NCBI GenBank assembly: GCA_015178975.1
Contig: WHVD01000137.1
Span: forward strand, 62,001-126,000
From: Hysterangium stoloniferum
Lineage: Eukaryota; Basidiomycota; Agaricomycetes; Hysterangiales; Hysterangiaceae
Reading direction: 5' to 3'
Length of the DNA stretch: 64,000 bases
The translations under genes and the position numbers were made by a program. Below are positions 1 through 64,000 of this stretch, piece after piece; the first letter of the stretch is position 1, and each line of letters begins with the position of its first letter. The notes under the pieces were generated by a model. It saw only the letters and a program-made list of their open reading frames with translations. It searched no databases and was not told where the DNA came from.

Positions 1-500
1 CCGTGGAGGTCTTGGCTGTTCGATCCTTTGCAAAGTTTGCTTTTGCCAGCAGACATTCTGGAACTTGATGACTGGGTTTTCCACACAAGAGACAGAGGTT
101 ATTGTCCATACGATGTTGCCTTTCTTGTGGGGTCAATTTGCCATCAGGTCTAAGCTTGCCTGTGAGGTCGAGTTTTCCAGTTTGCTTGCTGGACTGTTGA
201 CCTTTGTTGTTGTTGTTGTTGTTGTTGTTGTTAGAAGACTTTTTATTTGTCAGATTGCATGGAGTTCTGGTTGCTGGTTGATGAGTGGTTTTATTGGCCA
301 TGGACTTGTTCACTTTGTCTGCAGAGGTCTTGTGGGAAAATTCCGTGTGACATTCCCAATAGCGTGCATCTGCGTTTTGATCCTTAAGATGCATACAGGA
401 CAGGGTTTTTGGCTTGCCATCTTCTCCTTTCGAGACTTCATCTTTAAGGCGGGACAGCAGACCGGCATAGAATTGGTGGTGGAGAGTGGGATCACCCCAC

Positions 501-1185
501 TGTGAAGGATAGGTTATATAGGAGGTGCGACTCAAGGCTCTAAGCCTTAGTCCTTAGCTGCTTTATAATGCCATTATTTCCTTTATGTTTTATATTTTTT
601 TATTCTCTTTTTATCACTCATAAATACGGGTCATACCCCCTTTTTATTAGTTCAAGAGTCCATGTATGCTTGTGGGCGCTCTCACCCACAAGAAGTATGT
701 GTATGTCACAGTAGTAGTCACACGATACAAACTCAGACACTTTTCAACCCTGACAACCATCACCTGCACACAAGTACTGGTTTGGGGTCTTGTCTAAAAA
801 CAAACCTTCAGTCTATCTCTCTTCCTAGATCTACAGTAACTACACTTCACACTGAAACAGTCGAAGTCAGTTACTATTATTTGACTCGACTTCAACCTCT
901 TGCTTCACATGGTAAGAATATCCATCGTAGCTCACTTTCTTAGGATATTCTCTCTTTCTCTCACAATATATACTTTCTCTCCTCTACTTGGCCATTGGCC
1001 TAGCTAGCTACACAGTCGGATCGTACTGTTAGGTCAATCCGCTCTGTAATCATCTACTGATCACACCTTAAAGGTCAATCGTAATCTATATTTTGACTAC
1101 CTAAAACTACTAGTCAATTGTATTTCATACTATCGCTAGTCAATAACAATCACACATTGAGTGGTAAACTACTCGACCCTTTACA
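501..1185. mobile_element. Solo LTR, family B, inserted in gag
   Basis: A TG...CA sequence (TGTGAAGGATAG to CCCTTTACA) flanked by the 5-bp direct repeat CCCAC at 496-500 and 1186-1190. It separates two parts of one gag frame, so it inserted after that element. A related copy in the opposite orientation lies at 45530-45994. It contains the hairpin at 669-692. No internal retroelement genes are present, so this is a solo LTR. Confidence 0.85.
669..692. other. Inverted-repeat hairpin inside LTR family B
   Basis: CTTGTGGGCG, a CTCT loop and CACCCACAAG form a 10-bp stem with one imperfect pair. The same hairpin with a perfect stem occurs in the family B copy at 45815-45838. A weaker GTGGGTGC/GCACC version is seen in family C LTRs. 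Its role is unknown; it could be a transcript-end or packaging structure of the LTR. Confidence 0.55.
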
Positions 1186-1542
1186 CCCACTGACAATGAG
1201 CTGCAGGATTATTGAATTGGACAATATAGTCCATGATGTGCTGCGTGTCCTTCATGCAAAGATTAGTGAGACTGTTCTCGGCTTCTCCGGTCAGGTCATA
1301 TGGGCCAAAGTTGGTTTCAAGTTCCTCAACAAAAGCATCCCAATCTTTGAGCCAGAGTGGCTCTTCCTCAGAAAGTCCGCTAAAAGCTGGTTCGAACCAT
1401 TTCAATGCAGATCCCAACAAGCATGAAAGTGCGTAGTTGACTTTATGGGAGTCTGTGGAGAATGCAGAAGATTGATCGTGGAAATTGAAGCTCCATTGCA
1501 TGAGGAAAGTGGAGAGTTTGGTAGGGTTGGAACCCATGAAGG

Positions 1543-2565
1543 TGTTAAGTGCCGTGTCAGGAACTTATTCCGGAACTATCGGAAAGTCACCGGAAAGTCG
1601 GGAACTATCGGATAGGGTCAGGACGTCGGCTTCAGCTTATGTGCTGCGCCTCTATGCAAACACTCAAAGTCCTTAATTTCAGAAGTGTGAGGAGTATGCT
1701 TTTACCACAGTTTCATTGTGGTAAAACACTCCTTTTATTTTATTTATATTTTACATATTCTATTCATAATTTTCTATCTTTCATATTCTTCAAATATTGC
1801 ATACTTCATTAGTTTGAAGCATTGTGTATACTTGTGGGTGCACTCAGCACCAATTAGAACTCAGACACACTTTAACCCAAGAACCACCACTCGTAAGACA
1901 TAAACTAGGTCTACTACAAATGGTGATCAGGGTAACGTGTCAGCTACTACATAAGTAGTAGTATCTGAACTATCTAACACTTCAGGCCCCGAACTGTAAC
2001 AGTCGAGGCCTCCACTCAAACCATCGCGCTCGTTGACTCCTTCGTCATCTCGTGCTCCTTCTCTCACTTTCTCTTATATTGCACTGAATAGGTCAATATC
2101 CTTCCTTTCTACTCATTTCTTCGTATATAGAATGGTCAGAACTTCCGCCACTCTTCACAAGAAGTGAGACTTACGATGGAAGATATGGATATTCAGAGTT
2201 CCGAAGAGTTCTGAATATCGAGCGTACAGAAAGACGGAAGAAGGAATAAGAAACTAAGTCGATATCAGATCTAAGGTAAAGTACAAATTTGCGGAAACTA
2301 ATATAAGTCTTCTCATTATTGTACTACAAACTAAGACCATAATAAGATGGAAACGGAAGTATTCTTAAAATGGAAATACAATAAGACATATCAGGGAGAC
2401 AATATTCCGAAACAGGAATATAATAAACAAAAGAGTGAATACTTGTCAACGGACAAATTACCAAATGCAGAACAAGGGAAGAATGCGGAAGATACGGTAA
2501 CTATGATGTTCCGTAGTCAGAGATCGGAAGTCGGATATTGAAACATCTGGGAACAGGTTGTAACA
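1543..2565 (-). mobile_element. Solo LTR, family A, with a nested family C LTR
   Basis: An LTR of the same family as the complete element at 46877-54360, in opposite orientation (TGTTAAGTGCCGTG to GGTTGTAACA). The 5-bp target duplication is GAAGG at 1538-1542 and 2566-2570. It splits the gag remains of the older element. Another LTR is inserted in it at 1686-2159. Removing that insertion and its duplicated 5 bp leaves about 544 bp, the same as the sibling solo LTR at 45403-46416. Confidence 0.88.
1686..2159. mobile_element. Solo LTR, family C, copy 1 (474 bp)
   Basis: TGTGAGGAGTATGC to CTCTTCACA, flanked by AGAAG at 1681-1685 and 2160-2164. It sits inside the family A solo LTR. The copy at 56200-56673 has the same length in opposite orientation, and a shorter copy lies at 56873-57279. 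It is the youngest layer of a three-deep nest: gag, then family A LTR, then this LTR. Confidence 0.88.
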
Positions 2566-2945
2566 GAAGGGTTCTGGAGCATTGACTTTTGACCGCAGAG
2601 GTTCCGGATCCTTCTTTTTGCCTTCTCCGAGCATATGATTCATCAACCTTTCTAAAGTGATTGCTAAATACTCAGAGGTGGGGTTTAAAAGTGGCAGTTG
2701 ATCGTTAGATGGAGGATTTTGACACCCTTGCCCTTGTCAGGGGCCACGGACTTGTCCTCATGCTCGGATTTGTCCTGGTTTTCTGGGACTTCTTCAATAT
2801 GGGCTTCTTTCATGGCTTCCGGCTGGTTTGCGAGTGTCTGGCTGGTATACAAAGTTAACAGGAAATGAAGAGTTGACAGCCCAGGTAATGATGCCTGTGT
2901 GTGCGCTTTTCTTCTTGGTGGCATATTGAATAATCTGCAAGTCTT

Positions 2946-2956
2946 AGTCAGAAAAT
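2946..2956 (-). other. Primer-binding site of the gag-D element, matching its own LTR
   Basis: Eleven bases next to the LTR (2 nt from its inner end at 2959) are complementary to the stretch at 3292-3302 inside the LTR (ATTTTCTGACT). The Tf1/sushi group primes reverse transcription from the first 11 nt of its own transcript, and this geometry fits that known mode. The complete element at 46877 shows the same spacing with a different sequence. No classical tRNA-type TGG site is visible next to the LTR. Confidence 0.6.
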
Positions 2957-2958
2957 AC

Positions 2959-4510
2959 TGTTAAGGGTGCATACTCGGAGGGTTTCCAGAGAAACCTGCA
3001 GGAAATCTGGTAGGACTTGGCTTCAGCTTATAGGCTGCACCCTCATGAGATCGTGTTGTCCAATTTCAAATGGGCGGATGGGAATCCCGGGGAGTCTGGG
3101 CAGAGTTCGTGGGTCGAGGGGTTGTGGGTCAAGAGGTCATGGGTCGAGAGGTCGGGGAGATGAGATAGATGAGTCGGAGGTTGAGTGATAGATGCGTTGG
3201 AGCCCATGGGCTCCGACTAGTGAGAGCGGTGTAATTCAAAGAGGAGTTTAGAGTGGAAAATGTACTAGATTACTGGGGAGAATCTAAGCTGATTTTCTGA
3301 CTGGATTGTATTGTCAGGAACCGGACAACCCGCCGGCGTCCGGGCCCCCGGACCCCGTCCTACATGCTCCCGACCCTCTATATTGTATAGTAACAACCGG
3401 AGTTCCCACGGGAGCCTGTATGTCAACTTGTTTATGCCTGACTCTCTGTACGCACCCCACCTGTCTGCACCTAACCCTCTATGTCTCATACACCAGTCCT
3501 CGGACTCCCCGGACTCCGGACTCCACCCTACATACACCCGACACTCTGTGTCTTATGTACCAGTCACCGGACTCCGACCGGACTCCTGGAACCCCTCTAA
3601 CAGAGCATAGAACCCCGCTCCTGTTATCTGTCTCTGCATCTCACACACCAGTCATTGGAAAACCCACCGGACTCCACCGGACCTCCTGCACATCAAGCCT
3701 GTCTATACCCGACACTATCCTGTGCACCAAGTCACCGGACTCCGACCGGACTTCCAGAACCCCTCTAACTGAGCCCCGTTCCAGTTATGGTTAAATGATC
3801 TGTCATGATTCGTTCTCCGCTCCCGTTCCGTTCCGTCCCTAATTCCCAGTTTAGTATTTACCTGTTTTGTTTTATGTTTAATAGTTCTGCCTCTCATTAA
3901 TACCGGATTTGGTATTATTACATTTCACAGTCTATATAAGTCTGCTATGTTCATGTACTTAGAATTCAGTTTCAATCTCGAACTAGTTTTCCCCCGAACA
4001 AGTTTGATCCTTGAACAGTCTCTAGTCCTCTTGTCTGTCTGCACACTCAATTCCCGGAACTCCCACGGGAACTCCGGAATCTATATCTTCCTGTATGCAT
4101 TCTGTCAGCTCGAAATATGGACACCCGAATGAGTGTATGAGGGCGCAGCCTATAAGCTGAAGCCAAGTCCATCTCAGTCGTATCACCAGACTTTCTGGTA
4201 ATTATTCTGATATCACCGTTCCTTGTACTAATAATCCCCAGAACTTTCCCGGGACCTATTGCCCAGGGACTCCGTGGGACTATTTCCTGGAAGCAAGTGT
4301 GTGTTCGGAATAGTTACCGGAAACCTCCGCGGGACTATCCGTGGAGCTTTGTTTGGGAACTTAACATGTATATACAACATCTGCCAGACTATATAGACTG
4401 TGGAATGAATAACATACCAAATCCAGTAATAATGAAAACGAAACTAGGAAACATAAAACGAGATAAGTAAACACCAAACTTGGTGTTAGGAATGGGATGG
4501 AATGTGTCAT
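2959..4510 (-). mobile_element. LTR of the minus-strand gag element (family D), opened by LTR F
   Basis: Starts TGTTAAGGGTGC next to the primer-binding site of the gag element, so it is that element's 5' LTR read on the minus strand. It is interrupted at 3312-4366 by another LTR. The sequence resumes at about 4372 (the CTATATAGACTG region), as shown by the related copy where the two halves are contiguous near 56000-56150. The right end is unclear; homology fades near 4510. Related family D pieces lie at 46724-46876 and from 54370 on. Confidence 0.7.
3312..4366 (+). mobile_element. Solo LTR, family F, inserted in the family D LTR
   Basis: About 1055 bp, TGTCAGGAACC to GGGAACTTAACA, with the 5-bp duplication TGTAT at 3307-3311 and 4367-4371. 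The first half is a degenerate minisatellite of CACCGGACTCCGACCGGACT-like units (about 3480-3780). A TATATAAG box near 3932 suggests plus-strand transcription. Long open frames here are a by-product of the GC-rich repeats. Confidence 0.75.
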
Positions 4511-4512
4511 GT

Positions 4513-4705
4513 ATTTTAAAGGTTTTTCTATTTTTTGCAATTTCCCCAAAATGAAATTCTTAACAAAGGCTTCTAAATGTACTTATATCGCGATTATAAA
4601 ATTGTACAATATTCTCTTGATTTATATTGAATTTATGCAATTTATTTTGCATTTTTATCTTATAAATTGAGGGAGCTACGAAATTTCTACCTTCTCTTCT
4701 TTTTT
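4513..4705. repeat. AT-rich dispersed repeat, copy 1
   Basis: Starts near TTTTAAGGTTTTTCTATTTT and runs to the TTCTTTTTTAACTAA stretch. It matches 7217-7380 closely, except that the second copy lacks about 35 bp around the TTGAATTTATGC part. No coding capacity. The two copies lie about 2.7 kb apart in direct orientation, so they may be ends or internal parts of one older element. Confidence 0.6.
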
Positions 4706-4739
4706 AACTAATATATCTTCAAACCGGCCACCTGGTGCT

Positions 4740-5880
4740 TATTACACAATGCGCGGGAATATTCGTCACAACGAGTAACAGTCGTCACAATGTGTGACAG
4801 TAGTCACAAGGGCGCGCGACAGTCACAAAGGCGTGACGGGCATCACACATGCACTAGCGCGGGAATATTATGTCATATATTATGTCATCACATATTGCTA
4901 GGAGTATTATGTCATATATCATGTCATCATATATGCTACAATAGAGAATGGCGGAAATGTCTAAAACATTCCAAGTAAAATAGCTAAAATAAGATAGAAA
5001 TAAAGTTCAATATGTCTCTAAATGTCTCAGATCTCAGTGTATATAAGGAGCTCTGCTCCAGCCATGAAATATAACTCATTTTATCAACCCATTTACACCA
5101 CATCTGTGTGTCACTGCAGCAAGCAGCCTACTCCACCCCAATCTGGGCAGTTGGACATCTAATTCCACCTCTATCAGAGCTGTTGGAAACCCTTGCCACC
5201 TCTATCAGAGTTGTTGGCCCAATCAGATCCCTTGTCACCTCAATCTGAGCTGTTGACTGATCTGTTGTTCCCCCTGTCACCTCAATCTGAGTTGTTGACT
5301 TTTGTTCCCATTGCCACCTCTTAGTTGAGTAGCTGGCTATCCTTTATTACTTATCCACCTCTAGTTGAGTTGTTGGTTATCAATTAAAGTAATAAACAAT
5401 CTTGGTTATCATTGTTGAGATTAGGAATACATTTCTAATTTCTACCCGGTTTTTGGCATAAATAAATACTGAGAATATTATTGCAGAATCCTTAAGACTA
5501 CATTAAGATCCTGATAAGTTAGTATCACAGTAGACCCTGTAGGTTAGTGTAAATAAAGCATATATTAGCCAAATAGTGTTTTATTCTATATCTAATCTTT
5601 TGACCTGTTTATAAATATTTTTACTGTTTGATAAATAGTATAAAATATATATAAACTAGCTAGAATCAAAGTTGAATCTAGATTCTGAATCAGTGAATTG
5701 TTATTCATATTTTAAGTACATATTTTCACAGAAAAAGAACAGCTTGCAAAAGCAGCTCTCAAAACCTTCTTTGCGAAGTTGGGTGCATATATTCAAGTAA
5801 ACTCTTGACTTCAGGGGTTCTAAGTCTATTCAGGCTGCCACTGATTAATATCAAATACTTCAATTATTTTACCTTGCAGT
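4740..5880. repeat. LTR-like non-coding repeat with degenerate internal repeats
   Basis: No gene. Holds alternating GTCACA/TGTGAC motifs (4765-4850), a repeated ATTATGTCATATA motif (4866-4930), a TATA-like TATATAAGG near 5040, then about six degenerate units of a CCACCTCTATCAGAG...TTGTTGG type between about 5130 and 5390. The promoter-like order suggests the U3-R part of an LTR. I could not find paired ends, so the family is not assigned. Confidence 0.4.
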
Positions 5881-5904
5881 GAATTGAGTATTTGCACATT
5901 TTGA

Positions 5905-6245
5905 TAGAGCACTGGACTCCTTTTTCAGAAAATAGTATTAAAGTAAGGCTAATACATCACAGAATGGAAGGGGAGTCCGAATCATGACAGGTCATAAAAC
6001 CATAACAGAAACAGAGCGGGAGTCCGAATCATGACAGGTCATAAAACCATAACGGGAATGGAGCGGGAGCGGAGTCTGAATTGTGACAGGTCATTGACTA
6101 TAACGGGAACAGTGCTCAGTTAGAGGGATGACAGGTTTTCTGAGTAGGGTCCAGTGACTGATGCATGGGCAGAGTCGGACATAGACAGGGACAGAGTCCG
6201 GTGGGTATTCCGGTGACTGATACACAAAGTAATGAAGTCGAACTT
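5905..6245. repeat. Dispersed repeat modules shared with 56676-56872
   Basis: A 50-bp module (GGACTCC...AATACATCACA, about 5911-5960) is the reverse complement of about 56822-56868. The adjoining module (GTCCGAATCATGACAGG with ACCATAACGGGAAC, about 5970-6240) is shared with 56676-56820 and partly tandem here. The modules are ordered differently at the two sites. No coding capacity is apparent. Confidence 0.5.
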
Positions 6246-6529
6246 GGACAAGTCTGATGTACAGAGTCCAGCTGTAATGTATTATTACTATTTAGCATAC
6301 TTGTAAACTCTTTTTACTTGAGTTAAGTAGCGTATCTTGAGAAAGGAGATTCAAATTCAAATTAATCTGTATGTAGGAGTTTTGTCAATTAAATCAGTAT
6401 CAACTTTTATTCAACTACGTGCCCGTGTCCCTTTTCTGAGGAGAAAGCTCAACTCAAGGAAACAAGACAGTCAACAGATTGGCAAGGAGAGTACTCAACT
6501 TAAACACAATGTGTGGACCTAGTAGGCAA

Positions 6530-6905
6530 GTGTAGCTAAATGAGCAAGTGATGTGATATATTGAATTATCTCTAAATACATAATTTGAGCCTGTATTTAT
6601 ACTAGTCCAGGATCCTGCTTACTAAGTAATGTGACTAGGAGAATGAGTCAGTATTTCCCATACTTGACTCATAAGTGTATTTCAGAGTCATCCAACCAGC
6701 TATGACTATGTATCTGAGTCATAGCTCTGGTCATAACTCATTGCATAGTCATATTGATATGACTCACCAATGAGTCATCTCCCTCAATATGTAGCCAAGG
6801 AGATGGGGTAGATTGCATACTATAAGGGCTAGAGATACCTTATTAGTATGTAATCTGTGACTCTGCTGGTTTCCATGGCAAATCTTATGTTATCAGAACA
6901 ATGAC
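6530..6905 (-). mobile_element. Probable LTR on the minus strand with TATA box and TGASTCA cluster
   Basis: Read on the minus strand, an upstream block with repeated TGACTCA/TGAGTCA sites leads to TATAAATA (6594-6601) and a leader of roughly 60 bp, which is the layout of a U3-R region. The ends are not certain and no target duplication was found, so the family is not assigned. No gene lies between 6245 and 8085. Confidence 0.4.
6644..6777. promoter_or_regulatory. Cluster of five perfect TGASTCA sites
   Basis: TGAGTCA or TGACTCA occurs at 6644-6650, 6665-6671, 6715-6721, 6760-6766 and 6771-6777, with further half-matches between. This is the binding consensus of fungal bZIP activators of the Gcn4/AP-1 type. 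The cluster lies about 45-180 bp upstream of a minus-strand TATAAATA, which suggests a stress- or starvation-responsive LTR enhancer. Confidence 0.55.
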
Positions 6906-7216
6906 ATCTTAAACTCTTGAGCCAAAGTTAAAGGATCCAGTCCTCTACTATTTGACTAATGTCCCTTAAAGGTTAAACAAAGAAACAAAGTGATAAAATA
7001 TATGACACCAGCGGGAATCCCGGTAAACTGACAATTGGTGCATATAGGGTGCAGGTGTGTATAAGTTAGTGCCCAGAGTCTGGCGGGAATTCTGGTTGTA
7101 ACACTGCACATGACTATCTCTGATATCACTTACCTCACTATGGCTGAGCAGTCGAGCCAGGTAAACCAGTCCCACTATCATTACTCCAAAGATATCAAGG
7201 CTCTTGTTGTGTATTT

Positions 7217-7380
7217 TTAAGGTTTTTTCTATTTTTTACAATTTCCCCAAAATGAAATTCTTAACAAAAGCTCTTAAATGTATTTATATCACAATGATAA
7301 AACTATACAATATTGTCTTGATTTATCTTATAAATTGAGTGAGCTACAGAATTTCTATCTTTTATTCTTTTTTAATTAAC
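7217..7380. repeat. AT-rich dispersed repeat, copy 2
   Basis: Matches 4513-4705 in direct orientation with an internal gap of about 35 bp. Followed directly by the LTR fragment starting near 7385. Confidence 0.6.
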
Positions 7381-7384
7381 ACGT

Positions 7385-7914
7385 ATTGGCTATCTAGTTC
7401 AATACAGTTGAGAGAATTAGCTATCTTAAGTTGAATAGAAAGCTAAGACAAATAAAAGAGAATCAACTATGAAGTACAATTCTAAGTGACTGCTCGAGTG
7501 TTTGAGAAAATAACGAGAGAGTCAAATAAACAGAGTAGCATGGATATAGTCCGCGCAGATTGAGATAATGGTTCGAGTTTTGACTAGTATAGTTTGAAAC
7601 TCTAATTGCACTGGTAGTTAAAGCCTGTCTGTGACAGTCAAGATGATACCCCAATCACAACTTGCAGGACACTAAGTGGGTGTCTGGGCAAGTCATGGTT
7701 ACAGGGTAAAAAGTGTCTGAGTTCTAACTATAGGTGCTAGAATACATAGGTCTGGCATGTATGCGCCCACAAGAGTCTATGTACTGAATGCCTAGGTCGT
7801 CGAACTAAATATATATGTATAATAAAATAGAGAGAGAATTAGAAATAATAATGGAAATATAGTGTAGGCTCGCCCAGACTATATTTCAGAGTATATTTTG
7901 CAGTACCTCTCACA
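7385..7914. mobile_element. LTR fragment related to the LTR at 54653-55931
   Basis: Matches the second half of the family H LTR (about 55399-55931): CTAGTTCAATACAGT, GACTGCTCGAGT, the TCTGTGACAGTC stretch, the GCGCCCACAAGAG motif and the CCTCTCACA end are shared in the same order and orientation. The first part of the LTR is missing here. The small open frames in it are not genes. Confidence 0.65.
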
Positions 7915-8085
7915 CAGAGGGCCAATAATACTAAGAGTCATAGAGTAAAGAGTATTAAGAGAAATGTAAAGAGGAATTAAACAAGAGGAGGGTAATCTAG
8001 GTTGAGTTTCAAACTGGAGAACTGTAGCATACATGGAAAGAGCTTTATATTACAGTAGGACAGATGATCAGAGGGCTGGTTGCAA

Positions 8086-8335
8086 TGAAGATGCATGGGC
8101 ACACATTGTGTCAGCATAATGTTGTATGAATGCTTCTACATGAGGGTCCATATGTCGAATGCAAGCATATGGGTTGCTCTACAATGTCGACACCAGAAGA
8201 TGATTAGTTCTTCCTTCAGCTTTCACTGTTCAATTTTACTCTTCAAGTTCTTTGTTGTCTTTGATGCCTGCTTGATCCTTGATAAATAGCAAGGTCTAAG
8301 ATATCAATGATGATGGGAAGGCCACCATGCACAAT
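8086..8335 (-). pseudogene. Decayed fragment of the methyltransferase-like gene (third copy)
   Basis: On the minus strand this segment aligns with the 5' part (exon 1, intron 1, exon 2, intron 2) of the two methyltransferase genes at 9173-10356 and 10665-11843. Shared landmarks are GTCGAATGCAAG, the CTACAATGTCGACACC stretch (CTACGATGTCGACGCC in the intact copy) and the GCCTGCTTGATCCTTGAT stretch. It has no start codon, stops in frame, and several CG sites of the intact copies read CA or TG here. It keeps intron sequence, so it arose by DNA duplication, not by retroposition. No downstream exons remain nearby. Confidence 0.7.
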
Positions 8336-8349
8336 GTAGTACTGCATCA

Positions 8350-8560
8350 GGAAAATGGGAAGATCAGTAAGTATACCATCTATATTGTCTAGAGCCATCT
8401 AGGAGAGCTAGCTAGCTCAGCTAGACTCAACAAGACACACTACTTTCATGAGATCCCTATTTACTAGTCAGTATTAAAGCTTACTATAGATCTAGGGAGG
8501 CTAGGGAGGCTAGGGAGTCTACATAGTGGGTGTAGACATTCCCAAATCCCTGATGTGGGA
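8350..8560. repeat. Dispersed repeat, tRNA-less copy
   Basis: Shares GGGAAGATCA(G/A)TAAGTAT, TTGTCTAGAGCCATCTAGGA and the AAGCTTACTATAGATCTAGG to ATTCCCAAATCCCT block with 44925-45240. The copy near 45 kb carries about 130 bp with a tRNA-like gene in the middle that is absent here. A GGGAGGCTA triplication lies near 8494-8516. From 8560 to 9172 I see no gene; the left end of the inverted duplication begins near 9030. Confidence 0.55.
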
Positions 8561-9172
8561 TAGATATTTGATGTCTTTGTTATATGATATCCTTAGAGGA
8601 GGATGAACAGAGAAAGATATATATTGGGGACTTGCACAGACCACAGTAGATATTAGAATATATGAGTTGGCTTGTATATATGAGTGAACTACTGGAGGTT
8701 GTATATATCTACAAGAATGTTCTGGAAGGCATTGGTAAGTAAATGAAGAAATATTACTAAAGCTTTGTTAAGTATATATCAAGGTATTGTATAATATTGT
8801 AGGGATGTCAAGTTGATTACCAGAAAGATACTCTGAAGTTCGCAATATATACTTTATGGACACCAGTCGACGTGTCAAAATCCTCGCGTTGGTACAGGAA
8901 ACAATTCCGCTGCACTGCGATGTATTCTGTTGCTTGGCATACAAAGCGCCGAGAGGCAGGTCGAGACGTTCTGGTCATTGGTTAACTTGGACTGAGAAAC
9001 GAGAGGGAGGTGTTCAAGTGTGTTTTGGAATCATGAGTTCAATGTAACATTTGCCGGGAGTTAGTAGAAAATACTGGAATTTCATTCAAGGTTCAAAACT
9101 CTTAATACAATTATGAAATATCACAATTTCCAACCAAAAGTAGAATTCCGTCTACGATTCTTATCATATAAA

Positions 9173-10356
9173 CTATGTTCTCGTTATACTCCAGGTCATC
9201 ACACAAGTCGTATTACTTCCATTCTGTCCATCCTGGGTGGAGCTCTCCTTGCTGATTCGGAATTCTAGGTTCACGCGGGTGTCAAGCACAACTTCCTCAG
9301 GCTTGAAAATGCCGTCTCCTCCCACCCACATCGCTTCCCAACTAGCCGGGGAATTCACAAAGTCAGTAGGAAGTTTTAGAAAGTTCCCACCCGCCTTGGT
9401 CCAGTTTTCATCCTCTTGGTCTGGGACGCCGATTTGGGAGCCTAAGATTATTGACCCTGGGAGTGGGGAGAGAAGCACACCGAGTAAACGTGCGAGTTTA
9501 CGCTGTTGAGACTCGTCAAAGAGGTGGAACACTGATGAGGTGTGGATGACCGAGATGTGGTGTTGCAGAGGTAGTAAGGAAGTAAGCGTGTCTAGAGACG
9601 GAGGTTGACCAATTTGTGTCGATATCCCCCCGCTTTCAGGAGAAAGGAAGTCGGGGTCGAAGATGTCACTGCAAAAAGTGAATAGGATATGAGTTCTGAT
9701 CCGTCTTAAAAAGCTTATGCCCCAAATCATGGAATCCTGTGTACTGCACGAATTAGTGTGATTGAACTACTAGAAAGGTGAACGGGACAAATACGGGGCT
9801 GCAGGTCACTAAGCAGAACGTTCTGAATCGGGTATCCGTCTGCAACAGCCTTGCGTGCATCATTTCCGACTTCATATAAGTTAGGATAATTCAGAATCCC
9901 GCTCAGTTAGCAATGGAACTACGCACAGCAACATCCCAAATCCAGGAATACTGCATTGGGCCGTTCTTTCCCTATTTTAAGGACCGTCTCGTAGGCAGGA
10001 TAACCTGCAAGCTTGAACCTGAGTGAAGATGCATAGAATGCTTGCATCTGCGTAATTTCATAAGAATGTTTCCGATTCACTCACGTGAGGAAGCTCATAC
10101 GTCGAATGCAAGAATATGGGTAGATCTACGATGTCGACGCCATGAGCTGATCGGTTTCTTCCCTCAGCCGTGAAGGATCTCAACGTACCGCATATGCTTC
10201 AGCTTGCACTGTTAAAATGTGATTTTTGAGCTCCTCGTCATCGTTGATACCTGTTTGATCCTTCATGAATGCTGCTACCTCTGTTTTCATTTTGTAGAAG
10301 GTAGGATCTAAGGGATCCACGATGGGAAACCAAGGATGCGACACGGGGACAGCCAT
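9173..10356 (-). pseudogene. Methyltransferase-like gene, frameshifted inverted copy
   Basis: Second copy of the methyltransferase-like gene, head to head with the intact copy at 10665-11843. Exon 1 begins with MAVPVSHPWFPIVDPLDPT at 10356; exons 2-4 and their GT-AG borders are kept, including the VFLDLGCC motif I and the NDARKAVADGYPIQN block. In exon 5, about position 9669, the sister's CAGGGTGACATC reads CAGTGACATC: a 2-bp loss that closes the frame after HFLQ. Downstream, a conserved open frame (FDPDFLSPESG to MTWSITRT) continues out of phase. Unless this is a sequencing error, the gene makes only an N-terminal half. The C-terminal part is otherwise well preserved, so the damage looks recent. 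Confidence 0.75.
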
Positions 10357-10664
10357 TTCGTGTTGTGTGTAATTCAAAACTTGTAGCTTATATTACCTTT
10401 GTATGTATTTGCTATCAGCTTGGCATGCTGGTGGGACTCACTCATCTAAATGCAGAGGCCAACAAAGAAGCTTGCAGTGTGTTTGATTACAATGTTCTTT
10501 CTTATCAAGTCCGATCAGTGATTTGTCTCACGCTTTTACTCAGATTGCGGCGAAGTACTTAGTCAGTCGGTACATATATACTTATTGCGAACTTCAGGGT
10601 ATTTTTAGATTCGTTCCATAAATCTCGCGAGTCTCTTTCAAACATTACACACAATAGAGACAAA
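10357..10664. promoter_or_regulatory. Shared intergenic spacer between head-to-head copies
   Basis: The two copies start on opposite strands with 308 bp between their ATGs. Homology between the arms ends about 25 bp upstream of each ATG (ATTACACACAA is kept on both sides). The unique centre of about 260 bp would have to hold both promoters. I see no strong TATA box. Confidence 0.5.
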
Positions 10665-11843
10665 ATGGCTGTCCCCGTGTCGCATCCTAGAGTCCCCATC
10701 GTGGATCCCTTAGATCCTACCTTGTACAAAATGAAAGCAGAGGAAGCAGTATTCATGAAGGATCAAACAGGTATCAAAGGTGACGAGGAGCTTAAAAATC
10801 ACATTCTAACAGTGCAAGCTGAAGCATATGCGGTACGTTGAGATCCTTCACGGCTGAGAGAAGAAACCGATCAGCTCATGGCGTCGACATCGTAGATCTA
10901 CCCATATCCTTGCATTCGACGTATGAGCTTCCTCACGTGAGTGAATCGGAAACATTCATATGAATTACGCTCATGCAAGCATTTCTATGCATCTTCACTC
11001 AGGTTCAAGCTTGCAGGTTATCCTGCCTACGAGACGGTCCTTAAAATAGGGAAAGAACGGCCCAATGCAGTATTCCTGGATTTGGGATGTTGCTGTGAGT
11101 AGTTCATTGATAACTGACCGGGATTCTGAATTATCCTAACTTATATGAAGTCGGAAACGATGCACGCAAGGCTGTTGCAGACGGATACCCGATTCAGAAC
11201 GTTCTGCTTAGCGACCTGCAGCCTCGTATTTGTCCCGTTCACCCTCCCAGTAGTTCAATCATACTAATTTGTGTGGTGCATAGGATTCTATGATCTGGGG
11301 CATAGGCTTTTTAAGACGGATCAGAATACATATCCTATTCACTTTCTGCAGGGTGACATCCTCGACGCCGACTTCCTTTCTCCTGCAAGCGGGGTAATAT
11401 CAACACAAATTGAAGGTCAACCACCGTCTCTAGACACGCTTACTTCCTTAATACCTCTGCAACGCCACATCTCGGTCATCCATATCTCATCGTTGTTCCA
11501 CCTCTTTGACGAGTCCCAACAGCATAAACTGGCACATTCTCTTGGCGCGCTGCTCTCCCCACTCCCAGGATCAATAATCTTAGGGTCCCAAGTCGGCGCC
11601 CCAGACGAACAGGATGAAAGCTGGGGAAGGGAGAGGAAGGACTTTTCGAGGGTTCTTCCCGGTTTTGCGCATTCCCCGGCTAGCTGGGAAGCCATGTGGG
11701 TGGGAGAAGACGGCGTTTTTAAGCCTGAGGAAGTTGTGATTGACATCCGCGCGAACCTATCCTATGCAGAGAATCCCGCTCGGGCTAGGCGGGGTGAAAG
11801 TAATGAATTCTTTTTCCTGACATGGAGTATAACGAGGGCATAG
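10665..11843 (+). CDS. SAM-dependent methyltransferase-like protein
   Basis: Five exons (10665-10832, 10895-10935, 11003-11094, 11151-11225, 11284-11843) give 311 codons in one frame across GT-AG introns of 55-70 nt. The product resembles a small methyltransferase family common in agaricomycetes. Motif I is VFLDLGCCFGNDARK (about residues 95-110), followed by VLLSDLQ, the acidic motif II region, then GDILDADFLSP and the ISVIHISSLFHLFDE block (motif IV-like), ending at ITRA. The N-terminal YPYPCIRRMSFL segment is also typical. The substrate is unknown; relatives often lie near secondary-metabolite genes, but no such cluster is seen here. It is the intact member of a three-copy family: an inverted sister with a frameshift lies at 9173-10356 and a decayed piece at 8086-8335. 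Confidence 0.85.
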
Positions 11844-12400
11844 CTTTTCTGTAGCGTAATAAAAACTGTAGATGGAAGGCTGCTCCCGGTCGCGAATTGT
11901 GATACTTATTTCATAAACGTATTCGCGAGTTTTTAATCTTGATTCTTAAACGAGTCTCCAGCATCTTCAAACTCACCAGTAAATGTCACATTGAACTCAT
12001 AGTTCCAGCATCCTACGCACTTGACTTTTTTATTTATTTTTAAATTCCATTCTTACCTATTAAGACCGTGTCCTACATAAGATAATACATAGGACCGTGC
12101 AACATAAGTAAGGGTGATTCACGAGGCAGGTTCGGCGTTACACTTGACGTTAACACAGCTAGCTAAACCTTATGAAACTACAATATATCACAAAGGCACA
12201 ATGATCTAGTGTACCCTAGCTAACTAAACAAACAAACATCGGGTCAAATCTTCTTTTTCCAGTATTATAGTAAAAATGCCAGCCATGGGACTCCATGTGT
12301 GCGGCTTGTATATATATGGGAAGAAAGTGTGTCTGAATCGGGATTAAACCTACATAAGCGGAACCTAATCGCCACTACGATACCCGAAGGACTTTTTCCA
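11844..12400. other. Intergenic, end of the inverted duplication arm
   Basis: No gene. The homology of the inverted arms runs on to about 12000: TGACATTTACTGG and the ATGAGTTCAATGT stretch (read on the minus strand) match ACATTTGCCGGG and ATGAGTTCAATGT near 9030-9060. Beyond that I see only AT-rich sequence. Confidence 0.5.
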
Positions 12401-13333
12401 ATGTCGCAGTATTTTCGTCCCCCACGGCCTACCATATCATCTACACCGACAGAGAGCCAAATCCAGGAGTTTTTTCATCTCAGAAATCACACTGATGAAG
12501 AGTTAAATAATCAGATGGCATCTTCTTCAACCCTAATCTTCCCCACCGCTCCATCTCAGCGACGATCCAGCAGCTCTGTGGATACTCGGCTGAGTTTGTC
12601 GGATTCAACTCCAAGTTTCCCCACGGACGCGAGTATCGAGAGCTTGTTGAGCTGTAATCAGCGTGGGGAGGGGCCGATCACAAGAAATGGTACACAGGAG
12701 AGTTGGCAAGCTGTCTCCCGTACCCTTCTTGATGCACGGGATCGTACGTGGGACGCAATGATGTTGGAGGAAACATTCTCATTATCAGAATCGGAGCTTG
12801 ATAGTGGATATATTAAACCCCTGTTTGCCACGCGTTTAACATCGAGTAGCCCCCCTGGACAAAGTTCATCTGGCATCCGATCGCGTACATCATCCAGCTT
12901 GAGCTCTCCATTTTCTCGACTTCTATCCGTCACCCCGCAACTTCCTTTTCGTCTCCCATTTTTATCCTTTCTACAGAGCTGCCTCACTCTCGACGAATCC
13001 ACACTACATCTCATTTCTCGCTCACCCGACCCTCACAATTCTGTTCTTTTCTCTGTATCGCCTGGAGTTCCCCCGCCATTAGAGGATGAGGCAGAACCTG
13101 CTCACGGAGTTATAAGGCTCCTTTTGTTCAACCCAGATAAACCAAAAAGTACTGCTCTGCTGAGGGCGAGCATCGATCCGTCTGAAACTCCCAGGGAGGC
13201 CAATCCGCTGTTACTTAATCCGGCGCAGACTGCCGTTTGGCGACTAGTGGAGTTAGTTATTGAAGGGGGCGTCAGAGTGTGGAAGGAAGTGAAAGCCTGG
13301 GACTCGGGTGAAGCAAGAATCGTTGGTCTCTAA
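12401..13333 (+). CDS. Conserved-looking hypothetical protein, serine-rich
   Basis: A single open frame of 310 codons from MSQYFRPPRPTI. An upstream ATG at 12299 would add 34 residues, but these look unlike coding sequence, so I prefer 12401. I do not recognise the family. The N-terminal 130 residues are rich in serine and proline and probably disordered. The middle has a hydrophobic, leucine/phenylalanine-rich stretch (FRLPFLSFLQSCLTL, about residues 185-205). The C-terminal third (VIRLLLFNPDK, TAVWRLVELVIEGGVRVWKE) looks like a folded domain. No signal peptide, clear membrane span or catalytic motif is visible. It lies 363 bp upstream of NCA2 on the same strand. Confidence 0.65.
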   Translation: MSQYFRPPRPTISSTPTESQIQEFFHLRNHTDEELNNQMASSSTLIFPTAPSQRRSSSSVDTRLSLSDSTPSFPTDASIESLLSCNQRGEGPITRNGTQESWQAVSRTLLDARDRTWDAMMLEETFSLSESELDSGYIKPLFATRLTSSSPPGQSSSGIRSRTSSSLSSPFSRLLSVTPQLPFRLPFLSFLQSCLTLDESTLHLISRSPDPHNSVLFSVSPGVPPPLEDEAEPAHGVIRLLLFNPDKPKSTALLRASIDPSETPREANPLLLNPAQTAVWRLVELVIEGGVRVWKEVKAWDSGEARIVGL

Positions 13334-13696
13334 AGAAAACACATAATTTATCAGAATTGATAGACTGTTTGTACTAAGTATCTTGTTTTTTTTTTGGTAT
13401 CTGTTCATTATTCTCCAATTATATTTTGTCTTTTGCCAAACAAATTGCCACTTTCGAGATTATGAGAAGACCTCCCTTTACTGACCAGAATCATCAGATT
13501 GATTGACCAGCAATGTGACGGTGGTAAAAATCAATCGAACGAAGGCTTTTGTTGATGAAAAACAGATGACATAAATATACATTCACAAATTTCCAAACAG
13601 TTTTTGGGGGTTGAACATATCACTTGTCAGTGTCACGGGTTGTCACATCAGTGTCAGCTCCTTTAGACACAAGTTTCAGAATTTAGAGCCCGTGAA

Positions 13697-15825
13697 ATGT
13701 CTACATTAGCGGTCCACCAGACTGAACAACTACTACATGATGCATTGTTATCACCCCGACGCTCACTTCCCTCTTCACCATCTGCGGGAATTCACCCCAC
13801 AACCTCAGACAAAACACAGAGGCTTCACTCTCTTTTAGCCAGCTTCAAAGCACCTGTAAATCCCTCTCTCGTTCAGGAGACTATCGATATTCTGAAGAAA
13901 GATGGCTTGGGTATTGCTTCCGTTACCGGAAACAATGAAGATGAGATGATGTTGCGAGAAGCGGCAGTTGCAGCGATCGCTGCGTCAATTTATGGTCGTA
14001 TTTTGGATACGTTGCTTCACCAGGCTACTGAGGCTGATACAGAAGCTAATTGGTGGATAATTAAGTCATTTAATATGTCCTGGTAGAACCTAAAGTGACA
14101 ATTTTAGGTGGGCCGAAACAGAGCGATCACGACAAGGGCTGATCTGGTATATGATCGAAAGTATGTGATATGTTATCATTTTGCTTTACGCATCACGTAT
14201 TTTCTAAGCGTTACCAATGCGCTTAACACGCGTTTTCAAAACAATCCTTCGTGCTCTCCGGGCCAGAGACTTAGCAATAAGACCACAAGCGTTCACACCC
14301 TATTCTCTCCGCAAACTATTCCCTTCCACATCCTCAAGACCGTCCCGACTTGCTGTGTCGTTCTTTCCCCATCTATCCCGCCAACCTAGTATGTTTTCCC
14401 GTTCCCCCTTTGAACTTACCCGTCAAGAATGCCGTGTGCGTCGCCAAGCACTTGAGAAAATCCGAGATGACCGTGCGGAACGTCTAGGCATACTCGCTGC
14501 ATCTCGCCCGAACACCCTTCACAATACTTCCGATCTAACTACATTTGTTGCTACGCTGGATCGTATCATGGAAGACTCTAGCAGCACAGAAACACCAGGG
14601 CATGAAAACGCACTTATTGCCACTTTATCTGTTATAAACGATACGGGGATAGCACAAGCATCACACATGTATGAACTAGGTATATCATACCTCAGGAAAC
14701 CATCACGTTTAACTAGAATGTGGCCTCGTCTTCTCGTAATTCCACCAGCCACCATTGTTATTTTCCGGTTGATTTACGGATCTGAAAGAACTCTTTCTGA
14801 CCATGCGGTTCAAATTGCGGAGACTGCGGCCGGATTCTGGCGGAATTATCTTGTCCAACCGGTCAGAGATATATTAGATACCGTTCGGACTGGAGGTGAA
14901 GAGGGTGCGAGGATTGTTAGTCCGGAAGGTCTTAAGGCAGATATGGAGGTAATCATATATTTATTTATTGTATGTGTACCTACTTATCCGCTATTTATGG
15001 AGTCGTTGGAGCGGATGGCCCTCGCTCTTAGCAAAGAAAAATATAACTTCACATCTGCCGAGCTCGAAAACCTGTCGATGCACATCAGACGGGGAGACTT
15101 GACCCCAGTCTTAAAGGTTTACGAAGAGGATCTTAAAACGCCGTTAAAATCTGCTTTGGCAGGCTCGTTAATCCGCTCTCTATTGATCCAGATACAAAAA
15201 ATGAAAGTGGGTTTTATTCCTTGTGCAATTGTATTTCAATATCAGGTATCTCACAGCCATTCTCTAGGTAGATGTGGATGTAGCCCTATCTGGAATCGAC
15301 AAACTACTCAAATCCCAAGAATTAACATTCGCCTTTGTCGGTGTCGCACCAGCGTTAGCTGTCGTTTATACCCTTTTCGGATGGACAAAACATATTTGGC
15401 TATCTGGCCACGGACGAGGAAAATATGGTGGAAAGGGAAGGCGCCAGTCCGTCTGGCTTTGTATGAGGTAAATAGCTGCACCTTCCAGACTAATATGTGA
15501 GGAGTAACTGACTGGCTTCAGACGTATCGAACGTCTTCTCGTTTTGTCGTCCACTCGATCGCCATCCACAGCATCAACACCCTCGAATACTGGTACCTCT
15601 TTGACCGCACTAGATCAGGGACTCATTCTTGTATCTGTCGCACAGCTTCGGAGTTATGCGGAGAGGTATATCCCTGCACGGTCAAGACTGCGTGAGGAAT
15701 TTCTTGCGGATGTATCTGACTTGGAAGATACCAATTTGGGGAGAACCGAAAAGATGGATGTGGTTCATAGGATGTGGCGATCTTGGGGACAAGTTTTGGG
15801 TTGGACTTCCATAGTGGAGAAATAA
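13697..15825 (+). CDS. NCA2: NCA2-like mitochondrial protein
   Basis: Nuclear control of ATPase protein 2, a mitochondrial protein needed in yeast for correct expression of the mtDNA-encoded ATP synthase subunits 6 and 8. Six exons fit one frame: 13697-14052, 14108-14160, 14209-14948, 15003-15206, 15268-15467, 15522-15825, about 618 residues, the usual fungal length. Visible family marks: SRLTRMWPRLLVIPPATIV, RNYLVQPVRDILDTVR, MALALSKEKYNF, the KTPLKSALAGSLIRSLLIQ helix, then the membrane segment FAFVGVAPALAVVYTLFGW and the C-terminal RMWRSWGQVLGW. Introns are 48-61 nt. The N-terminal part before residue 130 is weakly conserved in the family, so the first exon is less certain than the rest. 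Confidence 0.92.
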
Positions 15826-16226
15826 TCATTTTACGGCTTTTTTTGTTTCAATTTTCATCTATTATGGCACACCCTATGTAGGATAATACATACTAAGCTA
15901 AGATATTTAGGGGTAAGATGGATATTAAATCTCTTAATATATTTAGGCTGCTTCAAGCCGCTTGTTCGCTCCTATTGCTCACTTCACTAATTGCCAAAGA
16001 CTGTTTGTTGTGAACCCGTACTGAACAATCTAATAGTATCCTCTTCTCTTGAATTGCCCTCACATATGTAATTTGTCTAATTAAATGCTCCGGCCAACTT
16101 ATACCAACTTATTTGTCTCATCTCTCTCTGTTGATGTCAATGAGGAAGAACTGTCGATTTACTAAAGTATATATTTTTATCAATTTTTTGTACTTGGATT
16201 ACTTGCAGTATCACAATTCACGCGTT
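15826..16226. other. Intergenic between convergent genes
   Basis: AT-rich, no gene; it holds the 3' ends of NCA2 and of the minus-strand permease. No repeat was recognised. Confidence 0.6.
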
Positions 16227-18842
16227 CTACGAGACAGTCTGTACATTATAATCATCCGACTTCTTATCATCCTCAGAGACCTGCTTTGATTTTTCCTCCG
16301 AGTTATCAGGGATATCCTCTGCCAGTATGGTCTCATCCATAAACGTTTCTCGTGCAGGGAATACGTAGGATAGGAAAAGATATATAGATCCGCCTACAAA
16401 ACAACCGAAAAGGAAGCTTATGTCCTATAATTAGGCCAATAATCAATGTTGTTAGCCCCCTTCTCTTACTTTGGCAAATTGAGGAAGATTGAACATACGT
16501 AAAGATGCCCTGTTCCAGCAGCTTTGATGGAGGGCGTTATTGCCTGTGCTAAACCCGGTATCATTGGAGGGACGGTAAGAAGCATTGCCACCAATGCTCG
16601 CCAGTCTTTTTAGGGGATGAACAAGTATGATTTTAAATTAGAAATCCATCAACTCACTGATACCATAATTATACCAGTATCTGCCGTACGGGCGGTACAT
16701 GGAGGGAACATCCACTTTCTGTTTGTGAAGAATCCTACACGCCCATGTACTCGAATCAGGGGATACAACTCGGTAAAGAGTAAGGTTTGAACCCACCAGT
16801 AATCCGAGACCATTATTCCGATAATTGGTGCAATGAATACAGTGTAGCCACTCATGAAATTCAAGAAGCTCAGAGCGTTGGCGAGCACGAGCCAGGGAAC
16901 ACAGACCCAACCACCGATGATTGCACAGAGGATGGATCCCCGACGGAGATTGACATAACGGGGGAAGAGAGCTGAAAAGTCGTTGGCGGCAGATAGGGAA
17001 TTCTATAGGTGGGGGGTACCAGTGAGCTTTGGTTTGGTATGTGCTTACATGTTGGAGGGTCAAAACTTACGGCGGAGATGTTCGTTCCCCTGTCGTAGAA
17101 CGTCAGGATGGACAATGCATGTGTGGTCTATGAAAAGAATATATTAAACTCACAGTGTGGCCAGAGCAAATGAGAATGCGACGAAAAATGTTGCTGGACG
17201 GTTATCCCAGTTATCGATTAACCTTAGTGGATCCCAGAATAGCTCTCCGCCGTCTTGAAAAGAAGAATCGAATAAGCGTTGTATTGATTGATCAGAGAGG
17301 GGCACAGAGTAAATGAAACTCACAGAGCACTGAGCCCGCAGAAGTTACGACAATTCCAAAAAATCCGATGATCGTAAACATGACAGGAATGATGACGATT
17401 TGGATGTATGTATCGGACGGCTTGCGTGCGTACCGAGTGAAATCGGGAATGCTGTGTGGGTGAATATGTTAGAAATCAAGTGTACACTTACACACTATTT
17501 AGGAAGGTATAAATACTAACTTGACCTATGACAATATTCATTAGTGTCTTCGCCGCACATAAGTTTATTAAAATCACTTACCGCTAAAGTCGCATAATTG
17601 CCTATCACGGCATTCATAGAACTATTAATGATTAACAATTCAGCTTATTAACAAAGGCGAAGATATACCTCAACCACGCCCAACTTCTGGCAGATCCCTG
17701 CAAAGTTCCCGTCTGAGAAAATATAGGCCCACCACCCGTCTTTGCGAATGCCCAGATCATCATCGCAAGGCCGCAACTAGGGGCAATGACTAATTGCAAT
17801 GTGCGGTAAGAACACAAAAAATATTAAGAATATGCGGTTATAACTCACTTCCTTTGGCCAAAAATAGATATCTTAGCTGTTTGTTACCGTTCGTGTTATA
17901 TGCATGTTCCCGAGCTTAATTAATATAATAATGTGCGAGAAGCGTACCTGATTCGGACGAAGAAGTAAGAATGGAAGCTGGATGAGCCAGAAAAGGAAGT
18001 AGCTAAGCATTCCTTGCTATGGCAGCATCCCGAAGATTAGAAAGGAGTAGAATGGTAGTTGGAGCGGGAATCTTACGGATGTTATTCCAGCATTTGCAGG
18101 GAGATGGTTGGGGATGTTTCTGTAGCTGGGCCATATTGCCTATTCGTCTATTTAGTGATAATTTTGAATCGTGGGTGACCTGGCCGACATACCCTCAGCA
18201 TTTGGGTTACACATTCTCCACCGTTGGCACCTTGAACACCCATCCAGAAACAGGCGAGGATGGCACGGCTGAAAATGCTCCAGTCTGGTAGGACATCCGC
18301 GTAAGCTCTTTGCAACAAATCAAGAGAGATATAGAACATACAAGCGAGGCCGAAGCCCATGGATGAACGGTTCAAGACGGGGAAAGGGATATGTAGTCGT
18401 GCGCCAGTGATACCGTTCAGCACGATCGCCACCATGGTCTATCGATGGTCGATCAGTCAATTACACATAGTCTAAATAAGTTGAAGTGCTATATACAATG
18501 GCATATCCAACCAAAATAATGGGAATAGCATCCTTCCACGAGAGTCCAATGGCGAGGATGGAGCTAGCGATTTCCCAGGTCGCAATACTTCACAAAAAGG
18601 GAAAATTTAACAGTAAGTCGGCGTGATGACGCGACGTGGATATATTAGCCAATTCACCTAAACGCATCGCTCAACCAGTACGCGAAATACGCAAACATCC
18701 CCCATGTGCGTCTTTCTGGCGGCACAGGGTCAAGGTCTCGATTTGACCAGTGTGTTCCCGGAGGAGCAAAGCTAGAAGGAGATTTCTCGACCTCTAACTT
18801 GACTAGGAATTGTTCGAAGAGACCTTTCTCAGAGGACGGCAT
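16227..18842 (-). CDS. NCS1-family nucleobase (uracil/allantoin-type) permease
   Basis: A plasma-membrane transporter of the NCS1 family (Fur4/Dal4 type), which imports uracil, allantoin or related compounds with protons. The start is chosen at MPSSEKGLFEQF. Early family marks are NRDLDPVPPERRTWG and the first membrane segment MFAYFAYWLSDAF. Then come ILVGYAIVAIVLNG, the ARLHIPFPVLNRSSMG block, FWMGVQGANGGECV, and near the C-terminus FLNFMSGYTVFIAPIIGIMV followed by DVPSMYRPYGRYWYNYG. It ends in an acidic cytosolic tail (DETILAEDIPDNSEEK to NVQTVS). The gene is split by many short introns; I did not place every border, so length is estimated at 550-600 residues. The substrate cannot be told from the sequence. 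It is followed on the same strand by the phosphate carrier. Confidence 0.88.
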
Positions 18843-19392
18843 CGTGGACGTGAACGTGGAAGAATTAACATTGGCGTTTCGTTTATATAGAAGACTGATA
18901 TAGATAACGATAACTATAGCCGCCGGTAATTCGGAAGCAAATTGAAGATTCTCACAGAATGACACCGTGGTCGTAGTAGCCTGACACATGAGTGATAAGT
19001 CCAAGTACATGGAGGAGGGAGTATTGGGATTAATTATGGAGTAAGTTCGGGCGAATAGATAGTAGCAGTCACACGAGCCATCGAGATCCTATTACTGTAA
19101 TCCTCATTTATTACATAGTTTATTCAGAATTATTACCGCACAGTTCTCACAGAACGCCCCAGCCGCTACCGCGAGCAGATACTGGCCTAGGCTTCCTAGC
19201 GTTTAGATACCTATTTATATTTCCTAGATCATTTGTATTATCTAGTATTCATTCTAATATAAGTCGTAAGGAAAAAGGAGACATAAGAGAACATAAGAGA
19301 TACATCATTTCACAGCTGATTGGCCTTAGGTTTTTTGCCTTTATAATCTTTATGATTTTTATGTATTTCTATTCCTGGAGGAGAACCAAGCG
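18843..19392. other. Intergenic, upstream of the permease
   Basis: No gene recognised. An open frame continues upstream of the chosen permease start (to about 19010) but looks non-coding. The rest is AT-rich. Confidence 0.5.
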
Positions 19393-20936
19393 CTATATAA
19401 CATTGACATAAGTAGCATGATCGAAATAAACCTGCAGCGAACCGATTGACTCGCCTTTTTTGATTTCACCATAAATCAAGAATTGCCCAGCGACAAGGCC
19501 AGCAGTCATAATCATTCTGGGCCCCAAGCCAGCCCATATTCCGATAGGCCCAGTCTGTCGTGCAAGAGTGACCAGCCGGTAGGTCATGGAACCAGTGGGA
19601 CCATGACCTTTGTTAATCTACGAGATAAAAGGCTCCCCGTCAGCTTTAATCGTGCATTTAGGGTTTATCCCAAGGTCTGACCTGGCTAAGTAGGGTGTCT
19701 GCTGGCTGAGGAGGGTGTATCTTATCAGCTTTGCAAATTTTCAGTAAGACATAATGATGCACACATGGCTCAAGATAGCGGCCGCGAAACCCGCGACGAT
19801 ACCAGAGCCAAGGTCAATAGTGAACCTTCCCGATGAGCCCATGTTTCGCTTCGTTTCTTCTGAGAGTCTTCGAAATGCGACTTCATGGCAGAATTCGTTC
19901 ACTGTAAACTATGAAAATCCAGAGATCATTCTGTGAATTATGAGTTCGGATGAGAGCGGTCAAAATCACTTACTTGTCCAATTGCATATGGTATTTGTCT
20001 GGTCACAGGATCACTCAGAAAAGAACTGGGCATTCGAAAGACGACACGAACTTGCATATAATAGGCAAAAATCCCGCATACATCTCCCTTATTCCTCCTT
20101 CGCGTGCTAATCTTGCAAAACCTGTCATCAAGCCAGATGCGTAAGTGCGATCTGATACTAATCTAATTCTCGTGGCTTCTAGGGGTGTGAGCAGAATATC
20201 TGCAAAAAATCTGGAAGTCCGTTGGTAATGTTATACGTGCTACCAATGTCAAATATTTCATTGGCTTACTCGGCTACGCTTGAGGCACCAAGATATATCG
20301 CCGTTCTATGCTTTACAGCGTCTTCTTGCGACCCCGCCACCTCTACGAATTTCTTCTTCCAGAACCTGTCAGGTAATTAGGAAATCGCTATCTCTGGGTG
20401 TCTTGCTAATTCCGCTAGCCATACTTACTCATATCCGCTGAACTTGGCGCCACCTTGTACGAGATATCCCACTGCTGTTGGACCAAAGCCTGTCAACAAG
20501 CCTCGCGGGCCCTCTGCCGCAACGATCTTTTGGCCAGCTGCGAACAAAGAATGCCGTGCAAGAGACGGATCAATCTGGATCCGCGTCTTTACCACGTCAA
20601 TCGCTATCCGTCATTAAAAAATGCATGAAATAGGTGTAACCTCCCAGCACAACAGTGTCCAACTCACGAGTCATAGCTGCATGAGTCATTCTATGCGGTA
20701 ATAATGACATTCATTTTGTCAAAGTTCTGATTCCACTGGCATTAACTTACGCGCAACATAATGCACCTGTAATTCACGGGAGGAGATTGGAATGTTTTCT
20801 TTCGCCTGAATTCTGATCCGACATACCAGCAACGAAGAACTGAGAGTAATCCTTGACTGTAAACTGTGGTACAAGTGGCTTAGTCGATGCCACTCTCCTG
20901 GACTCTGAAGGCTTTTCTATGGCCATAGGGTGGCTT
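19393..20936 (-). CDS. MIR1: Mitochondrial phosphate carrier
   Basis: An inner-membrane carrier that brings phosphate with protons into the matrix for ATP synthesis. It starts MAIEKPSESRRVASTK. Family marks read along the exons: KDYSQFFVAG, the HAAMT repeat 1 region, FGPTAVGYLVQGGAKFSGYE-like sequence near 20470, KKKFVEVAGSQEDAV, LGASSVAE, then the second repeat signature TPLEATRIRLVSD, NEFCHEVAFRRLSEETK, and the third repeat with GIVAGFAAAILSH. The third P-x-D signature (PADTLLSQ) sits alone on a 24-nt exon at 19682-19705. After GQFLIYGEIKK the tail (GESIGSLQVYFDHATYVNVI) departs from the usual short end of the family. Many short introns are present; length is about 310-330 residues. Confidence 0.9.
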
Positions 20937-21404
20937 CAAGATATGCTACAAATAAGACGATAGAAGGGTCTAAAGACGATCGTAGAGACCCGGAGGCTCT
21001 TCATTTACCAAGAGGTGCTATGACGTCACATGGAAATATACCGATTAGGGGCAACTTAATGACGCCAAGAACGTCTCAATAAAATGGAGCATCCATGTAG
21101 TATTAAGCAACCAGTGTAATCCTGTACAGAAGATGGAACCTATGGCATAACTTCAAGTACTGGAGAGAACATAATGCAAGGAGTTTACAGAAGTACGAAT
21201 AATCGATTGACTCCAGAGAATCAAGAGCGTAACACTAGAGAGGGTTATAATAACAGGGTACCATTTCCAAAATTACAGAGATGTATGCAGAATTCGGCCC
21301 TAAGGTCGTCCGTGGTGATTGGTGATTGATAATGCCAATGAGGAAAAAGAACGATCGTGGAAAAGTGATGAAAGAAATGAGAGAGAACATAGGGAAAGGA
21401 GCAA
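20937..21404. other. Intergenic between tandem minus-strand genes
   Basis: No gene recognised. It holds the 3' region of the RasGEF and the promoter of the phosphate carrier; a TGACGTCA (CRE-like) site lies at about 21021-21028, some 90 bp upstream of the carrier start. Confidence 0.5.
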
Positions 21405-24400
21405 TCACGATGCATTTTTGGAGGCAAGCATTGAGCCTTGTGCACGACTTAGCGTTCCGAGACCCCAGATCTGGAGCAAGGGCTGCTTCCCGTCGCTTGA
21501 TGAGATGGAAGCATCCGCAGGACGCCGTGGCTCAACAAGCAAACTAGACGAAGAGTGAGAAAATGACGACAGCCTTCTCAGATTGAACACACCTTCGACG
21601 ATATAGGTCATGTAAATCACCAGCATTCTTAGCTTGCTCGAACTGCCCCATGAGATATTGCTGTACTTCAGGGATTTCTTTCAAATTATATTGAACTTGG
21701 AAGCGTTGCATATCTGCAACAATTGAGAACTTTGCCTTTTTAAAGTAGGCTAAAAGGAAACTTCTATGTACCTTGTACAATTCTTGCCAGCTTGTGATAT
21801 TTGTTGAAGTTGATGAGTGGACGGTTGACAGGAGATACGCGGTAATCAGGGTTACCCTCACGGCAAAAAGTGATATCGGTTAAGTATAAACCTACTATTG
21901 CATAAGGAAATCGCCAAGACAACCAGCATAAACTGACTTACCCAAGAATGGCACCGCAGGAGGACTGGTGTTACGTAGCCTGGAGCGGTACTCAGAATAA
22001 TTACGAGCGTGATCGGCCATCTTTCGCAATGATTCTAATTGAACTTTGCTTTTCTGCGATAGAGTCTAGAGGAATACAGTTAGGAAGTCATGTTTGTCAA
22101 ACGGAGAATCAAGCTCACAGTCCATGTCTGGTACAAACGTGAGATCGTCGACGAATCTAGAGCAGCGAGGATTGATCTCGAAGTGCTGAAGTTGTTTAAA
22201 CTTGAACAGCGCTGTGTTAGAAGATCATAAGTATCCTAATTATGTCACAGAGTAATATTCTACTCACGTCCGCAACTTTAATGAAGAACTTCACCAAATT
22301 CGTGCGTTTCTTCGCATCCGATTCGTTCAAAATACATTCCGTAACCCAACCAGTGATAGCCGTGCTCAACGAGCTGATAGACTTTACATTCACCGCTGGG
22401 GCACCCCCAGACTGTCCCAACTCCAGCAATTCCTCAGGCAGCACCTTCAAATAAAGCTTCGACTCCATAATAGTAAACTGCCGCGCAAGCTCCAAAACAT
22501 CGAAATCCGTGACAGTCACACCCGCAAAATGCTTATTCTTCAAAGCAGCAAACAAAGCCTTCGTGATTGTCGGTCTCGGAATATCCGACGGCGAAACAGG
22601 CACATGCGGTACCGCCGGCGTCTCACGAAAACGGTCGACAGACTTCGTACGGTCGATGGGCCGTGCGCTCACGAGAGAGTCATCAGAAAGGGCACGTGCG
22701 CGGATTATATCGAGAATCCGCGTGGCTGGGCCAGGGAAGTGCTGCGAAATGGTCCCGCGAATAAATTGGCTTAATTGCGTTAGGACCTGGTCGTCGGTCT
22801 CTGCACGCCAGTAATTCTCCAGCCAGGTCTTGATCAGATTCGCTACGCGCAGCTTTACTGGTGTTGATTTGCGTTTGGTCCATAGTACCAAGTCGGCTTC
22901 GCTGAGGCTAGATGAGGCGGTGATATTATACCGATTTATGAGTGCAGCGACGAAATCGGGGGGTGACATGAAAAGCCGCCACGTCATCATGAAAATCTGC
23001 TGGAATGCGGGCTCTACAAGCGCATCGTGCGGGGTCATCTTCTCAATCATGACGTCTAACGTTGCACCGACGATTGCGCCTTCGCTGTTGTAAGTGATAT
23101 CGCGCTCATCGTAATCATTAGCAAGGACGCTGGTGAAGACGTTATCATCAAGAAGGGGAATCGTGCCTGTCGGGCTACAGGGGGTAGGCGGTATTGACGA
23201 ATCACCGGGAGGAGTCGGCAGATCACCACGTAACAACTTTTCCTCCAAGGGTGAGCATACATCTGCGTTGGTGGATGATGTTAGGACAGTAAAGATGAAC
23301 TTAGATGAGTAACAGCATACCCTTATCTTCCGGCATCACGGACGTTGCAGGGGTAGTCTCCGCAATGGACGACCGTCGCGATCGCCTAGAGTCACACTCA
23401 TCTTCATCGTCCGACTGCGACCCTACAGACGAACGATCTCTTGCAAGCTCAACCTTTAACTCTGCTTCCGTCTCCTCCGGCACTTCCACCGCCTGAATTG
23501 TGATATCCGCTTCAGATAAGACCATTTGTGCCTCTTGTACAGCCTTGATTGTGGTTATGCCTGTAACGCTCATGGAACGACGACGCAGATACGACACCCT
23601 CGTCCTCGCCGCATCGGTTGCCGCCGACAATGAGGGGAGACAAACCACAAATGGCTCGCCTCCAATTGGACGGCTTAAACACACCTTTACTGCGGCGACA
23701 CAGTCCCCTGCGACCTTCAGCACGCCAGTGGCACCCTGCAATGTTCGTCCGCGTTCTTCTTCCTCGCTGTCACCTGAACTGCTTATTGAGCCCGTACCTG
23801 TCATGGAGCGGACTGATTCGACAAGCTCGTTTGTCGCGTCGAATAGCGAGGCTTTTGCAGCTTGAAGCGCCATGGAGCGACCCACGACATCTGGGTGACG
23901 AGCAACAGCTTCAACGATGGTAAGTAGTTGTCGAACCATATCGATTGTTTCTCGTGCGAGCTCGATGAGGTGTCCCTTGCTCGAGGCATGCGAATGCCGT
24001 CCATACGAATGGACATGGCCGATAAATGCAGCAATGGCAGAAAGAAGTGCATCGTTGCAATACCGTAGGGCTGACAGCACTTGAGCTGGCGAACAAGGTC
24101 CGGAGGGAAAAGATGCGGCTGCAGTAGAGTTGCCCGATGAAGACGAAAACGACGACATGCTGCTGATACTCGTGCTCGCGGTGGATACTCTCCCCAAAGC
24201 GGGAACGGGTGGGATCTGCCTCGAGCGCTCGAGATGCTGCATCCGTCGCCGGGCACGGAGATCATTGAGACTTTTTGTACGGAGAGTTGAGAGTGAAAGA
24301 TCGCGAGGCATGGGCGTTGGGGTTGATCCGGAAGCAGCGCGCCGATGGGGGGTGCTCATCGGGGTGGCGACGCCTAAATCCATCCGGAGTCGTATGTTCA

Positions 24401-26014
24401 TGTCTTGCTCGCTACCGCTGCTCTCTGTCCGAGAGTTACTCACAGACCCGGCTGCAGATCGCCGCGCGATAGGGAGTTCGACGCCGTGAGCTTCACATAC
24501 ATCCAAGAATTGCGATACGTTACGGAGGACTTCCCCACCCATTCGGAGCATTTGTTCAAGTTCCCAATCCTGCTGCTCGACATCTGCTTGACGGACAGAA
24601 TCCTGCCAGTCTTCCCCTGCCATATCGTCCGCACCAGGCCACTCGGAACATCGTCTAGCTTGAGCGACGAGGGTCGCCAGATTTCCAAGTATGATCTTGC
24701 GTTCTCTGGCTAACACCGATACACGTTTCAACACTGGGTCATCACGATGGAGACATTCGGTCGACATAAGGAGACTACGAACACAGGAAATTACACAAGC
24801 AGTGGAAGGTTGATAATGTGCTTGACGGCGCCCAGCCACAGCCCGGTTGAGAAGGGATACGGCGTGAAGGAGAGGGTTAAGAAGGGGTCGATGTGGAGTC
24901 GGAAGTGAATGTGTCGGAGAGATGGAACGGGTGGAGAGGGCTCCTGAAGCAATAGCATTGTACAGGGAGAAAGTTGGTGAAAGGGCACGGATGGGGGATT
25001 CCGATCGATTTATAAATTCCGTAGATTCTGCCGTATGAGGTCGATAAGGCCTAGAGATTTTTCTGACTACGGTAGGAGAGGCCGAGGGGGAAACCTCTGC
25101 AGGATCAGGAGATGAGAATTCAGGTGGTAGTTCGGTAAGCAATTGGTCTGTCCCGTTGCTATCAGGGAACTGTGTTGAGGAATGCGACTGTGGTAACACG
25201 GGTGATGCGGAACGAGGAGAAACCACGGAAGTCCATGATGCCAATGACGATATAGAGCCGTGGTTCGACTTCGTTTTACGGAGCTGGTGTTAGGTAAGTG
25301 TCCAAATTTGGTTGTTCTCGTATATAAATTTCCGCACCTCTACAAGAACTTCATCTCTGAGTCTGCCTATTTGGTCTAGACCACTAACATAATTGCTCGG
25401 AAACCAGCCACGACGATCCTCGAGTTCGCCATCCCACCATCCTGATGGGTCACGATTGTGGACCTGATTCGCTATCAGTGACGTAGCGATAATTCATTAG
25501 AGAATGCACACCAGTATGACCTGGCCGGCTCGAAAAGATAAACATGTGGCATTGGGCGCTAAAGGGGTAAAGTCGTGCAATGCTAGTACATGTGACTGAA
25601 GATGTTCACCTGCCACGATACTTAATATGGACGACAATAAACGGAGAGATGAAATAAATCACCAAGGATATCGAGGCTTTCTGCTGGGCTGAGTGGTTGT
25701 ACATCACAGTTGTGTTTACTGTGCTGTTCCAAGCAGCTCGACGCGGCCGTCGAAACAGAAGCGATGGTTGAAGTTTCAGCATGAGTTGAGGAGGAGTGTG
25801 AGGATGTGGATGACGCCTGACATGGTTGGGTATTTTGTTGCTTGTGGGCGCTAATACCTTGAATGCGGGTGTACGTGCTAGGGACAGCAGTATCAATTGC
25901 AGGACGTTGATGAGGAACTGAGCGATTAGAGTTGCTAGGTTGGGGTATTGTTTTGGGACGTGACGTGGAAGGCTGGAGCTTTGACGAGCCTGCAAGCATG
26001 GAGGTGTCGTTCAT
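21405..26014 (-). CDS. CDC25: Cdc25-like Ras guanine nucleotide exchange factor
   Basis: Activates Ras by exchanging GDP for GTP, upstream of cAMP/PKA signalling in fungi. Start at MNDTSMLAGSSK. Order of parts: a serine-rich N-terminus; an SH3 domain spread over several exons (ALHDF, FRAGQVI, DPSGWWDGELEDRRGWFPS, NYVSGL; about 25600-25390); a long middle exon (about 25270-23300) rich in serine with helical segments; the RasGEF_N domain (VEPAFQQIFMMTWRLFMSP, near 23000); the catalytic RasGEF domain (ARQFTIMESKLYLKVLPEEL, RCSSLNNFSTSRSILAALDS, DHARNYSEYRSRL, LYLTDITFCREGNPDY, PLINFNKYHKLARIV, RFQVQYNLKEIPEVQQYLMG); and a short tail ending SMLASKNAS. All catalytic landmarks are present, so the gene looks functional. 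About ten short introns; roughly 1200 residues. Confidence 0.92.
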
Positions 26015-26319
26015 TGGTATATTGCAGGAATACTTTTAATGAAGAGGCCCCAGATGCTGTCCAAGTGGACCTTAATGCATGGTATTGACAGGCTAGGACG
26101 TTGTAAGGACTCACGAAGTGCTAAAAGTTGAAACTTGGATAAAAGGGTTGGGAATGAAACTTGAGTGGAAAAGAAGATATTAAACCTAGGAAAAAAGGTC
26201 GTGAGAAAGGTCATTAGGACAACGTGTAGATGAGATTAAGGTACCCTGTCAATGTGGAAATGCTGGCCAAGATGACGAAGAAGGAAGAAGGGGGAGAATG
26301 GGGACGGGAGACAGAGCAA

Positions 26320-26565
26320 CTATATTGCTTGAACAACGAGCGCTCCACCAATCCCAGATTCAGATTCGCGAAACTTTGTGTAAACATACTCGACTCGTTC
26401 AAACTCCGCATCAAGGCTAAGCATGGGCTTCCCACCGTGCCCGGCAATAATCGCCCGCTTAGCCTTGAACCCAAGCTTGATATCTTGATAATTATTATCG
26501 ATGCGAGGTTGGACATATTTTGGTGAGCTTCCGCGGTCTCCTCGGTGTGGTTTGGACGCCAGGAG
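26320..26565 (-). CDS. Unrecognised open stretch, possible gene end
   Basis: A minus-strand frame without an ATG reads about 80 residues to a stop at 26320. It has a coding-like composition: IDNNYQDIKLGFKAKRAIIA, GHGGKPMLSLDAEFERVEY, ESGIGGALVVQAI-type end. It could be the last exon of a gene whose upstream exons I cannot identify. On the opposite strand, 26616-26879 encodes a hydrophobic stretch (LLAIAIRGYFILVLTLSVIV) that is equally uncertain. Neither is assigned a function. Confidence 0.25.
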   Translation of the reverse strand, partial: LLASKPHRGDRGSSPKYVQPRIDNNYQDIKLGFKAKRAIIAGHGGKPMLSLDAEFERVEYVYTKFRESESGIGGALVVQAI

Positions 26566-29500
26566 ACGACATCGTTGTCAAATAAATAAGGCTATGGCTA
26601 GCACACGCAGAGCCAATGTCAAGTGTGCGTCATTTCTCGCCGCCTTTCACAACACAGTTATTGGCATCTTCGTTAATACTCTGCAATGTTTCCGTGAGGT
26701 ACCACACCTGTCTGATACGGAAGCCCACCTTGCTGGCTATCGCTATCCGAGGTTACTTCATCCTAGTACTTACATTAAGCGTCATAGTAATACGCCTTTT
26801 CGTCGTGACCCTCCTGCGGGATTCGTTCCGATCTCACCTACCGTCACCCTGGTCCGAGTTCTGTGATTTTCAACTTTGAATGCCTAGAATCCCAGTGTAA
26901 ATTAAAAGCGACAGCATCGTGGTCACGCTCACTCTCCCACGCCACAGTTCGCAGATCGCCACAAAGTTTTCACCAAGGCAACGGAGTACTGAAGGAGCGT
27001 CCCTTGCTCACCAAGCGCTGAGTTTTTTACTTAATTGACACCAGGCATAAAGCAGCTTCTCAGATAGCAGACCCCCTGTGGTGATGGATAACAACCCGCT
27101 GAACAGACTTCTTCGATTTGATGCCAGCACGCATCCACCCGCTTCAGTGAGAGTCACACCGGGTCAACCAACCTTCATATCCTCTGGCTAGATTAATTAT
27201 CTTAATTTATCATATCGAATTGCCTTCGTCGCACTCCATTCCTGAACATTATTCCCCCAACTAACAGCTAATAGGTCTTTTCTCAAAGTTGCCCCTTCCT
27301 GGCGTTCTGTAAGACATCTCATCTTCGCATGTAGCATATAAATTCCCCAATGAAGCCCACCTCGCCTCAGGAACCTCACTGGTTGGTGTTCTTTCGCTAA
27401 AGAGAAGCCTTCTTACACGTGATACAGTTCATCGATCCCATAATAAGCAGACCTAAACCATTGAAATACTTTTCTTAATGGCACACTTACAACACGGAAA
27501 GAGTAGACAGAGAGTCGACGTCTTTCCCTCATAAGCCGCTTGCCCTCGTAGTCCCGCAATAAAACCAGGCTAGTACCAGGCACCAACATTCTGTACCCCC
27601 TGCCCAATGCCCATAAAACGGCGCAGTAGATGATCGAGCTTATTTCCAACGGCCTCTCTACCCCGCTTGCTTTCGGGACAAAATTCTGCCTCCAGTAGGT
27701 GCCTAAAGCCACGCCGTCACGGATGAGCGGCCTAACATGAACGACGACACAGCGCCAATCGTTCAATTCAACGATGTCAACTTCTCTGAACGAGCACGCA
27801 ACGCCAATTCGCTTCAGCAACGCCACTCTCTGCCGACATTAATGACGATTTCGTGGAACGCACCAGACATCATTTCTCCTACAGGCGTATTTAGACACAA
27901 CCCAACATTTTCGGACGGGTCTCAACACATCTTCATATCTACCCCCACTGATCACCATATGATCAGTCGTGCGAGCGCATTGTTACAAATTACGGTTAAA
28001 CATTCTGTCAAGATTGCTATTCAGCGTGCCCGGCTTGGTGTCACCCAGCTGACTTTTGCTTAACAATACATCTGTCATTTCTTCACTCTAGGCAGAGAAC
28101 GACCACGTTTATCTCGTGAATGACCATGCTAGAAGCCTGCCTCAGCACGATCTTCGAGTTCTTTACTTTTTTCGAACAAGACAAAGCCAATGCTGTTGTG
28201 TCTTTGCGAATATGAATGACAACTTTGCCTTTCGGTTATAGACACATTCGCATCCGCACTTCCAGAAACGAAACCACCTCTTAGGGTTTAGATGCAGGTC
28301 GTTTGGTCGTTGCTGACCTTCCCCCCTCCCATCAACACGGGAGTCAATCGTGGTCCTAATTTTAGATTGAATTGGTTGATGACTGAACATACAAATATAC
28401 CTTCAGTTATACTGAAGTGTACTCCACTCGGGGTACAGGTCGGAGTAGACCGACCGAGACTGAAGAAAATAAAATGATGTGATATTGGGGTTAACAGTAT
28501 AAATAGTCAACAATGATCGGAACAAGTAATCACGAGGACATGTCAGATTGTGAAGGCTCCAACGCCTAAAGCCAATGTTACCAGGGAACGGGGAGTTGAA
28601 AGGTGTACTTTCTGTCGCTATTTTGGGTAGCATAGAGAGAACGCACGGCTAGTGAATATTTTTGCAGTTAGCCCACATATCCCTCGTTTGATATTTAGGT
28701 GCCTTAATGAATCTTTGTAGACAATTAACCAACATATCACGGGAATACTGCAAGAAGGTTGTCATTCGAAGAAAAAATAGAAACTGAATGAACCAAAAAT
28801 AGTATTTTTAGGACAGTCTGTGCCACATAAATTAGAACGGTTGTACCTGGAATTGCCTGAAATGTAAAATTTCAAGTAGTTTCATACAAGAAGTGCTCAA
28901 TATGTTATATAGTGTAGTCATTCTTGCTTGTGGTAGATGCTGAAAGTACCTTGTATTTAACGGCCTATAGCCTTTTGTTTTGGTTGTCGCCCCAAAACCG
29001 GCTAGCATACTACACTTTCTACTAGCCCTTCATAATCGACTGAATGATTCAACTGTATTTCCAATCATCTTGCTCCCGATGGGCTGCGGGCCTGAGGAGC
29101 TTGCAGCAGGTTGTAAGGGGTAAGTAACTTAAAGGAAGCCAGTCAAATTTTTTAGCGCTGGGGGCAGCTTTAACCAATAGAGAGCTCAAAAAGCCAGATA
29201 AATGCAAAGTAAATTATCATTAAACCCCAAACGTCTAAAATAAAAGCCAAAAAATAAAGAGATTAATCTCGAAAAAAAAAGTTTTCCTGCTCTATGTTCC
29301 AGCTTCAGAAATAAAATTATATCAATTTGCAGACCCTTTGGTGATTGATGACTTAGTTGATACGTATCTGGTTGCACTTGTCAGCTCGGTTGGGTCTTGC
29401 TGTGCTTTTTTGGGGGGTTATACTATATTATGCTGGATATTCGATTTCTTTGATGGACAATCGGCTAAGTAGTACTTTACAGTAGCTTAGTCATTGCTTG

Positions 29501-31609
29501 AGGGGATTTTGTCACCCTCTTCACCCACATGGGGACTCACCGTGTATATTCAACAGTCTTGTTATAATTTTCATAATTTCTCAATGGTTAATTTTGCTTA
29601 AAAAATTGGAAGTGTTATCAATTTATTTTAGATCCATATAATATTATGGCTTAAGATTTATCTACACAAGTTCGAAAAGAAAGACAATCATTTGCAATTA
29701 ACCTTTTCTAATCTGCTTATGTTTTAATCATGTGAGTCCTCCCAATACGTGTCTGCCCTCAAGTCCAACCCCCATACACTTGATTTACAGTCATCGGACC
29801 TTCTAAGGGGAGCTATTTCGGAAATATAGATATATCTGTTGGCAAACTACGCAATGATGTAAAACCGGCCGCGAACAAAGCAACCCTCATCCCGTGTCCT
29901 TGTTAAGAACCGGATGCATCATTCGCAAGAAAACTTCGTCATTAGAAACTGGATGTTTATTCCACAAGCAGACATTTCTTTCTTCCCAAAGAGATTCCTT
30001 CACTGTAATTTATCCATACCACTGCCTGACGATTGCACCAGAGGTCGCTGTGAGTATGCGAAACGGTTTAAACGGTCATTCCCTCATCAAAAAATGAAAT
30101 TCTAAACCACTAGCTCCTCTAGACAAGATAGCCTGCCCAGCTACTTTATCTAACAATACTAGATTAACTAGTTCCCTAGCAGGCCTGCTGTTATGTTACT
30201 TACCTTAAATTTTATTACAACACAACAGATATTGTATTATGCGTCGATTAACCAGCCTCTGGTTTGACGGTGGGACAATAGGCCCGTAAAATCGATCATC
30301 GGTGCAACAACCCTGCACTCTGGTTCGGTTAAATGGCCAGTTTGGGTATTATTACCCATCGTACACGTCGATTCAGATAGAACCGTTCGGTTTCTCATCG
30401 TTGAAATATCGATCTTATTGCCATGATCCCCAAAGCGGGGCGCAGCAAAGTCAGTGGTACAGATAAACCATTACCGGTTCTATTATAGCGGACACAATAC
30501 CGAAAAGCATTTTGATCTATTGAAAGGTCAAGTTCGGTATCTAGACCTCACCTATATTTTCAAGTCCTTGGATTGAGTTATGCATCAGTTCTTGGTGTTG
30601 GGATCAATAGAAAAATGCGAGAGGACCAAAGGGATATTAGTGGATGAGCGGATAGTGAGATGAGAAGTTTGTAAAGAAGTGAAAAACATAGTAGATCTAC
30701 AATGGCTACTTACCTTGTAGAGCTCTGAATCCCGCCAGTGGAGCCCTCTTCCTAAGTCTGAGACTGCTGTCGATGCCCCCTTAAAAACTCAAACTCAAAA
30801 CTATGGCACAAGCTGGAATCAACATCTCCGCAAGCTTTCTTTCAAGTTATTTTCATCGACGCATAATTCTGTGGATCTGGACCTCCAGGATTCATGCCGC
30901 ATACGTGATTTGGCAAGTCCCCGCCTTCACTATCACCCTCAAAAGAAATGTGGTCATTCTGTGACTAAGTTGAACTCACGCTGACCGTTTTTCCTCCACC
31001 CTAAGGCAGTTAATATTTGGCGATAAGAGGCACTTTAATTTTGCCGATCTCTGACAACAACAAGTGTGCGGTGCTGCCAATCTGATTCTGATTTTTAATA
31101 ATACAACGTGTCCCAGTGACTTTGTGATACCAAGGACAATAAAAAGTCTTTACTGTTTGGATGCTCATCTATCTTTCTCAAGCGTGCCATTTCCATTTTG
31201 TCTCATCGTAGTTCCTTGCTTACCTTTGAGAAAAAGGCATAAATAACTTGAATAAATCTGCCCCACCCTGGCTAGTAACCACATTCGCAGTTGACATACT
31301 CTTTATCCGATTTTTCGAGATATAGTGAAGGCTATGTACATGCCTTATCTAAACGGGGATCCTTCCAGGTTACGGGTGGGTTGGTAAGACCTTGGGTCAT
31401 TTTGGATTCAGACTGGTAGATTTTTTCGTCCTTATGAATTCGGATTATAGATAGACTGGCCACGAGTCTATGAACCCAGGTTCAGTGTCTCGAAAGTGAC
31501 ATCGCTGGTGAGAGCAATTCGGCCATACAGTACCAATATTATTTGGTGAAGTCAATCTCTTATCTTCACCTGCTTCTCTAGCAGAGTCATTCTATCCCTA
31601 GATCTCTAC
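26566..31609. other. Long stretch with no recognised gene
   Basis: About 5 kb between the RasGEF and the HIT zinc finger gene. Open frames of up to 137 codons occur on both strands (27413-27826 minus, 27737-28063 plus), but none shows a family motif, and the two overlap each other. From 28600 to 31600 the sequence is AT-rich with only short frames. It may contain decayed genes or repeats I cannot place. Confidence 0.5.
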
Positions 31610-32401
31610 TTAGGTGTGTTCATCCCAGTCAAGCCCTAAGGCACCGGCCTTGTCTCCTCGCACACATATCTCAACAGCCTCAGCAAGTTCCTTCATCGCT
31701 TTGATATCATCCTCGGTTTCAGCAGAATCCGAAAAGGCGACTGTCGAAACACCTAAGAGTCTCTCTAGAGCCTCTTCACGTTCTGCTCCCCGGAGTTTAT
31801 CCACTCTCTGCAAGAGAGAACGGAGGTTCGGATGAGACGTGAGTGTCTTGCGGATGGCGGGGGAAGAAGCTGCATTGTAAGAGCATCAAAACAAGAATAT
31901 ACATCTTCGCATTTCTTATTCTTACCGATAGCTTCATAATCTCGCAGCTTCAATCGTTTGGGATCATTTCTCTTCAGTGGATCGTCGTACGAGGGCGCAT
32001 CAGGTATATAAGGCCATTTCAGTGATGTCAATGGCTTTAGGGGAACTTCATCTGGGATGTGGTCCTCTAGATAATCCTGTACTTGCCGTGATGGCAATGT
32101 TTCGGGGTCCACTGCGTCTGGTTTTTGTGGTGAGAAGGATGATGTAGCCGAGGTCGGTTTGTTTGTGGAACAGACTTTTTCTATTGCATTTGACTTGTCA
32201 ATATTGGAAATTCTTCGTAGAGAATCTTACCTTGATGCTCTTTAAAGCATTTTACAGAGCAGCTGAATGACACAAGTATGAGTACCGTCACTAAAGTTCC
32301 AAGTTCAGAATGGCACACTATACTATGTAACAGGTGGGACACGTATATTTTGATTCCTGAGTTCTGCATATTGCACAAAATACAGGATTTTTCGGTGCCA
32401 T
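31610..32401 (-). CDS. HIT-type zinc finger protein (ZNHIT3/Hit1-like)
   Basis: Four exons (32319-32401, 32231-32262, 31926-32180, 31610-31869) give 209 residues in one frame. The N-terminus is a zf-HIT domain: FCAICRTQESKYTCPTCYIV followed by YCSVKCFKEHQ, with all the Cys/His pairs in place; the second zinc half lies mostly on a 32-nt exon. The rest has a conserved acidic and proline segment (DYLEDHIPDEVPLKPLTSL, LKWPYIP) and a helical C-terminus (LLQRVDKLRGAEREEALERL). Such proteins act in assembly of box C/D snoRNPs with the R2TP machinery; the ZNHIT3/Hit1 assignment is an inference from the domain and size. It is transcribed divergently from the nickel permease gene. Confidence 0.85.
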
Positions 32402-32420
32402 GGTAAATAGCAGCAGCTCC

Positions 32421-32464
32421 AGCTCAACCCCTCCCGGACACATCACGTGAAGGATCATGTGACT
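32421..32464 (-). promoter_or_regulatory. Promoter cassette upstream of the HIT zinc finger gene
   Basis: A 44-bp block 20-63 bp upstream of the ATG. Read toward the gene it holds GTCACATGATCC, then TTCACGTGATGTG (a CACGTG E-box) and the GGGTTGAGCT end. The same block with about two differences lies at 33124-33167 in the same orientation relative to the nickel permease gene, so the pair forms an inverted repeat in the divergent interval. Confidence 0.6.
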
Positions 32465-33123
32465 GCCGAAAAATATTGTAACGACGTCGAATGGAAAACG
32501 TACATAGACTATGGACAACATAGAAGTCCGCATCTGCTCACAATCCAAATGCAAAAAAATCCTCCCCCCAGAGTATGAATATGGATTTAAACAATCCCCT
32601 CATTGTCGGGAAACCAACAGAGCCTCACGAGCGCAGCATAATCCATAACTACATAAAAGTTCACAGTTCGAAGATATATTGGCTTAGTCTTATGAATTTA
32701 TCTTTTTTGTTACTGTATATACTAACAACAAATCAAGTATAGTATGGCAAGTAAGTCTAGAACGAAGGAAAAAATAAGTGCAGAACGTAACAACGGTGGT
32801 GTTGTGGTTCAGTATGTATTACCATGTGCATATTGTTATTTAAGTTTTGTTGTGAAGTGTGAGACTTTTACATCCTCCCTGACCGGGTAAGAGTCTTAAG
32901 GTGTGGGTTCGACTCCTGTGCGGGGTAATTATTCCATTTTGTTAAAAAACGGCGCTCTTTCGCACCAAGATTCCTATTAAACCATACAAGTATATATCCC
33001 TTTTTCCAAGTGCGTGAAATATTTTTGAGAATTATGGAACTAGCCAGTATTACAATACTACAAAAGTGTGCGTACTTTAAGAACATCGCGATCGTCTTCC
33101 GGTTCACGTCAGGTGACATGTGA

Positions 33124-33167
33124 AGTCACATGATCCTTCACGTGATGTGTCCGGGGAGGGTTGAGCT
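33124..33167 (+). promoter_or_regulatory. Promoter cassette upstream of the nickel permease gene
   Basis: Matches the block at 32421-32464. It ends about 150 bp upstream of the chosen start of the permease. CACGTG is the core site of bHLH factors; TCACATGA is a related half-palindrome. Confidence 0.6.
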
Positions 33168-33318
33168 AGGTCGTTACCTTGAGCGCTTTTAGGTTAAAGC
33201 TGATGGCGGAGTTCGCCAAGTATAAATTCATTTGATAAATTGGCTGAGTTCGAATCTGCTTTTGCCGGCTGTCAAGTGGGTCTAAACATGATGAGCCTAA
33301 GGACGTCCCATTTCAACC

Positions 33319-35485
33319 ATGGGGATGACTGTTATCAAGCTTCAGCTACTTGAGTCTGTTAGATCATTGCGCAGTTTTGAGTTTACGGTCTTTGCTCGAT
33401 CTGTCTTTCTACTAGCTGGCTGTCTTTTGTTTAACGCAATATGTTGGATTACATCTGGTATTCTATTTGGTCGTGTGAGTAGCACAAGAAATATTCTAAG
33501 TCTTTGTGTATTAGCTTGGGTACGTCTTATATGCAATGTTTCTTACCGACCGCGGGCGCGTGCCTTATTCCCTCGTAGACTACTGGGCTTAGGCATGGTA
33601 GATATATCCCCACACCTAAATGAGGCATGTAGACAATTTTTTACTGTCAAGTGCAATGTCTCCTGACCGTTCCACTCACAGATGTCCAAAATAATTTGTT
33701 GTATTATTTTCTATTCAGGCCTTGATGCGGATCATATCAGGTTTATAGAGTCGAGCATTCGCCATTAAAAAGGAAATTAACCATTTAAATCAGTGCCATT
33801 GACAATGCAACACGTAATCTCATCAACCTGGATCAGTATCCTGTAACATGTGGTTTATTTTTCTCACTCGGTCATAGTACCATTGTTATCGCAGTAGTGG
33901 GTTTTGTCTGCTACCTCGTACTCCATTATCTTGAGAAAAATTCCCTCAAGAATGTAACCATAGCGATTAGTGCCTCTGTGTATAATAAAATCGGAGGCGT
34001 TGGAAATATTGGTGGTATCATCGGTTTGTCACTTACTCTACATCACTTCATGGATTGAAGCATCTATGACCTTGATGATGCTATCATATTTCCCCTAGGT
34101 TCCGCCATTAGCGGGTCATTTCTTTTCATCATTGGCTTCGCCAATTCCATCATTCTATGGCGCATTCTCAGACGAAGACGAGCTGTATGCCCCATAGATT
34201 CGGATAAAGCTGTCTGCTTATAATAATGATTTCTATCAGATAAAGATGGGGCGTATGGAGGATCAGCCTAACAAGCATGAAACCTCGGGACTCATGATGC
34301 GCTTCATTGGCCCTATCACTTCTTTTGTGAATAAACCTTGGAAAGTAAATCTCTCTTGGTTCAGATTACGACGTTTCTGACGGTGGGATAGATGTATCCT
34401 GTTGGCGTTTTGTTTGGGTTTGGTAAAATATTTCACTATTGCGTTTACAGGATATTTTGAAAATTGCAATCGCCTAGGATTTGATACCGCATCATCCATC
34501 GCACTTCTCGCTGTCACCGCGTTGGCAAAGAAAGGAGAAAATGGCCAGAAGATTGGACAAGGCGATATTGTTATCCTACCCGTATGCTTGCCTTTATGTT
34601 TGCAGGCCGCCGTTTAATAAATTTTCAGTTTCTCTTCACGGCCGGGATGACTTTGGTCGATTCGATCGACTCTGTTCTAATGTTATACTCATATGCCGGA
34701 TTTCCAGACAGTCATAAATGGGCCTTCCTCAAACCTAAAGACGATCACATTCTCCCAGTGGTGGTTTCGAATGAGGGAGTGGAGAAAGAACAAGGTGGTA
34801 AAGACACCAATGAAGTAAACGGAGAAACGGAGAAACCCAGCACAGAGCCATCTAAGAGCCCAGATAATGACCTGCATGACATATCACCAGTAAACGACGG
34901 GATTATTACGTGTGAAGTTGGACGAAAGAAGAATCACCCCGATGATAATATACCAACTTCGAAATACATCGTGCCTCAAATACCAGTCGAGGAAGGATCT
35001 AGTCTAGACCAAGTGACACGTATCAAGTACCACATGATGTCGAATCTTAGCATTTTGCTAACAGTCATCAGCATTCTCGTCGCGTTAAGGTATAGTATTC
35101 ATATTCCCTCCCATGCTCGGACAAGGCTGATGTCCTGGTACTTAGCATCTCTCTGATTACTATAATGGGATTAATAGGTGACCAATGTGCAAGATGCCGG
35201 GATGCGGTTGCAAATGATAACGGTCTTGCTGGTCATTGGTGGAGAGGCTGGGCCAAGGTAAGTACTTTTTCCTTATATGGATGTTTGCCCTGATGAGTTT
35301 TTCGTATTCCCTCATCGAACGCTTAATCCGGGTGATCCTTTATGTTCTCTTAGGCAAATGACAACTCGGGTTACATAGGCGCAGGGATTGTGGGCGGATT
35401 TGTCACCATAGTTTTGGGGTGGTATATATTTTCCTGGGCTATTAGACAATGGAAATGTAAGGTACGTAGGAATGGAGACCTTTGA
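33319..35485 (+). CDS. NiCoT-family nickel/cobalt permease
   Basis: High-affinity nickel importer of the plasma membrane, which in fungi supplies urease. Eleven exons fit one frame: 33319-33519, 33579-33597, 33719-33740, 33794-34023, 34099-34184, 34240-34344, 34392-34422, 34478-34581, 34629-35089, 35146-35257, 35354-35485, about 500 residues. The family signature RHGLDADHI (the HX4DH metal site in membrane segment 2) spans exons 2 and 3, which are only 19 and 22 nt long. Further marks: SAIDNATRNLI, GLFFSLGHSTIVI, KIGGVGNIGGIIG, GFDTASSIALLAV, LFTAGMTLVDSIDSVLMLYS and the C-terminal LIGDQCARC. A hydrophilic loop of about 110 residues follows HKWAFLKP. The tail after GWYIFSWAIRQW is less certain. 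No urease gene is nearby. Confidence 0.92.
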
Positions 35486-35646
35486 CTGCGGAAGGAAGAA
35501 GCCATCTAGTACTCTGATATGCAACGTACATTGGGGTTGAGATGAAGTAATTTTCATGTCCACAATTATAAATGATGCGTATATAACAACATAAAAATGT
35601 TCCACAACTGAGACAACTGCGATGATAAATATTATTATATGCTGGA

Positions 35647-37285
35647 CTAAGCGAAATACATGAGGTCGTTCTTCTTCTTCGCCTGGACTGAAAATTTAAT
35701 TTAATTTAGTGACTGGAAAGAACTAGTTGACAACGGGGATACATACCCTCGGCGATACCGCTATGGAAATGCTCGTGACCGAGTTTCGTTGCACCTTCTC
35801 GCAACGCAATCATGCCCGCTTCTACGCATACAGCTTTCAACTGTGCACCATTGAATTCATCTGTACTCCGTGCAATTTCCTCAAAGTTGACGTCTGGGCC
35901 CACCGCCATTTTTCTACTGTGAATCTCGAGGATACGGGCACGCGCGGCTTCGTTTGGAAGGGGGAATTCAATCTTTCGATCTAGTCGACCAGAGCGTAAT
36001 AAAGCGGGATCGAGGATGTCAATTCGGTTAGTGGCGGCGATGACCTGTTAGATAAATGATAAATTCGTCGTTTGTTAAATTATTAAAAGCCAACCTTGAT
36101 TCGTTCATCACTACTAAATCCATCTAGTTGGTTGAGCAGCTCTAACATTGTCCGTTGCACTTCACGATCACCACTCTTCTCGGAGTCAAAGCGCTTTGTA
36201 CCGATTGCGTCAAGTTCGTCTATGAAAATAATGGCGGGAGCCTTCTCCTTGGCAAGCTCAAACGCATCACGAATTAATTTTGCACCATCACCAATGAACA
36301 TTTGGACCAACGAAGGACCAGCTAATTTTAAGTAGCAAGCCTTGGTCTGAGCAGCACAAGCTCGAGCAAGAAGAGTTTTTCCAGTACCTATTTAAATAAT
36401 TCAATTTGGCAAAGACGACTGACGTAAGGAATTGATCATACCTGGGGGACCATACATAAGGGCACCTTTTGGTGGCCGGATACCTAGAGTCTTGAACTTG
36501 TCCGCTTGCTCCATGGGTAAAACGATAGCTTCGGCAAGTTCTTCTATCTGCTTGTCCAAACCACCAATATCGGTATATGTTTCGGTCGGCCTTTCATCCA
36601 CCTCCATAGCCTTTACACGGGAGTCAAATTCAGCGGGGAGAGTATCGAGAATCAGGTATGAGTCCTTGTTAACACCAATGAGATCGCCAGGCCGGAGCTT
36701 ATCAGATGGGACGAGTCCGATAAGAGGTAAGAAGACAGTTTGACGAGTTGATGTTTTAATAACGGCACATTTTCCCTTCCTCATTGAATCGAGGTCCTGG
36801 TTGGCACCGTCCTCTTCACCTTCTGGGTCCACGTCCAGAATCTAGGTAGCTACCTTCACAAACTGAAACTACATAATGATGATTGCATACGTACCTCAAC
36901 AACGTTTCCTACTAAGTAAGGAAGAACTTTATTCTGTTTGATCTTTTCGCCGTTATCTCTAATCTTCTCCTTCATTGTGCTTTGCTCATGTTGTAATCGG
37001 AGCGTCTCCGAGCGCATCACCTAGACCGAGTGAATTTAAGACCACAATGAGAAGTAGGAAAAATACCTTGATATCATTCTCAATGAGCCGGATGCGCGTA
37101 AGAATCTCGTCTGTTGTCGAGTTGAGAACATCTTCAGGAATGTCGTCCCATGTCTCTTCAGCGGGTTGGTCAGGTGTAACGTCCATGGCTGTCTCCTGCG
37201 TAGCTAGCGTGGATGTTGAAGGAACAGATTCTCCTGCTGGCTTAGAATCTGAAGGGGGCTGATCTGGTGGATTTGTTGATGACAT
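35647..37285 (-). CDS. RPT5: 26S proteasome regulatory ATPase subunit Rpt5
   Basis: One of the six AAA ATPases of the 19S base, which unfolds ubiquitinated substrates and opens the 20S gate. Start at [13 protein letters not shown]. It then has the [17 protein letters not shown] helix, an OB-fold region ([20 protein letters not shown]), the [20 protein letters not shown] block, Walker A around GPPGTGKT (split by an intron near 36400), Walker [30 protein letters not shown] and the arginine-finger region, then a C-terminal helical domain ([20 protein letters not shown]). The last exon (35647-35690) ends LMYFA. The usual C-terminal HbYX motif reads YFA here, with Phe in the Tyr position. About 440 residues and five short introns. 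It is convergent with the nickel permease; the stops are about 160 bp apart. Confidence 0.95.
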
Positions 37286-39590
37286 GAGGATGTGTTCGTT
37301 ACACAGTGACAAGGAGGAATGGACGCGTCAGTGTTGTGGACTGTTGTGGGTGAATGCTATATTTTTGAAACCACTTCCTGAATAGCAAGTCATCTGGAGA
37401 TTGTTAAGTTTCGTTGGAATCACATATTTCCCCCTTCTGAACCATAATCTATGTTCAATGGATCAATCTGGTGAGTGATTTAAATGGTATGGCTGCGGCT
37501 TGTCAACTGACTTTGTCTATAATCTGAAGTTTGAACGTGTCTCGATGATTGCAGGCTTACCTACATATATATTTGAATATCTAACGAGATGGAACTGTTT
37601 CATCAGTCCTACTCAGTTCTTAGGCAGACATGCTCCTCACCTGCCCAGAACAATCCATCTCGAATAGTGATTTGAAGCTTAACTGACCCGTAAATAGCGG
37701 CCTTCCTTCAGAGGGTCAGCATTTGTTTATGTGGCTCGTTCCGCTGTCATACAAAAAAAAAATTAAACCAGACTTTCGCCAACTAGCCATGTACGAAGGA
37801 ATAGGCTATTTTTTTCTTTCCTGGTGACTCCCCCTCAGTGAGATTTCTGCGACATGATGACCCTCCGATTGAACGGTATATCAATTGGAGCTGGCATTTG
37901 TTTCTTATCAATTTGCCTTGTTAAACATTTTGTTGTAGTCTCCATCGGATACCTCTCGATCGCTTATGACGAGTTGTCTACCAGTCTTTTCTTGATTTGT
38001 AGGTAATTTAGACCAAAAAATCATTGATTGTCATCTAGGTTTGCATCGGTAATCCTACCTCAGTCGCAGTTAGTAATTAGACTAATAAAAATGTCTATTA
38101 CAACGGTTCCCAGCTTTTCATATTCATCGGGGCGGGATGATCATAAATAAGACTGATTGATAGGTGATCAATCTTACTAACTTTGGAAAGCCACTTCCAG
38201 TATCAACAAGATAGACGGTTCATAAGTACAGCCGTGGTCATCCCATTTTCAACCTTTCTCTTCAAATTAATCAAATGATGATATTGCACATGTTATATTT
38301 TTTTATATGGGGAAGGATATTGATTCAGGCCTGTCCGACAGGATGGTCAGAGGCGATTAGCCCCCACCATATTCTTTGATAGGTGTGAAGTCATATGCAT
38401 CGATGCGAGGCTGCAACGCCTGGCGACTAAACAAGGCTCACTTGATCTCCAAGAAGCTAACGCTTCGATGTCGCACTCTTCAAACAGTGAACAATATATT
38501 TACGAAATATTCGTTTACTTTCGAAGCGTCGCACTATTGATATACCTGACTGGCTCAAGTATTGGGAGAGCCACCTTTCCTCGCTTGCAACACTTGCCAA
38601 ATTTTGGATGTGTCTTTTGTCTAGATGCTCCTGTGTGTAAAAAGAGTGAAATCACCCTCAGTTCCTTCAGTTCCCTCTGCAGAAATTTCACTCCCTGACT
38701 TGCATGTCCCATACTTGTGAGGGCAGCCAGGTCTGTTGGTCGTATAAAAGGTTATGATTGAGTCAGACCTAGGGTTAACAATGTCTTATATATCATCTTT
38801 TAGTTTTTTATTTATTGGATAGCGAAGAAACTGATTTGTAGCCATGCAGGCCCCACAACTATTGTAAGTGCTAGAGAATGTATTTTAGGGACATATGTAG
38901 ACTGATGGAACTGATTTAGGTGGTTCATCGAGGAGTCAGTATGTATCATTGATGAGACCACTCGGCCGCATCGTATATTGAGCTTTGTTACCAAAGAGAC
39001 TGGATGACACGACTAATACCAGCAAGTCGATTCTATAATTTACTCATTTGGTCTATGGCAGAAAACATATGTATCTTAGCCCCCTTAAGGAAATGTTCAT
39101 CCGAAAACTCCCTTTACAATGGTGTCGTCTTGTGCTTGTTGGAGACTTGCTTTGGCCTTGACGGTACTGGTCAGCATTGATGAACTACCGGAACATCCCA
39201 CGGCCACCAGCTCAGCCAGTCTATTGGCTCCGGGGCTCCAAGTGATGGCTTGGACTAAGCTAAATAAGACTTTTTGGCTGCCACCTTAGCTGCAAAGCCC
39301 GGCAGAGCAGGCAGCAACACCACCTCTGACCACTTTATGCATGGAAATAGGGGCAAATTAGGCACTTGTATTATATTTCAGGACTATATATTGGTTCTCC
39401 AACCTTAACCACTCTTAATACTACATAGTATTGGCAGAACAAGCATAAATGTGTTATAACTTATTGGGGATCGTGTCATAGCGGAATTTTAGTGCCATTA
39501 TATAAAAATATAAGTTTAATGCTTAGTTCCTCACAAAATATCTCAATGGGACTATAACTTTGGGACCAAATTTGAGACTCCACCATTGGC
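37286..39590. other. Intergenic stretch with no recognised gene
   Basis: AT-rich, with only short open frames (for example 38468-38698) that show no family motif. It contains the Rpt5 promoter next to 37286. Confidence 0.5.
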
Positions 39591-39599
39591 ACCCGATTG

Positions 39600-41010
39600 A
39601 AACGGCTAACTATTTTGCAGATCAATATTTTACCACAAGTGAATTGTCGCTTTCATATAGCCAAATATAGGTGTCTAGCTTGATGGAGTGAGATGGCTTT
39701 AACCGGGACGACGGACCCGCTCGTGTATTGGGTTCCATTTCAATTACATCTAGCCGGTCGGTCAGGAGGACAGAAACCTGTCTGTCTCTAACGTTACCTT
39801 CATCACAACTCGAACCTATTAATTACTCACGTGAAACCGCAGATGTCAGAGATATGCCAGGCGCGCATGGAGCATGGAATCTTTAAACCCAATCAAGAGT
39901 CTAGAATACGGGCTTAATCAACACCTCAAGCAATGCAGAAGCCTTATTGGAGTCTCTGAAGCTTTCTGGGTTTCCCAGCACAGAGGAAATACATCGAGAG
40001 ATAGAGGAGACTATGCCAAATTCTTCCGAGTTTTATACTTTCTTAGATTTGAGAATTCTGCGCATGTTCAGGGATTTTTCATCAGTCATGAATAAGTTGA
40101 TAAAACACGGAAGCGTCTCTTGCCACCCCGTTGTAAACTGACTTCTTGGAATCTAGGGAAGGTGATGAGCGCAACCAGCTTACTGTACACTGTGAGCCGC
40201 GGCTCAAGCATCACCCACAGCGATTACAGCAGCCCCTCCTTTGTAAGTCCCTTTCAGTCTCATACCCGCTCGCCAACCTAAACAAATTTCTTTGTTTATT
40301 TTAGACAGGCATCGAAGTATTTTTTTTGGTAGCAGCCTTCATAATATTGTTGTACGACTATTATATGTCATTCCCTTAGACTTCTCATCATTCTACCAAT
40401 ATTACCTCATGTTGTTCTCGTTGTGCAGTAATCACGCTGGGAGATGAAGTCAGTCACACAGCATTTCGTTGGAATTTGACTGATGGTATTTACTGCAGAT
40501 CGAGCGTGTTTGGAAACAGCCAAAAAGTGCGGCCACCTATCTCTTGCACTTAACCGTTACAGCTTCCTTCTCCAACGGCCCGTCATTATCGCCTTGTACC
40601 TTGCGCCAGCATGGTCCGGAATGTTTAAAGTCTTTCATGCTAGTTGACGAACGTGGGCTGAATATCTGCCATAATTTGAGCAAGTCTAATACTCTTTTAT
40701 CCGTCTTCATGATACTACGTGTGAGTTGCGTTTATTGGAATGACACCGGGGTTAAGCATAACGTAAACATTACTCATTGTAGATCGTGCATCACTCACAT
40801 TTTTAAAGAGGTATGCCATTCCTTACTAGTTGTATTTTGACGGTGGAGTAATACTTTTTAGCTGAGATCGTTGCCGACCATTATCCTTCAAGCCTTACTA
40901 ACGCTTTTCCCCTTTAACAGAGCCCTTCTGGTTAATAGCATGATTCACCTTAACGCTTTGCGGGGTTTTAGGTATTCTAAAGAAGCGCGAGGCAGTTTGT
41001 GAGTTGCATG
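39600..41010 (+). repeat. Tandem duplication, unit 1
   Basis: This stretch aligns in direct orientation with about 42150-43800. Shared landmarks upstream of the genes are AGATCAA(T/C)ATTTT, TTCATATAGCCAAATA and the RMFRDFSSVMNKLIK/RTFKDFSSVMKNLIK frames; shared gene landmarks are the ATGAGCGCAACCAGC start and ACAGGCATCGAAGTATTTTT. Divergence is high, so the duplication is old. Confidence 0.6.
40165..41010 (+). pseudogene. DUF6533-like membrane protein gene, decayed copy
   Basis: First of two tandem copies. The first exon (MSATSLLYTVSRG) and the second (QASKYF, with AAFIILLYDYY) can be aligned with copy 2, but the second exon has a 2-bp length difference after AAGTATTTT that shifts the frame, and the donor after TACGACTATT reads AT instead of GT. 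Later blocks (PLSPCTLRQHGPECL region, MILRVSCVYWNDTG, RYSKEARGSL) remain only as pieces, and the 3' third is missing. A short 90-bp spaced direct repeat (TGTTATACTTGTC(T/C)GGATAGCT) follows at 41040-41150. Confidence 0.6.
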
Positions 41011-42150
41011 GTCATCTTCAGGAAAGCGCCACCCGGCATGCTGTTATACTTGTCTGGATAGCTTAGATTTCATTTCCATTGAATTGCGTGAAAAATCCAG
41101 ATTGTTTCGCTACCCGTGCTCGGCCCGTGTTGTTATACTTGTCCGGATAGCTCACATTCCATCTTTGTTGACATTGCTTTGGCAGTTCGGGTGTCCAGCT
41201 AGTCCAGCTAGTAAGCCAATTTCACACCCAACCTGTTTCATCTGATGGAACTGTGGGTTAGTGAGTTGCTAGGTGCTGATCGGCGTGCTACTTTCGCGCC
41301 TCTGTAGAATGGTGTCGTCTTTTTATTGTCTCCATACTAAACACAAAAACACAGTTAGTGCGCGCGGTGATTAATATTATGCTAGTGGTAAGACTGTAGT
41401 TTGAAAACATTACTGTTGTAAAATTGCAAAAAGCAATAAATCTCCAAGATTCACAAATCTGAAAGACGATGAAGACTGCCCGTGAGTTAATCTACCCATT
41501 CATGAAAGCATCCCTTTTGTGACCGCACCGGCAATCAATTAACTTGATGGTATATGCGAAGTCCTACTCCAGAGTAAGATGGCCTAGCTCCCCGACACTC
41601 GAATCACTGGCACTCTCGCGTATAACATTCAGGAACAGTCTCTACTTGTGATATTCTTATTTCAATTGGCATCACTAGGTGTTTGGGAACTTCTAGGGGA
41701 AATATATCCGTTATATAAAGGATCTATCTTTTAAGTAAGCTATCATATTGGCCACTAAGTCTGGACCTCAGAAGATAATGTGTCTAGTCGAGTCTAGCCG
41801 AACTAGCGAGCCCTCCTAGATTGTTTAAGACATATACGACATATTTATTGATATTCCCATTTTCCTGATGACTTTCAACTGGCAAAATGCTGGGGGACCA
41901 TGCATGGCGGCACTCTCCGAACAGCCATTAATTATTCTGACATTCTGTCTACATGCGGCTGGATAATCCCCACAATATTCTCTCAGTACTGGTGGGAAAG
42001 TGATGTCAACCATATCTTTGTGTCTGCGCTGCGGAACAATCTCTAATGTATATATCGTAGCGGAACATATGACACACTGGTTCGTGATCTTACCACGCCA
42101 GCGTTCTAAGACTTAATTAAATCATCATGCGCATGTCAGCCACCGGTTAT
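41011..42150. other. Spacer between duplicated units
   Basis: No gene recognised. Contains the GTTATACTTGTC(T/C)GGATAGCT motif twice (about 41043 and 41132). Otherwise unique-looking sequence. Confidence 0.45.
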
Positions 42151-42623
42151 GCTACAGATCAACATTTTGCCATAAGTAGATAGCCTTGATCGCCTTCATA
42201 TAGCCAAATACGGGGGTACGGCTTGGTGTGCAACCTATGGGATGTGGGATGGCTATGGTTGCAGCTTGAGGATGAAGCGGACGTCGACTGTCCCTTCTAT
42301 GTATTAACTCCTATTCTTATTACTTCCTATTTCTATTACCATCTGGCCAAATCGGTCAAGAGGATAGCCACATCAAATATCTGTCTCCATTGTTTACATC
42401 GCAGTATGAAAATGTTAAGTACTCACGCAAGATCAGATGTCAGAGAAAGGCCACACATGGACGGAACAAAGAATCCTCAACCTATATACTTAGAGTTGAG
42501 GGTTTGGCGCACGTTCAAGGATTTCTCATCAGTCATGAAAAATTTGATAAAAGACATGAAGACGGAAGGAATGTCTCCTACCCTATTGTCGGCTGATTTC
42601 TTTGCTGAGACCCAGAACTGACA

Positions 42624-44367
42624 ATGAGCGCAACCAGCCTACTGTTCACAGCCGCCCCTCATGCACAACCCGTGGCGGTTGAAGCAGCCACTCATTTGTA
42701 AGTGGCTTTCAATCTCTCATACCAGTTCGGCAAGCCAAACACTCATTTTTTTTGGTTTTTCAGACAGGCATCGAAGTATTTTTTACTGGCGGCCTTCGTA
42801 ATGTTACTATATGATTACTGTACGTCTCCCAATTCCTTGCCCTTGGATTCCTAATCATCTTATACAAAATTCCCTCTCGTTGTTCCCATTGTTCAGTAAT
42901 TACGCTGGCAGATGAAGTTAGTCGGGACAGAGTATTTGGTTGAAGTTGGACTGACAGGATTACTGCAGATTGAGCACGTTTGGAACCAGCCCAGGAGTGC
43001 GGTCACCTATCTCTTTGCACTGAACCGTTACGGCTCCCTTCTCCAACGACCCGTCATTGTCGCCTCGTTCCTTTCACCAGCATGGTCGAAAAATGTTAGT
43101 CAGCGTAGTTTTGTATTATGTCTGCCCCCTAACAAGAAATTACTACACAGGTGTACGTCGATGTATCAGCTAGTGCAGATAGATACCCAATGTTGATTTA
43201 TTTACTTCTAGGGAGGCATGCCAACATTCCGTGAGATTCTCCGGAGGCTCGACTGTAGCGTTTGTTGCCAGTAAGTTGCTATTTCGATCTTTTGCAGAAC
43301 TTTCCGTTAAAAGTCTTTTCTTTACTAGTTGGCGAGCGTGAGCTGAATAATCTCCCATAATTTGTTCAAGTCTGATCCTCTTTCATCAGTTATCATGATA
43401 CTACGCGTGTGGGCTATTTGGAAGAAGGATAAACGTATTATAGCCATTTTGGGTGTTTTTTGGGTATTCCAAGTCGCGTTTTCTGGAATGGCACTTGGGT
43501 TTAGTAAACGTGAACCTATTCATTGTGAATTGCCTTAGGCGTCTGCTTACCATTGTTTTGCTTATCAAAAGGTATACCTTTCCCTCCATTTCTCACCGGG
43601 TGTATTTTGACCGGGAGTAATAGTTTTTGGAGTGAGATCGCCGCCGCTCATTCTCCCCAAAAACTCACCAACCATTTACCCCCCCCGCAGCGCCCTTCTG
43701 GTTGATGCCATTATTAACCGACACAACTGTGTTCGCCTTAACGCTTTTACGGGTTTTTAGGTATTCTAAGGAAGCACGAGAGAATTCGTGAGTCGCATGG
43801 TCATTCTCAAAAAAAATGCCACTCACAATTGTTTAGTCTCCTCCGTCTTCTTATCCGCGATGGCGCTCTATATTTCCTTTGCATATGCAGTGCCAATTTC
43901 CTCAATGTCGTTCTATTTTTGGTGAGCCTTGTAATTGGAATCAAGTTGATAAGGTCCCGTTCTCACTCGGTCTGAAACAGACGGCTACAGAAGACCTGAA
44001 GGCAATCGGTGCAGGGTGTGTGGGGTTTTCACTCCTGATTGTAATTGTCTGATGTTTTTTTTTCAATAGTTTCTCACAGGTCATCACCTCGGTGCTGGTA
44101 TCTCGTCTGGTTCTTAACTTGCGCAATGTTCGTTCCGAACAAGAAGCGACCAGAGGTGGATCCGGACGGTTCGCATCACCCCCCAAAAGCGGCGTGGATG
44201 CTGGCGTATCGCAAAACACCTTGGGAGTCGACGAGATACTGGGAGCACTGGGAGAGGAAACAGGAACGCCAACTTCTGGTACATCATTTTTAGAAGGGTA
44301 TGGGGGAAAAAAATGGCAGACCAGTGGTAGCCGCAGTGTTCCGACGTCGCCATTAGCAAACTGGTAA
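42624..44367 (+). CDS. DUF6533-like multi-pass membrane protein
   Basis: Second tandem copy, apparently complete. Starts MSATSLLFTAAPHAQPVAVE. Exon pieces read along the family order: QASKYFLLAAFVMLLYDY and LITLADE (first membrane span and the conserved LxDE-type end), IEHVWNQPRSAVTYLFALNR, EACQHSVRFSGGSTVAFVA, IIMILRVWAIWKKDKRII, AILGVFWVFQVAFSGMALGF, then PFWLMPLLTDTTVFALTLLR, LLRLLIRDGALYISFAYAVP and the last exon VITSVLVSRLVLNLRNVRSE with a hydrophilic tail ending PLANW. The family is widespread in agaricomycetes and its function is unknown; it looks like a seven-span receptor-like membrane protein. Not all intron borders were fixed, so the exact protein is uncertain. Copy 1 at 40165-41010 is decayed. 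Confidence 0.7.
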
Positions 44368-44924
44368 GGAACAGAAGTCTCTGTTCGAGTGGCCTTTCAG
44401 ATTGATGTAGCTGTATCGTAATCGTATGCATGTATTATTTGGACAATGCAGTCATTAATCTGTGACACATATTTTATATCCGTAGCTTATATAAATCGTT
44501 TGACGGCTTTGGTATATGCAGATTAGATCAATAAAAATCCTGAAAGCAGTTTGGACCCTTTTACTTAGAAAATAGGCACTTTACTGTAAATGCAGTTAGA
44601 CATATTTATAGGGATCATTTGTAAAAGTCGAAACGACTATACGGAGGTCAGAGCTTTAGAGACATTTGGCGTGAACTTGAAGGTTGACTATCGCGGCCCA
44701 TGTTGATCTCACGACGCCCGCCAAGCTGACGGACCGGAACATTTTGTCGATCATCAGTCGATCATCAGTCGCAGGTATTTTTGACTCACCCTTACATGTA
44801 CTGAAATTCATTCCACATACACCTGGACGAAGGACAAGGCGTAGTTCACTAGTGGCGTCTATATCTGTGTTTAGTAACTGTCAAAGTACGGTGTTCGACT
44901 TTTCAGAGTGGACACATCAGGAAA

Positions 44925-45240
44925 GTGGGAAGATCAATAAGTATGCATCTAAATTGTCTAGAGCCATCTAGGAGAGCTAAGCTTGACTAGACTGTTAAAA
45001 GTGTAGAAAATGAATGGCCAGACTGGGGATTGAACCCAGGGCTTCTGCATATATAGCAGGGGTGTTAACCATTACACCACCTGACCCTGGGAAACATGGC
45101 TAGCATTACTCAATCTAACATAGACATGGCTAGACACACTACTTTCGTGAGATCCTTATTTACTAGTTGGTATAAAAGCTTACTATAGATCTAGGGAGTC
45201 TACATAATGGGTGTAGACATTCCCAAATCCCTCAGGTAAA
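44925..45240. repeat. Dispersed repeat carrying a tRNA-like gene
   Basis: Shares both flanks with 8350-8560 but has an extra middle of about 130 bp containing the tRNA-like gene at 45016-45086. From 44368 to 44925 I see no gene. Confidence 0.55.
45016..45086 (-). tRNA. tRNA-like gene, anticodon position reads TAT
   Basis: 71 nt fold as a cloverleaf: acceptor GGTCAGG/TCTGGCC, D arm GTGT-AATGGTTA-ACAC, anticodon arm CCTGC-TATATAT-GCAGA (one C-A mismatch at the base), a 4-nt variable loop, and a perfect T arm CTGGG-TTCAATC-CCCAG, then discriminator A and a TTTT pol III stop within a few bases. By position the anticodon is TAT (Ile), but base 33 is A instead of the near-universal T. It may therefore be a tRNA pseudogene or tRNA-derived sequence rather than a working tRNA. 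No intron. Confidence 0.6.
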
Positions 45241-45529
45241 GTTATGCTCAAGATGATGTAATTTGGGGGATTTACCTGAATTAAATCTCCTAAGTGTATT
45301 ACAGCTGTTTCGGGTACATAGTGCGAAATTTGAAAATCAATGAAAAAAAGTCTGCTTTGGCCCCAAAAACAAATTGCCATATAACACCATAATGGGGAGA
45401 GATGTTAAGTGCCGTGTCGGAAACTTATTCCAGAACTATCGGAAAGTCACCGGGAAGTTGGGAACTATCGGATAGGGTCAGGACATTGGCTTCAGCTTAT
45501 GTGCTGCACCTCTACACAAACACTCAAAG

Positions 45530-45994
45530 TGTAAAGAGTTGTGTATTCGGACCATTCTGTATACAAAGGATATCGACTATTGCAGTGCGATATTAGAGAG
45601 AGTGAGAGAGAGAGAGAGAGCTAGATGACGAGTTCAAGCCTGAGCTGTTAGTTAGCTCAGATAGTTCAGATAATGCTACTTATGTAGTAGCTGGCATGTT
45701 ACCCTAATCACCGCTCGTAGTAGACCTAGTTTAGTGTCTTATGAGTGGTGGTTTCTGGGTAAAAAGTGTGTCTGAGTTCTATTATGTGACTACTACTGTG
45801 ACATACGCATACTTCTTGTGGGCGCTCTCGCCCACAAGCATACATGGACTCTCGAACTAATAAAAGCGTATTTATGAGTGATAAAGAGAGAAATAAAAAT
45901 ATAAAACAGAAAGGAAATAATAACATTATAAAGCGGCTTAAGGTCTAAGGCTTAAAGCCTTTAGTCGCGCCTCCTATGTGATCTATCCTTCACA
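45530..45994. mobile_element. Solo LTR, family B, nested in the family A LTR
   Basis: TGTAAAGAGTTG to CTATCCTTCACA, with the target duplication CAAAG at 45525-45529 and 45995-45999. It is opposite in orientation to the copy at 501-1185 and shorter. A perfect 10-bp hairpin lies at 45815-45838. A GA repeat lies near 45595-45620. Confidence 0.88.
45815..45838. other. Perfect 10-bp hairpin in LTR family B
   Basis: CTTGTGGGCG, loop CTCT, CGCCCACAAG. The copy at 669-692 keeps it with one changed base. Confidence 0.6.
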
Positions 45995-46723
45995 CAAAGT
46001 CCTTAATTTCAGAAGTGAGACTTACGATGGAAGATACGGATATTCAGAGTTCCAAAGAGTTCCGAATATCGAGCGTACAGAAAGATGGAAGAAGGAATAA
46101 GAAACTAAGTCGATATCAGATATAAGGTTAAGTACAAATTCGCGGAAACTAATATAAGTCTTCTCGTTATTGTACTACAAACTGAGACCATAATAAGATG
46201 GAAATGGAAGTATTCTTAAAACGGAAATACAATAAGACATATCAGGGGGACAATATTCTGAAACGGGAATATAATAAACAAACGAGTGAATACTTGTCAA
46301 CAGACAAATTACCAAATGCGGAACAAGGGAAGAATGCGGAAGATACGGTAACTATGATGTTCCGTAGTCGGAGATCGGGAGTCAGATATTGAAACATCTG
46401 GGAATGGGTCGTAACAAGAGAGTAAGATATAATACTTTGTATACACCATATGTATATATATATGGGGCAAGTTATTCCTTGTTGGAATTGGTGATGAAAC
46501 CACCCTGTTCCTAGGGGTGGTTCACCCATTTCCTCACTTTTTCATAGGAGGATGTTAATTGTGGACCATGTTTTCTGAGGTTAATGCATGCCAGAACCAG
46601 TGTACACCTAAACTAGCATCCTACTTATCATGTCAGAAGGTGATTCACTAACTGACACATTGATTGACAAACAAGTACTATTATTACAAGTCTATTACCC
46701 ACTTGTAGATTGTGTATATTAAG

Positions 46724-46876
46724 AGTTGTGCAAGGAGCTTATTGGAGGGTTTCTGGAGAAACCTGTGGGAAAGCCAGTAGGACTTGGCTTCAGCTTATAG
46801 GCTGCACCCTCATGAGATTGTGTTGTCCAATTTCAGACGGGTGGATGGGAAATCTTGGGGAGTCTGGGAGGGGTTT
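46724..46876 (-). repeat. Family D LTR fragment at the insertion site of the young element
   Basis: Matches the start of the family D LTRs (GGAGGGTTTCTGGAGAAACC, GACTTGGCTTCAGCTTATAG, the GGGAGTCTGGGAGGGG end). The complete element inserted at its right side (GGTTT target). A second family D LTR starts right after the element at 54370, so two family D pieces stood next to each other before the insertion. Confidence 0.65.
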
Positions 46877-47439
46877 TGTTACGACCCGTTCCCAGATGTT
46901 TCAATATCCGACTTCCGATCTCCCACTTTCGATATCCGATATCCGACTACGGAACATCATAGTTACCGTATCATCCGCGTTCTTCGTTTGTTCCGCATTT
47001 GGTAATTTGTCCGTTGACAAGTATTCACTCGTTTGTTGTTGTATTCCCGTCTTGGAATATTGTCTTCCTAATATGTCTTATTGTATTTCCGTTTTAAGAA
47101 CACTTCCGTTTCCGTCTTATTATGGTCTCAGTTTGTAGTACAATAACGAGTAGACTTATATTAGTTTCCGCGAATTTGTACTTTACTTTAGATCTGATAT
47201 CGACTTAGTTTCTTATTCCTCCTCCCGTCTTTCTGTACGCTCGATATTCGGAACTCTTCGGAACTCTGAATATCCATATCTTCCGTCGTTAGTTCACTTC
47301 CGAAATTAAGGACATTGAGCGTTTGCGTAGAGGTGCAGCACATAAGCTGAAGCCAACGTCCTGACCCTATCCACGAGTTTCCGACTTCCCGGTGACTTCC
47401 CGATAGTTCCGGAATAAGTTCCCGACACGGCACTTAACA
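46877..47439 (+). repeat. 5' LTR of the young element (563 bp)
   Basis: TGTTACGACC to CACTTAACA. A TATATTA box at 47157-47163 lies about 33 bp before the AGATCTGATAT stretch at 47190, the inferred transcript start. That gives U3 of about 313 bp and R-U5 of about 250 bp. Confidence 0.93.
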
Positions 47440-47441
47440 GT

Positions 47442-47452
47442 ATATCAGATCT
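47442..47452 (+). other. Self-complementary primer-binding site
   Basis: ATATCAGATCT, 2 nt after the LTR, is exactly complementary to AGATCTGATAT at 47190-47200 within the LTR. Eleven nucleotides is the length known for self-priming in Tf1. The family D element at the left end of the window has the same layout with a different 11-mer (2946-2956 with 3292-3302). Confidence 0.7.
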
Positions 47453-50400
47453 CAACTCTGCGACTCGCTCATCATGGGTCCCAAACGCAAAGCTGCCGAA
47501 GGACCATCCCAACTTCAATCCCCGTTGCAACTTTACACCACCCAACCCGAAACCCCAATTCAGCCGACAACATCAGCTTCTGTCGAAGAAGTTACTGAGG
47601 AGGTTACCGAGGTAACGAAGGACACCAATGTTCCCCACACTACCGACAACGAAGCAGAAGATCAACCGGATACATCAACAAAACCCTCCGATGATCAAAC
47701 TGGAATGTTGCTTTTTAACTCCATTTCCAAATTCGCTGATTACTTGAAATCCGCTGAGGATAGTAAAGAATCATCCCGCACCGGAGTCAAAGAACCCGAA
47801 CCATTTACCGGCAAGGATCCGAAAAAATTGAAGAATTTCCTTCTTCAATGTTGTTTCAGTTTCCGTGATCGACCCAATGCTTTTAAATCCGACAGTCGAA
47901 AAGTCAATTTTGCGCTCTCATATCTCAAGGATACCGCTCAGGATTGGTTCGAACCCGGACTATCCGGAATATCCGACGAGACACCCGTATGGCTCGACGA
48001 CTGGGATGCTTTCGTGGAAGAACTGGAAACTAATTTCGGACCTTACGATCAATCCGGCGAAGCAGAAAACGAACTAATGACGCTCAAGATGAAGGACAAT
48101 CAACGAGTTTCCGATTATCTCGTCAAGTTCAATACCCTCGCCGCACGATGTGGATGGGACGATTCCGCCCTCAGGCACCATTTCTATATGGGACTTCCGT
48201 CACGCCTTAAAGATGAAATCTGCAAAGATGGGAAGCCAAAAACTCTCCAACTCATGCGGATGAAAGCTCAAACATCCGATGCCCGTTATTGGGAACGAAA
48301 AGCCGAGGTCTCTCGAGAGAACCCGATGGAACATTCTCAGCACAACAAGGCGTCGACTAGCAAGTCTTCCGGCAACAACTCAGGCAATAATACCGGCTCT
48401 GGCACTAATACTGGCAAATCAAATTCCGACCGGAAGAAAGACAAGAAATCCAACAAGGAAAAACAGTCAACTTCCGACAAACCCGACATTTCCCATTTGT
48501 TGGGTACCGACGGTAAACTCACCCCGAAGGAGAAACAACGGCGTATGGACAACGACCTCTGCCTTTTCTGCGGAAAAGGCAGACACAAGGTTTCTGACTG
48601 TACCGTTAAATCTAGCTCTTCCAAGGCCCGCGCGGCAACTTCCACTACGACTACAACGTCTAAGGATAAACCCGCCACGGAGTCGAAAAAAGAGTAAGCA
48701 ACCCTCCGGAATCTGCACGGACAGAGGGTTGCGTTGACTCTCTCCGTGTTTCCGAAGTTGTCCGTCTCAACGCGTCCACTCTCTCTAATCCCGATTCATT
48801 ATTTGTAAAACTCGTCTCTGACTTTCTTGGAAATTTAGTGTTCCAAGCTCTAATAGATTCCGGCTCCACACACTGTTTTGTAGATACCACCTTTGCCACG
48901 AAACATAATCTGAAACTCCATTCTGTTCCCGCAATTTCCTTGCGTTTGTTTGACGGCACTAGCAATACGGCAATTACTCAAGCCTGCGACATGTCTATCC
49001 GGTTCCCTTGTGGAACATCCCAGACAGTTACATTTTTCGTAACACAGTTGGACTCTAGCTGTTCGGCAGTTCTTGGATACAACTGGCTCACCCGATATAA
49101 TCCGTTGATTGACTGGGTATTGGGCAGTATTACTTTCCGGACTCCCGACACTTCCGTTCCTCCTGCAGCGTCTATTCCGGCCAACGCCTTTTCGGCATCA
49201 ACGGCATCTCCGGCTTCTATCGAAACTTCCGAGCCCCCAAAAATCTCTCTCATCAACGCTTCGGCATTTGTTAGGGCGAGTAAACTGGATGGTTCGCAAT
49301 GTTTTTCGATCAGCTTAAAAGTTGATGAAGCATCTGGACGTTTTGTGACTCCAGAATTATCCGAGCTAAAAGCCGATCTGGAAGGAGTTCCCGAAAAATA
49401 CCATGATTTCGCGGACATTTTCAGTAAGCAAAAAGCTGACAGGCTTGCACCACATAGGCCCTACGACTTAAAAATCGATATTGAGCCCGGTTCAAACCCT
49501 CCATTAGGACCTATTTACCCATTATCCCAATCGGAACTTTCATCTATTCGGGAGTTCCTGGATGAACATTTGTCGATAGGTTTTATCCGTCCCTCAAAGT
49601 CTCCGTATGGAGCACCCGTCCTTTTCGTCTGTAAAAAGGATGGCTCCCTTCGACTCTGTGTCGATTTCAGAGGATTAAATTCCATCACACGGAAAGATAA
49701 GTATCCACTCCCACTCGTTACCGACTTACTCGACGCCCCACGGAAAGCTCGAATTTACACCAAAATAGACCTCAAACACGCCTATCATTTGGTTCGAATT
49801 GCCGAGGGTGACGAATGGAAAACTGCTTTTCGGACTCGCTATGGATCCTTTGAATGGTTGGTTATGCCGTTCGGCCTTACCAACGCCCCTTCCGCTTTTC
49901 AACGTTTTGTTAATGATATATTTTCCGACATGCTTGACGTATGTGTTATAGTCTATTTGGACGACATTTTGGTATTTTCCGAGGATCCCGCTCTTCACGA
50001 TGAACAGGTCCGTGAAGTCTTCCGAAGACTCCGTAAAAACGGTCTTTTCGCCAACGGTAAAAATGTTATTTCAACATGGATTCTATTGAATACTTAGGTT
50101 TCATCATCGGCCCTGATGGTCTCCATATGGATGAAACCAAGGTTCAAGTTGTCCGTGACTGGCCCGAACCACGGAAGGTCAAGGACATTCAATCATTTTT
50201 AGGTTTCGCCAACTTTTACCGTCGTTTTATTCGGAACTACTCGGATATTACAGTACCGCTCACTCGTCTTACCCGTAAAACTCAACCATGGGTTTTTGAC
50301 GATAAATGCCGCTCCGCTTTCCAGACTTTAAAAAATGCTTTCACTTCGGCCCCGATTCTTTCCCATTGGAAACCTGATTTTCTGATTATTGTGGAAACCG

Positions 50401-52470
50401 ATGCTTCCGATTATGCAATTGCCGCGATTCTTTCCATTCAAGAGTCCGACGGTGAAATTCATCCGGTCGCATTTCTTTCTCGGACACTTTCAGTATCCGA
50501 ACTCAATTACGACGTTCATGATAAGGAACTTTTGGCAATTTTTGAAGCTTTCAAACATTGGCACCATTATCTCGAAGGTTCCGCAACTCCCGTTGACGTC
50601 GTTACCGATCACAAAAATCTCAAATATTTTTCTACCACTAAACTTTTAACCCGCCGGCAGGCCCATTGGTCTGAATTTCTTTCCGCTTTCAACATGATTA
50701 TCCGTTTCCGACCTGGACGTCTTGGTGGAAAACCAGATGCCATGACTCGACGATGGGACGTCTATCCTAAAGAGGGGGAAAGTAACTACGCTGTTGTTAA
50801 TCCACATAACCTGAAACCGGTTTTTACAACGCAACAACTTTCCGCATCTATCCGAGCAACTTCCCTTTACTATCCAATTATGCGTAGCGTCATGATTATG
50901 GACATTGAGCAATTACATCAAGATATCCTTTCTGCACTCACTTCCGACCTGGCCCTCAAGCCACATTTAGACACTCCCGACAATCCCAACCAACCCCGAT
51001 GGTCACAAGACTCTCAAGGTTTTATCCGTCTCGATGGACATATCTACGTTCCAGATTCCGACAATCTTCGACTCCGCATACTTCAGTATAAACACGATCA
51101 TCCAATCTCCGGACATTACGGCATCAACAATACTCTTGGTTTAATCCGTAGAGAATATACTTGGCCCAACCTCTGAGATTTCGTAACTCAGTTCTGTAAG
51201 TCATGCACCACCTGCTTACGCTCCAAAACCCAGAGGCATAAGCCGTACGGCCTTCTCAAGCAACTCCCGATACCAGAAAAACCTTGGAATTCAATTTCCA
51301 TGGATTTTATCGAACAACTCCCGACTTCTGAAGGCTTTACATCCATTCTAGTCGTTGTGGACCGATTCTCGAAACAAGGCATTTTCATACCCACTCATGA
51401 TACAATCACGTCCTTACAATTAGCGGAACTTTTCATTATTCACGTATTTTCCAAACACGGAGTTCCATCTCACGTAACTTCCGATCGAGGCTCCAAGTTC
51501 GTCTCCCATTTCTTCCAGGCCCTCGGAAAAGCCCTCGACATGAAACTACACTTCACCTCGGGATATCACCCGGAAGGTGATGGACAAACAGAACACGTTA
51601 ATCAAACACTGGAACAATATCTCCGCATCTATTGTAATTACCAACAGGACAACTGGAAATCCCTTCTTCCGATCGCGGAATTCGCCTACAATAACTCCCC
51701 GAATGCAACCACCGGCATATCTCCCTTCTTCGCCAATAAAGGCTATAATCCGAATCTCACAGTACATTCCGAACGAGATTTGGCTTCTGTCCGTGCTCAA
51801 GAATTTATTACCGACCTCGACGAATTACATCAAGAACTTCGGAAAGCTATTTCTTCCGCACAGGAACATTATCAACGTTCCGCGGACAAAAACAGGATCC
51901 CGCCTCCTAATTTTAAAGTTGGTGATCAGGTTTTTGTAAAAGCTCAATTCTTCCGTACTACCTGACCTTCTAAAAAACTCGCTGAGAAATTCTTAGGACC
52001 TTTTGAAATTATAGCACAAGCCGGTTCACTTTCATGGACTCTCTGTCTTCCCGACAGTATGCGAGCAGTCCACCCCGTTTTCCACATTTCCATGTTAGAA
52101 CCTTGTGTTCCCAACTCATTCCCAGAACGTACTCAACCTCCGTCCCCTCCGGTCATCATTGATGGAGAACCCGAATTCGAAGTTTCCGAAATATTGGATT
52201 CTAAAATCGACAATCGCCGACGTACTTGTAAATTGCTCTATTTAGTTAAATGGGCAGGTTATGAAGGTACCGACGAGGAAACTTCATGGATATTGGCCAC
52301 GGAACTTGGACATGCTATGGAAATTGTTACTGACTTCCACACAGCTTATCCAGGCAAACCCGGACCTTTATCATCACTCTAATCTTTCTGTTCCTTTCTG
52401 ATCAACTTCCGACACTTCCGTTTTCACACTCGTTTTAGGTTTTGCAAGTCAAAAAAAATATTATTAAAAT

Positions 52471-53613
52471 CTATCTTAAAGTCTCTGACACCCCAAATCC
52501 ACCTTCCGTCCCAACCTCCGGCTCTTCAGCAATTTCCGCACTTTCCACCATATCCTGTACCTCCTCATCTTCACTCTCCTCTTTTCCCGACCCCCATCTC
52601 CGCTCCACACACTCCGCCAATGGATCGTTCGACTGGTTTTTCGCCTTATCGGCAAATCGTTCAGATACCGCGATTACACCGATACTAACCATCATCTTCT
52701 CCAGGAAATCGTTTTGCCTCCGGAAATTCCGGACCAACGAACAGAAACCCTTCTCCTGGATCTCATTATGGCGATCCAGTGTTTCCCGCATTTCCCGCAT
52801 CTCAACCCCGATGAAGACCATTGTATCGACCAATTCCTTAAGGAGCTCAACGCCCATACCATCTGTACTCGGCAACTTAGTTTCCGCAGTTTTGGTCGCT
52901 CCTGAACCTTCCGCGATGGTAGGTTTTTGAGCCTTTTCGCTTTTCGGAACCCTTTTCGCAGCAAGAGTGCACGGAAGTTTGAGGACCGCACAAGGATAAC
53001 AAGTTCCACCCCATTTTACCTTCTGTTTCCAACAAGTTATATCCCGTACGGAACATCGAGCACATGGAGTGTCATGGGCAATTTCCATCCGTTCCGGAGC
53101 TTTGACCTTTGGTTTCTGTTTCGAAAGTTAAACGACTACCGTTCCCGTTACAGATACACTCACTTTAGGACTCGAAGGCCCAGCTTCTCCCTCTACTTCC
53201 ACCTCCACGGCTTTTCGCTGTACGTAACAGTTATCGGTTGGAACCACGGAAATCTATGGAATTGGACTCACCTTTCCTTCCCTTACCTCCTTACGTTTTT
53301 CCGCCGCCTCAGCTTCTTGTTGTTTCTTCACTTCTTCTTCCTTCAACCTCCGATCCTCCATCACTTTCCGCAACCTCGCCAACTCTTTTTCTTTTTCCGC
53401 CTTCACCCGCTCCAATTCCCGCTTCTCCGCCTCCTCCGCATCTTTCAACTCCTGCATCAACGCTCTTTCCTCCTCCTCCTGTCGTCGCTTCAACTCCTCC
53501 ATTTTCTGGCGTTTTTGTTGAAGTTCTGCGACCTTCGACATCTTTTGAAGTACGGATATTTCGGTATCTGAGTCTTCCGGGGTAGTGATGAATAACGGCT
53601 GACGAATCGACAT
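52471..53613 (-). CDS. Opposite-strand accessory gene inside the LTR element
   Basis: Between the chromodomain and the 3' LTR, the strand opposite to gag-pol is open in two long stretches. The upstream one (from MSIRQPLFITTPEDSD at 53613) is a charged helix rich in Glu, Lys and Arg with heptad-like spacing, probably a coiled coil of about 90 residues. The downstream one (to 52471) has a cysteine cluster, CARCSVRDITC and CYPCAVLKLPC, resembling a fungal binuclear zinc-cluster arrangement, then a second helical part (LLKELVDTMVFIGVEMREMR) and an acidic tail. The interval between them carries intron-like GT-AG borders; I do not join the pieces. A DNA-binding or Gag-interacting role is only a guess. 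Similar coiled-coil plus cysteine-cluster proteins are frequent in agaricomycete genomes. Confidence 0.6.
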
Positions 53614-53797
53614 ACAAGTCGTGGATAAAGAAACAAAAACGTTAATTCGAATATTTGGAGGTTTTTATACTCAGAATAATAACCGAAACTCTCACCTCCA
53701 TAATTGCGTAAATTTCATGACACATAACAGTCAGCCGTCACTTCAAACACTCAGTACCTAATCGCCTCTATGGGATTTCGGCCTAACAGGGGGGTAC

Positions 53798-54360
53798 TGT
53801 TACGACCCGTTCCCGGATGTTTCAATATCCGACTTCCGATCTCCCACTTTCGATATCCGATATCCAACTATGGAACATCATAGTTACCGTATCATCCGCG
53901 TTCTTCGTTTGTTCCGCATTTGGTAATTTGTCCGTTGACAAGTATTCACTCGTTTGTTGTTGTATTCCCGTCTCGGAATATTGTCTTCCCAATATGTCTT
54001 ATTGTATTTCCGTTTTAAGAACACTTCCGTTTCCGTCTTATTATGGTCTCAGTTTGTAGTACAATAACGAGTAGACTTATATTAGTTTCCGCGAATTTGT
54101 ACTTTACTTTAGATCTGATATCGACTTAGTTTCTTATTCCTCCTCCCGTCTTTCTGTACGCTCGATATTCGGAACTCTTCGGAACTCTGAATATCCATAT
54201 CTTCCGTCGTTAGTTCACTTCCGAAATTAAGGACATTGAGCGTTTGCGTAGAGGTGCAGCACATAAGCTGAAGCCGACGTCCTGACCCTATCCACGAGTT
54301 TCCGACTTCCCGGTGACTTCCCGATAGTTCCGGAATAAGTTCCCGACACGGCACTTAACA
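53798..54360 (+). repeat. 3' LTR of the young element (563 bp)
   Basis: Same length as the 5' LTR with about six differences; preceded by a run of G (53789-53794) that fits a polypurine tract; followed by the GGTTT target duplication. Confidence 0.93.
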
Positions 54361-54652
54361 GGTTTGTGGTGTTAAGAGTCATGCCCAGAGCTTATCAGAG
54401 GGTTTCTGGAGAAACCCATGGGAACACTGGTAGGACTTGGCTTCAGCTTATAGGCTGTGCCCTTGTAAGATTGTGTCATCCAATTTCAGACAGGTGGATG
54501 GGAATCCCAGGGAGTCTGGGAGGGGTTCATGTGTTGAGAGGTCAGAGAGTCGACTGCAGGAATTCTGTGGAAGTCGAGGGGTCGGGTGGAGATGAGTTGG
54601 GGGTCAAGATAGATAGGTCAGAGGTCAAGTGATAGATGGGTTGGAGCCTGTG

Positions 54653-55931
54653 TGTGAAGAGTGGTAGAAGTTCTAACCGTTCTATATATGAAGAATATTG
54701 ACCGTTTAGGTATGATACCACGATGTATTGACTGTCTAAGTCTAATACAGGCTTGTGAAGAGTCGATAGATTCTGACCGTTCAATATACGAAGTGTAGTG
54801 TTTATTCAACTACTATTAGTGGGTATTGACTGTACAGTACAATACCATAGATTACTAGACTGACAGTACTAGCAAGGAGACACTATGTGTCACAAGAGCA
54901 ACTGTACAGTTGCTCTTGATGGCTAGAATGAGAGAATGAAAGAGTTGACCTTTACGGTACAACTTGTAGCTAGACGTAAAATAGATAATCACGAGAAGCT
55001 GAATATCTAAAGTAAAGAGATGGTAGCACGAGTCGACTATAGTGTCGACAAGCACAAAGACCTTAGAATGGAACTCGACCTTCGCGGTTCGAGTCTAAAG
55101 TCTGTTAGTATGCGAGAAAACACTACCTTTATAGGTAGTTGAGACGTTACCCTTGACACCTCTCGCTATTCGACATCTGGGTCATTTACGAGGTGGTGTC
55201 TGCTGGGTGAAAAGATGTCTGTCGTTTGGCGCCGAGAGCGCCCATAGGTATACACAAGACTTCGAACTAAGAAATACGGGTATGCTCGAAGGATATAGGG
55301 AATTAAAGAAAAGGAATAGAAACTAGATAATAAAGCACTATAATGTGCATATTAATCCACTGTCCAATTATGCATATATGCATACCCTTCACAAGGCTGA
55401 ATGCGTATTGACTGCTTAGTTCAATACAGTAGAGAGAAGTAGCTATCTAAAGTAAGTAGATAGCTAGAACGAATAAGTAGAATTGACTGTTAAGTGCGAT
55501 TCTGAACGACTGCTCGAGTCCAAAGTAGAGTAACTAGAGAGTCGGATAATAGAGTAGCGTGGACTACATCCACGCAGGTTGGGATAAGGATTGAGTTTTG
55601 ACTGGTACAGTTCAAAACTCAGATTGAGTAGATAGCTAAAGCCCGTCTGTGACGGTCGAGACGATACACCAATCACAACTTACAGGACACTAACAGGTGT
55701 CTGGGTAAGTTGTGGTTGTGGTGTAAAAAGTGTCTGAGTTCTAAACTACGGGCGCTAGAATACATAAGTCTGGTGTGTGTGCGCCCACAAGAGTTGATGT
55801 ACCACATACATACATAGGTCGTCGAACTAATTATAGATATAATAAAAGAGAGAAAACAGAAATAATAAAGGAAATATAGTAAGAGCTCATCCGACTATAT
55901 TTCCTGAGTGTATTTTGCCATACCTCTCACA
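54653..55931. mobile_element. Solo LTR, family H, with nested LTR I
   Basis: TGTGAAGAGTGG to TACCTCTCACA with target duplication CTGTG at 54648-54652 and 55932-55936. It contains another LTR at 54754-55393. A fragment of the same family lies at 7385-7914. Confidence 0.82.
54754..55393. mobile_element. Solo LTR, family I, nested in LTR H
   Basis: TGTGAAGAGTCG to CATACCCTTCACA, 640 bp, with target duplication AGGCT at 54749-54753 and 55394-55398. It is the inner layer of a D-H-I nest. Confidence 0.85.
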
Positions 55932-56199
55932 CTGTGGGCTCTGATGAGGTAAAGCAGTGTGTTTCAAAGAGGAGATTAGAGCGGAAATGTACTTGAGATT
56001 ACTGGGGAGAATCTAAGCTGATTTCTGACTGGATTGTATGTACAACATCTGCCAGACTATATAGACTGTGGAATGTATAACATACCAAATCCAGTAATAA
56101 TGAAAACTAAACTAGCAAACATGAAATGAGATAAGTAAACACCAAACTTGGTGTTAGGAATGGAATGGAGTGGAGTGGAGGCTGAATCATGACAAGTTG

Positions 56200-56673
56200 T
56201 GTGAAGAGTGGTGGAAGTTCTGACCGTTCTATATACGAAGAAATGAGTAGAAAGGAAGGATATTGACCTATTCGGTGCAATATAAGAGAAAGTGAGAGAA
56301 AGAGCACGAGATGACGAATGAGTCAACGAGTGCGATGGTTCGAGTGGAGGCCTCGACTATTACAGTTCGAGGCCAGAAGTGTTTAGCAGTTCAGATATTG
56401 CTACTTATGTAGTAGCTGACACGTTACCCTGATCACCGCTCGTAGTAGACCTAGTTTGTGTCTTACGAGTGGTGGTTCTTGGGTTAAAGTGTGTCTGAGT
56501 TCTAATTGGTGCTGAGTGCACCCACAAGTATACACAATGCTTCAAACTAATGAAGTATGCAATATTCGAAGAATATGAAAGATAAAAAAATATGAATAAA
56601 ATATGTAAAATATAAATGAAATAAAAGGAGTGTTTTACCACAATGATACTGTGGTAAAAGCATACTCCTCACA
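56200..56673. mobile_element. Solo LTR, family C, copy 2 (474 bp)
   Basis: TGTGAAGAGTGG to ATACTCCTCACA with target duplication AGTTG at 56195-56199 and 56674-56678. Same length as copy 1 at 1686-2159, opposite orientation. Confidence 0.88.
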
Positions 56674-56872
56674 AGTTGTTAGACCATAACAGAAACAGGG
56701 TGGGAGTGGAGTCCGAATCGTGACAGGACATTTAACCATAACGGGAACAGGACTCAGTTAGAGAGCTGTCAGGTTTTCTGAGCATGGTCTGGTGACTGGT
56801 GCATAGGACAGTGTGATGTATTAGCCTTATTTTAATACTATTTTCCGAAAAAGGAGTCCAATTGTGAAGAGT

Positions 56873-57279
56873 GGTATAAGTTCTGACCATTCTATATACG
56901 AAGAAATGAGTAGAATGGGAAGATGGATGATTTGAGAAGGATGATTTGAGTGGAGGCCTCAACTGTTACAGTTCAAGGCCAGAAGTGTTAGATAGTTCAG
57001 ATATTGCTACCTATGTAGTAGCTGACACATTACCCTGATCACCGCTCGTAGTAGACCTAGTTTATGTCTTACGAGTGGTGGTTCTTGGGTAAAAGTGTGT
57101 CTAAGTTTCATTTGGTGCCGAGTGCACCCACAAGTATACACAATGCTTCGAACTAATGAAATATGCAATATTTGAAGAATATAAAAGATAGAAAAATATG
57201 AATAGAATGTGTAAAATATAAATAAAATAAAAGGAGTGTTTTACCACAATGAAACTGTGGTAAAAGCATACTCCTCACA
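56873..57279. mobile_element. LTR, family C, shorter copy 3
   Basis: Both TGTGAAGAGTGG and ACTCCTCACA ends are present but it is about 65 bp shorter than the other copies, and the flanks (CCAAT and GTGCC) do not match, so it lacks a target duplication. It may be the product of recombination between copies. Confidence 0.65.
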
Positions 57280-57648
57280 GTGCCCCCCAGTTCGAAGGGA
57301 TGTGCTATACGAAGTTCTGGAAAGCTTCGGGGATGCCCCCCAGGTGTCTTGTGTGGAGCCCCCCAAAATGCAAGGTGCCAAGACCCCAGTATTCAAAGAG
57401 AGGTTGGTGGGTTTAGGGGCAGTGAGGGAAGATATTGATGTGGAAAAGGGGGGAAAAAAATGGATCCATTCTTTTCCTTCCAGGACCTAGTCGAGCACTC
57501 CCTCAGTCCTCGAACAGCAAATGGACTACTTGATAGCCTTCTAGACACTGCCACATTGTCTCCTTCCAGGACACGAGGCATTCCTCATAGTAGATGTCCT
57601 GTAGGTGGACAGACTGTCATGTAACTCGTTGGGCAGTGCATCTTGGGG

Positions 57649-60600
57649 TTAGGAAGGTAAGCTATCATTAGAGTCCATCAGAATCACCTCCTTCCTTAAA
57701 TGAGTACCAGAGGCTATCCCCCATACCCTTGAAGCTGGCTTTGCTCCCTTCTCTTCATCATCCAAGAGTGGCGCATCAGTTACATACTCAGATTCTGCCC
57801 TTACAATCCCCAAAGGTTTGTTACTGTATATCCGCAACAGCGCATCGGCAAACGTATTCGACTCCCCAGTAATAAAGTGAATATCAAAGTCAAATTCATT
57901 CAAAAGGTCCAGCCAATGTGTCTGTCTTGGAGAAAGGCTCTTCTGTGTAAGGATATACTCTATACTTTTATGGTCAGTACACACTCGAAATTTGACGCCT
58001 AGTAACTGAGGACGAAACCACTTCAAGGACTCAACAATTGCCAACAACTCTTGCTCATGCACAGGATAGTTCTGCTGAGCTGAGTTGAACTTCCCGGACC
58101 AGGATACCACTGCCACTGTCCTTACATTGTCACCTTGACTCAGGATACCACTGGTGCCAGTTAAGCATACATCTGTAACGAGGTTGATAGTTGGGTGACC
58201 TGGTGAGTAGTTCAAAGCAATCTGATACCGATCTCGATGAGCATGAACAATACGCTTGACATCCTCAAAAGCACATTGTTCAGTTGCACCCCATTGCCAC
58301 GCCTTGTTGACACTGGTAAGTGTGGCCAGATTGGCCATGGGAATTCGAATGCCCTCGCAGTTATTAGCCAGATAGCCAACTGCCTCCAGAAAACCAGCCA
58401 AGAGGGCCTTATTTGTAGGTACCTTCCAGTTGGCTACAGTATCTACCTTATGTGGGTTCATCTTTATTCCTTTATCATTTATCACATGCCCTAATAAGTT
58501 CAATTCTGAGGTGAACAAATGCATCTTGTCGACTGCTAGGTATAGTTTCTCCTGACAGCACACCTTGAAGATGGTTCGGAGGTGCTTTACGTGATCTCCA
58601 ATGGAATCCGAATATACCACAATGTCGTCAAAGTATACATCCATAAACACCCCAATGTATGACGCAAAAAGATGGTTCATGAGAGTCTGATATGTGGATG
58701 GTCCATTGCAGTCACCAATCTGTAATGTCAAACTTTCCATGGTCCCATCGGGAGAAGTGAACAATGTGTGGTGAACATGCTCAGGTACCACTCAGATTTG
58801 CTCATATGCATCTTTGCCCCCAATGAGGCTGTGGTACTTGTGACACACAACATTCTGCAGGATGGCCTCGATATCCAGCAAGGGTGTCGTTAATTTATAG
58901 GTATTGGCATTCTGTTCACGCTTGTCGACCACTGTGCGTATCCGTAAAGTTCCGTCAGTGTTTGGTGGTTTTGGGATGATAAGCATTGGACACGCATTTG
59001 TACCCATTGCTACCCTCCACCAACCATTTCGTAAGTAGGCATTCTTCTTATCCTGCCACAGCTGATGCATACCTTCAGGACATTTAGATGGTCGCCATGA
59101 ATAGACTTTTGCCTCGTCTATCAGCGGAATAGTATGGTTGACTGCCCGCAAGGGGGGTAGCCACGTGGATGCTGTATCAGGGTCCAGACCAGCTGCTTCA
59201 GCCTGCAAATCAGCCCTTAACCTTTCCAACTCATCCTCAAAAGTTTCTGCCACTGCTGAGTGTAGTACTGCTACAGTGTCCCCTTCGAGGGGAAGTGGTA
59301 GGTTTGACCCGATATTAACTCGTGTAGGATTCAACCCAAGCATAACTTGGTGTTGAAAAATAAATGGAGTCCCCAATATAGGTCATAGGAATCAAGGTTA
59401 GCTACATCAAAACGGTGAGAGCAATTTATACCCTGATAGGTAAACTTAGCCATTGCGGAAAAATTGATTTTTGACTGTGATCCATGTACAGCCAACTGAA
59501 GGGTCAGCAGTTTTACCAGTGGTTCTTTAGTAACCCGCAGCTGATCAACCAAGGCCATTGACATAAAATCTGCCAATGACCTGCTATCAATGAGAGCCTT
59601 TACTGGTCGACCATTAATGAACACCTCAATGACAACTGGTTTTGGCAACCAGCGAGTAAAATCCTTGGGCTGCATTGAGGTACGCTCAACTGTTTCGACA
59701 CCTCCATAGTTCAACTGATCCTGTTTTTTCCCAGCCGTCTTCCCCTTAGGGATATGAACACCATTTACAGAAATGATAGGCTCGGATGAATCCTCCTTGG
59801 TTGCCTGCTGAGTGTGTATCTGAGGAACACTCCACTCCTCATGTTGTAGGTGGTCTGGAGTCACTATATACTTAACAGCCAACTCCCAGTCGTGAATTTC
59901 ATATAATCCAGCGGTACAACGGACTCAGAACTACTGTCTTTCCACACCATAGATATCTCAACAGATACTTGTCGTGTAATATATGCGAAAGTGAAGCTCC
60001 AATAGCTGGCACATAGCATCTCGATAGTATCTTCTAAAGGCAGGCATATCGCGGGAGAACCCAGGTATGTGTTCCTCATATACAGCCTGTATTTTATCTT
60101 TGAAGTCCTCATTAAGCCTTATGACAGACCAAGGCATAAACAATGGAAGGTCAGTATTCGCTTCATCCCAGATACAGAGTCCAGTGTCTTCAGTGTAAAC
60201 CCTAAAGTGCATGTTGGGGGAAATACCTTCCTGAAATGCTTCTTCTGGCAGGAAGTATTCATGCAATGCCCCCAGAAGCAGGTGTCCCAATGTGACCTCC
60301 CCTGAACTGGGTGGGTCATCATCCCCCAGTATACAAAGGAGTTTGGTCCCAGCCATATTGAAGAACAAAAGGCTGTCCTGCAACTTGAAACCTTTATACT
60401 CCCTCAGTGCGACCAGTATTTTTGAAAAGAAGTGGTCAGTACCATACCTTCCCCAAAATATGTTGGGAATGTCCAGCCCTAGATTAGAGTCTGAACCAAT
60501 ATTCGCTAGAGAGAAATTGGAGAATGATCCCCCTTGTGACTGGTGCCTCCTGCCCTCCATTGTCAATGGTGGGTCAATCTCCTCAGAAGGGCTGGGTCCT

Positions 60601-60839
60601 GTAGCATTGCTAGGTGTACCTGCCCTCATCCCCTGTGGTGGGTTCTCTGTGGGATGACCAGGGGAACCTTCCCCAGTCTGATCCACGGTATGTTCTTTTG
60701 ACTTCCTGCCACATTGTCCCCGTGATACTATTCCAGCTAATGTTGCGTATGACGGATGTGGACGAGTGGCCACCCTACTCGACCTCCTTGATGGTTCCTT
60801 GGCGACCAGTACCGTAGACCTGGTGTACAATGGTGTCAC
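57649..60839 (-). mobile_element. Ty3/gypsy element, old and broken, minus strand
   Basis: Parts recognised on the minus strand, in order: a gag-like region (about 60.8-60.0 kb, from MTPLYTRSTVLVAKEP), an aspartic protease-like region (about 59.9-59.4 kb, GRPVKALIDSRSLADF), reverse transcriptase (about 59.3-58.3 kb, VYFDDIVVYSDS; DKREQNANTYKLTTPL upstream) and RNase H (about 58.3-57.8 kb, VHEQELLAIVESLKW, FRVCTDHKSIEYI). It belongs to a different lineage from the young element: the gag and the protease are not alike. At least three breaks. No LTR pair or target duplication was found. It is older than the element at 46877-54360. Confidence 0.85.
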
Positions 60840-60874
60840 AATGCTGTGAGCCTTCCTGGCCCGGATGTACAGTA

Positions 60875-60960
60875 TACTCTATACCCCCTATACTGCCCCC
60901 CATTTGCGATATTGTTGTTCCACGGCAATCTCACAAATTAACCATTGTCATGTACAGTTA
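60875..60960. repeat. Short direct repeat, copy 1
   Basis: Matches 63100-63185 imperfectly: both contain CCCCCTATA(C/T)TGCCCC, a GATATTGTTGTTCCA/GATATCATTGTTCCA stretch and ATCTCACAA. The copies flank the tandem-repeat block. They might be the ends of LTRs of the neighbouring old element, but I found no clean borders. Confidence 0.45.
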
Positions 60961-61900
60961 GGTTGCAGTCTGTGTTCCCAAAAGGTCTAGCCCATGGCAG
61001 GTGTAGAAAGTGTCCAGTAATGCTTCGAGTAGGTGGGTGGGTCCAGAGGAAAAAGAAAAAATCATGAAATTGACTGAATTCAGTACAATTGTGATGATGG
61101 ATCCAAATACAGCACTGAAGTTGGGTCACATAGTTCTGTCCAGATGCATCTGATCTAGGTGTTGCCCCGTGAGTTATTGAACCTTTTGCAGCTAGTTGAC
61201 CACCGACAAAGGTAAAGTGGAGGGGCGGAGGGGAAAGGGTCCATGTGTGTTGGCAAGAAGTTGTCAGGGCAGTGTTGCAAGGTGTCGCACACCAAACCCA
61301 AACCTGCGAATGCCTGATCAGAAAGTGTTGCATGCCGAGCCTGAAAGTCATGAAGGTCAAGAAAGGCAAAGCTCCGACTATTTCAGTGCGAGGCTTTAAC
61401 CATGAGGAAAGACCTTGTTGAACAGTGAGTGCTGAACCTGTAAGTTGAAAATCTTAGAAGAACAGAGCTTCAACTATTTCAGTATGAAGCTTTAGCAGAG
61501 GGAAAGGCTAAGAGTAGATGACGTTGAAGGTTGAGATGGTGTGAAGGCTTCGTTATGAGGTGACACGGCCCTGTGTCCACATGTGTCCACAAGTTTTGGA
61601 AGTCAGTCCCTTAGTCTGTTTCGTGTTCGACTGTCGACCTCATATCCTCATTGTTTGGAAGGACTGGGTAAGGTATGTCCTAGCACTGACATGTAGTGGT
61701 CACCCATCTCTACACAGCGCCACAGGATGGTTCTTTGAAAGTAGGCCCACTTCTCTGGCCCCAATCACTCGTCACTTGGAGGATATCTCCCCAGTGGCCC
61801 AAATCTGCGCCCTTACATCACCTTGCTCTGCAGCACCCTCTGTTTCCATTGGCCCAGTTGCCCTTTGAACCCTAGCATGCACTATGCACCCGCACAGTGC
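60961..61900. other. No recognised gene
   Basis: Low-complexity and unique sequence between the old element and the tandem repeats. Contains a CTATTTCAGT(G/A) motif with (A/G)AGGCTTTA twice (about 61378 and 61470). No family motif in any frame. Confidence 0.45.
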
Positions 61901-61924
61901 ACCCTCAAACCCAAGCATGCACTA

Positions 61925-62262
61925 TGCACCTGCACAGCGCACCCTCAAACCCACACAGTGCACCCTCAAACCCACACAGTGCACCCTCAAACCCACACAG
62001 TGCACCCTCCAACTCACACAGTGCACCCTCAAACCCACACAGTGCACCCTCCAACTCACACAGTGCACCCTCAAACCCACACAGTGCACCCTCAAACCCA
62101 CACAGTGCACCCTCAAACCCACACAGTGCACCCTCAAACCCACACAGTGCACCCTCAAACCCACAGAGCACACCCTCAAACCCACACAGCGCACCCTCAA
62201 ACCCACACAGCACACCCTCAAACCCACACAGCACACCCTCAAACCCACACAGCACACCCTTG
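61925..62262. repeat. 21-bp tandem repeat array
   Basis: About 16 copies of AAACCCACACAGTGCACCCTC with small variants (CCAACTCACACAG, CACACCCTC). Because the unit is a multiple of three, several frames stay open on both strands (THTVHPQ, HSAPSNP, QCTLKPT units), so the long frames here are not evidence for genes. The first units carry GCATGCACTATGCACC inserts. Confidence 0.9.
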
Positions 62263-62514
62263 AACTGTGCCAATGGACCACACTTACACACCTGTACTTG
62301 CACATTCGCGCTGCACACCCTCGAATTTGTCAGACTCGAGAGTAACAAAAGGTGCTGTTTCGAGAAGGGCGGCGCAGTGGCCGAAAAGGAGGACGAGGAT
62401 GGCTGTGGCTCAGCAGTTGGAGGGGGTGGGATAGTCGACAAATCGATCTTCTCCACACCCTGTCTCTCCAGCTCTGCCTCCCACTCCTTATTCTTATATG
62501 TCTTCACTTACGCA

Positions 62515-62990
62515 GCGTGCCCCCATCCATGTACTGCACGCACCCACCCATACGCCTGCACCTGCACAGTGCACCTACAAGTTGCATCCATATGCCATAC
62601 CCATACACCCATACCCCTACACCCATACCTACGCAGCGCACTTGTGTACCCGTGCGGTGCGCCAACATCCATGCACCGCATGCATGGACCACATCCATGT
62701 GGCACACGCACACACTACGTCCATGCCCCACGTGCATGCACCACATCCACACCTCATGCACACACACATCCACACGTCGCACACACGCACACGCACCACA
62801 TCTACACCCCACACACACGCCCCACGTCCACGCCCCACACACGCACACCACAATCTACGCCCCATGCGCACGCACCACGTCCACACGCTGCGCACACCAT
62901 GTCCACATGCCACATGCACGCACCGTGTTGGCGCATTCATGCAGCATACTTGTGCACCTGTCTGACATGTTTTCATGCTTGCGCACCTGT
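62515..62990. repeat. Degenerate CA-rich low-complexity block
   Basis: Mixed CACGCAC, CCACATCCA, CACACACGC and CCATGC(A/C)CC motifs without a fixed unit. Follows the 21-bp array. Frames open on both strands are biased (Cys/Gly/Val or His/Thr/Pro) and not gene-like. Confidence 0.8.
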
Positions 62991-63099
62991 GCAGCTACGT
63001 GCTTACACACTGCATCCAGCTCTTGACCGTTTCATCGGCGAGACTGGTGACATAGTTGTTTTCATGCTCTTGCTGGCTGTAGGTGACGATCCATGTGCC

Positions 63100-63185
63100 T
63101 TCTCCTATACCCCCTATATTGCCCCTCTGTTGTGATATCATTGTTCCAGAATGATCTCACAACATAATGATTGTCCCCTGCATGA
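63100..63185. repeat. Short direct repeat, copy 2
   Basis: See the related stretch at 60875-60960. Confidence 0.45.
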
Positions 63186-63245
63186 TATAATTTTTGAGGG
63201 AGCGTCCCGGTCAAATGGAAATGTATCCGTCCTAGGCTTGGTCTG

Positions 63246-63986
63246 TCAAGGGGTATCCAGTGCAGTGCATCCATGGTCATCTTCCATTTGCAGAAACTTC
63301 ATCAGCACCCCCCATTCTGGAATTAGGGGCTTGTGTCGATGAATTCCCAGTGGTATCTCCATGGGAAAGCTTTTGTCGAGTCCTGCAAGATGGGATGCCT
63401 TTACCATTGGTGAGTTCTGTCCCATGCCTTTTCTATCATCAAAACCATCGTCTGATTTCTGCCCCCCAGTTTCCAAGCCTTTACTGCAGTCCCAATCATT
63501 CGAGCTATTGGACGACTTATTGGAGGGTCCACTCGGCAGAGTAAATGGGATAGGATGGATAGGTGATGGATGGTGAGATTTGTCAGGACACTGCAAATCT
63601 CGATCTGAGGATAATGGGGAACTGGAGATGACTTTGACTGTGATCTTTTTTGCAGACACATTCAAGAAAGATGACTGTCTGTTTTTGGCAGTTGATCTGG
63701 CATAGATTCCAGGACATTCTTTGTGAAAGGGACCAGAGCTGGAGGATGAGGGTGTTCGTGCTGGCTTGTCAAACCCACTAAGCAATTCCACCATCATCTT
63801 GTTACATCTCTCCAGGTTATGCATCAATCTCGACCTGAGAGTAAAGTAGGCGAAGCACACATTCGAGGGTTTACCGTATATGGATTCCTTCAATGTTTGA
63901 CTGTATATGAAATCCGTATCAACCCTTAACACGATGTGGTCCCCTCCGAGCAATACATGCATAATCTGTAGCAAATCATCATGCAC
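63246..63986 (-). CDS. Unrecognised open frame near the window edge
   Basis: 246 codons on the minus strand, possibly continuing past the right edge. It starts MHDDLLQIMHVLLGGDHIVL, has a central serine-rich stretch (TPSSSSSGPFHKECP, GPSNKSSNSSNDWD) and ends TALDTP. No family motif is visible. It lies beside the second short direct repeat and follows the same strand as the old Ty3/gypsy element, so it may be the gag-like part of another retroelement copy; this is a guess. Confidence 0.35.
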   Translation of the reverse strand: MHDDLLQIMHVLLGGDHIVLRVDTDFIYSQTLKESIYGKPSNVCFAYFTLRSRLMHNLERCNKMMVELLSGFDKPARTPSSSSSGPFHKECPGIYARSTAKNRQSSFLNVSAKKITVKVISSSPLSSDRDLQCPDKSHHPSPIHPIPFTLPSGPSNKSSNSSNDWDCSKGLETGGQKSDDGFDDRKGMGQNSPMVKASHLAGLDKSFPMEIPLGIHRHKPLIPEWGVLMKFLQMEDDHGCTALDTP

Positions 63987-64000
63987 ACAAAGTAAATCAG

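Follow-up and report, generated by a model that had tools for sequence, protein, structure and literature searches.

A spliced antisense gene encoding a probable DNA-binding protein in a chromodomain Ty3/gypsy element of Hysterangium stoloniferum

Antisense extra genes were recognised in LTR retrotransposons decades ago and, to our knowledge, no function has been assigned to them. One such gene lies in the window analysed here (64,000 nucleotides of Hysterangium stoloniferum contig WHVD01000137.1), between the chromodomain of a Ty3/gypsy element and its 3' LTR, and it raises the question of what it encodes and what the product may do for the element. A preliminary description of the locus had reported an interval of more than 1 kb that is open on the strand opposite gag-pol. 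The interval from the gag-pol stop to the 3' LTR is 52383-53797, and the gene limits that had been given, 52471-53613, proved exact.

The domain order, the LTRs and the target duplication all fit a chromodomain Ty3/gypsy element (chromovirus) at 46877-54360, in a host genome of 111 Mb in 554 contigs with 42 Zn_clus domain matches, a number in keeping with a fungus. Its parts are as follows.

46872..46876, no strand: left target site duplication, GGTTT, the same 5 bp as at 54361-54365
46877..47439, plus strand: 5' LTR, 563 nt, TGTTA...TAACA, from repeat comparison
47438..48697, plus strand: gag open frame, ATG at 47474, Retrotrans_gag PF03732 (E 2e-14), zinc-knuckle-like
48670..52382, plus strand: pol (protease, RT, RNase H, integrase, chromodomain), from Pfam domains and ORF limits
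53798..54360, plus strand: 3' LTR, 563 nt, 14 copies of TTCCG/CGGAA
54361..54365, no strand: right target site duplication, GGTTT

The two LTRs differ by 6 mismatches, 5 of them at CpG positions. The zf-CCHC_5 match in gag scores under the Pfam cut-off; pol matches PF08284, PF00078, PF17917, PF17919, PF00665, PF24626 and PF00385. The pol of the window copy is defective, with a frame change at about 50061-50097 and TGA codons at 51174-51176 and 51963-51965. We refer to the family of the window element as F1; it is one of three gene-bearing families, the others being F2 and F3/F9.

Other repeats surround the element. A solo LTR of family F1 lies in reverse orientation at 45403-46417, with an insert at about 45530-45995 similar to the repeats at 56384 and 56990. 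Remnants of a related element occupy 1-3041 on the minus strand, among them gag pieces at 60% and 42% identity and LTR pieces at 86-97%. A further gypsy-type element, used as a control, lies on the minus strand at 57652-60878; its RT/RNase H shows 28% identity to that of the F1 element, and its CpG ratio is 0.41. Some 25 nt that read like GGCTTCAGCTTAT..GCTGC are repeated at 45491, 46783, 47333 and 54434 and in the LTR parts of two F2 loci (L050 and L051), that is, in the LTRs of two families and in other nearby repeats (by eye; 41-nt LTR matches). A tRNA-Ile gene with anticodon TAT is at 45015-45086 on the minus strand.

Opposite gag-pol, between the chromodomain and the 3' LTR, the minus-strand open stretches 53254-53664 and 52471-53127 are parts of one gene with three exons and two small GT-AG introns. 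Upon removal of both introns, a single unbroken frame of 346 aa runs from the ATG at 53613 to a stop ending at 52471. The preliminary description had spoken of two open stretches; both exist, as parts of one gene, and the two introns and a TATA box had been missed.

52471..53613, minus strand: antisense gene, full coding span, 346 aa when spliced, from splice sites in copies and pN/pS
53272..53613, minus strand: exon 1, long charged helix (AlphaFold2 helix 12-112)
53218..53271, minus strand: intron 1, 54 nt, GTGAGT...GTACAG, GT..AG in 40/40 close copies, position and phase common to F2
53164..53217, minus strand: exon 2, basic/acidic linker with SSPK at its end, from sequence and F2 comparison
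53116..53163, minus strand: intron 2, 48 nt, GTGAGT...AAACAG, GT..AG in 40/40 close copies, position and phase common to F2
52471..53115, minus strand: exon 3, with a basic stretch (KPKVK), six cysteines in a Zn2Cys6-like cluster, a second helix (predicted) and an acidic C-terminus
53614..53797, minus strand: 5' region of the antisense gene from ATG to 3' LTR, putative promoter, from sequence, with a polypurine tract at the LTR edge
53663..53669, minus strand: TATAAAA, 56 nt upstream of the antisense ATG

In 39 of 40 F1 copies TATAAAA stands 55-57 nt ahead of the antisense start codon (the remaining copy ends short of it), and at -56 in the window copy it looks like the gene's own promoter. 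Among close copies, 27 of 194 sites are variable in 53614-53807, a span that includes 10 LTR bases.

To what extent the spliced frame is maintained as a gene was examined in 40 close copies (L001-L040), which were fetched from the genome by searching with the antisense gene itself. Both GT..AG pairs are intact in every one of them. The frame is uninterrupted in 27 copies (among them L040, which is 5'-truncated) and carries a stop or frameshift in 13. Variable sites fall at codon positions 1, 2 and 3 in the numbers 89, 78 and 135 over 346 codons, and indels are mostly in threes. Pooled pN/pS is 0.351 for the spliced frame, compared with 0.99 and 1.17 for the other two antisense frames. On the sense strand the three values are 0.89, 1.42 and 0.41, in frames with 208, 469 and 170 stops, against 13 stops in the antisense frame over all rows; the sense frame at 0.41, with its 170 stops, is best explained as an echo of the true one. 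We conclude that the spliced antisense frame is clearly under purifying selection. The survey of copies that had been recommended thus found the frame conserved as protein-coding, as expected for the antisense accessory gene that had been proposed.

Two simpler accounts of the open frame were rejected: a chance open frame, by splice-site conservation, by pN/pS and by a shuffle test in F2 (below), and a sense-strand gene in the same interval, by the 170-469 stops in the sense frames. The same data bear on whether the antisense RNA, and not a protein, might act, pairing with the genomic RNA and feeding or limiting RNA silencing. Such action has been proposed for antisense transcripts of other elements, in the excerpted text of a review (PMC7264820). 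However, a pN/pS of 0.35, indels mostly in threes and conserved splice sites and cysteines point to selection on the protein, and we consider an action of the RNA very unlikely.

For 38 of the 40 copies (L021 and L039 were dropped from the pol-end comparison for their short match), pN/pS is 0.206 in the integrase and chromodomain and 0.355 in the antisense gene. In these 38 copies the synonymous difference is about threefold greater in the antisense gene (0.146) than in the integrase-chromodomain region (0.050), possibly through recombination or faster turnover.

The gene also keeps its place. The best 150 of 893 candidate matches to the exon 3 protein have 66-100% aa identity, and 113 of them contain no internal stop (hand count). 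A converging chromodomain lies within 1 kb of 107 of these 150, at a median gap of 96 nt, and no other arrangement was found within 2.5 kb among them; the chromodomain matches compared were the best 150 of 3014 candidates, and the remaining 43 exon 3 matches were not placed either way. From the chromodomain side, exon 3 matches cover 107 of the best 150. In eight divergent copies, several of which carry stops, a chromodomain match lies beside the gene in all eight, the GT..AG of intron 1 is kept in seven and that of intron 2 in eight. In one of these, L042, a divergent F1 copy, an LTR is inserted in exon 2 (about 1419-1941) and disrupts the exon 1 side. No host homologue appeared among the best 150 genome matches, which element copies fill; no exon 3 relatives were found in viral contigs, nor relatives of the F2 exon in a genome-contig search.

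A gene with introns and a TATA box resembles an ordinary nuclear gene, and it might therefore be a recently captured host gene, a passenger of no use to the element. The sister families bear on this directly. In F2 (L049, L051, L062), pol is 75-84% and gag 57% identical to F1, and the antisense gene stands in the same place. It codes for 292 aa and has two introns (50 and 51 nt), which follow REGK and SSPK in the same position and phase as in F1. GT..AG is present in 11 of 12 F2 rows for intron 1 and 9 of 12 for intron 2, and TATA[A/T]A is found at -57 in all 8 of the 12 copies in which a start codon was found. The F1 and F2 antisense proteins share 42 of 99 residues (BLASTP E 3e-10, a two-sequence comparison); after REGK their local score is 101, against a maximum of 57 over 500 shuffles. 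Intron positions and architecture common to two families whose pol is 75-84% and whose antisense protein is 42% identical over 99 residues thus argue that the gene is old and kept by selection, as does a frame conserved in many copies, and a recently captured host passenger appears highly improbable. The F2 locus L050 has an internal deletion in its antisense gene.

F3 and F9 are one family, with pol DNA 95.1% identical and pol protein 72-85% identical to F1. The F9 locus carries the zinc exon (C-x2-C-x6-C-x9-C-x2-C-x6-C), whereas the F3 locus, with TATAAAA at -60, has only the charged helix and a tail nearly that of F9, as if the middle had been deleted. The gene spans 4083-4529 in L063 (F3) and 3816-4601 in L069 (F9), and the tails read GKKDSPINVD and GKKNSPINVDEE. 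An F3-type pol frame of 1304 aa recurs many times among the matches listed. Frames in L050 (about 1365-2160, at the LTR of the F2 element) and L063 (6195-6539) look like, and are presumably, Tc1/mariner-type transposases.

What does the gene encode? The protein begins with a charged helix of about 100 residues, followed by a basic SPKKxK stretch, a six-cysteine cluster and a predicted helix. The long charged helix of the preliminary description is borne out by AlphaFold2, which models exon 1 alone as a single helix over residues 12-112 (mean pLDDT 90). The cluster had been noted as CxxC...CxxC; a cysteine cluster is indeed present, and it actually comprises six cysteines, spaced C-x2-C-x6-C-x10-C-x2-C-x6-C, as in fungal Zn2Cys6 DNA-binding domains, in which the spacing is C-x2-C-x6-C-x5-12-C-x2-C-x6-8-C. 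F2 has the spacing of F1, and all six cysteines are invariant in a 6-row alignment of three families. The protein-profile search that had been recommended gave a divided answer. A three-family profile ranked PPR1 first (E 0.04) and LEU3 second (E 0.22) among PDB chains, both of them Zn2Cys6 proteins and both weak matches, while single exons scored 8.7 and 11.0 bits against Pfam Zn_clus (PF00172), under its cut-off of 21. With phmmer, single exons gave unrelated weak matches only in the PDB, and exon 3 alone gave a poor AlphaFold2 model (single sequence, mean pLDDT 43). Because of the sub-threshold Pfam scores and the weak PDB E values, we call the cluster Zn2Cys6-like and do not assign it to PF00172. 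It differs from PPR1 and LEU3, which are its best PDB profile matches and share the six-cysteine spacing, in standing mid-protein behind a long helix, in having few basic residues between the F1 cysteines, in being encoded by a retrotransposon and in falling under the Pfam cut-off. Judged from the sequence, the gene probably encodes a DNA-binding protein.

A protein of this kind could serve the retrotransposition cycle itself, in nuclear import, in the pre-integration complex or in the choice of integration site, with any sequence words in the element having another cause. The SPKKxK basic stretch adjoining the cluster would suit such a role, and GENE23 of maize Grande is reported to be nuclear in the excerpted text of PMC7264820. 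A function of this type, however, gives no reason to expect coding DNA to hold family-specific words in excess of what codon usage yields; such words are what the following counts revealed, and we regard this function as improbable.

Since CGG triplets are the typical target of Zn2Cys6 proteins, words in the elements were counted without choosing any in advance. In the F1 LTR the top 5-mer is CGGAA/TTCCG, with 14 occurrences against 2.2 expected (computed on 553 nt from 53808; the count is also 14 in the full 563 nt). In F1 pol CGGAA is again the top 5-mer, with 34 occurrences against 16.5 in codon-preserving shuffles, a count reached by none of 400; it ranks third of 512 words in the F1 antisense CDS. 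In F1 gag it is not enriched (10 against 7.0, reached by 58 of 400 shuffles), and gag and pol together are enriched in codon-preserving shuffles. F2 favours a different word, CCGA/TCGG, which leads the 4-mers in its LTR, in each half of pol, in gag and in the antisense CDS. In F3/F9 pol, CACGG/CCGTG (overlapping CCACG) comes out on top, at 22 against 7.8 and 18 against 6.6; it is not the top word in the F3 LTR, where CCCG, GACTC and CGGAC lead. Words crossed between families are mostly weak (z 2.7 for CCGA in F1; 1.4, 2.1 and 0.6 for CGGAA in F2, F3 and F9), and CpG contexts other than the words are near or under expectation. Over three pol pieces, 8 of 32 F1 CGGAA sites occur at the same site in F2, where the proteins are 77-84% identical; so few common sites in such similar proteins indicate that the words have turned over. 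No preferred spacing was seen among 77 CGGAA sites, the commonest pair spacing occurring 3 times. Codon usage or amino-acid content as the sole cause of the CGG words is ruled out by the codon-preserving shuffles.

The gene-bearing families were compared with six control elements of four families (the pairs F4/F7, 98.1% identical, and F6/F8, 99.2%, being merged), whose pol proteins are mostly 34-45% identical to F1, and 28% in the window element at 57652-60878. CpG observed/expected ranges from 0.98 to 1.25 among the gene-bearing families and from 0.03 to 0.48 among the controls, in which CGG is depleted (z -3.4 to -6.5). Some word reaches a top z of 3.3-4.7 in the controls as well, though it is less replicated between pol halves. 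When F4 and F5 were followed to about 3 kb beyond their chromodomain, no match to the F1 antisense protein appeared at E 1, and the F2 protein gave only weak ones (E 0.35-0.94). The controls L066-L068 span about 0.8 kb past the chromodomain, which makes absence of the gene less sure there than in L064 and L065, where about 3 kb are covered. Host ORFs, too, show no loss of CpG (505 observed, 506.5 expected), so the normal CpG content of the gene-bearing families is not special in itself. Among F1 copies, word CpGs are not better kept than other CpGs (0.895/0.859, 0.869/0.809 and 0.882/0.894; p 0.49, 0.10 and 0.55; LTR and IN-chromo pieces from 38 of 40 copies). A CpG comparison of variable sites, 175/217 against 198/1148, is biased by its own definition and was given no weight.

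One use of such words would be by a plain transcription factor on the LTR promoter, either an activator or a repressor limiting copy number, with no anti-silencing role. Zn2Cys6 proteins are usually transcription regulators, the F1 word is densest in the LTR, and the 194 nt upstream of the F1 antisense gene contain no copy of it. Yet the word is also enriched in pol and in the antisense exons, where a promoter factor needs none, and the gene-bearing families escape the CpG loss of the four control families. We therefore take this, the main rival account, to be rather unlikely. That the antisense gene regulates the element in some way, as had been suggested, is plausible.

The reading that we favour, tentatively and at a little under an even chance, is that the element encodes an antisense factor that binds CGG words on its own family's DNA and keeps the copies transcribable against silencing. 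The gene would be expressed from its own TATA promoter and, upon removal of two spliceosomal introns, would yield a nuclear DNA-binding protein. The protein may dimerise via its helices and would bind the family word along the DNA of its own family. Bound copies would then stay transcribable, with silencing blocked or reversed, as VANC does for VANDAL. By the rules of splicing, the antisense introns would survive retrotransposition because the sense genomic RNA holds them as reverse complement, and in that form the spliceosome leaves them in place.

What counts for this anti-silencing reading is the conserved spliced frame, the introns and TATA box in two families, purifying selection, the six cysteines and the family words. 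Several observations count against it. The gene-bearing families form one clade, so that common descent could account for the correlation between the gene, the word and the CpG content. The CACGG word is present in F3 although this variant lacks the zinc part, and the F3 LTR is led by other words. CGGAA is unenriched in F1 gag, word CpGs are not better retained, and host ORFs have normal CpG content. The Zn_clus score is under the cut-off and the exon 3 model is poor, and control elements also show high-z words, though less replicated between pol halves. A fuller version seems doubtful to us: in it, an antisense Zn2Cys6-type factor would counter silencing or methylation, the CGG words would have spread by selected point substitutions even in pol, protein and word would have co-evolved between families, and the zinc-less F3 variant would be served in trans by the 95%-identical F9.

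Known systems share parts of this picture. The plant antisense aORF-3R genes (Grande gene23, RIRE2, Retand, PvRetro13) lie between pol and the 3' LTR, and Grande gene23 has its own upstream promoter, according to the excerpted text of PMC7264820. The gene described here matches the aORF-3R layout of an open gene on the opposite strand from pol to the 3' LTR. As described in that text, the plant genes are present in most copies of their elements and are alike in place, orientation, a conserved protein and a proposed role as nuclear regulator, but no Zn2Cys6-like cluster or family-specific DNA word is described there; the word 'intron' is absent from the review. The nearest fungal precedent for the layout, compared by description only, is brtn (Zhao et al. 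2011), an antisense gene between gag-pol and the 3' LTR of a Boty-like Ty3/gypsy element with a chromodomain in Botrytis cinerea; the excerpts that treat it mention neither introns nor a zinc cluster (PMC7264820, PMC8365987, PMC4227169, PMC5987419). The excerpts of PMC2864245 and PMC10799480 do not describe the present gene, and in the full-text literature, a body that most subscription papers lie outside, we recognised no account of a basidiomycete element with a spliced antisense gene for a zinc-cluster protein. Antisense extra ORFs are thus already known, in plant Grande and as fungal Boty brtn, and the gene described here adds a variant.

The VANC proteins are anti-silencing proteins of VANDAL DNA transposons in Arabidopsis. 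Like the present gene they are transposon-encoded, and family-specific short words have accumulated in the elements, according to the excerpts of PMC5735166 and PMC10398659. Family-specific word accumulation is present here as well, except in F1 gag and the F3 LTR. In contrast, the VANC words, in those excerpts, lie in non-coding tandem repeats, while here they are spread over the LTR and coding DNA with no tandem arrays; VANC also belongs to a DNA transposon and a plant host, and the likeness is one of words and of encoding.

With conserved introns and a TATA box, a cluster of the DNA-binding type and a candidate target word, the function of this antisense gene becomes directly testable. If the anti-silencing reading is true, these elements would hold a fungal anti-silencing system that parallels plant VANC by means of a different protein, and they would be a clear case of introns surviving retrotransposition by lying on the other strand.
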